36,937 nt of DNA from a virus. Shown in pieces: positions 1 through 36,937 of this stretch. The notes below the pieces were generated by a model. It did not search any database. It saw only the letters and a list, made by a program, of their open reading frames with translations, and was not told the origin of the DNA. The position numbers and the translations under genes are program-made. The stretch's first letter is position 1; each line of letters opens with the position of its first letter. Location: the IMG/VR virus record IMGVR_UViG_3300036766_000946, positions 1-36,937 of that record. The stretch is one strand, 5' to 3'.

Positions 1-250
1 GTATATGGGAGAGATAAACAAACTTATAGGTACTAATGGTGTAGGCGATAGTGACATATTACGGATGATTGAAACGCCAGAAGGGCAACCTTTAGATTGG
101 AAGATTATAAATCGTCCTATGACTCTTGCAGAAGGTGGTCATGCTGATAAGAATAGACGCGAACTAGTAGTTCCAAAAGGAGACGCAGGTGTACTTCTTC
201 ATGAAGGAGCACATGAGGCAGATCTTAGAGACCCAGATAGACCAAATTTT
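1..250. repeat. Terminal redundancy, left copy
   Basis: Bases 1-250 match 36688-36937 with a single difference, G at 128 against A at 36815, which changes Ala to Thr in the overlapping gene. The reading frame runs through the repeat, so it looks like the overlap of a circular or circularly permuted molecule and not a mobile element. The implied unit length is 36,687 bp. The mismatch could be a population variant or a sequencing error. Confidence 0.9.
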
Positions 251-448
251 ATACCAAAGACAAGTGAAACTGATTTCAGAGGACATCATGCTGGGGCAGA
301 TATGGTAGAAAGAAGTATTATATGGAATATTGCACATGGGTTTCCTGCATATAGCAATCGGCATAGTGGATATTTAGAATCAGGTGGGCCAACAATAGAC
401 AATGCAAGAAGAGCATTAATGATGCAAAAACTAAGTTCTGGACTTTAA
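1..448 (+). CDS. HExxH zinc-metalloprotease-like phage protein (3' part)
   Basis: This is the C-terminal two thirds of a gene that begins at 36434 and is split by the contig ends; joined, it encodes about 233 residues. The first Met in this part, at position 5, is internal. Residues about 148-157 of the joined protein read GVLLHEGAHE, a clear HExxH zinc-binding motif, and a following GHHAGADMVE stretch could supply a third ligand. Hydrolytic activity is inferred from the motif alone. The gene lies upstream of the packaging genes in the late unit, so a virion or morphogenesis role is possible, as is a toxin-like or host-directed protease. No signal peptide is visible. Confidence 0.6.
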   Translation, partial: YMGEINKLIGTNGVGDSDILRMIETPEGQPLDWKIINRPMTLAEGGHADKNRRELVVPKGDAGVLLHEGAHEADLRDPDRPNFIPKTSETDFRGHHAGADMVERSIIWNIAHGFPAYSNRHSGYLESGGPTIDNARRALMMQKLSSGL

Positions 449-504
449 CCTAGGGCCATCACTATTTTCTATCAGAAAAACCACCAGGGGATCAAACTTA
501 TTAG

Positions 505-537
505 TTGACAATCGTAAATTTTTAGTGACAATATAAA
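505..537 (+). promoter_or_regulatory. Possible promoter before the packaging genes
   Basis: A perfect TTGACA at 505-510 is followed by TATAAA at 532-537. The 21-bp spacing is too long for a good sigma70 promoter, so this is weak. A second TGACAAT copy lies 20 bp downstream of the first. It would serve the gene starting at 563. Confidence 0.25.
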
Positions 538-562
538 ATATTATCAATTTTATGGGAGTATT

Positions 563-1096
563 ATGAAAAACGACATTACTTATACGGAAGCGCTAAGAAG
601 AAAGGGTCAATTAGAGAGAGCATTAGACGATGTTATGTTGGCGCTTAATCATGATGAGTACATGTTGCCGTTTAAGTTCGTACGGCCTAATAAAATTAAT
701 GAGGGGCATTTGAAACACTCATCTCTAAAGGCGATAATTAATAAGTGTGAAATTAATGATATTGGATTTGATCCTAATTTGATATCTCAGCATATTGAGA
801 GGGTTGCACTTGAGAGATTTAATAAAATAGTTCTTGACGAGTTGAATGAGATTAATGTTCGTGGCCTAATGGAAATTAGACATGAAATTGAGTTATTGCA
901 ATTGAACGAGAGAAAGAACCATTATGATAAGGAGTTAGAAATAATTAATTCTAAGGTTGTGGCACTTGCTCCAGGGCCTATGCTTAATGATGAAGAGAAC
1001 TTAATGAGTGACGCTTTTATTATTAACAATAAGAATGATAGGATTGTTAGTATGGATAATATTACTAGTATTAAGAAGAGTAAAAATAAGGAGTAG
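563..1096 (+). CDS. Hypothetical late protein, helical
   Basis: A 177-residue protein I do not recognise. It starts at an ATG preceded by GGGAG at good spacing. The sequence is charged and predicted helical, with a Leu/Glu/Lys-rich stretch at about residues 100-130 that could form a coiled coil, and a polar Asn/Lys-rich tail. There is no signal peptide or membrane segment. It sits just before the small zinc-type protein and the terminase genes, so a packaging or assembly accessory role is possible but not shown. Confidence 0.6.
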   Translation: MKNDITYTEALRRKGQLERALDDVMLALNHDEYMLPFKFVRPNKINEGHLKHSSLKAIINKCEINDIGFDPNLISQHIERVALERFNKIVLDELNEINVRGLMEIRHEIELLQLNERKNHYDKELEIINSKVVALAPGPMLNDEENLMSDAFIINNKNDRIVSMDNITSIKKSKNKE

Positions 1097-1099
1097 ATA

Positions 1100-1357
1100 A
1101 TGGTATCAAAAACAGGGAAGAGTAAAAAGGTTATTGATCTAATATTAGATAAAAAGGGTAAAACATCTAATATTAAAGCTGGCAAGATGGGAAGTAAGAT
1201 GAAGGGGATGATGGATACTGAGGGTAAGTTTGAAGAGAAGAAAGAAAACTATCAGGAAGAGTCTATGATTCCAGTTAAATTCAACGGATCATTAAAATCT
1301 GCTACTGATAGCATGAAGTGTAAAAAGTGTGATAAGGTTGGTTGCTCTGGTTGTTAA
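1100..1357 (+). CDS. Small basic protein with C-terminal Cys cluster
   Basis: An 85-residue, lysine-rich protein. Its start has an AAGGAG ribosome-binding site and lies three bases after the previous stop codon. The last 12 residues, CKKCDKVGCSGC, carry two CxxC pairs separated by four residues, a likely zinc knuckle. The basic body and zinc-type tail suggest nucleic-acid binding. Its place immediately before the terminase genes fits a packaging accessory, but I do not recognise a family. Confidence 0.6.
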   Translation: MVSKTGKSKKVIDLILDKKGKTSNIKAGKMGSKMKGMMDTEGKFEEKKENYQEESMIPVKFNGSLKSATDSMKCKKCDKVGCSGC

Positions 1358-1449
1358 TAAGTCTAAAATATATTGGATGAACCTATAAGGAGTCCTACAT
1401 CGATCTTGAAGTTCAAAAAATAGATAGGAAGACTAAAGAGCAAGCTCGC

Positions 1450-1995
1450 ATGATGTATTTTGGCGAATACGATATGTTTGATATTTGTGAAACATTGAAT
1501 TTAACAATGGAGACCTTGCGCTTTTACATTTTTGGAGAAAATGGCGCAGGATCTAATGAGCATTGTTGGTTTCAACTGAAGAAGAAATTAGATCCAGTCA
1601 GTGTTGCAATTTATATTAAGGACAAGCAAATTGTTCTTAATAAAACTGCTGGGATGGCACTTAATATTTTAAATGAGAATTTAAAAAGAATACAAAATAA
1701 TATGTTGGAGGATAGTGGAATGGTATTGTCATTGGACGATACTAAGAAGCTCGCTAGCATTGTTGTGGATATGGATAAGATGGTTCGGCTAGAATCAGGT
1801 AAGGCCACTGATATAATTGATAGCATTACCCATATGAGTATTGCTGATGCTAGAAGGATATTAGCGGAAGACCCATTTGCTCCTGTTGTGGTTGAAGGAG
1901 ATTTTGAAGAAGTGGATGATATTGTCCGTCCTGATGATTCATTGATTGAGAGTAGTAAGGAACTTAAAACTATTGAGCGTCCATGGGAAAAATGA
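1450..1995 (+). CDS. Putative terminase small subunit
   Basis: A 181-residue acidic, helical protein directly upstream of and overlapping the large terminase gene. That position and the early helix-turn-helix-like stretch (about residues 8-30, FDICETLNLTMETLRFYIFG) support a small terminase subunit that recognises phage DNA. The start is uncertain. The frame is open from 1381, and a strong AAGGAG at 1387-1392 precedes an in-frame ATC at 1399, which would add 17 residues (IDLEVQKIDRKTKEQAR). The annotated ATG at 1450 has only a weak AAAGAG nine bases upstream. Either a rare AUC start is used or an ATG was lost or miscalled at 1399. Confidence 0.6.
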   Translation: MMYFGEYDMFDICETLNLTMETLRFYIFGENGAGSNEHCWFQLKKKLDPVSVAIYIKDKQIVLNKTAGMALNILNENLKRIQNNMLEDSGMVLSLDDTKKLASIVVDMDKMVRLESGKATDIIDSITHMSIADARRILAEDPFAPVVVEGDFEEVDDIVRPDDSLIESSKELKTIERPWEK

Positions 1996-3437
1996 CAATA
2001 GATGAATCTCAAGAAAGAAAGATTAAGGAAGTAGCAGATATCATTTATGATTTAAACCAAGCTTTTACTCCGCATGTTGGTCAGGTTCCTATTGGTCGGG
2101 CGATATTTGGCGATAATAAGAAGTTGATTGTTAATGAATGTGGGAGAAAGTTTGGCAAGACTGACATCATCTGCTATACACTTTATCGTTGGGCCCTTAC
2201 TAACCCTGGGACTTTTTCTTATTACATTGCTCCTTGGGCGAAACAGATTCAAGATATTTTATGGGCCAATGGACGACTTCCATTTTTTCTCCCTGACCAT
2301 ATTGCTAAAAAATATATTGAATCGATAAATAATACTGAGAAGAGGATAATATTTAAGAATGGATCATTTATAAAATGTGAGGGGTCAGATAATTATGAAG
2401 CTAGCAGGGGTTTTTCGTGTACGGGAATTGCCGCTTATGATGAGGCAAAGGATCATAATCCTAATTTTCATAACGCCTTTGAACCGAACTTGGCAATTAC
2501 AGATGCACCGTTGCTTGTTGTGGGTACTCCGTCTTATGAAGAAGGTAATTTATTAACTAGGCTGGGGGATTTTGCAAAGATTTCGCCTACTGGGTATTAT
2601 AATACGTCACCCTCTCATTTGAATCCGTATATTTCTAAAGAATATCTTGAGCGAAAAGAGCAGGAATTTAGAGATAGAGGGGATTATGATATTTATGAAC
2701 TTGAGTATTTGGCGAAAAGAGTAAAAATAGGGAAGAAATACATTTTTCCTATGTTAAAAAAGAGTATGGTACGTCCATATCAGGAATTATTAGATCATGT
2801 CACGAATAATAGGAAAGATTACGATTTTTATACTGGTTATGATCCGGGATCTGTTAAGTGTTTCGCTGTCGGCATGTTTGCTATTCATCGATTTGATCGT
2901 CATATTATTGCTCTTGATGAAATTTACGCCACCAAATTAGGTGAGAACTCTACTAGGCAAATTGTTCCGAAGGCGCTGGAGCTCTGTGAAGAGATTAATA
3001 AAAATGATGATGACTGGATGGATTGTTACGACTATGCAGCGGCGTGGTTCGCTAGTGAAGTTGCTTATGAGTATCCTGACTATCCCCATTCATTGTTTCC
3101 ATGTGAGAAGGATTTAAAGAACAAAGAAACTAAGCTTTCCTTGATTAAGGACATACTTTTAAAAGATATTATGACGTTTAGTGACAGAGTTATTAATGGC
3201 TATCACGAGATGGACAATTATAAACTTGATGATAAGGGAAAAGTGGTTAAAGAAAATGATCACTGGATAGATTTGTTTAGGTATGTGTTAAATTTGGCGA
3301 ATTATGCGACAGTCGAAGGAGCACGACCATTAGAATTTATGCATAAATATGCAAGAGGTACGCCGGAACAAGATAGAAAACGAGAACAAAAGGAGACAGG
3401 TTATGGAGATATTGACGATTATCTTATCAATGGTTAG
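1983..3437 (+). CDS. terL: Terminase large subunit
   Basis: A 484-residue DNA-packaging motor with ATPase and nuclease domains. A Walker A variant, GRKFGKT, is at about residues 54-60, and a Walker B with catalytic acid, IAAYDEA, at about 149-155. The RNase H-fold nuclease half begins near residue 280 at YTGYDPGS, with later acidic residues around DCYDYAAAW. Length and domain order fit the family. It overlaps the small subunit by 13 bases. A second Met three codons in is an equally plausible start. The protein should dock on the portal encoded downstream, feed DNA into the prohead and cut the concatemer. Confidence 0.92.
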   Translation: MGKMTIDESQERKIKEVADIIYDLNQAFTPHVGQVPIGRAIFGDNKKLIVNECGRKFGKTDIICYTLYRWALTNPGTFSYYIAPWAKQIQDILWANGRLPFFLPDHIAKKYIESINNTEKRIIFKNGSFIKCEGSDNYEASRGFSCTGIAAYDEAKDHNPNFHNAFEPNLAITDAPLLVVGTPSYEEGNLLTRLGDFAKISPTGYYNTSPSHLNPYISKEYLERKEQEFRDRGDYDIYELEYLAKRVKIGKKYIFPMLKKSMVRPYQELLDHVTNNRKDYDFYTGYDPGSVKCFAVGMFAIHRFDRHIIALDEIYATKLGENSTRQIVPKALELCEEINKNDDDWMDCYDYAAAWFASEVAYEYPDYPHSLFPCEKDLKNKETKLSLIKDILLKDIMTFSDRVINGYHEMDNYKLDDKGKVVKENDHWIDLFRYVLNLANYATVEGARPLEFMHKYARGTPEQDRKREQKETGYGDIDDYLING

Positions 3438-3606
3438 CATTATATTATCATTATTTTCTATGGTAATTGGTATTTTTGCGTTAATCGAATTAAGATCTTT
3501 TATGAAGTCAACGCACAAGGTGGAGTTTGTACCATATGATGGTGCTAAACAGGGAAAAGAACCAAGTCTTGACGAAGAATTAAAGAAATATGGGTTAATG
3601 GATTAA
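3403..3606 (+). CDS. Small single-span membrane protein
   Basis: A 67-residue protein whose first 30 residues (MEILTIILSMVSIILSLFSM and on) form one strong hydrophobic span, followed by a polar, cytoplasmic-type tail. I chose the ATG at 3403 because AGGAG lies just before it; a longer frame opening at 3349 would put a charged stretch before the span and lacks that site. It overlaps the terminase gene by 35 bases and precedes the portal gene. It could be a small holin-like or virion membrane protein; no function is established. Confidence 0.6.
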   Translation: MEILTIILSMVSIILSLFSMVIGIFALIELRSFMKSTHKVEFVPYDGAKQGKEPSLDEELKKYGLMD

Positions 3607-3619
3607 TGGGAGTACAAAA

Positions 3620-5674
3620 ATGAGACAATCTGTCTGGGATTCGTTTGACGATAATTATAGTGGAAACTCTAATGAGAATACGTTTCCTCTTATTGACTAT
3701 GAGGATGATAAGACATGCCTGGATTGGCTTATTAAAGATATTGAGGGAAAGTTTAGATCACGTTCATCTAGGTTAGAGATCCTTAGGAAATACGATGCTA
3801 TGTTTAAGGGGACTACTTATGTAAATGATCATAAGGATAGTCGCGAAAGAGAAGATAATGGAGTTGATGTTCGAAGGCCTAGTTCTATTTATAACTATTT
3901 TAATGAAATGGTTGAGGCAAAGGTATCTCAGAGGACACGTTTCAAGCCTTCTATAGCTGTTATTCCTCAAAATACTGATCAAAACGATGAGAATAGAGCG
4001 GAATCAGCTAAATCAGCTCTTACGGCCATGGCGCAATCTAAGGATTTTGAGACATTATTATCCGATGCGGATAAAGTAAATTTTTTATCTGGTCAATCCT
4101 ATACTCATATTCATTGGAATAAGTTTTTAGGGAAACCTAGTAAACAGTTCGAACAATATAAGGCACAAGGGGCAGCTCCTACCTATGAAGATGGAACTCC
4201 TGTTCCATATATGATGGAAGGTGATATCGATTTTCAAGTCTTTGGGCCTGATCGATGTTATGAGGAGCTTGGAAGAAAAAGATGGTGTGATGTCAAGAAT
4301 ATTTCAAAGATTGAATGGATTCATATTGATGAACTGAAAGCAGATTATCCGGATGCTGATGTTAGCGCTACTGATTCAATTTATCATTCTTATTTTTCTG
4401 TTGAGGAAAGAGAGACATGGACTAACCATTCAATGGTTGTGACTTTTTATTATAGGCCTGATCGGTTCATTCCTGAGGGTAGGATGGTGAAGTATACGCC
4501 AGGGGTTATTTTGGAGAATGTTGTTTTTCCATATAAGCATGGGATGCTTCCTTTTATCTTTGATACAGATATTGATTGCCAGGGGGAAATAACTGGGAGG
4601 CCATTTGTATCGAACATTGATAAACTTCAAAGATTTCATGACATGATTTCATCTAGTGCAGCGAGAGGTTTTGCCATTGGAAACTCTCCTAAATGGGTTT
4701 ACGCTAAGGGATCTATTGATCCGAATAAGCTTACAAATGATAGATCTTCATTAGAATTCAAAGGGCCTATAAGGCCTACTTTAGAGACGTTTAATGGCGT
4801 CCCACAGGCGACTCTGCCATTACTTGAATGGATAGAGAAGCAAATTCAAAAAGCTGCTACTGTTTATGGGATATCAAGAGGACAACCTCCAGTGGCAGTT
4901 AAGGCGGCAGTAGCGCTCCAATTCTTAGATGAGCAGGAAATGCAAAGAGAATCACGTGGAATGGCGAAACGTCAAAGAAGAGTAGTAGAAATCAATAAAA
5001 TGACTCTTTCTCTTATGCAGCAGTATTATACAAAAGAAGATGGAAGAATTTTAAAGATATTAGGTGAGGACAATCAATATTTATTGCTAGATTTTGCGAC
5101 AATTGACTTGAGTGGAGAATTTGATATTAGGATTGAGAATAGCTCTGCACTTCCAGATTCAAAAACTGGTAAGATAGCGGCGATATTAGATCTAAATACA
5201 GCAACTCAAGCAGATCCAATGTTTGATAAACAGGCCATTGCTCAAATGCTTGATCTTGGAAATGATCGTCGATTTAAACAGCAATCAACGTCAGGTCTAA
5301 AGGCAGCACAATTTAAACTCCAGAGTATTTTAAGTAAGAAACCAACAGTAGAGGCACGATCATTTGATGATTTAATTGTTGAGTATCCATTCTTTGTAAG
5401 TGCTTTACGACAAAGAGAGTATAAGGGAGAAGATCCAGAGATAATGCAAGCATTGACTGATTATATTACGGGTATGGAATTTTTAATGTGGAAAAAAGCA
5501 CAGATGAATATGATGTTTAAGCAAAAAGTAATGACGTTTAATGACTATCCTGTATTTTACCAGGTTCCAATGATGATGCCTGCGCAGATAGCAGCGCCTG
5601 AAGCACAACCAACACAACAAAGGCCTACGCCTCAACAGGCACAACCACAGGTACAACCAGGAGTAAATGAGTGA
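3620..5674 (+). CDS. Portal protein
   Basis: A 684-residue protein in the canonical position after the large terminase. It has the pattern of P22-type podovirus portals: an N-terminal acidic region, a conserved RRPSSIYNYFNEMVEAKVSQR segment near residue 95, a long alpha/beta core, and a Pro/Gln/Ala-rich low-complexity C-terminus (PEAQPTQQRPTPQQ). It forms the dodecameric ring at one capsid vertex through which DNA enters and leaves, and binds the adaptor and terminase. The start has GGGAG upstream. Its stop overlaps the GTG start of the scaffold gene. Confidence 0.85.
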   Translation: MRQSVWDSFDDNYSGNSNENTFPLIDYEDDKTCLDWLIKDIEGKFRSRSSRLEILRKYDAMFKGTTYVNDHKDSREREDNGVDVRRPSSIYNYFNEMVEAKVSQRTRFKPSIAVIPQNTDQNDENRAESAKSALTAMAQSKDFETLLSDADKVNFLSGQSYTHIHWNKFLGKPSKQFEQYKAQGAAPTYEDGTPVPYMMEGDIDFQVFGPDRCYEELGRKRWCDVKNISKIEWIHIDELKADYPDADVSATDSIYHSYFSVEERETWTNHSMVVTFYYRPDRFIPEGRMVKYTPGVILENVVFPYKHGMLPFIFDTDIDCQGEITGRPFVSNIDKLQRFHDMISSSAARGFAIGNSPKWVYAKGSIDPNKLTNDRSSLEFKGPIRPTLETFNGVPQATLPLLEWIEKQIQKAATVYGISRGQPPVAVKAAVALQFLDEQEMQRESRGMAKRQRRVVEINKMTLSLMQQYYTKEDGRILKILGEDNQYLLLDFATIDLSGEFDIRIENSSALPDSKTGKIAAILDLNTATQADPMFDKQAIAQMLDLGNDRRFKQQSTSGLKAAQFKLQSILSKKPTVEARSFDDLIVEYPFFVSALRQREYKGEDPEIMQALTDYITGMEFLMWKKAQMNMMFKQKVMTFNDYPVFYQVPMMMPAQIAAPEAQPTQQRPTPQQAQPQVQPGVNE

Positions 5675-6855
5675 GTAGAATTGATGATGTAATGGAGTCT
5701 GATGATTCATCGGATAAACCAAATGAAGAAATGAATGGTGATAGAATATCATCAATAATGAATGATGATTATACACCTGTGGATACTGCAAAAGAGCCAG
5801 TGGACAAAGGAATAAGCAATGAATCTATAATTCCAAAAGCAGAACTTACTGAAAAGAAGGAAGATAAAAAAGAAGATAAAAAAGAAGATAAAAAAGAAGA
5901 TAAAAAAGAAGATAAGGAAGATGAAAAGGAAGAGGACAAAGAAGATAAAGAAAAAAAAGAAGTAAAAATTGAATCTGGAAAGAAAAAGATCAAGTATAAA
6001 GTTGATGGAATCGATATTGAAGAAGAGGTAAGCGAGCAAGACCTCATCAATAATTATTCAGGACAAAAGGCCATTCAAAAAAGATTTTTAGATATCGATA
6101 AGTCGAAAAAAGAACTTGAGAAAGGCAAAGAAGAATACACAAAAGATTACAATTTTATTAAGCAAGAGATGCAAGACGTTCGAGCATCGTTTTCAGATGT
6201 AATTGAAGATTTTGTTAAAACTGGAAATATTAGATCTAATCCTATGGATGGAGTATTTAATCTTCTTGACAAGATGGGACTAGATGCGAAAGAATTTGAT
6301 AAATTGCTGCTTTCTCATTACATACCTGAGGTTGCGGCATTTTTAGATATGGATGATGCGGGACGAGAAACATTCATCGTTAAGAAAGAGAACGATTGGC
6401 TTAAGAAAGGAAGAGACAAATTAGAGAATGAAAAAAAACAGAACGTCGAACAACGGCGTAAACTAGAAGAAGAAAATTCTCTTAAACGTCAACACGGAGT
6501 TTCTGAAGAAAAGTTCAAAGAACTTAAGGATGAATTAGAAGGAAAATTTAACTTGCAGAACCTTAATACGGAGCAAGTTATTCAGTGGTCAAGAGAAAGG
6601 CCTTTTTATACAAGAGCAGAGGCCATTGCTGAAAAAGTTCCAAAGACTGATATTGTGAAAATAGCAAAAATCTTATTGGAATTTCCTGACACTACTGACG
6701 AGTGGATGTTAGATCAGCTTGGGTACAAAGGCATCTTAAGTAAAAAGGCAACGGAGGAATTAAAAAATAAAATTCCACCAAAACCAGTATCTAAAAGCAA
6801 AAAGTATGAAGTGGACGACGATGATGAATTATTTAACAGTTTTAGAAGGAGATAA
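5671..6855 (+). CDS. Scaffolding protein
   Basis: A 394-residue, highly charged, helical protein between portal and major capsid genes, the usual place of a scaffold that guides prohead assembly and then leaves. Residues about 60-100 are a Lys/Glu/Asp tract with at least four KKED repeats, coded by a 12-bp tandem repeat at about 5865-5910. Coiled-coil stretches follow at about 135-165 and 245-290. The start is GTG at 5671, overlapping the portal stop (GTGA) with AGGAG upstream. The C-terminus ends with basic residues (FNSFRRR), as capsid-binding scaffold tails often do. Confidence 0.75.
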   Translation: MSRIDDVMESDDSSDKPNEEMNGDRISSIMNDDYTPVDTAKEPVDKGISNESIIPKAELTEKKEDKKEDKKEDKKEDKKEDKEDEKEEDKEDKEKKEVKIESGKKKIKYKVDGIDIEEEVSEQDLINNYSGQKAIQKRFLDIDKSKKELEKGKEEYTKDYNFIKQEMQDVRASFSDVIEDFVKTGNIRSNPMDGVFNLLDKMGLDAKEFDKLLLSHYIPEVAAFLDMDDAGRETFIVKKENDWLKKGRDKLENEKKQNVEQRRKLEEENSLKRQHGVSEEKFKELKDELEGKFNLQNLNTEQVIQWSRERPFYTRAEAIAEKVPKTDIVKIAKILLEFPDTTDEWMLDQLGYKGILSKKATEELKNKIPPKPVSKSKKYEVDDDDELFNSFRRR

Positions 6856-6858
6856 TAT

Positions 6859-8379
6859 ATGAGTGGAACACCTTGGTCACTAACAACACAAAGTGACCGT
6901 TTTAAAATTAAATATGGAAAATTAGCCGATAAGGTTTACAATGCTGGTAATCCAATTACTATGCAAATCAAAACCACAAATGACTTCGTAGGAAAGTCAA
7001 TGATTGAAGATAATCCTTTGGGATTTTCTGGGTCAGTTGGTTCAAGAGTTATACCAAAATCTAACGTTGGTAACTATGCTAATAGTACTTTAACTTCAAA
7101 AAAGTTATACGCTACTGTGATCGTAGACCGTGAATCTATGAAAGCATCTTCTACTACTGAGGGCGCGTTCTTTAAATTTATGGATAAACCTGTAAAAGAT
7201 GCAATGGAATCTTTTGATAGAAATAGATCTAGACAATTTTTTAATGATGGATCTGGCGTACTTGGAAAAGGTGCTCCTGGTGTAACAAAAGTTTCTGGTA
7301 ACGGCTCAACTGCAACCCCTTACCTTGTTTATTTCCAAACATCTTTTTTTCATGAGTCAAACTTTGAAGAAAAAGATTATGTTCAAGTTGTAACTGGAAT
7401 TACATCAAATGTTACAAATACTGGTGGAACTGCGGAAGGTGCTGATACTGAAACAAACTTATTGGAAGTTACTGAAGTAAACGCGGCACTCAATAGAATT
7501 TCATTGGTTGGGACTTCAACTAGACTTGCTCTTCTTGCTGCTGGAGCTGCAAACTATACTACTGGTACTGCTTCTCAATCAGGCGTTACCATCACTGGTA
7601 TTGGTACTACTTTCATCGCTGGTATGGTTGGCGGAGAAATCAAGTATGCTGATGGCACATTCAGTGGTGTTATTACTGTTTTCAACTCTGCAACCTCTTT
7701 AACTGTAGAAGCATCAGGCTCTAAAACTGTAGGAGCACAAGCATATTCACTTGGCTTTGCTCTTGGTTCTAGTGATGCAATCGCTATGCAACGTTCTTAC
7801 GGTGGTGACTTTACAGGCCTTCGTTTAGGGTCTCAATTATCTGTTGCTTTTGACGCTGGTACTGCTGGATTAACTCTTTATGGAATACCACTTCAAAGAC
7901 GTTGGAAAATGACCTGTGTTGATGCATCTGCTGCGGCAATTACTGTAGCAAAGATTAACTCTATTGCAATTGCAGTCGAGAAGAAATGTGGGAAGGCCAT
8001 CACTATGATTGCTTCTTCATATGATCAATATACAAAAATGCTTGATCTTCAAGAAGGTTTAAAACAATATACGATCGTTGCACCTGCAAATTCTGCTTTT
8101 AGTAAGGCAACATTTGGATTTAAGGCGGTTGAATATCAAACTACTACTGGGCCTGTACCTATCATCCCAGATAGAATGATTCATTCTACTGAGATCTGGT
8201 TACTTAACAAGAATTATATCGAATACAGATTGCGTCCAGATGGAGCAAAATGGGCCGATGAAGATGGTACTGTTTTCTTGAGAACTGGGTCAGATTCATA
8301 CGAAGCTACTTATGCTTGCTATGGAGATCTTCAGTATTCTCCAGGGTATCATGGTCACTTGTACAATCTTTCTTTATAA
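6859..8379 (+). CDS. Major capsid protein with an inserted beta domain
   Basis: A 506-residue protein immediately after the scaffold gene, with a strong AAGGAG site, and followed by a terminator, as expected for the abundant HK97-fold shell protein. Conserved-looking capsid segments flank an unusual block at about residues 232-297 (NYTTGTASQSGVTITGIGTT and on). That block resembles a beta-rich module I know mainly from phage tail and fibre proteins. I infer it is a surface insertion domain that decorates or stabilises the shell. The C-terminal part (residues 370-506) is typical capsid core. Confidence 0.85.
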   Translation: MSGTPWSLTTQSDRFKIKYGKLADKVYNAGNPITMQIKTTNDFVGKSMIEDNPLGFSGSVGSRVIPKSNVGNYANSTLTSKKLYATVIVDRESMKASSTTEGAFFKFMDKPVKDAMESFDRNRSRQFFNDGSGVLGKGAPGVTKVSGNGSTATPYLVYFQTSFFHESNFEEKDYVQVVTGITSNVTNTGGTAEGADTETNLLEVTEVNAALNRISLVGTSTRLALLAAGAANYTTGTASQSGVTITGIGTTFIAGMVGGEIKYADGTFSGVITVFNSATSLTVEASGSKTVGAQAYSLGFALGSSDAIAMQRSYGGDFTGLRLGSQLSVAFDAGTAGLTLYGIPLQRRWKMTCVDASAAAITVAKINSIAIAVEKKCGKAITMIASSYDQYTKMLDLQEGLKQYTIVAPANSAFSKATFGFKAVEYQTTTGPVPIIPDRMIHSTEIWLLNKNYIEYRLRPDGAKWADEDGTVFLRTGSDSYEATYACYGDLQYSPGYHGHLYNLSL

Positions 8380-8390
8380 TCATACTTAAA

Positions 8391-8425
8391 AGGAAGGGCT
8401 TTACGGCCCTTTCTCTTTATTTTAC
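8391..8425 (+). terminator. Rho-independent terminator after the capsid gene
   Basis: AAGGGC at 8394-8399 pairs with GCCCTT at 8406-8411 across a six-base loop and is followed by a T-rich run (TTCTCTTTATTTT). It lies 15 bases after the capsid stop and before the next gene, so it probably reduces readthrough into the accessory genes. Confidence 0.7.
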
Positions 8426-8445
8426 TATCTGTTTTAGAGGTATTT

Positions 8446-9111
8446 TTGATAAACAATGCTGGAACAGAATCTAAATACGGATTAAAACTTTTCATTCCAA
8501 ATTCTATTGGAATAATAGGTTCCGTAGATGGAGAATCTGTTTTTGCTGAAACTAAGCTTAGATTAGAAGTTATCAATGTCGGGCCTACTTTTACGTTAGA
8601 CATTGAAGGGCAGATAAAAAATTCTCCAAATTGGTATGTAATATCGACATTAACTGGAGCTATTACAGGTACTCTTGATATTTCAACTTACGATAGAATT
8701 AGATATAAAGTAACAAATCCAGATAAGAGTGGATCTTTGTTTGCATCAGGATTCATTCCTAATGCCAATCCGTTTAAATTTCAATCTCCAGACGGTGAAT
8801 TAATTGTAACTGGAAGTATGACTCCTAGTGGTTTACGAACTGGTATGCTAGTCACTAATTTGACAATAACGGATGTTGCGTCTGCTCTTCCATTAGTATC
8901 ATTGGCGTCAAGAAATTCAATGATTTTTGGAAATAGAGGTGCATTTAGTATATTTTTTGGTAATAGTAACGTGACAGCGAGTGGAGCTAACCAAGGATGG
9001 GAGCTAATACCCAATGCATCTTATTCGGTTGATATAACCGACACAATAATTATATATGCTATTGCTCCTGTTGGACAGACGGTTAATGTCAAGGTGATGG
9101 AGTATGCATAA
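8446..9111 (+). CDS. Structural accessory protein, paralogue of 10788-11108
   Basis: A 221-residue beta-rich protein. The start is TTG at 8446, preceded by AGAGG. The choice is supported by a paralogue at 10788 that begins with ATG and the same pattern (MINNxGxESK). The first 100 residues align by eye with that paralogue (a stretch near 'VESRVRFQCEGVG' against 'AETKLRLEVINVG'), while the second half is extra. Its position right after the capsid gene suggests a head-decoration, head-fibre or other virion surface protein. No catalytic motif is visible. Confidence 0.6.
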   Translation: MINNAGTESKYGLKLFIPNSIGIIGSVDGESVFAETKLRLEVINVGPTFTLDIEGQIKNSPNWYVISTLTGAITGTLDISTYDRIRYKVTNPDKSGSLFASGFIPNANPFKFQSPDGELIVTGSMTPSGLRTGMLVTNLTITDVASALPLVSLASRNSMIFGNRGAFSIFFGNSNVTASGANQGWELIPNASYSVDITDTIIIYAIAPVGQTVNVKVMEYA

Positions 9112-9416
9112 TGCCAATTAGTAGTCCAATATATAAACCAATTGTATCAACTGGCTCTAGTCAGATTTCTATAATTGAAGAGACAACAATAGCAAATCAG
9201 GCAACAATTACGCTTCCTTCGGTCACTAAGGGAATTATGCTTAGATCAAGGACAGTATGTGAATTAAAAGTATCGGATTCTCTAGGAGGGCCGTTTATAA
9301 CTATTAAACCACGATGTACTTTAGAGCTTGAAAATTTAGAAATAACTGGTAAAATTTTATATATTGAGAGTAGTATTGCGATCACGACGATCGAAGCTCT
9401 TATAACTCATGGATAG
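9111..9416 (+). CDS. Small structural-type protein, unknown
   Basis: A 101-residue protein rich in Ile, Thr and Ser with alternating beta-strand patterns. Its ATG overlaps the previous stop (TAATG), so it is probably translationally coupled. I do not recognise the family. Its place within the run of capsid and tail accessory genes supports a virion component. Confidence 0.5.
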   Translation: MPISSPIYKPIVSTGSSQISIIEETTIANQATITLPSVTKGIMLRSRTVCELKVSDSLGGPFITIKPRCTLELENLEITGKILYIESSIAITTIEALITHG

Positions 9417-9424
9417 GAGAATAT

Positions 9425-9943
9425 ATGATTACACTTGATGAAGTACGCCCGTTAACATTTGCAATTGATAAAGTCGATGCGTCTGGATCAGAGGTTTCAC
9501 TTGATGCAGCTACGTTGGCAGCATTAGAGACTATCACCGTTGTAGCGACAAATTTAGATATTAGAGATTTAGCTTTTGCAACCGATAAAGTCGATGTGTC
9601 TGGATCAGAGGTTTCACTTGATGCTGCAACACTAGCTGCATTAGAAAGCATTACCGTTAATGAAGCTGGTTATTCAAGCTGGAAATCAACTGCTCACGCT
9701 GCTTCTGATGTCGTTTCTCAAATTGCATCAACGCCACTTACTGCGAGAGTGAATATTACAATTGAAAATCTTGGCCCTAATGATGTTTTCATTGGGCAAA
9801 ATAACGCAGTCACAATTGCAACCGGAACTAAGATTGCAAAATTTGCATCATTTTCAGAAAAACTTGCCGCAGGTGCAAATATTTGGGCAATATGCGCTGC
9901 TGGGCAAACTGCTGATTTAAGAATTGCAGAATTTGCTGTATAA
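9425..9943 (+). CDS. Virion protein with duplicated DAATLAALE module
   Basis: A 172-residue protein with AGGAG before its start. A 39-residue block (KVDxSGSEVSLDAATLAALE) is present twice, at about residues 12-50 and 51-89, and the two DNA copies are offset by 117 bp and strongly similar. The rest is beta-rich and ends with a domain like that of other small virion proteins (LGPNDVFIGQNN...). Modules of this look occur in phage fibre and head-fibre proteins, where they trimerise. That role is inferred from position and repeats only. Confidence 0.55.
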   Translation: MITLDEVRPLTFAIDKVDASGSEVSLDAATLAALETITVVATNLDIRDLAFATDKVDVSGSEVSLDAATLAALESITVNEAGYSSWKSTAHAASDVVSQIASTPLTARVNITIENLGPNDVFIGQNNAVTIATGTKIAKFASFSEKLAAGANIWAICAAGQTADLRIAEFAV

Positions 9944-9952
9944 GGTTTTTTA

Positions 9953-10564
9953 ATGTCTACATTTGGCGATTTAACCCCTAATAATACAATTGAGGGTGCT
10001 AGCGATGGCACCATGATTGGTAATATAGCTGATGCACTAAAAGTAAATGCAGTAAACTTTCCACTAGATTCACTTACTGGATCTATTCTCACTATAGAAC
10101 ATCTTATGGCCATGATACACGCTGGAAATCTATACTCTCACGCTCACGTTCACACATTGGCCAATGGAGATACTTATTATCACTTGTTAATAACTCCGGC
10201 ACTTCCAAAGAGAATACATTACTTACAGTTAGTGAATTCATCTGGGCCTGGCACTGTTACTTTTCTTGAAGGGCCAACGGTTAGCGCGAACGGAAGTGAA
10301 ATTACTGGTCGAAATCATGAACGTAATGTGGCAGATGCAAATACAACATTTCTCATATATCACGCGCCAACAGTTACTGCCGAAGGGACAAGCATTGTGT
10401 CCGAGGCATTCGGATCGAACGGCGGACAGAAGCAAGGTGGAACTGCTGGTTTTCTGGAATTCGTTCTAAAGCCAGAAACAAAATATTTAATAAAATACAC
10501 TTCATCTGCAAGTGCAAATGCATTTAGTGAATATCATTATTGGTACGAACCGGGGTCAATTTAA
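9953..10564 (+). CDS. Virion accessory protein, beta-rich
   Basis: A 203-residue protein of unknown family. The sequence (HVHTLANGDTYYHLLITPAL, then a Gly/Thr-rich middle and a C-terminus ending YHYWYEPGSI) suggests a beta-sandwich resembling capsid or fibre accessory domains. No signal peptide, membrane span or enzyme motif is seen. It lies in a tightly packed run of seven small genes between the capsid protein and the long fibre, so I infer a structural role. Confidence 0.5.
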   Translation: MSTFGDLTPNNTIEGASDGTMIGNIADALKVNAVNFPLDSLTGSILTIEHLMAMIHAGNLYSHAHVHTLANGDTYYHLLITPALPKRIHYLQLVNSSGPGTVTFLEGPTVSANGSEITGRNHERNVADANTTFLIYHAPTVTAEGTSIVSEAFGSNGGQKQGGTAGFLEFVLKPETKYLIKYTSSASANAFSEYHYWYEPGSI

Positions 10565-10779
10565 TGTCGGCAATAGATAATGCTTTAGAAGATATCCCAT
10601 ACAGCACTTTGAAGAGTATCGTGCTTAATCAAGCAGCGGTATCTCACTTCATAGAGCTAGATAGTTTTGTGGTCATTAAAGCAGTGGCGCATGGGTTTAC
10701 AGTACACACAATGATTGCGAAGGATAGCGCATCTTATGAAGATTTTTTAATAAACATAAAACCGATTTCAAATTTATAG
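10564..10779 (+). CDS. Small hypothetical late protein
   Basis: A 71-residue protein starting at the ATG that overlaps the previous stop (TAATG at 10562-10566). An upstream in-frame start at 10540 lies inside the preceding gene and is less likely. The composition is mixed with no membrane span or motif. It is probably coupled to the preceding gene. Function unknown. Confidence 0.45.
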   Translation: MSAIDNALEDIPYSTLKSIVLNQAAVSHFIELDSFVVIKAVAHGFTVHTMIAKDSASYEDFLINIKPISNL

Positions 10780-10787
10780 GTAACGAT

Positions 10788-11108
10788 ATGATAAACAACC
10801 AAGGTTCGGAATCAAAGCATAATGCAACGATAGCTTTAGACGGAGCAACTGGAGTAAAGTCTTCTGAATTTCCAGTGTTTGTTGAGAGCAGGGTTAGGTT
10901 TCAATGTGAAGGTGTTGGTGGAACTAACGTAGTTGCTTGCGAAGGAAGAATAAAGGGCGCAACTCTTTGGACATCATTAGCAACATGTACAGGATTAGCA
11001 TCAGCGGTTGCAGATGTATCAACTTATGATTATATTAGATTCAATGTTACTACTTCTGACGGAAGTGGTGGATACTGTATCAGTTCTGGATTTATAGCAA
11101 TGTTCTAA
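10788..11108 (+). CDS. Structural accessory protein, short paralogue of 8446-9111
   Basis: A 106-residue beta-rich protein starting MINNQGSESK. Its N-terminal pattern and strand layout match the first half of the protein at 8446. The two probably descend from one duplication within the structural region, with the longer copy having gained a second domain. A virion surface role is inferred from position. Confidence 0.55.
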   Translation: MINNQGSESKHNATIALDGATGVKSSEFPVFVESRVRFQCEGVGGTNVVACEGRIKGATLWTSLATCTGLASAVADVSTYDYIRFNVTTSDGSGGYCISSGFIAMF

Positions 11109-11147
11109 AACTAAAATCACTAAAATAGCCGAAAAGGAGCTTAGGGT

Positions 11148-11849
11148 ATGTCAGAAACAATTCAAGGAACACAATCATCGCTTTACATTAGGGATATAGT
11201 ACCAGGGCATACAGATTCTGGTGATACCATGACTCATCAGTCAGTTCAAAACCTATGGGGTGGAAGAGGAGCATCTGATGTTCTTATACATGGATTATAT
11301 GCCCCTTCATTAACTCCAGTGGCCATTGAAATAGGTTCAGTAAAAAGATTGATAAAAGTCACTACTCATGGCGCTGTTGCTGGTGACTATATAAGAATGG
11401 AAAATGGTACTGCTGTATCTGAAGAAGTGGCCATTATCAAAAAGGTAGATGCGAATTTCTTTATCATCGCGAAAGAGATCAATGCGGCCATTGGTGATAC
11501 ATTAGTTTTTTTAAAGCCAGTAACGCCATTATATAGTAAGGCAGGTTCATTAACTGTTGTTTCAACTGAAACGCCTAAAGCGCTAACATATGTTCAATCT
11601 TTAACATTAGATGGAACGATTGCACAGACCTTCGTACCTCCGGCCAATGCAAAAAATGTAAAGGTGCATGCAGGGCCAGATAATACAATAAATCTTAAAG
11701 TCGCATTTGGCGGCACTGTTGCTACTGCTACAGTTGGACAAGAATTTGAGCCTGGAAGGTCAGAAGATTACAATGGGGTATCGTCAATTTCTATAATTTG
11801 CAAATCGGCAATAACAGCTCACGCTGTGTTTATAGTTTGGAGTGTATAA
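11148..11849 (+). CDS. Virion accessory protein upstream of the fibre
   Basis: A 233-residue protein with AAGGAG upstream. It begins with a polar head (IVPGHTDSGDTMTHQS), continues with beta-rich sequence, and ends with a beta-sandwich-like C-terminus. The stop codon is immediately followed by the GTG of the fibre gene (TAAGTG), suggesting coupling. It may attach or chaperone the fibre; no family recognised. Confidence 0.5.
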   Translation: MSETIQGTQSSLYIRDIVPGHTDSGDTMTHQSVQNLWGGRGASDVLIHGLYAPSLTPVAIEIGSVKRLIKVTTHGAVAGDYIRMENGTAVSEEVAIIKKVDANFFIIAKEINAAIGDTLVFLKPVTPLYSKAGSLTVVSTETPKALTYVQSLTLDGTIAQTFVPPANAKNVKVHAGPDNTINLKVAFGGTVATATVGQEFEPGRSEDYNGVSSISIICKSAITAHAVFIVWSV

Positions 11850-14516
11850 GTGAAAATGATTAATTTTATTTTTCTTTTAATTTTTTCCTTTTATTCAATG
11901 GCGGGACTTCCACCTACGGCCAGTAAAGGAAATGGAGAGACCGATTATGTTACAACGTTCAGAACTAATTATGGTACATGGCCGGTAACTAGAACAGGTT
12001 CATTATTAAATTTAGGTACTCTGCCTATAACGATGGGAGGGACTGGAAATACAAGTGGCACCACTACAATCAATGCAAACTTGACAGGGCCAATTACTAG
12101 TGTAGGAAACGCTACTTCGATCGCTGCACAGGTAGGAACGGGAACAACTTTTGTAATGAGTGCCTCTCCAACTATTACAACGCCAAGTTTTTCAGGAACG
12201 GCCACTGGATCAATCAGCGGTAACGCTGGAACTGCAACAAATATTTCCGGAGGCGCAGGTGGTTCAATTCCATATCAGACCGCTGCGAGTACAACGGCCT
12301 TGCTTGCAAACGGAACTGCGGGACAAACTCTAACAAGCCAAGGGACAACCCTTGCGCCGATCTGGACGACTGGAGTACCTGGAACTGAATGGGCAACAAA
12401 CGGAACGCATATTTATAATAATAATGCTGGAAATGTTGGGATTGGGACTACTGCTCCATTATTTAATTTAGACATATCTGGAACCACCTCAAATCGTGGT
12501 TTGAATATGTTTCCTACGCTAGGAACAGGCGCCAACTCGATAAATATGAACAGTTCCGGAGCAGGTACATATTTAGGACATGAAAGTTCGGCAGGTGGAA
12601 CGATTACAGGCGGTGTCGGAGCTAACGAGTCTTTCGTTGGGTCGTCAGGAGCAAAATCTTTTCATCTTTTAACAAATGCTGCATCGAGAATGACAATTGA
12701 CAGCTCTGGCAATGTTGGGGTTGGGACGACTGCACCTGCAACAAATCTTGAAATAAACAGTGCCAATGACACCAGGGCAAGACTATTTTCTACCGGAGGC
12801 GCTTACAGTTCAACCCTTGAATTAACAGCTTTAACCGCAGGGACGTATGGCTCAACTTTACAATATAGCTCAAATTCTGAGGATTTACAGTTTAACAATT
12901 ATGGAAGAACTTTAAGCCCAGCAGATTCAACATCCGGTGGTTTTAGCTTTATAACTAAAGTCGCTAATACAACTCCTACAAAAGTTATGTTTATTCATGG
13001 TTATACTGGAAATGTTGGAATTGGTACAACTTCTCCATTGGCTAAATTAGATGTTGTGGGGGGAATAATAGCTAATAACACAACTGTCGGCCCCGCAGTG
13101 ATTGCTCGAACATCGGGAAATGGGCATTTAGGGGTATCTGTTAACAATACGACTTTCGGGAGTACAGAAACAACGGCATTTGGTTTGTTTCAAGATACTA
13201 GTGGTGTAGCTGCACTTTATAATAACAACATTAGTTCAATTGCAATAGGCACTACTGGAAAGGTTGGTATTGGGACTACTGCTCCAGATGACAGTTTATC
13301 CATTTCTAGCTCTCTTGCTAATACTGCGGATTGGTACAATAGTGGAAATCAACAGCTACATATTACCAATACGAATGGAGCCGGATACACAGCAATTAGA
13401 ACAGATGGTAATCCTGTTACAACCTGGGTGTATGGAGTAAATGGCGCATCGGATGGTTTAAGAATTAATCCTAGGAATAACACTAGTGGGGCAGCTTCGT
13501 TTTACATGGATCAGAACGGACATGTTGGTATTGGGACTACTGCTCCATTATTTAATTTAGACATATCTGGAACCACCTCAAATCGTGGTTTGAATATGTT
13601 TCCTACGCTAGGAACAGGCGCCAACTCGATAAATATGAACAGTTCCGGAGCAGGTACATATTTAGGACATGAAAGTTCGGCAGGTGGAACGATTACAGGC
13701 GGTGTCGGAGCTAACGAGTCTTTCGTTGGGTCGTCAGGAGCAAAATCTTTTCATCTTTTAACAAATGCTGCATCGAGAATGACAATTGACAGCTCTGGCA
13801 ATGTTGGGGTTGGGACGACTGCACCTGCAACAAATCTTGAAATAAACAGTGCCAATGACACCAGGGCAAGACTATTTTCTACCGGAGGCGCTTACAGTTC
13901 AACCCTTGAATTAACAGCTTTAACCGCAGGGACGTATGGCTCAACTTTACAATATAGCTCAAATTCTGAGGATTTACAGTTTAACAATTATGGAAGAACT
14001 TTAAGCCCAGCAGACTCAACATCCGGTGGTTTTAGCTTTATAACTAAAGTCGCTAATACAACTCCTACAAAAGTTATGTTTATTCATGGTTATACTGGAA
14101 ATGTTGGAATTGGTACTGTTTCTCCAGCGCAAGCACTAGATGTTGCCGGATCAATCGTTGAAACAAGATCAGGTGCTACGTGGGGGGCGGTAACAGTTAA
14201 GGGACAAGCTACACCAGTACTTTTTGGCGCTACTGCTTCAAATGGTGCTGGTTCACCATGTTCCACTGGAACCTGTACATTAGATACGGCCATAGGTACT
14301 AACCTAACCTCTATTGTATGGACATCAGCTGGGCAGTACACGATAAATTATACAGGTATGACAATAGTTCCGGTTTGCTTGATGTCACCTATTGCAAATG
14401 GTGGTACCTGCTATCCGAGTATTGGAGCATCGACAACCTCCACCAACTTATTCTGCTTAAGCGATGTAGGTACTCCAACTAATTCTATTCTCTCCGTGCA
14501 ATGCATAGGGTATTAA
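11850..14516 (+). CDS. Tail fibre-like protein with signal peptide and internal duplication
   Basis: An 888-residue fibre-type protein. Residues 1-20 (KMINFIFLLIFSFYSMA, cleavage likely before GLPPT) look like a Sec signal peptide, which is odd for a virion protein. The body carries repeated NVGIGTTxP motifs, a hallmark of phage fibre shafts that trimerise. A block of about 196 residues is present twice almost without change. The C-terminus is a Cys-containing domain (SPCSTGTC, then VPVCLMSP, GTCYPS, LFCLSD, VQCIGY) and not a recognisable S74 chaperone. It may bind the host receptor. Start GTG at 11850 or ATG at 11856. Confidence 0.7.
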   Translation: MKMINFIFLLIFSFYSMAGLPPTASKGNGETDYVTTFRTNYGTWPVTRTGSLLNLGTLPITMGGTGNTSGTTTINANLTGPITSVGNATSIAAQVGTGTTFVMSASPTITTPSFSGTATGSISGNAGTATNISGGAGGSIPYQTAASTTALLANGTAGQTLTSQGTTLAPIWTTGVPGTEWATNGTHIYNNNAGNVGIGTTAPLFNLDISGTTSNRGLNMFPTLGTGANSINMNSSGAGTYLGHESSAGGTITGGVGANESFVGSSGAKSFHLLTNAASRMTIDSSGNVGVGTTAPATNLEINSANDTRARLFSTGGAYSSTLELTALTAGTYGSTLQYSSNSEDLQFNNYGRTLSPADSTSGGFSFITKVANTTPTKVMFIHGYTGNVGIGTTSPLAKLDVVGGIIANNTTVGPAVIARTSGNGHLGVSVNNTTFGSTETTAFGLFQDTSGVAALYNNNISSIAIGTTGKVGIGTTAPDDSLSISSSLANTADWYNSGNQQLHITNTNGAGYTAIRTDGNPVTTWVYGVNGASDGLRINPRNNTSGAASFYMDQNGHVGIGTTAPLFNLDISGTTSNRGLNMFPTLGTGANSINMNSSGAGTYLGHESSAGGTITGGVGANESFVGSSGAKSFHLLTNAASRMTIDSSGNVGVGTTAPATNLEINSANDTRARLFSTGGAYSSTLELTALTAGTYGSTLQYSSNSEDLQFNNYGRTLSPADSTSGGFSFITKVANTTPTKVMFIHGYTGNVGIGTVSPAQALDVAGSIVETRSGATWGAVTVKGQATPVLFGATASNGAGSPCSTGTCTLDTAIGTNLTSIVWTSAGQYTINYTGMTIVPVCLMSPIANGGTCYPSIGASTTSTNLFCLSDVGTPTNSILSVQCIGY
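12441..13027 (+). repeat. 587-bp intragenic duplication, copy 1
   Basis: Bases 12441-13027 equal 13530-14116 except for one synonymous change (T12926, C14015). The offset of 1089 bp is exactly 363 codons, so both copies stay in frame. Near-identity implies a recent duplication or gene conversion, or strong selection for identity. Confidence 0.95.
13530..14116 (+). repeat. 587-bp intragenic duplication, copy 2
   Basis: Second copy of the fibre-gene duplication; the sequence between the copies (13028-13529) is unrelated at base level but carries the same NVGIGTT-type motifs. Confidence 0.95.
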
Positions 14517-14517
14517 A

Positions 14518-14652
14518 ATGAAAATATTATTTTTACTTTTAACCTCAGTCACAGTTTTAGCAACCGAGCAGATGAATTTTACTACTTCTGGAAATATATT
14601 CCGGGAGACGGTAAACCCCTCATCGAAACTAAATATTTTGGTAAGGTTTTAA
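14518..14652 (+). CDS. 44-residue secreted peptide
   Basis: A short ORF beginning one base after the fibre stop codon. Its N-terminus, MKILFLLLTSVTVLA, is a compact signal peptide with a likely cleavage before TEQ, leaving about 29 polar residues (to LNILVRF). It fills most of the gap between fibre and endolysin. The fibre also has a signal peptide, so the two may be exported together. The preceding stop and ATG are close enough for reinitiation. No family recognised; it could also be a remnant of a longer gene. Confidence 0.5.
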   Translation: MKILFLLLTSVTVLATEQMNFTTSGNIFRETVNPSSKLNILVRF

Positions 14653-14680
14653 TTTTATATATAAGTGAGGATAAAATATT

Positions 14681-15277
14681 ATGGGATGGCTAAGCAATTT
14701 ATTAAAAAAAAAGAAGCAAGTTTATACTAACCAACACAGACCTTCACACTTGGAATTAATCAAAGATCTTAAAATAGATCCAGACAAAATAGATGATGTG
14801 GATTTTCTGGTAAAACAATATATCGACATAAAGGAAAGATATGCCCTAGTTAAATCCTTTACTAATGTACCTTCGGATGTTTTATTCGCAATCCACTATC
14901 GCGAATCATCTTTAAATTTTAAAGGCGTTTTACACAATGGAGAGTTTATACTTGGAACTGGAAGGAAAACAAAACTAGTCCCAAAAGGAAGAGGCCCCTT
15001 TTCAACATGGGAAGAGGCGGCCATTGATGCAATGAAAATTGAAAAGAATAAATTTCCTAAAGTATGGGACATGGAAGGTAAGTTAAGTTTTTGCGAGGCA
15101 TATAATGGATTAGGTTACTTTCATATGGATGTATCATCTCCTTACGTTTATGCTTTTACAAATGCGTATAAAAGTGGAAAATATATTAGAGACGGAGTAT
15201 ATTCATCCGCTGCAATCGACAAGCAATGTGGTTGTGCTGCAATTATTTTAGCAATTAGCATTCAGGAGACAATATGA
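14681..15277 (+). CDS. Endolysin (lysozyme-like muramidase)
   Basis: A 198-residue peptidoglycan hydrolase. It has no signal peptide, only a basic N-terminus, so release should depend on a holin. The core has the layout of a phage lysozyme/transglycosylase family I recognise: LFAIHYRESSLNF with probable catalytic Glu75, LHNGE, VPKGRGPFSTWEEAAIDAM, EAYNGLGY, SPYVYAFTNAYKSGKY, and a closing DKQCGCAAI segment. It lies among structural genes about 8 kb from the membrane lysis genes, so it might also serve as a virion-associated wall enzyme. Its stop overlaps the next start (ATGA). Confidence 0.8.
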   Translation: MGWLSNLLKKKKQVYTNQHRPSHLELIKDLKIDPDKIDDVDFLVKQYIDIKERYALVKSFTNVPSDVLFAIHYRESSLNFKGVLHNGEFILGTGRKTKLVPKGRGPFSTWEEAAIDAMKIEKNKFPKVWDMEGKLSFCEAYNGLGYFHMDVSSPYVYAFTNAYKSGKYIRDGVYSSAAIDKQCGCAAIILAISIQETI

Positions 15278-15768
15278 AACAAATAAGACAAGAAGATATT
15301 TATCCAGATGATGTTTCTCTTTCTAAATGGACACCGGAACTATCTGGTGCATCTCCAGGGACTGGAAACGCACAATCAATTATTGATTTATTTGAGAAAA
15401 ATGAAATCGAACAATCACCAGATCCAACTAGAGAAGATTTTAGAGATAGTTCTAAAGGCTTTATGGAGTCAGGAAATACAGCAATGGGATCTATGCAAGC
15501 AGGTGGAGGTCTTGGTGGTGCTTTAACATCAGGCGGAACAATGATGGGGCTTGGCTCACTTGGTGCTGCTGCTGGTACTCCCCTTGCTGCCGCTGGGCCT
15601 ATTGGATTAGGTCTTTTAGCCGCTGGACTAATATTATCATCAGCAGAAAAAAAGAAACAAGAAAGTGCAAAAAGAGAACAAATGGCCATTGATAATGAAA
15701 TGCAAAGACGAAATAGAATGATAGATGCTGCAAATCGCGCTTCTGGTACACAATTTAGGTTAGCTTAA
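15274..15768 (+). CDS. Putative internal virion protein with Gly/Ala hydrophobic segment
   Basis: A 164-residue protein with a polar N-terminal half and a Gly/Ala/Leu-rich hydrophobic stretch at about residues 75-125 (long enough for one or two membrane passes). A charged helix (SSAEKKKQESAKREQMAIDN) and a short tail follow. AGGAG precedes the start, which overlaps the endolysin stop. Small proteins of this build next to adaptor and nozzle genes are often ejected into the host envelope with DNA; I infer that here. Confidence 0.5.
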   Translation: MKQIRQEDIYPDDVSLSKWTPELSGASPGTGNAQSIIDLFEKNEIEQSPDPTREDFRDSSKGFMESGNTAMGSMQAGGGLGGALTSGGTMMGLGSLGAAAGTPLAAAGPIGLGLLAAGLILSSAEKKKQESAKREQMAIDNEMQRRNRMIDAANRASGTQFRLA

Positions 15769-16613
15769 TGAGAAAACTATCTTATTTGATAAGAGAAGCA
15801 AGGCAGAATACAAACACCACTGACGTAGAGGCCATTACTGATTTTTTATGTGTATCTCTTTTAAATAGAGCACAAGAATTTATTCAGGCATTTCTTTTTA
15901 CTCAAAATATAGAATCAAAAATCTTTAGAAAAGTTTATACTTTAACTCTAATTTCTGGGACAGATACCTATGCACTTCCATTTGATATTTATGCAAGGAA
16001 CTCAATAAACAATGTTCTATATAAAAACAATGATATTTATTCTCCGATGAGGCAGATTGCTGAAAAAGCAAGAGGATCAACAACAGGCTATTTCTTATCA
16101 GATAGTACGATTATATTTTGTCCAATTCCAAGAAATGCTTTTGACGTATCAATCTCATATACAAAAAGACTTCCACCTGTAGGAATTTCATATGGAACAG
16201 TTTCTTCTGTAACCTTAAATACTAAAATAACTCTTTCCGGTGGCTATACTTTAATGACGGGGATTGATGACTTTTTTTGTATCGTTGATGTTAATGGGAC
16301 CATCATCAGAAACGGTCTAGTCGTTTCACAAACTGGCGCGAATTTGGCCTTAACAGATACTAGTAGTATTACCGCTGGAATGTTTGTCGTTCCTGGATCA
16401 TATGTCACTACTATTTGCCAACTTCCTGATGAGTTAGAGGCAGCTCTTATCATGTCACTAGAAACATCAATAAATGCAAGAATGTCTACAAAAGACATTA
16501 AAATATCGAAACCTTTCTCAGACGAAATGTTAGCAATAATTGGTGCAATGTTCTCCGAAAATACAACAGATACCTTTACACCACCAGCTGTGGAGTATGC
16601 TGAATGGCTTTAA
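15768..16613 (+). CDS. Head-to-tail adaptor protein
   Basis: A 281-residue protein. The N-terminal helices, followed by YALPFDIYARNSINNVLYKN and then GYFLSDSTIIFCPIPRNAFDVSISY, match the layout of podovirus adaptor (head-completion) proteins, in which a helical ring binds the portal and a beta domain faces the nozzle. Its start overlaps the previous stop (TAATG) and its end overlaps the nozzle gene. The short beta insertion near residue 145-215 could be a surface module. The assignment rests on pattern and order, not on a search. Confidence 0.65.
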   Translation: MRKLSYLIREARQNTNTTDVEAITDFLCVSLLNRAQEFIQAFLFTQNIESKIFRKVYTLTLISGTDTYALPFDIYARNSINNVLYKNNDIYSPMRQIAEKARGSTTGYFLSDSTIIFCPIPRNAFDVSISYTKRLPPVGISYGTVSSVTLNTKITLSGGYTLMTGIDDFFCIVDVNGTIIRNGLVVSQTGANLALTDTSSITAGMFVVPGSYVTTICQLPDELEAALIMSLETSINARMSTKDIKISKPFSDEMLAIIGAMFSENTTDTFTPPAVEYAEWL

Positions 16614-18733
16614 AACTTTTTGGGCCTGGTGGCATTGACCAAAAATCAAATGACTTAGTAAGAGATCCAAGAAATCTAAGGGACGCTCTTAATATTAAAT
16701 ATTCTATTATTAAAGAGTATGAAAAAAGAGATGGAACTTCTATTGATACTGATTTCTCTGGTGATACATATTCAGACGTGATTTTTATTAATTCATTGAA
16801 TGAATATTTCTTTAGAAATGGAAGCTCATACTATTCATATAAAAATTTAAATGGAGTTATTCAGGCGAGGAAAACTATTTCAGCAGAAACTGCTACTGAT
16901 GGATTGGGAAATCCAGCGGACACAGCAACGAATATAACCAATATTTCAGGGGCAGAATATTTAAACACTTTCATTTTTACTCATCAGGACAATAAAAATG
17001 GAACTTTAAAGTATGATGGGAATATGATTTATAGAGCAGGCCTTCCTGCTCCAGTAGTAGCAATGGCAGCTTCGGGAGCTGCAAGAACTACGCCTATATA
17101 TATATTAGTGTTCTTTGATTTTATAGATAATAAAGGAAATCAGATATACGGGCCATCAGTAATAAAAAAATTACTTTCCCAGCAATATAAATTAACAATA
17201 GATACATTAAAAAATTCTGGTTTTTACTCAGGCTTCATTGAGGTTGCATCAGGAATACAGGATATACATAGCGCACAGAGAACACTGACTTTTACTACTA
17301 AAAGTAGTGACATAGTTGCTGGATCGAAAGTCTTTTTCAGATATTCTGAAGAAGCATTTTTTAAATGTATAGTTTTTGATAAAATTTCAGATGTGAATTA
17401 TGGAGGTGATACATTAGCATCATTAATTGTAGAGACGATTGTAGGAAGTGTAATTACTTTTACAGCAGCATCTATAGGATTAAGAGAGATAACGCTGATA
17501 ACCACTGCAACAACAAATGTAATTGCTAACTCATTATTACATGTTTATGCTTCAACAGAAGAAACTACTGGGTATGTATGGAATAGTATATTTTGTCCAA
17601 ACAATAATTTATCGACGGTTGTTGGAAATGCTTTTGTTACACCAACAACAACAGGTGTTAATTTACTGAGTAATATTTACGATATTACAACATCAAAATT
17701 AAGGCCTCCAAAATGTAAGTACATATCTGTATTTAGTAATCAATTAGTATTTGGAAATGTAACGGCGTTTTATAACTTCGAAAACAGAGAAAACAGTTAC
17801 ACAAATAATGATATGGTAATGTATTCAGACCTTTCAACGGGTGACTCAGGAGAAGGATTATCTGAAATAAATAGGCAGCTAATTGGTGACACTTATGATG
17901 GTCAAATTACTGGAATGATAAGATGTACAGATTCACTTGTTGTATTTAAGGAAAGGTCAATCTATGCTATTGATGGAATTATCTCAGCAGGTCTTTATTC
18001 ATTAAGAAAAATACAGACAAACGAAATTGGATGTACTTCAGAAAGATCAATTATGGCGATTGATAGCACTGTTTTATTCCAAGGAATAGATGGTATCTAT
18101 TCAATCAGCGGAAACGTGTCGAAAAAATATTCAGGTAGGATAGATCCATTTTTCGCGCAGACGGGATTTGATCCGTCATTGACAAGATCAATAACTGATA
18201 CACTAAATGAAAATTATTATTTTTTTACAAATAAGGGAGCAATAGTTTTTAACTTTGAATTTAAAGAATGGTTTATTTGGGATCTTGCTAACTTTGCTTT
18301 AAATGGACTTACAATAGATAATTCAGCAGAAAGAAAAATTAAAATGTTCGCAGGATCATCTGTTAGAAAATTTATTTCAGCAAAAAATGATAGTAATGTG
18401 GCCATCAATGCATGGATAAAAACAGCGTGGTTAGACTTTGGGGAACCATCATTACTTAAAAAGATTATTGATGTACGATATTTTTCACTGCATAACACAG
18501 GTCAAGTATTAACTTCAAGACTGTATAGGGACTGGGATGAAACAAAGGTGAAACCTGACTTTACCATTGGCCTAACGTCATCAATAAAATCAGTTCTAAG
18601 AAAACTAGATATTCAACAAGCACAATCTGTGTCATTGTTTATTGGAAACAATGTATTGGACGAAGATTTAAACTTAAGTGGTATTGAAATTAACGGTGGA
18701 ATAATCCAAGAGATTGATAAAAATGTTAAATGA
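16604..18733 (+). CDS. Tail nozzle / tubular-type protein
   Basis: A 709-residue beta-rich protein directly after the adaptor. The opening (FGPGGIDQKSNDLVRDPRNLRDALNIKY) and the body of repeated short strand units (SLVVFKERSIYAIDG, STVLFQGIDGIYSISG) look like the beta-propeller nozzle proteins of P22- and T7-like podoviruses. The nozzle forms the short tail tube below the adaptor and binds the spike or fibre. GGAG precedes its ATG inside the adaptor gene, and its end overlaps the next gene by 11 bases. Confidence 0.65.
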   Translation: MALKLFGPGGIDQKSNDLVRDPRNLRDALNIKYSIIKEYEKRDGTSIDTDFSGDTYSDVIFINSLNEYFFRNGSSYYSYKNLNGVIQARKTISAETATDGLGNPADTATNITNISGAEYLNTFIFTHQDNKNGTLKYDGNMIYRAGLPAPVVAMAASGAARTTPIYILVFFDFIDNKGNQIYGPSVIKKLLSQQYKLTIDTLKNSGFYSGFIEVASGIQDIHSAQRTLTFTTKSSDIVAGSKVFFRYSEEAFFKCIVFDKISDVNYGGDTLASLIVETIVGSVITFTAASIGLREITLITTATTNVIANSLLHVYASTEETTGYVWNSIFCPNNNLSTVVGNAFVTPTTTGVNLLSNIYDITTSKLRPPKCKYISVFSNQLVFGNVTAFYNFENRENSYTNNDMVMYSDLSTGDSGEGLSEINRQLIGDTYDGQITGMIRCTDSLVVFKERSIYAIDGIISAGLYSLRKIQTNEIGCTSERSIMAIDSTVLFQGIDGIYSISGNVSKKYSGRIDPFFAQTGFDPSLTRSITDTLNENYYFFTNKGAIVFNFEFKEWFIWDLANFALNGLTIDNSAERKIKMFAGSSVRKFISAKNDSNVAINAWIKTAWLDFGEPSLLKKIIDVRYFSLHNTGQVLTSRLYRDWDETKVKPDFTIGLTSSIKSVLRKLDIQQAQSVSLFIGNNVLDEDLNLSGIEINGGIIQEIDKNVK

Positions 18734-19256
18734 TCCTTTAATAAGAACAAAACTTCAATATATCGATGAAAATAACTCATCTGATGATGTTGTTAACTAT
18801 ATGGTTAAAGTTATTAATAGTTCCTTTATAGATGGAAAAGATGCAAGGGCACAAGTCAAAACTTTTGAAGGAAATTTTTCATTTGGATTGTTTACTCCAA
18901 CAATAACGTCTTATAATGCTTCAGTTTATACGACTGTAAATCTAACAGCACAACCATCAAGATATTTCAGATATAAAAATTATGTAGAAGTTTCAGGTGG
19001 AATTGTTGGAAATAACACGGCCCCTGGTATTGCACTTATTGGACTATCAAAGCCATTCATTGGCAATATAATTAATCCACTTGATTTGTCAGGAATTGCT
19101 TCTATGTCTGGGGCAAATGCAACTCAAATACCTTCAGTTGGAATTATCAGGGGAGATGTAAGTACAGAAGAGGCCAGAATAACTATAGCTATTTTTGCGC
19201 CAGGAACAAGTACTGATATCATTACTTATAAATATAGTTACCTCATTGTAGTATAG
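18723..19256 (+). CDS. Tail-associated hypothetical protein
   Basis: A 177-residue protein. I chose the ATG at 18723, inside the end of the nozzle gene with AAGAGA upstream; a TTG at 18714 would add three residues. The N-terminus is helical (RTKLQYIDENNSSDDVVNYM) and the remainder is beta-rich with VNLTAQPSRYFRYKNYVEVSG. The position suggests a tail-tip or nozzle-binding protein. No family recognised. Confidence 0.5.
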   Translation: MLNDPLIRTKLQYIDENNSSDDVVNYMVKVINSSFIDGKDARAQVKTFEGNFSFGLFTPTITSYNASVYTTVNLTAQPSRYFRYKNYVEVSGGIVGNNTAPGIALIGLSKPFIGNIINPLDLSGIASMSGANATQIPSVGIIRGDVSTEEARITIAIFAPGTSTDIITYKYSYLIVV

Positions 19257-19264
19257 GAGTTTTT

Positions 19265-19978
19265 ATGGGATGGAAACCACCATCGTTATCGAACGCGTTC
19301 AAAGAATTTGAGAAGGCGGCGACTCCGTATACTCAGTATGTTGGTAAGGTCATTAGTTCAGCAGGAGATCCACTTGGTCTAGGGGCGAAAACTGGACTTG
19401 TTCCAGGAAGTCATGGGACATTGGATCTTCTTAATGATACGGCCGATAAATTAACAAACACTTTCATTGGAAAAAAGCCAGATTGGCAACCTAGAACATT
19501 CTCTGGTGAAGAAGTTAGTGGAAAATCAGCACCTGGAAACTATGTATCACCATCAGAAGATAAATTAGTAAGTATCTATGGAGATGAATCAAAGAGAATA
19601 CCTGAAGGTGTAAAAACGTACATGGAAGGACTTAGATCAGGCCTAACAAAAAATGTTGCTAATGCTGATTACTATAATCAGATGTCAGGAAGAGAAAGAG
19701 GAATAGCAAACGCAAGGGCCGGATTGCAAGGAACTGATACTAGCGCGTTAGACGAACAGTCAAGGAGAAATGCTATATATGGGGCCTCCGGTGTGAACGA
19801 AGCAGCACAAAGATCAGCATTAGCAGATTATGGTAAAGGAGTTGCTAATATTATGACAGGAATGAATACTATTGAGCAGCAAGATATCGCAAATGAACTT
19901 GCGGCAAGAGGAACACCATTACCACCGCAAAATAATGGTGGTGGACTTCTTGGTGGACTTTTTGGATGGTTGGTATAA
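19265..19978 (+). CDS. Probable ejection (internal virion) protein 1
   Basis: A 237-residue protein with AGGAG before the start. It is Gly/Ala/Asn-rich with a central helical region containing a RERGIANARAGLQGTD-type segment, and ends in a Gly-rich hydrophobic tail (GGGLLGGLFGWLV). It is the first of three consecutive genes between the tail and lysis genes, the usual place of podovirus ejection proteins that enter the host with DNA to build a conduit. Role inferred from position and composition. Confidence 0.5.
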   Translation: MGWKPPSLSNAFKEFEKAATPYTQYVGKVISSAGDPLGLGAKTGLVPGSHGTLDLLNDTADKLTNTFIGKKPDWQPRTFSGEEVSGKSAPGNYVSPSEDKLVSIYGDESKRIPEGVKTYMEGLRSGLTKNVANADYYNQMSGRERGIANARAGLQGTDTSALDEQSRRNAIYGASGVNEAAQRSALADYGKGVANIMTGMNTIEQQDIANELAARGTPLPPQNNGGGLLGGLFGWLV

Positions 19979-21234
19979 TGGAAAATATATATAAAGAAAT
20001 GAGAAAAAGATTAGCACTAAAAAACTCACAGGTTGATTATAATCAGGCCGTTGATGATATGGGTAATCCTATTGATAGATCAGTTGATTTACCTGAAGAT
20101 AATTCACTTGACTCTGAAAAAAGGCTTGATAAGACTAGAGCTAATGAAATGAATAGAATGTTAAGTCATCTTGCTGTTGCCGCAGGGCCTGCTTTATCGT
20201 CATTTTCTCCAGGAACGTCTGCTGAACAAGCGTCTAGGTATAAAGATTCAAGCAATTATTTAAAAAATATTGGTGATATTGAAGGTAAAGCGGCAAAAAG
20301 TCTTCAGAAGATTTCCAATGAAGAGGGTTTACCAGAATTCATTAGGACAGAAAATTCCGTTGGAATGGAACCATATTATCAAGATAAAAATTCATCTAAT
20401 GGAACAGAAAAAACTGCTGCAAAATCATTCAGTACTTTTGATGTATACAGACCTAGAAATAATGAAAGATTTAATGCGTTATTCAATACACGGCTAGGTG
20501 TGTACACAGATTCAAACTTAGTTCCAATAAAAATAGAACCAACAGATATAATTAAACCAGTAGCTGAAAAATTATTAAAAATGAAAGATATGGGAGGAGG
20601 CGAAAGGGCAAGCCTTGTATCACAATATAGGGATAATCCTCTGGAAGAAGTCTCATATGAACCTGGATCTTCCTCTAGATATGGTGTGAAAACAAAAGGA
20701 GAGGCCGACATAATAGAAAAAGGCCTTGAAGCTGGTGCAAAAGAAACTCAAGATTTAAAAGGAAAATTATCGTCGATCAATGAAGAAATTTCTGTATTAA
20801 AAAAATCAACAGATGAAAGAGTGATAAGTGCTTCTGTTTATAAGATTGCAAGAATGCTAGAACCAAAAGGGGTTTTTACAGATCAAGATTTTAAGGTTTT
20901 AACTGGTAATTCATATAGAACTTGGTTAAAAAATCTTGAGTCAGAAATAGCAACAAAAGGATTGGGAGAAATAAAGATACTAAGAGACTCATTTGTTCCA
21001 TTGGCGGAACAAGTAAGAAAAGAAATAAGTAGGAAGTTAGATGAAGTACCAAAAAGATTTGCACCAGATACAAAAAAAGCACAGGAAGCAATAAATTCAG
21101 TTCTTCCGAAAATTGACAAAAAAAAAGGCGCTAGGTTGATTGACATCATAAAGTATGGAGAGAAAAAATACGGAAAAGGGACTGACATGTACAATAAGTA
21201 TATAGAATATTCTAAGAAAGAATTGGGGCTATAA
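19978..21234 (+). CDS. Probable ejection protein 2, helical
   Basis: A 418-residue protein starting at the ATG that overlaps the previous stop (TAATG); a TTG four codons upstream is less likely. It is highly charged and helical, with coiled-coil propensity at about residues 245-350. There is a Ser/Ala-rich turn near residue 65-90 and a basic C-terminus. It is flanked by two other candidate ejection proteins. No enzymatic motif seen. Confidence 0.5.
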   Translation: MENIYKEMRKRLALKNSQVDYNQAVDDMGNPIDRSVDLPEDNSLDSEKRLDKTRANEMNRMLSHLAVAAGPALSSFSPGTSAEQASRYKDSSNYLKNIGDIEGKAAKSLQKISNEEGLPEFIRTENSVGMEPYYQDKNSSNGTEKTAAKSFSTFDVYRPRNNERFNALFNTRLGVYTDSNLVPIKIEPTDIIKPVAEKLLKMKDMGGGERASLVSQYRDNPLEEVSYEPGSSSRYGVKTKGEADIIEKGLEAGAKETQDLKGKLSSINEEISVLKKSTDERVISASVYKIARMLEPKGVFTDQDFKVLTGNSYRTWLKNLESEIATKGLGEIKILRDSFVPLAEQVRKEISRKLDEVPKRFAPDTKKAQEAINSVLPKIDKKKGARLIDIIKYGEKKYGKGTDMYNKYIEYSKKELGL

Positions 21235-21235
21235 T

Positions 21236-23035
21236 ATGTCAAAAACAGCAGAAGAATTATCTAAAGAATTTGATTCCATAAAACCAGAATCACTTAGTGC
21301 TAAGTTTGAACAGTCACTAGTACCTGCTAAAGTTGACATCAACAAGATAAAAGAACAATTTCCAATGGACTATGAATCTGTCAAAAGACAGAGTGCTGAA
21401 CTGATTGAACCATATAAATCAATGTTGGCAAAAATCTCTACAATTCCAGTTGCTGCTGTAAGGTCATTGATACACGCGGATATAAATCCATTAAAAACCG
21501 AATTGTTCAGTCAAACACCAACTGAGGAAGGATCGTTCTCAAAAGACTTAGGGCCGTTAGGTGGTACAATAGCAGATATTGGAGTAGGTTCAGTACTTGG
21601 ATCAGCACTAAAAAAGATTCCGCCAATATTAACAGAAGCTGCCATTGGGAATACAGAAAGCTCATTGCTTAGGGGTTCTATTCCAAAATCAATAAAACAA
21701 GAATTAGTTGCTACTCCAAGAGAAGTTGGTAAAGCGACTGAAATAAGAGACATTGCAGAAACGGCAAATAGGTTTGGGCTAATTCCTTATATGGCCGAAA
21801 AAACTAAAATACTAAGAAAACTAACAGGAGACATATATAAGGGAAGAAAAATATCAACTGGGATTATAGGCGAAAAATCAAATGAACTATCATCAATCAT
21901 TAGCTCTGTATCAGGAGATGGTGACATAGTATTAGGTAAAAAAGACTTAATTCCATCAATAGCAGATAAAGTAAAAGATACTTTTAGGGGAAAATATTCT
22001 CCAACTTTATCAGGAACCACATACAATGAGTCTATAGATAATTTAATGACAAAAGAAGTTGATTCATTTTTAAAACCGTCTACTATTCCATATGGTAAAA
22101 AAGTTCTTTATCCTGGCAAGCCTGGAGGTATTAATATCCCAATTGATAATAAGGCCTTGTCATTACAGTTTGAATCAATGAATCCTTCGATTAAAGATCT
22201 CTTGAAACTAAAAAGAGCAGCACAGTCAAAAGCATATGAAATGGGGAAACTTGCAGAGCAAGGAGTTGAGTCAGCAAGGGATAAACATGAAGTGTACAAT
22301 CAAATATGGAGAACTATCGACGATAAAATATATGAGATTGCCGAAAATATAGATAAAATAAAAGGTACAAATATCGCTTCAAAGGTGAGAGTTCTTAACA
22401 AGGATATATCGGATTTGATGAATCTTCATGATATAGTAAAAGATACACCTATTTATAAAGGGGCCTCAATGCTTGAGAATATCGTTGGATCAGGTGCGCT
22501 TGCTGCTGGAGCAAATGCTGCTGGTCTCAATCCTCTAGTTGGTGCAGGATATCCTTTACTAAGAAAAACGGTAGGAACTATGGCCGAAAATTTTCCTGGT
22601 AAAATTGCTTCTGGCCAAGCTAGTATAGCAGACACTATAAATTCAATTCCATCAGGCTTTTTTACGGCCCCAGCAGCAAGTGCACCTATTCGTCAATATA
22701 ATGAATTGAATAATTTTCAAATACCAATGAATACTGAAAAAATCTTAAAAAATACCAATCTAGTTTATGCAAAAATTATGCAAGAGTTTGGCCAGGAAGC
22801 AGCTATTGCTTTTAGAGACGCTAAGTCAAAACAGCAAATAATGGGAATGGTGCGGATTTTTCAAAAGCAAAAACCTCTAATTTTTGAAAGATCAAAATAT
22901 AATAACTTTGACGGAATTATTGATCCACCATTCAAACAACAAGCAGTAGAAGACATCATAAAAGATAAAAACTTACCTGCACATGTTAATGCAGAAAAAA
23001 TGCAAAAATTATTACATGACGGACTTGTTGATTAA
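21236..23035 (+). CDS. Probable ejection protein 3, large
   Basis: A 599-residue protein starting one base after the previous stop. Mostly helical, with a hydrophobic Gly/Ala block at about residues 412-445 (GSGALAAGANAAGLNPLVGA) that could contact membrane, and a basic C-terminal domain. It is the largest of the trio and the last gene before the lysis set. This matches the order small-medium-large seen for ejection proteins in several podoviruses, an inference from layout. No transglycosylase motif is visible. Confidence 0.5.
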   Translation: MSKTAEELSKEFDSIKPESLSAKFEQSLVPAKVDINKIKEQFPMDYESVKRQSAELIEPYKSMLAKISTIPVAAVRSLIHADINPLKTELFSQTPTEEGSFSKDLGPLGGTIADIGVGSVLGSALKKIPPILTEAAIGNTESSLLRGSIPKSIKQELVATPREVGKATEIRDIAETANRFGLIPYMAEKTKILRKLTGDIYKGRKISTGIIGEKSNELSSIISSVSGDGDIVLGKKDLIPSIADKVKDTFRGKYSPTLSGTTYNESIDNLMTKEVDSFLKPSTIPYGKKVLYPGKPGGINIPIDNKALSLQFESMNPSIKDLLKLKRAAQSKAYEMGKLAEQGVESARDKHEVYNQIWRTIDDKIYEIAENIDKIKGTNIASKVRVLNKDISDLMNLHDIVKDTPIYKGASMLENIVGSGALAAGANAAGLNPLVGAGYPLLRKTVGTMAENFPGKIASGQASIADTINSIPSGFFTAPAASAPIRQYNELNNFQIPMNTEKILKNTNLVYAKIMQEFGQEAAIAFRDAKSKQQIMGMVRIFQKQKPLIFERSKYNNFDGIIDPPFKQQAVEDIIKDKNLPAHVNAEKMQKLLHDGLVD

Positions 23036-23047
23036 AAAGGGATTATT

Positions 23048-23236
23048 ATGAACGATAATTTTCAAAATGAAAGGGAATGGCGGAACTTGCTATTTGAAGA
23101 AGTGAAGGAAATCAGAAAAGGCCAGAAGGAACTAATATCGGCCATGGAAGGACTAAAAGTAAAAGTAGCATATATTTCAAGTGGAATTGCTTTGGCCGTT
23201 GGAATAATATCATCAATAATTGTTGCAAAATTTTAA
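23048..23236 (+). CDS. XhlA-like holin candidate
   Basis: A 62-residue protein with AAGGG before its ATG. A charged amphipathic N-terminal helix (residues 1-40) precedes one C-terminal membrane span (VAYISSGIALAVGIISSIIV), the topology of the XhlA/haemolysin-type accessory holins. It opens a compact four-gene set with a small soluble protein and a spanin-like pair, so a role in permeabilising the inner membrane at lysis is likely. Confidence 0.6.
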   Translation: MNDNFQNEREWRNLLFEEVKEIRKGQKELISAMEGLKVKVAYISSGIALAVGIISSIIVAKF

Positions 23237-23249
23237 AAGGAGAAAAAAA

Positions 23250-23459
23250 ATGAATCAATTAGAAAAAGACTTACTATCATGCATCGATCTTTCTAAATTA
23301 TCAATTATTTTGGTTGAAAAACTAGTACTTGGATCATTAAAAAAAGTTGTAGAAGACTCATCTAATAAATTTGATGATGTTGCTTTTGCATATTTAGAAC
23401 CATTAGTAAAAGTTCAATCTGAAAAAATACTAGCTGACTTAATCGCTAAAATTAAATGA
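23250..23459 (+). CDS. Small helical protein in the lysis set
   Basis: A 69-residue protein. Start chosen at 23250 because AAAGGAG lies immediately upstream; an earlier start at 23220 would overlap the holin-like gene. Amphipathic helices with no membrane span (VEKLVLGSLKKVVEDSSNKF, FAYLEPLVKVQSEKI). Its stop overlaps the next ATG (ATGA). Unknown role, perhaps regulating the holin. Confidence 0.5.
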   Translation: MNQLEKDLLSCIDLSKLSIILVEKLVLGSLKKVVEDSSNKFDDVAFAYLEPLVKVQSEKILADLIAKIK

Positions 23460-23644
23460 TACAGAAGATCGTATCAGCAGTATTGAATTGGGTATTAATG
23501 TCAGTCATTATACCCATCATTGTTTATGCCTATGACTTGATAAAAATCAAGAAAGAAAATAATGATCTTAAGAAAAAAATTGAGAAGCTAAAAAATGCAA
23601 AAACTAAAGATGAAATTGATACTGCCATTGATGATATTAATTAG
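23456..23644 (+). CDS. Inner-membrane spanin candidate (i-spanin)
   Basis: A 62-residue protein with one N-terminal membrane span (residues about 9-27, VLNWVLMSVIIPIIVYAY) followed by a Lys/Glu/Asn-rich coiled coil. This is the build of an Rz-like i-spanin, though shorter than usual. The lipoprotein gene at 23595 starts inside its 3' end in another frame, the classic overlapping arrangement. It would join inner and outer membranes at the last step of lysis. Confidence 0.5.
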   Translation: MIQKIVSAVLNWVLMSVIIPIIVYAYDLIKIKKENNDLKKKIEKLKNAKTKDEIDTAIDDIN

Positions 23645-23957
23645 TGGCTGTAATGAATTTCCTGTAATTACTCCACAGAAAAGATGTGTAAACGTACTCC
23701 TAGAGGAGGTGGTAATTAATGATATTTCTTATAGGTCAGGATATTGCCGTTGTCATTTATACGAATGGAGTAGAGATAGAATCGGAAGAATTGGGGATTC
23801 GACTAATTTTCCCATGTCAAAATGCGACAAGCTAATAGGATTTGAGCCAGACACTTATGCGAACGTCTGGACTTACTGGGAATCTATTCGCCTATGGTTA
23901 AAGCGGCAAAAGTCTCCAAAACATTCAAGTGCCCGCTATTCTCATGAAGAAAATTAA
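23595..23957 (+). CDS. Outer-membrane lipoprotein, o-spanin candidate
   Basis: A 120-residue predicted lipoprotein. MKLILPLMILISGCNE gives a basic, hydrophobic signal with an ISGC lipobox (the Met at 23610 or the one at 23595 may be used). The mature part has several Cys residues (RSGYCRCHLYEW, MSKCDKL). It overlaps the upstream membrane/coiled-coil gene by 50 bases, as Rz/Rz1 pairs do, but is longer and less Pro-rich than a typical Rz1. Its 3' end overlaps the convergent exonuclease gene by 74 bases. Confidence 0.5.
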   Translation: MQKLKMKLILPLMILISGCNEFPVITPQKRCVNVLLEEVVINDISYRSGYCRCHLYEWSRDRIGRIGDSTNFPMSKCDKLIGFEPDTYANVWTYWESIRLWLKRQKSPKHSSARYSHEEN

Positions 23958-24663
23958 GCTCTGAAAAGATGAAGTTCCTTATCACGTCATTTGTCATTGC
24001 TTCAGCACTAAAGTAAGTCGTCCCATCTGGATTCCTTTGTACATATCTTCCATCATCCATATATTTCCTTTTCATGCTTTGATAGTCCAGGTTCTTGATC
24101 TTTTCAATCTGTACAATGGATAAGTAAGGTAATATCTTTTCATAGACTTTAATTGTGGCAAGAACATCGCAAAGTGCACTGTGCGCGTTGAGAAGTTCGA
24201 TATCAAAGAATTTACACAAAGACGAAAGGCCAAATTTGTTTGGACTATTCCTTTTTCCTTTGAAGACACGTTTACATAGCGATAAGGTACATACACCACC
24301 AGGACGAAATCTGTTAATATAAGCACCGTATTCACCATTGCGACAAAATAACTTATAAAGATTCTCAGCATCAAAAGCAACATTATGACCAGAAAGAGAA
24401 AATACGCATTGATATGAATCAACAAACTCAATGATCTCTTTGATAATTTCTTCTGCACTTGGAAACTCCCATATTGAATTGATATCTATTTTATTAATTT
24501 CGAACGCTTTGGGCTCAAGCTTAGCGCCTTCATGTGGCCTTATATATGACTTAAAATGAGGTTTTATCTCACCATCTATATAAGGAACTAGGGCCACCTC
24601 TATTACAGCGCAATTTGGGCCTAATCCTGTTGTTTCTACGTCGATCCACATAAGATTAGCCAT
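23884..24663 (-). CDS. DnaQ-like 3'-5' exonuclease (DEDDh)
   Basis: A 259-residue exonuclease at the distal end of the early unit. ExoI motif DVETTG (residues 8-13), ExoII GHNVAFD near residue 94, and ExoIII HSALCD mark a DEDDh nuclease of the DnaQ fold. It probably degrades or proofreads DNA ends in phage replication or recombination. Its ATG overlaps the VRR-NUC gene end by 8 bases. The C-terminal 80 residues beyond the fold are unassigned. Its 3' end overlaps the convergent lipoprotein gene. Confidence 0.85.
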   Translation of the reverse strand: MANLMWIDVETTGLGPNCAVIEVALVPYIDGEIKPHFKSYIRPHEGAKLEPKAFEINKIDINSIWEFPSAEEIIKEIIEFVDSYQCVFSLSGHNVAFDAENLYKLFCRNGEYGAYINRFRPGGVCTLSLCKRVFKGKRNSPNKFGLSSLCKFFDIELLNAHSALCDVLATIKVYEKILPYLSIVQIEKIKNLDYQSMKRKYMDDGRYVQRNPDGTTYFSAEAMTNDVIRNFIFSELNFLHENSGHLNVLETFAALTIGE

Positions 24664-25126
24664 CGATTACACCAACTCGCTTCCACAGCAAGATCCATTC
24701 TGCCATTTCTTCTATTGAGCGTATGACTAGGTACATTCCATTATTTTTATTGATAATATTATGAAATTTCTTCTGACTAGACCTTTGTACTGCCTTTCCA
24801 GTTTTAATTTCAATCCCTAAGTACTGGCCATTTGGAAGAATACCCAATATATCTGAACTTCCAGCAAAACCATAGGTTTGATATCTATTGCTACCTTTGA
24901 TCGATCCTGTATTATTTTGGTAACAAAAAATCTTTTCCGAACTTAACATGAGAAGACATTGCTTTAGTAACTTCTGATGGTTCTGTACTCCAGCATTCTT
25001 CTTTATAATCGCACCATTTGCACTTAAAGAACGCTTTGGTTTTATACTTTCTTTCTTGGTCTTCTTCTTTACCTCTGATGATTTCTTTTCCCCTATTGAG
25101 GTAGTACACTGCTCTGATTTTTTCAT
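24656..25126 (-). CDS. VRR-NUC domain nuclease
   Basis: A 156-residue protein whose last 100 residues have the VRR-NUC pattern: a helix (HQKLLKQCLLML), YQNNTGSIKG, SSDILGILPNGQYLGIEIKTG with the catalytic D and ExK, then a helix and YLVIRS. Such stand-alone domains cleave branched DNA or resolve junctions in phages. The N-terminal 50 residues are Lys/Ser-rich and overlap the upstream nuclease gene by 215 bases in another frame. The only later in-frame ATG, near 24947, would cut away the first helix of the domain, so I keep the long form. Confidence 0.7.
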   Translation of the reverse strand: MKKSEQCTTSIGEKKSSEVKKKTKKESIKPKRSLSANGAIIKKNAGVQNHQKLLKQCLLMLSSEKIFCYQNNTGSIKGSNRYQTYGFAGSSDILGILPNGQYLGIEIKTGKAVQRSSQKKFHNIINKNNGMYLVIRSIEEMAEWILLWKRVGVIDG

Positions 25127-25649
25127 ATTTAATTATCTCCATATGAATTTTTGAATTGTCTTTGTTGACTACAAAATACAATGCTTTTTCTAGTTCGAGA
25201 AAATGCATATAAACCTGCATTTGAACAAAGTAAGTAAGATTAGATCTCTCAACTCCCATATCAACCATTTCAAGAAATCTTTTGTTATTTGCCGATTTGA
25301 TCTCAAGTAAATGAGGGGTATCATTTAGAATGATTACACCGTCAGCGTGTCCTGCAACTTCTTCGTCTACAAATCCGAACTGTTCACCACCCTCTTCATA
25401 GAATAATTCATACCCAGCGGATTTTAACTTTTCTAGCGAATATGATTCTACCCAATGGCCCAGATCCATTATTCTGTGAACTCTTGGGTCATTGATAGGC
25501 CTTCGTTTATGAAAAGAGTACCATAATTTTCTATCGCATTCCTCACCAATGGAGGAAGCCCCTAAATATTCTCTAGGAGCTTTTTTACTAGCGACATCCA
25601 TTATGGCACTATCAATCTTGGATAATATTTCCGCGATTATTTTTTCCAT
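24912..25649 (-). CDS. Cas4/RecB-like nuclease with Fe-S cysteines
   Basis: A 245-residue PD-(D/E)XK nuclease. Motifs in order: ECDRKLWYSF with Cys38, GHADG near 101, LLEIKSAN near 114, a QMQVY motif, and CKWCDYKEEC near 211. One early and three late Cys residues are the pattern of the 4Fe-4S cluster in Cas4/AddB-type nucleases. It likely processes DNA ends for recombination with the neighbouring Sak4-like ATPase. Its start overlaps the DUF669-like gene by 13 bases. Confidence 0.8.
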   Translation of the reverse strand: MEKIIAEILSKIDSAIMDVASKKAPREYLGASSIGEECDRKLWYSFHKRRPINDPRVHRIMDLGHWVESYSLEKLKSAGYELFYEEGGEQFGFVDEEVAGHADGVIILNDTPHLLEIKSANNKRFLEMVDMGVERSNLTYFVQMQVYMHFLELEKALYFVVNKDNSKIHMEIIKYEKIRAVYYLNRGKEIIRGKEEDQERKYKTKAFFKCKWCDYKEECWSTEPSEVTKAMSSHVKFGKDFLLPK

Positions 25650-26107
25650 TTTGGTGGTGCCTTTTTTTCAGGTGGAGCAACTGGTACAGTGTTGATATCT
25701 CTGGTGCATAGTATGGCCTTAATTCTCATGTTCTTGAATTCACCATCATCAACTTGCTCAACGAATATTTCAAAAGGCTCTTTATCTATTAGATCATCGG
25801 TATCTTCTATGGATTCATCTTTTCCGAATGGTGCATTGGTAGACCATGCGACTGTTTTAAGTCTTTCATACGAAATTCTTACGGCCTCTTCGCTTGGATT
25901 CACAATATTCAAGAAATCTTTAATTTGCTTATCAACATGTTCTCCTTCGATGATTTTATATCCTAAAATTAGAGATGTACCTGACTTCGTTTCGCCAATC
26001 TCGGCCAATGAAACAATTACCCGATACTTTCCAGTTGGAACAATTGAATAAATTCTTCCACCTTCATTTACTTTTACGTCTTTTAAACTCAATCCAAGCG
26101 TGGCCAT
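25637..26107 (-). CDS. DUF669-like protein (ssDNA-binding type)
   Basis: A 156-residue protein with the DUF669 layout: VPTGKYRVIVSLAEIGETKSGTSLILGYKIIEGEH followed by an NPSEEAVRISYERLK helix and a charged, Pro/Lys-rich tail (VAPPEKKAPPKWKK). Proteins of this family are found next to Sak4-type ATPases in phages and are regarded as single-stranded DNA-binding accessory proteins. Its ATG overlaps the Sak4-like stop (TAATG). The basic tail could contact the nucleases encoded downstream. Confidence 0.7.
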   Translation of the reverse strand: MATLGLSLKDVKVNEGGRIYSIVPTGKYRVIVSLAEIGETKSGTSLILGYKIIEGEHVDKQIKDFLNIVNPSEEAVRISYERLKTVAWSTNAPFGKDESIEDTDDLIDKEPFEIFVEQVDDGEFKNMRIKAILCTRDINTVPVAPPEKKAPPKWKK

Positions 26108-26814
26108 TACTTTCTCCCTGTTATTTTTTCGATTATTATACTTAGGTCTGCATTTTCATATGCATCTAATTTTCCTGTGCGATCTTTACTTAAAGGCGAC
26201 TCTGCAAAGTCAGTAACTAGTTTTCTTATATGAGATCCATCATCATCTTTATAAACTTTATAGAACATAACTAAATCGAACCATGCCTTCACATTATTTT
26301 TAATTGATGTTCCTTGCAGATTGAATGATTCAATTTTTCCTAGCCCATCTTTTTCTACAGAGTCGAGACAAGTGAAAATAACTGAGTAATCTGATAAATC
26401 TCTATACCCTTTAATAATTGTAGACATTAGTTCGCCATACTTCCCCCACATGGGCAAAGCATTTTTTGGTTGGCCAAAGTGTGGGTCTCTTTTCAACTCT
26501 GAAACTATTAATTGTCCTATTTCAGTTAATGAATCAATGAAGACATAATTATACTTCTTTTTGTATTCAGCAGTGTCTAATGCACAATAGATCTCTTCTA
26601 ATGAATCGGTGGGATTCATTGTATCAACTTCAATAACATCAATGGCCGTATCAGATAGGCACGATAACCCTTTCTCTGCACTAATTAACAGAATTTTTGA
26701 TTCTGGAGCAGGAAGAGTTTTTACTAAAGAAGTTTTTCCAACTCCAGATGGCCCTACGATTAAGGCGACGAATCTTTTAGACGCCAGGTCTCCAGATTTT
26801 TTAATTTGTATCAT
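26107..26814 (-). CDS. Sak4-like RecA-type ATPase
   Basis: A 235-residue P-loop ATPase. Walker A GPSGVGKT at residues 21-28 and Walker B near residue 88 (YNYVFIDS) in a compact RecA-like fold without a DNA-recombinase N-terminal domain. The length, the AEKGLSCL stretch and the neighbours (DUF669-like protein, nucleases) fit the phage Sak4 group of single-strand annealing/exchange proteins. It probably anneals or pairs single strands during recombination-dependent replication. Confidence 0.75.
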   Translation of the reverse strand: MIQIKKSGDLASKRFVALIVGPSGVGKTSLVKTLPAPESKILLISAEKGLSCLSDTAIDVIEVDTMNPTDSLEEIYCALDTAEYKKKYNYVFIDSLTEIGQLIVSELKRDPHFGQPKNALPMWGKYGELMSTIIKGYRDLSDYSVIFTCLDSVEKDGLGKIESFNLQGTSIKNNVKAWFDLVMFYKVYKDDDGSHIRKLVTDFAESPLSKDRTGKLDAYENADLSIIIEKITGRK

Positions 26815-27151
26815 TTTTGTTCTCCACAGTAAAAGAAGGTTTATTGGAACTAATAGTCACAATATCATCAACTTTGCCACCTGTTTTTTTATACTGAGAA
26901 TATGACATTTCATACTTAATTTTAAATGCCCCAGGATATTTTGCAGCGGCCTCTTGATCTACTTTTACCGCTAGCGATGGTTTTACTTTTAAAACAAAAC
27001 CTTCAAGTTCAATCTTTAGCGTAGAATCATCTATTAATTGACCCTCAATGAGTTCATAAATTTCACTCTCAATTGATACCCGATGCTCTTTTGCTATTGA
27101 TTCTTTTTCTTTTGCTTCCACTAAATCCCTAACCAGTCTTATCATTTCCAT
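26801..27151 (-). CDS. Small early protein next to the recombination genes
   Basis: A 116-residue protein. A charged N-terminal helix (residues 1-35) is followed by a beta-rich half with VKPSLAVKVDQEAAAKYPGAFKIKYEMSYS. I have seen similar small proteins beside Sak4-type genes but cannot name a function. It is the first gene after a strong minus-strand promoter and overlaps the ATPase gene by 14 bases, so it leads the recombination operon. Confidence 0.6.
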   Translation of the reverse strand: MEMIRLVRDLVEAKEKESIAKEHRVSIESEIYELIEGQLIDDSTLKIELEGFVLKVKPSLAVKVDQEAAAKYPGAFKIKYEMSYSQYKKTGGKVDDIVTISSNKPSFTVENKNDTN

Positions 27152-27175
27152 GTTTCCCCCTATTTACTTTTCGAT

Positions 27176-27204
27176 ACAATACTGCTACGGTTTCCACATG
27201 TCAA
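27176..27204 (-). promoter_or_regulatory. Sigma70-type promoter for the recombination operon
   Basis: On the minus strand TTGACA (27204-27199) and TATTGT (27181-27176) are separated by exactly 17 bp. The start point would lie near 27168, just before the gene at 27151. The -35 box sits 11 bp from the ATG of the divergent XRE gene, and TACAAT on the plus strand (27175-27180) could be the -10 of that gene, so the two promoters overlap. Confidence 0.7.
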
Positions 27205-27214
27205 CAAGGATTTT

Positions 27215-27439
27215 ATGAAATTAAAAGAATATTTAGAAAAAAGAGGAATAAAGCACTTAGAATTTGCAAGAAAATGCGGTTTAAAAAAATCTGCATTTTC
27301 ACGATACTTGAATGGCAGTAGAATCCCTAGTCCACTTACTGCAATGAGAATTAGGGAAGAGTCAAAAAAGCTTGTAACAGAATTTGATTCTATCATAGAT
27401 GATCATCTTGATTTAATTCGTAAAAGTTGTTCAATATAA
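27215..27439 (+). CDS. XRE/Cro-type helix-turn-helix repressor
   Basis: A 74-residue DNA-binding protein. KLKEYLEKRGIKHLEFARK, then CGLKKSAFSRYLNGSRIPSPL, gives a helix-turn-helix in the usual XRE place (residues 14-40). AAGGA precedes the ATG. It is transcribed against the early unit from a region of only 63 bp that also holds the early promoter at 27176-27204, so autoregulation and Cro-like control of the recombination operon is likely. Its last 37 bases overlap the convergent helicase gene, allowing antisense effects. Confidence 0.75.
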   Translation: MKLKEYLEKRGIKHLEFARKCGLKKSAFSRYLNGSRIPSPLTAMRIREESKKLVTEFDSIIDDHLDLIRKSCSI

Positions 27440-28788
27440 GGCATGACCTTATCGCCATATCTTTTTAAGATTTGCTCTTTTATCCAACCATTAGAAAGGC
27501 CTTTAGAACTTGCTACCCATCTCAATTTATAAAAAGCAATCTGTGCTTCTTTTATTGTTCTTTCTGATTTTTCTTCCTCTGTCTCATAGTATTTTGCCAG
27601 CATGCCATTAACATTTTTAATTTCTCTTGGCGCTGGATGGGCCCCGCAAAAAGGGCAACATAGTTCTGATGATTCATAAATCCTAAAGCAATCAATGCAA
27701 GTTCTTATCAATAACTCATCTTTATCTCTCTTAATTTTCTTTTCTGGCTTTTTTAATGAGATCTCTCTTTCTCTGTATGGAGTACCATGTCTATAAACAT
27801 TTCCAGCATTATCAAGGACAATGCAATTTGTTTTATCTCTAAAAGATCGAAGGCCTCTTCCAATGGCCTGTAGATACCAAACTAACGACCATGTCGGCCG
27901 TGCCATAATAATACAGCTAACCATAGGACAATCCCAACCGACAGAAAATATATCAACATTACAAATAACTTTAATTGATTTATTTAATAGACTGTCCTCT
28001 GCAAATTTTCTTTCTTCGTCTGATGAACTAGCATCGCAATGGATAGCATTTATCCCTCTTCTTATAAATTCATCTCTTAATTGCTTAGAGTGCTCTATGT
28101 TGACGGCAAAACAGACGGACGGTCTATTCTGTCCGTATTTAATATAATCTTCAACAACATTCCCAACAATTTCACCCTGGGTAACAAGTTTCGCTAATTG
28201 TTCTCTGTGAAAATCTCCAGCAACAATCTTTAGAGATGAGGTATCTATGACATGAGGGCAATAAATTTCTTCTGGAACAAGAATGCCTTTCTCAACTAGT
28301 TCAATAGGCCTTATAGGACAAACATAATCATCATAACTGGACATATCAGAAAAAGGAGTGGCCGTTAGTCCAAGAATGAACTGACTCTTGTATTTCTCAA
28401 AAATAAGACTGTAGTCTTTGTGTGCCTCATCAAGTATTACAATGCAATCCCTATCGGAAAAAGGAAATTGCCCCCTACTTTTCATCGTGTCAACACTAGC
28501 TATCTGAATGAGTTTTGATTTATCAAGCCTATGATGGCCGGCCATGAAAACAGAGTGATCAATTTTGTACTTGTCTAAGCGACGAGATAAGTTTTTTACA
28601 AGTTCGCGCCCTCTTACTACCATAACTATTGGCATCCCATCGCTGGACGCATCTTGGGCAATATAAGCGGCCATTTCTGACTTACCACCACCCATGTTAC
28701 ACCAAAGTATAATCTTTCGATCATATTTCCATTTATTGTAAATATCTCTTATTCCTTCTTCTTGATAGTCGTAAAGTTTTATACTCAT
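27403..28788 (-). CDS. Superfamily 2 DNA helicase
   Basis: A 461-residue helicase. Walker A NMGGGKSE (residues 31-38), DEAH at about 120-123, LGLTATPF (motif III), and QAIGRGLR (motif VI) place it in SF2 with similarity to phage UvsW/RecG-type enzymes. Near the C-terminus CIDCFRIYESSELCCPFCG is a four-Cys zinc ribbon. It should unwind or remodel replication forks. The start lacks a good ribosome-binding site (a T-rich leader instead). Confidence 0.85.
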   Translation of the reverse strand: MSIKLYDYQEEGIRDIYNKWKYDRKIILWCNMGGGKSEMAAYIAQDASSDGMPIVMVVRGRELVKNLSRRLDKYKIDHSVFMAGHHRLDKSKLIQIASVDTMKSRGQFPFSDRDCIVILDEAHKDYSLIFEKYKSQFILGLTATPFSDMSSYDDYVCPIRPIELVEKGILVPEEIYCPHVIDTSSLKIVAGDFHREQLAKLVTQGEIVGNVVEDYIKYGQNRPSVCFAVNIEHSKQLRDEFIRRGINAIHCDASSSDEERKFAEDSLLNKSIKVICNVDIFSVGWDCPMVSCIIMARPTWSLVWYLQAIGRGLRSFRDKTNCIVLDNAGNVYRHGTPYREREISLKKPEKKIKRDKDELLIRTCIDCFRIYESSELCCPFCGAHPAPREIKNVNGMLAKYYETEEEKSERTIKEAQIAFYKLRWVASSKGLSNGWIKEQILKRYGDKVMPYIEQLLRIKSR

Positions 28789-28827
28789 AAAAAAACTGGC
28801 CCACTTGAATGTTCTAAATAAAATAGT

Positions 28828-28926
28828 TTAATCCAATACCGAGATATCTTGCCAGTTTATTTCTTGTTCGGTTTCACTTCTTTCGTTTAAATCGTTGATA
28901 CCACAAAGACCACTACACTCATTCAA
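28828..28926 (-). CDS. Possible 32-residue Cys-containing microprotein
   Basis: In the 154-bp gap between helicase and primase genes an open frame runs from TTG at 28926 to TAA at 28828. It encodes MNECSGLCGINDLNERSETE and a further 12 residues with a CxxxC pair, and its codon choice looks coding. The ribosome-binding site is weak and the start is TTG, so this is tentative. Otherwise the gap holds no recognisable signal. Confidence 0.35.
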   Translation of the reverse strand: MNECSGLCGINDLNERSETEQEINWQDISVLD

Positions 28927-28942
28927 CTATACCATTTTTTAC

Positions 28943-31240
28943 TCATAAATTTGGATTGACTTCGTACTTGTCTCCGGTTTGTCTTACATATTGATTCTCA
29001 ATGAGTAGGTTTACTCCCAGTGTGAAATCATCATGTCCTAGTTTTGTAACTCCGATAACTGAACCTTGAAAATTCTTGGAATTTATTCCTCCGTTAGCAA
29101 TTGCTGATAAGATTACTTCAGCAGATCTCAGTGCAGTATTGTAATTAACATGCCCCCAAATTAAATCCAAATTTCTTGATAACCATTCTAATAGTTCGAC
29201 CGATAGAAGAAATGATTTTTTGCTTATTGTTGTTGGAATTGTGCCAGGTTTAGAATTTGCTATTTCATACAAAAATGCAATCTGTACAGACTTACCAGAG
29301 TATTTCGATCTAAAAGATTTTAATACGGATCTTTCAAACTCTATGCTCTGCCTTAATTTAAAATCATAATCAAGATAAGCATTTTCCGCTTCATCATTTT
29401 CCCAATAGACATCAATATTTTCTTTGTTGTTATACATAAGCGCGTAGAGATTATCGATTCTTGATGAATTGGGAACTTTTGTCATCTTTTCCATTCTTCT
29501 TATTTCTGGATTAACAGAGATCATAAAGAATCTTTGGAGTAAACCGTCTGACTGTCTTCCTGCTTCCATTTCTTTGATGTCTTTCCCCAGGACATCGGTC
29601 TGAGCACCAACAAGGGCGCATCCTACAACTTTCCTAATATTAACATTTGTTCCGGTTTGAGTCTGGTGACTAAAAGTCTCTGTGGTAGATCCATTTAATA
29701 ATTTTAAGTAAAATCCCCTTAAAGATTCATTGCCTTTTTTAGCTAGCCCACCGATCAAATGAACATATTCCGATGAGGTTAGAAAGATGCCCCTATCCTG
29801 ATTCTGGTTCATTAAATCATAAAGTTTTTCTTGAGTTCCTGACTCAAAAATAAAATTAGGCCTAAGTGCCTTTGTCTCTTTTAATTTTTTCTGTAGGGCT
29901 ATAATGTCTTGAGTAAGACAATCGCGAGACTCATAATCCTTTTCGCTTATTGCTTTTACTTTTTTCTTATAAACTTCTGAAATTTCAGCGATTATATTCT
30001 TTTCATTTTCAATAAAATTAACATCCAGTAATCCAATTTGAGCGTCCATCAACTTTCTCAACGGTGCCATAGCTGCATCAAAGATTGCATCTTTTCGGGA
30101 GCCAGAGGGCGCAACTATCATTGTCGAAATGCTTGGATGAACCTTAAAATTAGGCATGGCATGAATTGTAACTTTTGCCTGACATATTGCCGAAAACGAT
30201 GAAAAGATGGCAAGAAGATAGGCCTCGGAGGGAAGCGCAGATTGTTTAGATAAATCTTGGCAATATTCCTTGAATGCCTCGGGTAATAAGTGCTCAGGGA
30301 ATTGAATAATCATTTTTTTACTTACTAATGGTATGGGTAGTTCCCATTCACTATAAGTTTTTACTTCTTGAGAGACTTTAGCAACTTGCTTCATCACGTT
30401 TCTGAGTTCCTGATCAGTTCTCATCAGACTGCTCTTGTAAGTACACACCCAGGATAAAGCATTCTCTAAGTCGCTTGTCTTGCTTACGAGATCTTTTCCA
30501 AGCTTATTGGAGAAAAAAAACTGTCTTCCTGGGAATAGTCGTCTATCCATGCCAACTAAAGTTTTTGCAATAGTTGATTCTTCAATACCTAGATGAAGAA
30601 GCCTGGTAACTTCTCTCTTCATTGTATTGAACATTCCTGAGCCTTCTCCGACAATGCCAGTAGGTACTAACTTAAGCCCTTCTTCAAGAGAAGCTGCATT
30701 TAGGATTGTTTCAAGGTATTCGATCTTGGCTTCATTGATAACTGGAAGATCTTCGATATCTATATCTAGTAATGATTCTGATATCCACACATAAGGAACC
30801 TGTGCTTCAGGATGAATTGAAGGAGGAAGCACTGTTTGCCCTGTAGTAAAATTAAATTCAACTATGGGCCTTTTTTTATCTCCTTTTAGATACACATTAT
30901 ATTTAGACTTTTTAGGCGTTCCCTCATATCGAAAGAAAACTGTCTTTCCCTTCATCCCACGCTTTACACATACTTGGGACAAATCCATCACTTGATCAAT
31001 TTTATAGATTAGTTCGGGATCATCGGTGTCAATATCCTGCCACCCGATATTCCATTGTCCGGCCCTTATCCCAAAACCTGTAATAGTCCCAGCATAATTC
31101 TCTTCCCATGAGTCGATTACATCATGGGTGACTTCAATTAATTGCCAATCATTAAAGAATGGAGATTTCCCTCTAACAGGGATACACTGAAGGCTTGGCC
31201 TCTTGTCGAGATATTTTGATATGTGACTATAGAAACTCAT
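28943..31240 (-). CDS. Primase-polymerase fused to DUF3987-like ATPase
   Basis: A 765-residue replication protein. The N-terminal third matches a prim-pol domain, with the catalytic acidic pair in WQDIDTDD (residues 69 and 71) and LPPSIHP near 138-144. The C-terminal half (from about residue 310) resembles the DUF3987 helicase-like ATPase, with a P-loop-like APSGSRKD near 380 in which the usual Ser/Thr after the Lys is replaced by Asp. Together they would prime and perhaps extend phage DNA and load on the origin. No separate DNA polymerase is visible. Confidence 0.8.
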   Translation of the reverse strand: MSFYSHISKYLDKRPSLQCIPVRGKSPFFNDWQLIEVTHDVIDSWEENYAGTITGFGIRAGQWNIGWQDIDTDDPELIYKIDQVMDLSQVCVKRGMKGKTVFFRYEGTPKKSKYNVYLKGDKKRPIVEFNFTTGQTVLPPSIHPEAQVPYVWISESLLDIDIEDLPVINEAKIEYLETILNAASLEEGLKLVPTGIVGEGSGMFNTMKREVTRLLHLGIEESTIAKTLVGMDRRLFPGRQFFFSNKLGKDLVSKTSDLENALSWVCTYKSSLMRTDQELRNVMKQVAKVSQEVKTYSEWELPIPLVSKKMIIQFPEHLLPEAFKEYCQDLSKQSALPSEAYLLAIFSSFSAICQAKVTIHAMPNFKVHPSISTMIVAPSGSRKDAIFDAAMAPLRKLMDAQIGLLDVNFIENEKNIIAEISEVYKKKVKAISEKDYESRDCLTQDIIALQKKLKETKALRPNFIFESGTQEKLYDLMNQNQDRGIFLTSSEYVHLIGGLAKKGNESLRGFYLKLLNGSTTETFSHQTQTGTNVNIRKVVGCALVGAQTDVLGKDIKEMEAGRQSDGLLQRFFMISVNPEIRRMEKMTKVPNSSRIDNLYALMYNNKENIDVYWENDEAENAYLDYDFKLRQSIEFERSVLKSFRSKYSGKSVQIAFLYEIANSKPGTIPTTISKKSFLLSVELLEWLSRNLDLIWGHVNYNTALRSAEVILSAIANGGINSKNFQGSVIGVTKLGHDDFTLGVNLLIENQYVRQTGDKYEVNPNL

Positions 31241-31252
31241 TTGTAACTCTTT

Positions 31253-31462
31253 TTACTGGTTAAAATTTTCTAATTCATTCTTCTCTGCTCTGATTTCCTC
31301 TTCTCTTGTTAATTTGAACGACACTGTACTTGGCCCTTCAAGATTAACTACAACATTATTTCCCCTGTTTTGCTGATCAACTCTGACAGTAGCAACAAGA
31401 GCACCCAAATGATATATTTGAACACAAGTTTTTTCTCTTTTTAAATTAAGCCAAAGCCCCAT
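31253..31462 (-). CDS. Small beta-rich protein resembling CsrA
   Basis: A 69-residue protein. I chose the ATG at 31462, with AAAGGG upstream; a GTG two codons earlier is also possible. The pattern LNLKREKTCVQIYHLG, VATVRV, NNVVVNLEGPSTVSFKLTREE resembles the strand order and the GP-V-x-REE signature of CsrA/RsmA translational regulators. If so it could bind phage or host mRNA leaders. The match is by eye, and the insertion of charged residues makes it uncertain; a small unrelated beta-barrel is the alternative. Confidence 0.45.
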   Translation of the reverse strand: MGLWLNLKREKTCVQIYHLGALVATVRVDQQNRGNNVVVNLEGPSTVSFKLTREEEIRAEKNELENFNQ

Positions 31463-31559
31463 AGTCACCCTTTATAAGATTAATTTCGATACAATTTTTA
31501 TTAAAAATTTAAAGCACTGAACTAAAAACATAAAAATATAAAACTCTTCGTAGTAATCA

Positions 31560-31760
31560 CTACTCATTGAATACCTTCTCATGTTCAACGTCGCATTTTG
31601 GACACAAGCACAAAAGTCTATTGTTATGAACTAAAGGTACTGACTCTTCTTCCTCGTACTCAGGATCTATATATCTTGACTGTGGAACACTTTTTTGTAA
31701 ATTAAAAAAGTATATTGCTAAATTGGTTAAGCCCACTTTATTACATTTTTTTGTATTCAT
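31560..31760 (-). CDS. Small zinc-type protein
   Basis: A 66-residue protein with AAGGATAGG before its ATG. The C-terminal half contains LLCLCPKCDVEHEKV and a Cys near residue 5, a possible zinc-binding set, plus an acidic EYEEEES stretch. The end and the following 90 bases (31463-31559) are A/T-rich with a weak hairpin. No family recognised. Confidence 0.5.
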   Translation of the reverse strand: MNTKKCNKVGLTNLAIYFFNLQKSVPQSRYIDPEYEEEESVPLVHNNRLLCLCPKCDVEHEKVFNE

Positions 31761-31789
31761 TTTACCTATCCTTTGTATAATTAATTAAT

Positions 31790-31863
31790 TAAGTCATGGA
31801 TGACTTAAATTGCCGGCACGTCAAAAATCTTAAACACTTTTTTTAATTGGTAAACGTGTCGGC
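31790..31863. repeat. Two nested inverted repeats
   Basis: TAAGTCAT-GG-ATGACTTA (31790-31807) is a perfect 8-bp palindrome. GCCGGCACGT (31812-31821) and ACGTGTCGGC (31854-31863) form a 10-bp stem with one mismatch, followed by T6 on the plus strand. They fill the gap between the 18-residue glycine-stripe gene and the zinc-type gene. This could be an attenuator or operator in the early mRNA, or a plus-strand terminator. Confidence 0.5.
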
Positions 31864-31867
31864 TTTT

Positions 31868-31924
31868 TTAGTCGTCATCGTCACCGAAACCGTCGCCGCA
31901 AAAATATAAAATTTTTCTTTTCAT
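31868..31924 (-). CDS. 18-residue glycine-stripe microprotein
   Basis: Encodes MKRKILYFCGDGFGDDDD. The hydrophobic head with Cys, then alternating Gly, then an acidic end are the same three parts as in the other glycine-stripe peptides of this cluster. Its ATG overlaps the MazG-like stop (ATGA), which implies translational coupling. It is the shortest member and the only one with a basic head (MKRK). Function unknown. Confidence 0.55.
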   Translation of the reverse strand: MKRKILYFCGDGFGDDDD

Positions 31925-32214
31925 TCCAATCCATCCATTCGTCTCTCAAGCCTAGACAATTTAAAATCAACTCGAGTATCAATTCCATCTTCGTTTATGT
32001 CAAAATCCCTAATGATATTTTCAGTGATTAGGATTATTTGATAGACCATGATAGACACATCGGCAATTTCATCGACAATTCTTTGCTTGTTCTGCTTGTC
32101 GCTTGGAACGTCAATTTCATTTTTTAGCTCATTAATTTCTTCACAGGCCTTGTTAAGTTGATTAATAACTCCATAGTGCTTAATTACTCTTTTACAAATT
32201 TTATCCATATCCAT
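31921..32214 (-). CDS. MazG-like nucleotide pyrophosphohydrolase
   Basis: A 97-residue helical protein with the MazG/all-alpha NTP-PPase signature EEINELKNE (residues 24-33) and RIVDEIADVSIMVYQ (45-59), whose acidic residues bind Mg2+. Such phage enzymes hydrolyse (d)NTPs or ppGpp-like alarmones and are thought to tune host nucleotide pools. The ATG follows GGAT and lies 40 bases after the 25-residue glycine-stripe gene. It ends in overlap with the 18-residue peptide. Confidence 0.75.
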   Translation of the reverse strand: MDMDKICKRVIKHYGVINQLNKACEEINELKNEIDVPSDKQNKQRIVDEIADVSIMVYQIILITENIIRDFDINEDGIDTRVDFKLSRLERRMDGLE

Positions 32215-32254
32215 GTTTGTTTATCCTTATTTTTAAATGTCTTTAATTTATCAA

Positions 32255-32332
32255 CTAATCACCGCTGCCGGCACCGCCACCGCTACCGTCACCGAAACCG
32301 GAACCGCTAAAATCAAATATTATTTCATCCAT
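32255..32332 (-). CDS. 25-residue glycine-stripe microprotein
   Basis: Encodes MDEIIFDFSGSGFGDGSGGG followed by AGSGD. The head MDEIIFDF is identical at protein level to the heads of the 32- and 53-residue peptides, and the coding DNA of the head is shared over nearly 30 bases. Its start overlaps the end of the upstream membrane microprotein by 8 bases, and AGGGT is upstream. Gly sits at every second residue. Confidence 0.6.
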   Translation of the reverse strand: MDEIIFDFSGSGFGDGSGGGAGSGD

Positions 32333-32471
32333 TTTTTACCCTAAAATAAATGGCCAGGGTGCATACGATAATAATTATCGTTTGAAAAAAGAAAAAACTA
32401 ATCAGATTATCATTAATTGTATCCATTTTTTTCTCAATTCTCTTTAAAAGAAAAAGGTAATCTCCACTCAT
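32325..32471 (-). CDS. 48-residue membrane microprotein
   Basis: Encodes a short charged N-terminus (MSGDYLFLLKRIEKKMDTIN) followed by one strong span (LISFFFFQTIIIIVCTLAIY) and a basic end. The topology resembles XhlA-like accessory holins or a membrane anchor. It has GAGGTG before its ATG. It is translationally coupled on both sides, to the zinc-type microprotein upstream and the 25-residue glycine-stripe peptide downstream, so it may act with that peptide at the membrane. Confidence 0.55.
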   Translation of the reverse strand: MSGDYLFLLKRIEKKMDTINDNLISFFFFQTIIIIVCTLAIYFRVKNG

Positions 32472-32473
32472 TA

Positions 32474-32599
32474 TTACACCTCATCATCATCATTTGATAT
32501 TTCCGCGCCACACACGCAAATTTCATGATTGCAATATATGCACCTATCGTTTGGCAATTGATTATCATATTCATCTTGTGCTTGATCTAAACTAATCAT
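32474..32599 (-). CDS. 41-residue zinc-knuckle microprotein
   Basis: Encodes an acidic N-terminus (MISLDQAQDEYDNQL), then RCIYCNHEICVCGAEI, a Cx2C...CxC set typical of small zinc knuckles, then an acidic DDDE tail. The ATG directly follows the stop of the upstream gene (TAAATG) with AAGGGG before it. The small coupled genes on either side make a functional operon likely. Function unknown. Confidence 0.55.
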   Translation of the reverse strand: MISLDQAQDEYDNQLPNDRCIYCNHEICVCGAEISNDDDEV

Positions 32600-32785
32600 T
32601 TATTTCCCCTTGGTAAAAGTTAATTGCATATTACTCAACAAATCTTTATTAAAGGCCAACGACTTTTCAGCGCTAAATAACAGCTCTTTCATCCCCTTAT
32701 TTTCAATCGGATTCTCCGCTATCGTTGTTTTATATCGCTTAATATCAATTTTTAATTCTTCGATTCTGTCAATAATTAATTTCAT
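32600..32785 (-). CDS. Small coiled-coil protein
   Basis: A 61-residue protein. I chose the ATG at 32785, which overlaps the lipoprotein stop (ATGA) with GGAG upstream; a longer frame would run through the lipoprotein gene. The sequence (MKLIIDRIEELKIDIKRYKT, then a Lys/Glu-rich helix ending LLSNMQLTFTKGK) is predicted entirely helical and could form a dimeric coiled coil. No family recognised. Confidence 0.5.
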   Translation of the reverse strand: MKLIIDRIEELKIDIKRYKTTIAENPIENKGMKELLFSAEKSLAFNKDLLSNMQLTFTKGK

Positions 32786-33144
32786 AATTTTACTCCGCAA
32801 AAAGGTAGCAACCCAATTGCCGCAGAGCACTCTTTGTTTGTAGGCAAGGCAGGCCTTTTGGATGTCCTAATTCTCTTCCCCTTGTCCTTATCCCTCTTTT
32901 CATCAGAAACGCCTAATTTTGGCGATAATGAGTTCTTTTCGGCATTTTTAGACGGTATGGGAGATACATTATCTTTAATATCTTTATGGCACAATTGCGT
33001 TATAGGCTTATAATGATAATCTTTAGGGCAAACGATCCTATCGCCTTCGTAAACGTCAGGGTGCCAGGAATTATCTTTGTATGAGCGATATCCATGCCCG
33101 CACGAGGCAATGGCCGTTAGTACTAGTAAGTTAATTAGTTTCAT
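32782..33144 (-). CDS. Predicted lipoprotein of the early cluster
   Basis: A 120-residue protein. I chose the ATG at 33144 because AGGAG precedes it and because it begins a signal with an IASC lipobox (MKLINLLVLTAIASC). A start at 33180 would bury that signal. The mature part is Lys/Asp/Pro-rich with four further Cys (IVCPKDYHYKPITQLCHK; NKECSAAIGLLPFCGVKL). An early-expressed envelope lipoprotein suggests superinfection exclusion or envelope modification. It is coupled to the helical microprotein downstream. A second o-spanin is the alternative. Confidence 0.55.
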   Translation of the reverse strand: MKLINLLVLTAIASCGHGYRSYKDNSWHPDVYEGDRIVCPKDYHYKPITQLCHKDIKDNVSPIPSKNAEKNSLSPKLGVSDEKRDKDKGKRIRTSKRPALPTNKECSAAIGLLPFCGVKL

Positions 33145-33195
33145 TTTGATTCTCCTTGTTTTTTTATCCACCGTCACCATAAAATCTTCCTAGTA

Positions 33196-33216
33196 GAAAA
33201 ATGCAATTATTTGCAT
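33196..33216 (-). promoter_or_regulatory. Hairpin with T-tract, attenuator-like (copy A)
   Basis: On the minus strand ATGCAA and TTGCAT (33216-33201) flank a four-base loop and are followed by T5. This small AT-rich stem lies between the 32-residue glycine-stripe gene and the lipoprotein gene, inside a 54-bp direct repeat shared with 33844-33899. It could act as a weak terminator or mRNA-end protector. Confidence 0.45.
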
Positions 33217-33222
33217 TATTTT

Positions 33223-33321
33223 TTAATCATTGCTGTCATCGGCATAGTCACCGAAACCGTAACCGTCACCGGAATCGCCACCGTAACCGTCACCGCAAAA
33301 ATCAAATATTATTTCATCCAT
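33223..33321 (-). CDS. 32-residue glycine-stripe microprotein
   Basis: Encodes MDEIIFDFCGDGYGGDSGDG then YGFGDYADDSND. The head is shared with the 25- and 53-residue peptides and the tail (DYADDSND) with the 163-residue fusion (DYYDDSNE). AAGGAT lies upstream. The repeat is Gly alternating with Asp, Ser, Tyr and Phe. Confidence 0.6.
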   Translation of the reverse strand: MDEIIFDFCGDGYGGDSGDGYGFGDYADDSND

Positions 33322-33336
33322 TTTTTTATCCTTTTT

Positions 33337-33498
33337 TTAATAACCGCCACCGAAACCGTCACCGCTACCGGAACCGTCACCGAAACCGGAACCGTCACCA
33401 TAACCGGAACCGTCACCATAACCGAAACCGTCACCGCTACCGGAACCGTCACCGAAACCGGAACCGTCACCGCAAAAATCAAATATTATTTCATCCAT
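33337..33498 (-). CDS. 53-residue glycine-stripe microprotein
   Basis: Encodes MDEIIFDFCGDGSGFGDGSG and further Gly-X repeats to residue 53. Start chosen at 33498, with AAAGAGAT upstream and a head identical to the other paralogues; a longer frame from 33549 would run through a hairpin. From residue 10 on, every even position is Gly and the alternating residues are Asp, Ser, Phe or Tyr; it ends FGGGY without the acidic DDSN tail. The codons are almost all GGT for Gly and NNC for the partner, forming a hexanucleotide repeat in DNA. Confidence 0.6.
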   Translation of the reverse strand: MDEIIFDFCGDGSGFGDGSGSGDGFGYGDGSGYGDGSGFGDGSGSGDGFGGGY

Positions 33499-33518
33499 TT
33501 TTATCTCTTTTGTTATAA

Positions 33519-33544
33519 GAGACGGCCGGATGTTGTCTCCGGCC
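33519..33544. promoter_or_regulatory. Mutually exclusive hairpins between DUF6948-like and glycine-stripe genes
   Basis: GGCCGGA (33524-33530) pairs perfectly with TCCGGCC (33538-33544). The overlapping GAGAC (33519-33523) can instead pair with GTCTC (33535-33539). Two exclusive structures in the leader of the 53-residue gene suggest attenuation or RNA processing. The longer stem also holds two GGCC sites. Confidence 0.45.
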
Positions 33545-33551
33545 ATCATTT

Positions 33552-33836
33552 TTACTTTTTCCAGATCACAGCGGTCAATGACTCGAACACTTTATCAGTA
33601 ATAGGTATAATTTCGATAGTTTCCGTCAATAGAATCTCAGGAACTGAAACGGAAATTCTCCCACCTGTCGCGCCTTGCATTGCTTGAGTCGCTAGTTGCG
33701 ACAGAGAGCACGCATTGACCCAGTAATGCACTCTATGCGCTGTTGTAAGCACAGTTTCTTTTCCGTCTTTTGACTTTAGAGTTCCAAAATGCACTCCTGC
33801 CGAATACGTTCGAACCAAAACTTTTTTTCCAATCAT
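33552..33836 (-). CDS. DUF6948-like protein
   Basis: A 94-residue protein. The pattern VLVRTYSAGVHFGTLKSKDG, ETVLTTAHRVHYWVNACSLSQLA and then EILLTETIEIIPIT is one I remember as the DUF6948 family, usually called from phages and prophages and, as I recall, often next to Gly-rich short ORFs. Start chosen at the ATG with AGGAG upstream. Function unknown; the compact beta-rich fold lacks catalytic motifs. It lies between the 163-residue fusion and the 53-residue glycine-stripe peptide. Confidence 0.6.
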   Translation of the reverse strand: MIGKKVLVRTYSAGVHFGTLKSKDGKETVLTTAHRVHYWVNACSLSQLATQAMQGATGGRISVSVPEILLTETIEIIPITDKVFESLTAVIWKK

Positions 33837-33852
33837 AAAAATCTCCTAGTAG

Positions 33853-33874
33853 AAAAAAATGCAATTATTTGCAT
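33853..33874 (-). promoter_or_regulatory. Hairpin with T-tract, attenuator-like (copy B)
   Basis: Second copy of the ATGCAA / TTGCAT stem (minus strand 33874-33859), followed by T7 on the minus strand. It lies between the 163-residue fusion gene and the DUF6948-like gene. Confidence 0.45.
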
Positions 33875-33880
33875 TATTAT

Positions 33881-34372
33881 TTATTCATTGCTGTCATCGT
33901 AATAGTCACCGCTGCCGGCACCGCTACCGAAACCGTCACCGACACCATCACCGAAACCGCTACCGAAACCGCTACCGGCACCGGCACCGCCACCGCCACC
34001 GTAACCGGAACCGAAACCGAAACCGAAACCGAAATCAGAATCAGAACTAGGGCCAAGCCCGCTAAAAGTATCTAAATTTATTTCATTCATTCTTATATTC
34101 GGACATTTATAAATCTCGATCACTTTGTCGTTGTATTGTCCTTTGAGCACTATAACATAATCGTTAAATGACGATATCTCGCGCGATGTTGCATAAGGAA
34201 TGGCCTCACTGCGAGTAATGGCCCTTGCTGAGGGATCATAAGTATCACTCAAAAATTGAGCGCGTTCTTCTTTAGATCTAAAAGCAAAAACACATTTTGT
34301 GTTAGCAAAACCATGGCCGTACTCTTTTTTACCTAGCATGAAGTAATCGTATTTAGCGTAATAATGTCTCAT
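33881..34372 (-). CDS. 163-residue protein with C-terminal glycine-stripe module
   Basis: Residues 1-94 form an unrecognised alpha/beta domain (MRHYYAKYDYFMLGKKEYGH, FRSKEERAQFLSDTYD, YVIVLKGQYNDKVIEIYKC). From Met95 the sequence MNEINLDTFSG resembles the head of the free peptides (MDEIIFDFSG). It is followed by alternating Gly with Phe, Ser, Asp and Ala and the tail DYYDDSNE. So it is a fusion of a domain with a complete glycine-stripe module, or an internal start at 34090 also makes a free 68-residue peptide. AAGGA precedes the 34372 start. Confidence 0.6.
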   Translation of the reverse strand: MRHYYAKYDYFMLGKKEYGHGFANTKCVFAFRSKEERAQFLSDTYDPSARAITRSEAIPYATSREISSFNDYVIVLKGQYNDKVIEIYKCPNIRMNEINLDTFSGLGPSSDSDFGFGFGFGSGYGGGGGAGAGSGFGSGFGDGVGDGFGSGAGSGDYYDDSNE

Positions 34373-34377
34373 TTTTT

Positions 34378-34479
34378 TTATTCCTTTTTGCGATTAATCT
34401 CGCTTTTTTGTTCCGTTACTTTAATTCTTTCGTTTACAGTTGTCAACTCTTTTTTCTTTTTTCTTTTAGTGATGGCCAT
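34378..34479 (-). CDS. 33-residue basic microprotein
   Basis: Encodes MAITKRKKKKELTTVNERIK followed by a charged helix ending NRKKE. The very basic start suggests nucleic-acid or membrane-surface binding. It lies between the regulator and the fusion gene, 8 bases after the regulator stop. No good ribosome-binding site is seen, so coupling to the upstream gene is likely. The gene downstream has AAGGA inside the end of this frame. Confidence 0.45.
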   Translation of the reverse strand: MAITKRKKKKELTTVNERIKVTEQKSEINRKKE

Positions 34480-34487
34480 ATAGATAG

Positions 34488-34934
34488 CTATAGTAGTCCA
34501 TCTCTTTCTAACCTCTCGGCTATCGCTAAATTTATGTATCCTGATAAATTCATTTTGTTTTCGAACATGACCGATTTTAGGTCAAGCCTGAGATTTAAGC
34601 TAAATTGAGAGCGTTTAGGCATCTTAACCGTTACACCTGAAGAACAATAAGGTTTCTGGACCAATCTCTGGTTTATGTGTTGATTTAGGTGTTGATTTAG
34701 GTGTTTGTTAAATATATGGAGTAGCATGTTGGGTGTACCATCTGGTTTAATCATTGTTTGTATTTTTTCAAATTCTCCAGGTGCAAATTGATTTGTTATG
34801 TCTCTTTCATAAGCTTCGACGTTAGGGCCATCTTGCAGCTTTCTAAACTTGTATTCTATGATGGCCCTTTGTTCTGGGTTTGAGTTGTTATTGTCAAAAA
34901 TAAAGTATGAGTAGCCGTCTTCTTTTGTTTCCAT
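34488..34934 (-). CDS. Ribbon-helix-helix-type early regulator candidate
   Basis: A 148-residue protein, first in the early unit. Start chosen at 34934, with AAAGGA upstream; the frame extended to 34991 would run through the promoter. The C-terminal 45 residues (FSLNLRLDLKSVMFENKMNL and SGYINLAIAERLERDGL) have the strand-helix-helix order of ribbon-helix-helix DNA-binding proteins. The middle contains an HLNQHLNQHINQ repeat. Being encoded beside the 20-bp inverted operators at 34996-35140, it may bind them. That is inference. Confidence 0.5.
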   Translation of the reverse strand: METKEDGYSYFIFDNNNSNPEQRAIIEYKFRKLQDGPNVEAYERDITNQFAPGEFEKIQTMIKPDGTPNMLLHIFNKHLNQHLNQHINQRLVQKPYCSSGVTVKMPKRSQFSLNLRLDLKSVMFENKMNLSGYINLAIAERLERDGLL

Positions 34935-34962
34935 TGTTTTCCTTTTGTTGATGTTTTTTATA

Positions 34963-34991
34963 TTTATATAGTGAGCGTTTACACCTGTCAA
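34963..34991 (-). promoter_or_regulatory. Strong early promoter (minus strand)
   Basis: TTGACA (34991-34986) and TATAAA (34968-34963) are spaced 17 bp apart on the minus strand, a consensus-like sigma70 promoter. The start point would fall about 20 bases before the ATG at 34934. It is directly flanked upstream by the 20-bp inverted repeat at 34996. Confidence 0.8.
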
Positions 34992-34995
34992 CGAA

Positions 34996-35140
34996 TTAGT
35001 TGGTTAATTGGTTTACCCGATTGAAAAATTAGTAAAGGGGAGAAAATAGGATATATATATATATATATATATCTTCTTGTTAATTCTATTTACCGATAAA
35101 ATTACAGAAATGCCCTTTTATAAACCAATTAACCAACTAA
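34996..35140. repeat. Perfect 20-bp inverted repeats flanking the hub
   Basis: TTAGTTGGTTAATTGGTTTA at 34996-35015 and its exact complement at 35121-35140 are separated by 105 bp. Each copy lies four bases before a TTGAC box on its own side (minus strand TTGACA at 34991; plus strand TTGACG at 35145), so the two promoter modules are mirror images. The arms contain a TTGGTTAA-type direct repeat. They may bind a phage activator or repressor, or mark a replication origin. Confidence 0.75.
35051..35072. repeat. (AT)11 tract
   Basis: Eleven AT units inside the hub between the inverted repeats. It would melt easily and can form a cruciform, as expected at an origin or a divergent promoter region. 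Confidence 0.9.
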
Positions 35141-35176
35141 AATGTTGACGGCGAAAAAACATTTTTAAAAAAATAG

Positions 35177-35205
35177 TTGACAGCAGAAAACTATTGGTGT
35201 ATTTT
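35177..35205 (+). promoter_or_regulatory. Plus-strand promoter for the late side
   Basis: TTGACA (35177-35182) and TATTTT (35200-35205) are exactly 17 bp apart. It would transcribe the 60-residue gene at 35265 and continue rightward. A second TTGACG at 35145 upstream lacks a good -10. Confidence 0.65.
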
Positions 35206-35220
35206 ATTTTTAGCGAAATT

Positions 35221-35256
35221 AATCGCACAGTTAAAGGAAATCGCACAGTTAAAGGA
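35221..35256 (+). repeat. Tandem duplication of a ribosome-binding element
   Basis: AATCGCACAGTTAAAGGA occurs twice in tandem (35221-35238 and 35239-35256). Each copy ends with an AAAGGA ribosome-binding motif, and only the second is at usable spacing from the ATG at 35265. Confidence 0.8.
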
Positions 35257-35264
35257 AGAAAAAA

Positions 35265-35447
35265 ATGGAAACAAATCAAAAAATCATCGAATTAATCAAC
35301 CAAGAGATAAAAAGACAGGCAGAGATCCTGGTAATGCTAAGTTCGGATAATGCTAATAATGCTAAGCAAGGAAATATAAAAGTATGTCTTGAAGCGTTAG
35401 AAAATCTTAACAGCGTAATTTTTTATTGGGCAAGAAGTCAAAGATAA
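35265..35447 (+). CDS. Small helical protein at the head of the late side
   Basis: A 60-residue protein with AAAGGAAG upstream. The sequence (METNQKIIELINQEIKRQAE, NAKQGNIKVCLEALENLNSV) is predicted to form helical hairpins, and the C-terminus contains an aromatic run (IFYWARSQR). It is the first gene after the plus-strand promoter in the hub. No family recognised; a small regulator is possible. Confidence 0.55.
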   Translation: METNQKIIELINQEIKRQAEILVMLSSDNANNAKQGNIKVCLEALENLNSVIFYWARSQR

Positions 35448-35787
35448 CATGTAGTATAAACATAGTGCATCACGGATACGTGGTGCATTACTTCGGTAGA
35501 TGCGTATATAAGTGTGAAACTAACGCGCATTAAAGAGGGGGGTGTTTGACGACTGCGTTAGTCATATAGCGCGTGAGGGCTGTAGAAAAGCCGCTTAAAA
35601 TATTCCATGGCTTAAAGCTTAGGGGGTATGAGGGGTTTAGGGTGCCATATTAAGTTTTAATCAATGGATAAATCCACGCCCCCTCTTTTTCAATCTTGTT
35701 GACATAAAGAAACATTAACCCCATCATGCCAAGATCAAGCCGATGATTATAAACCATCATTTGATTGTTGAATGTTAGAGTATTTAG
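35448..35787. other. Gene-free structured region
   Basis: No frame longer than about 40 codons looks coding here. Bases 35463-35490 form an 11-bp stem with two wobble pairs and a six-base loop. ACTAACGC (35519-35526) pairs with GCGTTAGT (35555-35562) over a G-rich loop. The stretch is richer in G than its surroundings. It may be the leader or tail of the upstream mRNA or an RNA gene. No tRNA arms are seen. Confidence 0.4.
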
Positions 35788-35822
35788 AGATGGTCGCCTA
35801 GAATTAAGCGGCCATTTTTTTT
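35734..35822 (+). ncRNA. Candidate small RNA of about 90 nt
   Basis: TTGACA at 35699-35704 is followed 17 bp later by CATCAT (four matches to TATAAT), and a rho-independent terminator closes at 35822. A transcript from about 35734 would contain a GATGAT/ATCAT hairpin and the terminator stem. Without expression data this is only a candidate. Confidence 0.35.
35788..35822 (+). terminator. Rho-independent terminator
   Basis: ATGGTCGC (35790-35797) pairs with GCGGCCAT (35808-35815), one G-T wobble, ten-base loop, followed by T8. It would end transcripts coming from the hub or from the candidate small RNA before the gene at 35923. Confidence 0.8.
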
Positions 35823-35922
35823 GCAGGTTGATTTCAAACCTTATTGACAGTAGGATAAAGTGGATGATCTTATAGAGGGAACCCCTCTCCTACTATTCAT
35901 CTATAAAGTCAATAGGAAGAAC

Positions 35923-36444
35923 ATGCCATACGATAGAATAAAAAAGATATTAAGAACTCAAAAGTCAAGACCGATTGCAGGACATACTGTTATACCTGGG
36001 TTAGGGATAGATCTAACCACCTACGCTTCATCGCCACCTGATGAATATGGCAAAACTAATAGTCCAAACATAGGGCCATCAGAATCGGCAAATATGCCTA
36101 GTGAGTATCCTGGTATTGGGGATGTATTTAGAGGTAGTGATATGTCGAGATTAACAGATCAAGAGTATAGTGATATGTCGAGATTAACAGATCAAGAGAA
36201 AGCACTTATAGGAAATCCTGATAGTAAAGGAATGATTAATGGATATTACTATAAGGATCTACAGAAGCAATTTGATGAGTTAAAGGCAGATCCAGATCAG
36301 TTAAAGCTAGCGGAGAGATATTATAATAAAATGTTAGATGGAACATATATATTACAGGATAACGCTCCTCCTGGAGTAGAGGAAGAGGCAATTAACTTTT
36401 TGGGTACGGCGGTTAAGTATGGGAGAAGACAAAATGAACAGTAG
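35923..36444 (+). CDS. Hypothetical protein before the metalloprotease-like gene
   Basis: A 173-residue protein. I chose the ATG at 35923 (AGGAAG upstream, MPYDRIKKILRT); a GTG at 35860 would add 21 residues. The first part is basic, the middle Pro/Ser-rich (PDEYGKTNSPNIGPSES). It carries a tandem repeat (SDMSRLTDQE twice, offset 33 bp). Its end overlaps the next gene by 11 bases. No family recognised; being coupled to the HExxH gene, it may be its partner or inhibitor. Confidence 0.55.
   Translation: MPYDRIKKILRTQKSRPIAGHTVIPGLGIDLTTYASSPPDEYGKTNSPNIGPSESANMPSEYPGIGDVFRGSDMSRLTDQEYSDMSRLTDQEKALIGNPDSKGMINGYYYKDLQKQFDELKADPDQLKLAERYYNKMLDGTYILQDNAPPGVEEEAINFLGTAVKYGRRQNEQ
36136..36198 (+). 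repeat. In-frame 33-bp tandem duplication
   Basis: The block coding SDMSRLTDQEY recurs at once with an exact 33-bp offset (36136 and 36169), so two copies of an 11-residue unit lie in frame. Confidence 0.85.
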
Positions 36445-36937
36445 ATTAACACCGGAAGAAATAGGAGATAGTAGTTTAACACCATCAGAAATTAGAAGAA
36501 GAATATTATTGTCCGAAGCAAGTGGCCCAAATGCTGATAAATTTAAGAAGGAATTTCCTCTTCTACATGCAGCTTTGAATGATGATAGGGAAGCGGAATT
36601 AAGTGCTCTAGCAAAACCTCAGTATGTACTTTTTCCTAATCCTCCTGATCCTCAAGACCTTCATTCAAATAATAAAACAAGATATAAGTATATGGGAGAG
36701 ATAAACAAACTTATAGGTACTAATGGTGTAGGCGATAGTGACATATTACGGATGATTGAAACGCCAGAAGGGCAACCTTTAGATTGGAAGATTATAAATC
36801 GTCCTATGACTCTTACAGAAGGTGGTCATGCTGATAAGAATAGACGCGAACTAGTAGTTCCAAAAGGAGACGCAGGTGTACTTCTTCATGAAGGAGCACA
36901 TGAGGCAGATCTTAGAGACCCAGATAGACCAAATTTT
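36434..36937 (+). CDS. HExxH zinc-metalloprotease-like phage protein (5' part)
   Basis: The N-terminal part of the gene finished at bases 1-448. It starts at the ATG at 36434, inside the end of the upstream gene, and is open to the window end. The first 86 residues form a helical, polar leader (MNSRLTPEEIGDSSLTPSEI and on) before the catalytic part. Reading through the terminal repeat joins this frame exactly to position 5, giving 233 residues. The HEGAH motif is present again at the very end of this part. Confidence 0.65.
   Translation, partial: MNSRLTPEEIGDSSLTPSEIRRRILLSEASGPNADKFKKEFPLLHAALNDDREAELSALAKPQYVLFPNPPDPQDLHSNNKTRYKYMGEINKLIGTNGVGDSDILRMIETPEGQPLDWKIINRPMTLTEGGHADKNRRELVVPKGDAGVLLHEGAHEADLRDPDRPNF
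36688..36937. repeat. Terminal redundancy, right copy
   Basis: Right-hand copy of the 250-bp terminal repeat; see the copy at the start of the window. The gene entering it from 36434 continues in frame into the left copy. Confidence 0.9.

Follow-up and report, generated by a model that had tools for sequence, protein, structure and literature searches.

Many bacterial viruses carry a linked pair of small genes, in which a protein of predicted Sm fold, belonging to the domain of unknown function DUF6948 (PF22253), is followed nearly always by a tiny acidic protein, here called Gly-X. We define the Gly-X microprotein family by glycine at every second residue, an alternating residue X that is aromatic, acidic or small and polar, and a DUF6948-superfamily gene nearby. 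The window analysed here, positions 1 to 36,937 of the viral record IMGVR_UViG_3300036766_000946, holds an unusual member of this pair: its Gly-X gene has multiplied, with one copy now part of a larger protein. Pfam gives no function for PF22253, of which the window gene at 33552-33836 is a clear member, and it is the present analysis that predicts an Sm fold for DUF6948 and identifies Gly-X as its partner. Our literature searches found no paper naming DUF6948 (in PMC) and none combining SGYGSG with phage, and the pair is not mentioned in those parts of the prokaryote low-complexity survey PMC6821194 that a keyword search reaches. Low-complexity filters mask Gly-X, contigs often break in the array, and those Gly-X proteins that were compared with Pfam, PHROG and NCBIfam hit none of their families, which suggests why the pair has been overlooked.

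Gene pairing and its geometry

At the first DUF6948 loci a Gly-X ORF was the adjoining gene in 8 of 8. The preliminary description of the window had proposed looking for such adjacency in other phages against a control, and the result bears it out: a Gly-X ORF lies directly downstream of 111 of 118 DUF6948 genes and of 9 of 1650 other ORFs, in a set that was picked by DUF6948 alone and that, having been searched with a closer subset of the DUF6948 alignment, is biased towards the SLSQLA subfamily. With the genes grouped at 90% identity the pairing holds in 86 of 93 clusters, and at 70% in 21 of 24. In the reverse direction, 78 viral loci selected only by an S/Y/D/N-type Gly-X hexamer array comprise 61 with a DUF6948-superfamily gene upstream, 7 that are cut off and 10 without; some Gly-X genes, as in the L014 record, have no detectable DUF6948 gene.

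The two genes are joined in a regular way. Among 96 Gly-X ORFs with an assigned ATG, the start overlaps the 3' end of DUF6948 by 13 nt in 84 and by 16 nt in 8, and in the common form it is created as A|TGG from the conserved C-terminal Trp codon of DUF6948. A Shine-Dalgarno-like sequence precedes 45 of 74 Gly-X starts, compared with 54 of 370 random positions. The array might be a neutral hexanucleotide microsatellite, open by chance and merely located after DUF6948, and its fast changes of length and homogenised units would be explained in this way. However, the array is kept in this position in the 111 of 118 cases given above, and this very unlikely account is already contradicted by the fixed start geometry and the restricted set of residues.

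These loci lie in the early region, beside replication and recombination genes, and the contigs that keep the pair have been assigned to hosts that differ widely. Cultivated phages with the pair include Iodobacter phage PhiPLPE, with gp84 and an unannotated ORF behind it, and Pectobacterium phage Taid, with CDS0033 and CDS0032. The window ORFs had been attributed to a single early system together with MazG-like, lipoprotein, membrane and zinc-type genes, an idea that the comparison of loci does not support: among 133 neighbour proteins of related loci no family occurs in more than 3, and DUF6948 is therefore the only constant Gly-X partner found. A domain of about 155 aa (A5) follows Gly-X in gut contigs; its structure model is confident, but has no match in the PDB and the domain no family match, so that A5 gives no functional clue.

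Composition and coding of the Gly-X arrays

X is Ser, Tyr or Asp at 91% of positions, with Lys and Arg nearly absent; by class it is aromatic in 34%, acidic in 24%, small and polar in 39% and basic in 0.4%, and the three principal classes are present together in 86 of 91 arrays. In some phages Y is exchanged for F or W, S for N or T, and D for E. The proteins have a median pI of 4.05 and a net charge of -8.5, and their lengths reach down to 16-30 aa. The order and length of the core vary freely among close relatives, to the extent that residue order is lost even between relatives whose DUF6948 proteins are 80-90% identical (an alignment score of 0.22, versus 0.23 when shuffled), and X composition depends weakly on DUF6948 divergence (Mantel r 0.17, p 0.019).

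A single Gly codon accounts for nearly all glycines of a given gene (median 97%), contrary to the codon usage of the same phage, and the dominant codon differs among phages (GGC in 75, GGT in 12, GGG in 7); Ser codons in the arrays are mainly TCY. Since the Gly codons are homogenised against genomic usage, a role at the nucleic-acid level is possible too. In an extreme version of this idea the peptide would be a by-product and the (GGY-NNY)n mRNA a repeated site for a DUF6948 ring, providing operon feedback much as the TRAP ring binds spaced triplets of the trp leader. The codon preferences just described would be expected under such a scheme, as would the nearly invariable placement of the array after the gene for a predicted Sm-fold protein. 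Yet X is limited by chemistry, for Ala (GCY) and Thr each account for 0.3% and basic residues for 0.4% of positions although several of these lie one base away; some phages show the exchanges at X named above, the reading frame and the start codon overlap are maintained, and slippage and recombination also yield homogenised units. We consider it unlikely that the array acts as nucleic acid alone.

The preliminary description had also raised calcium-binding beta structures, noting that RTX repeats are related in composition but not in pattern, and a modified peptide; neither RTX-type calcium binding nor a modified peptide is supported. RTX repeats and Gly-X are alike in being rich in Gly and Asp, but all Gly-X cores have a period of two residues, the GGxGxDxxx nonapeptide and its hydrophobic position are missing, and a maturation enzyme was not seen as a constant neighbour; an RTX-like or enzymatically modified peptide is extremely unlikely. 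Condensation, raised in the preliminary description as phase separation, is possible, as the arrays put spaced aromatics, acidic and small polar residues together with glycine and have hardly any basic ones. Rather unlikely, in our view, is a structural role, in which Gly-X would assemble into a fibre or condensate where phage replication factors gather and DUF6948 would be a mere anchor. The regular spacing of aromatic, acidic and small polar residues between glycines is suited to such a scaffold, and Gly-X genes are amplified in tandem in several phages, L078 having five copies that keep the same head and tail; but the shortest members, of 16-30 aa, and the failure to find a constant third partner among the 133 neighbour proteins argue against it.

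DUF6948 and a proposed tail in trans

The DUF6948 gene of the window (33552-33836, minus strand) encodes a basic protein of 94 aa with a pI of 9.5, and its match to PF22253 covers the complete profile (positions 1-85 of 85), scoring 85.6 bits (E 2.6e-24) where the gathering cut-off is 27. Across the family the median pI is 8.9, and 69% of the proteins exceed 8, which leaves about a third without a clearly basic character. The AF2 model has five strands and a pLDDT of 92.9. When it was compared with the PDB by Foldseek, the top 50 were nearly all Sm/LSm proteins (probability 1.00, E about 1.5e-3), and VIA gave a Z of 8.1 at most against Sm/LSm structures (rmsd 1.9, 62 aligned). These scores are moderate and a common barrel could account for both; DUF6948 is thus predicted, at that level, to have the Sm/LSm fold, as a strongly bent five-stranded barrel of Sm topology.

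In the DUF6948 alignment G18 is invariant and a D or N stands close to residue 24, which is compatible with Sm1, but both the Sm1 Asn and the Sm2 (IRG) signature are missing, and a profile search of PDB sequences with DUF6948 found no Sm protein; for these reasons we class DUF6948 as Sm-fold and not as a member of the Sm/Hfq sequence family. PDB 3by7, a small Sm/LSm-like protein of marine metagenomic origin, described as of putative cyanophage origin, ranks 48 in the Foldseek comparison (E 6e-3), but a profile search gave no sequence match to it. The viral library contains further phage proteins that carry the name Sm-like.

In all cells RNA is organised by proteins that join the Sm fold to a disordered tail. 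SmB, SmD1 and SmD3 combine the Sm fold with covalently attached RG tails that are glycine-rich, of low complexity and basic. DUF6948/Gly-X would resemble these in linking a predicted Sm fold with a glycine-rich low-complexity chain, but Gly-X is acidic or aromatic, almost free of Arg, and supplied in trans. Another parallel may be Hfq, which has an Sm fold, a basic core and an acidic disordered C-terminal tail able to mimic nucleic acid (PMC5606850). The phage pair shows the complementary charges, a usually basic core and an acidic chain, and would share the Sm fold predicted here and the disorder of the chain; sequence homology between DUF6948 and Hfq was not found. It differs in that the acidic chain is normally encoded on its own, as a protein of strict Gly-X pattern whose translation appears to be coupled to that of DUF6948, covalent attachment being seen only in phage L049, where DUF6948 and Gly-X form a single chain (one case in 201 ORFs).

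By analogy with the Hfq C-terminal tail, we propose that DUF6948 and Gly-X constitute a two-gene phage module, in which a nucleic-acid-binding protein of Sm fold is given its disordered, acidic and aromatic tail in trans, and we rate this proposal as evenly balanced between right and wrong. DUF6948 would be a small, usually basic Sm/LSm-type barrel that probably forms a ring and probably binds RNA (or single-stranded DNA) early in infection. Gly-X, a low-complexity chain, would bind the ring in trans and limit or release its nucleic-acid binding, and it may promote condensation via tyrosine and arginine contacts. The model is founded on the pairing, the overlap geometry, the charge complementarity, a composition kept without order, one fusion and the predicted Sm fold. 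A broader proposition, which we hold to be rather improbable, is of a near-obligate phage system in which the hypervariable Gly-(Ser/Tyr/Asp) partner is delivered at a fixed ratio from an overlapping gene to an Sm-fold ring, and the array may serve that ring in two ways, as a protein tail supplied in trans and as RNA to which it binds at repeated sites.

An inhibitor pair of the toxin-antitoxin or anti-defence type could also take the form of two overlapping small genes whose products are opposite in charge, situated in the early region near replication and recombination genes. Acidic Gly-X would then serve as a decoy and neutralise DUF6948, a basic effector that is toxic or directed at the host; the hypervariable core is what conflict would be expected to produce. 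This is improbable, however, given that no toxin or defence domain was found, that the predicted Sm fold suggests nucleic-acid binding, and that both genes are retained together in contigs of very different assigned hosts. The tail-in-trans model offers a testable function for DUF6948 in such phages; we found in the sources searched no description of a widespread phage version of an Sm-fold protein whose tail is encoded by a hypervariable gene of its own. Gly-X also provides simple sequences of natural origin, in which glycine alternates with residues of three chemical classes in free order, for testing the rules of condensation and nucleic-acid mimicry.

Gly-X genes of the window

Between 31868 and 34372 the minus strand carries five Gly-X segments, four free ORFs (18, 25, 32 and 53 aa) and one fused C-terminus, all of them present as first described, and the proposal that they represent a real microprotein family is upheld. 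The ORFs at 33337-33498, 33223-33321 and 32255-32332 and the fusion belong to the family as defined here. The 53-aa protein (33337-33498; MDEIIFDFCGDG...GGGY), directly downstream of DUF6948, has a net charge of -10; an alternative in-frame ATG at 33549, 2 nt past the DUF6948 stop, would give 70 aa. The fusion (33881-34372, 163 aa) joins an N-terminal domain (residues 1-94) to a 69-aa Gly-X segment (33881-34090); the whole has no Pfam, PHROG or NCBIfam match and its N-terminal domain no tblastn match in phages.

A shared head, MDEIIFDF[CS]G or close, had been ascribed to the segments, and it is exact in the 25-aa (32255-32332; MDEIIFDFSGSGFGDGSGGGAGSGD; MDEIIFDFSG) and 32-aa (33223-33321; MDEIIFDFCGDGYGGDSGDGYGFGDYADDSND; MDEIIFDFCG) proteins and related in the fusion (MNEINLDTFSG), whereas the 18-aa ORF (31868-31924; MKRKILYFCGDGFGDDDD, from the nucleotide sequence) has its own head and shares FCGDG only. 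The acidic tail DYxDDSN[DE] likewise holds for the 32-aa protein (DYADDSND) and the fusion (DYYDDSNE), with a DDDD version on the 18-aa ORF, but there is none on the 53-aa protein. AGG- or GAG-type Shine-Dalgarno sequences stand a few bases upstream of the 25-, 32- and 53-aa ORFs and the fusion; the ATG of the 18-aa ORF overlaps the stop codon of the MazG-like gene as ATGA, and this ORF is the weakest family member because it has just three Gly units.

Searches for relatives of this phage found none among viral contigs via the prim-pol gene, and no match to the head MDEIIFDF as an exact DNA pattern. The window arrays consist of consecutive hexamers, which read GGT-NNC on the minus strand; three runs in the region have at least 8 units, and 500 dinucleotide shuffles produced none of at least 6. 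X is looser in these arrays than in the wider family, and includes Gly, Ala and Val.

The Gly-X genes of the window

The preliminary description had placed five segments with glycine at every second residue (Gly-X) between 31868 and 34372, and all five were found there, on the minus strand. Each is built from GGT-NNC hexamers. Three runs in the region reach eight units or more, and 500 dinucleotide shuffles gave no run of six or more. The ORFs belong to an early gene cluster on the minus strand that lies upstream of the prim-pol, helicase, ATPase and nuclease genes, and a Shine-Dalgarno-like sequence is present at the 25-, 32- and 53-aa ORFs and at the 163-aa fusion (33881-34372, minus strand); the 18-aa ORF starts within an ATGA overlap with a MazG-like gene. 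DUF6948 (PF22253; E = 2.6e-24) occupies 33552-33836 and is adjoined without overlap by a Gly-X gene starting at 33498, 53 nt past the DUF6948 stop, with an alternative in-frame ATG at 33549, 2 nt past that stop. The N-terminal 94 residues of the fusion had no match in phages, Pfam, PHROGs or NCBIfam, and searches for close relatives of the phage found none. Because about 250 bp of its start recurs at its end, this single IMG/VR virus record is most likely a complete, circularised phage genome. Elsewhere in it, an 888-aa ORF (11850-14516), probably a tail or fibre gene, has a long internal duplication with IGTTAPLFNLDISGTTSNRGLNMFPTLG... present twice, and the ORF at 5671-6855, probably encoding a scaffold-type protein, carries a Lys/Glu/Asp low-complexity run (KKEDKKEDKKEDKKED...) close to its N-terminus.

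Association of Gly-X with DUF6948

The first DUF6948 loci, obtained by tblastn in isolated phages and a scan of viral contigs, were opened regardless of Gly-X, and in 8 of the 8 examined a Gly-X ORF adjoins the DUF6948 3' end. A larger set, picked by DUF6948 alone, comprised 80 contigs from viruses and 43 from bacteria or archaea, some of the latter being binned metagenome fragments with uncertain host names; the 118 loci with at least 60 nt of sequence downstream of DUF6948 were counted. Within this set, which is biased to one subfamily owing to the search patterns, a Gly-X core lies no more than 300 nt downstream of DUF6948 in 111 of 118 loci, against 9 of 1650 other ORFs of at least 90 aa, counted mechanically in the same loci, which bears out the co-occurrence that had been put forward for checking. 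The association is kept after clustering (86/93 clusters at 90% identity, 21/24 at 70%), and at least two of the exceptions, L249 and L159, contain degenerate Gly-X versions. A reverse test on 120 viral loci picked by (GGYNNY)10 only is less biased, but its codon pattern is Y-ending; among its 78 loci with Gly-X of the S/Y/D/N type, a DUF6948-superfamily gene lies upstream in 61 and is lacking in 10; the remaining 7 loci are cut off. Profile search also links DUF6948 to a second subfamily (NRAVVVVDRGWIFAGD...), whose arrays are of the Tyr/Asn/Asp type.

In two loci (L037, L097) the gene ahead of Gly-X (Y/N/D type) is not DUF6948; it encodes a protein of ~350 aa with the ending '...KLAIIITDDD...VICVPIGCD', which may represent another class of partner. 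Approximately 20 of the 80 viral contigs (L130-L209) end within ~310 nt after the DUF6948 gene, compared with about 2 within the same distance before it; assembly apparently breaks off inside the Gly-X array, and such phages may therefore be under-assembled in public data.

In the common arrangement the Gly-X gene begins within the DUF6948 gene: among the 96 cases with an assigned ATG, this codon is 13 nt before the end of the stop codon in 84 and 16 nt before it in 8. The start reads ATGG in 83 of those 84, an A followed by the TGG that encodes the conserved C-terminal Trp of DUF6948, and a Shine-Dalgarno-like sequence precedes 45 of 74 overlapping starts, as against 54 of 370 random positions. 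This is how translationally coupled genes are arranged.

Composition of the Gly-X protein and probable selection on it

Over ~2700 positions, X is Ser (37%), Tyr (31%) or Asp (23%), with Ala, Thr and basic residues at ~0.3% each; by class, small polar (39%), aromatic (34%) and acidic (24%) residues all occur in 86 of 91 arrays. Free Gly-X proteins have medians of 80 aa, pI 4.05, net charge -8.5 and one basic residue. When phages whose DUF6948 proteins are 80-90% identical are compared, their Gly-X residue order matches no better than that of shuffled sequences (0.22 versus 0.23) and length differs by 27%. Composition and the Gly stripe are thus conserved and order is not, a pattern that fits a disordered chain.

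Copies in tandem, with the head constant and the core variable, are present in the window and in five other loci (L014, L018, L078, L195, L203); at L078:1693-2971, five tandem genes share an identical head (MGLKAFLKF) and tail (EPNLTSAGATVVEE) around differing cores. In gut Bacteroidales and Clostridia contigs (L230, L232, L233, L235, L237, L239, L240, L244, L246, L248) Gly-X continues in frame into a conserved domain of ~155 aa (FAHGETL...WHxxLTGSCEMGR) with no match in Pfam or PDB. One further Gly-X ORF (L206:3267-5402) extends without a frame break into the sequence of a ParB-like protein, with ParB_N and HTH_ParB domains; this may mean either that a stop codon was lost or that the fusion is genuine.

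Gly codons are near-uniform within one Gly-X gene (median 97%) and differ from those in the other genes of the same phage; in the window, 56 of 64 are GGT, whereas its other genes prefer GGA. This uniformity shows homogenisation of units and is compatible with the array also acting as nucleic acid. Selection on the protein is argued for by the restricted chemistry of X, by the fixed start codon and by the frame being open, and class-wise exchanges in some phages (Y to F/W, S to N/T, D to E) point in the same direction; the nucleic-acid and protein readings can both hold.

Predicted fold of DUF6948 and a proposed model for the pair

An AF2 model of DUF6948 (36 sequences) has a mean pLDDT of 92.9 and five strands in Sm-like order. 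Sm and LSm proteins make up nearly all of the top 50 Foldseek matches in PDB (best E 1.5e-3, prob 1.00), VIA-align superposes the model on LSm over 62 residues at 1.9 A (Z 8.1), and a viral library search returned DUF6948 and, lower down, proteins named Sm-like from cyanophages. Since these scores are moderate, and the DUF6948 alignment lacks the classical signatures (Sm2 and Asn), we label DUF6948 a predicted Sm-fold protein and do not place it in the sequence families of Sm or Hfq. It was found in none of 14 well-known control genomes. Most copies of the domain are basic, with a median pI of 8.9 and a value of 9.5 for the one in the window.

The constant pairing, apparently coupled translation, opposite charges and a natural single-chain DUF6948-Gly-X protein in one metagenomic contig (L049) suggest that the two proteins work as a single unit, with the Sm fold as core and Gly-X as tail. 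Hfq offers a model: the tail of that protein, disordered and acidic, binds to the basic rim, acts as a competitor of non-specific RNA and brings about the release of duplexes (PMC5606850). By analogy, we propose that Gly-X plays this part in trans for a putative phage Sm-fold ring, and Tyr-Arg contacts could contribute condensation. Such a ring would serve early RNA or ssDNA metabolism; the pair is located among recombination and replication genes.
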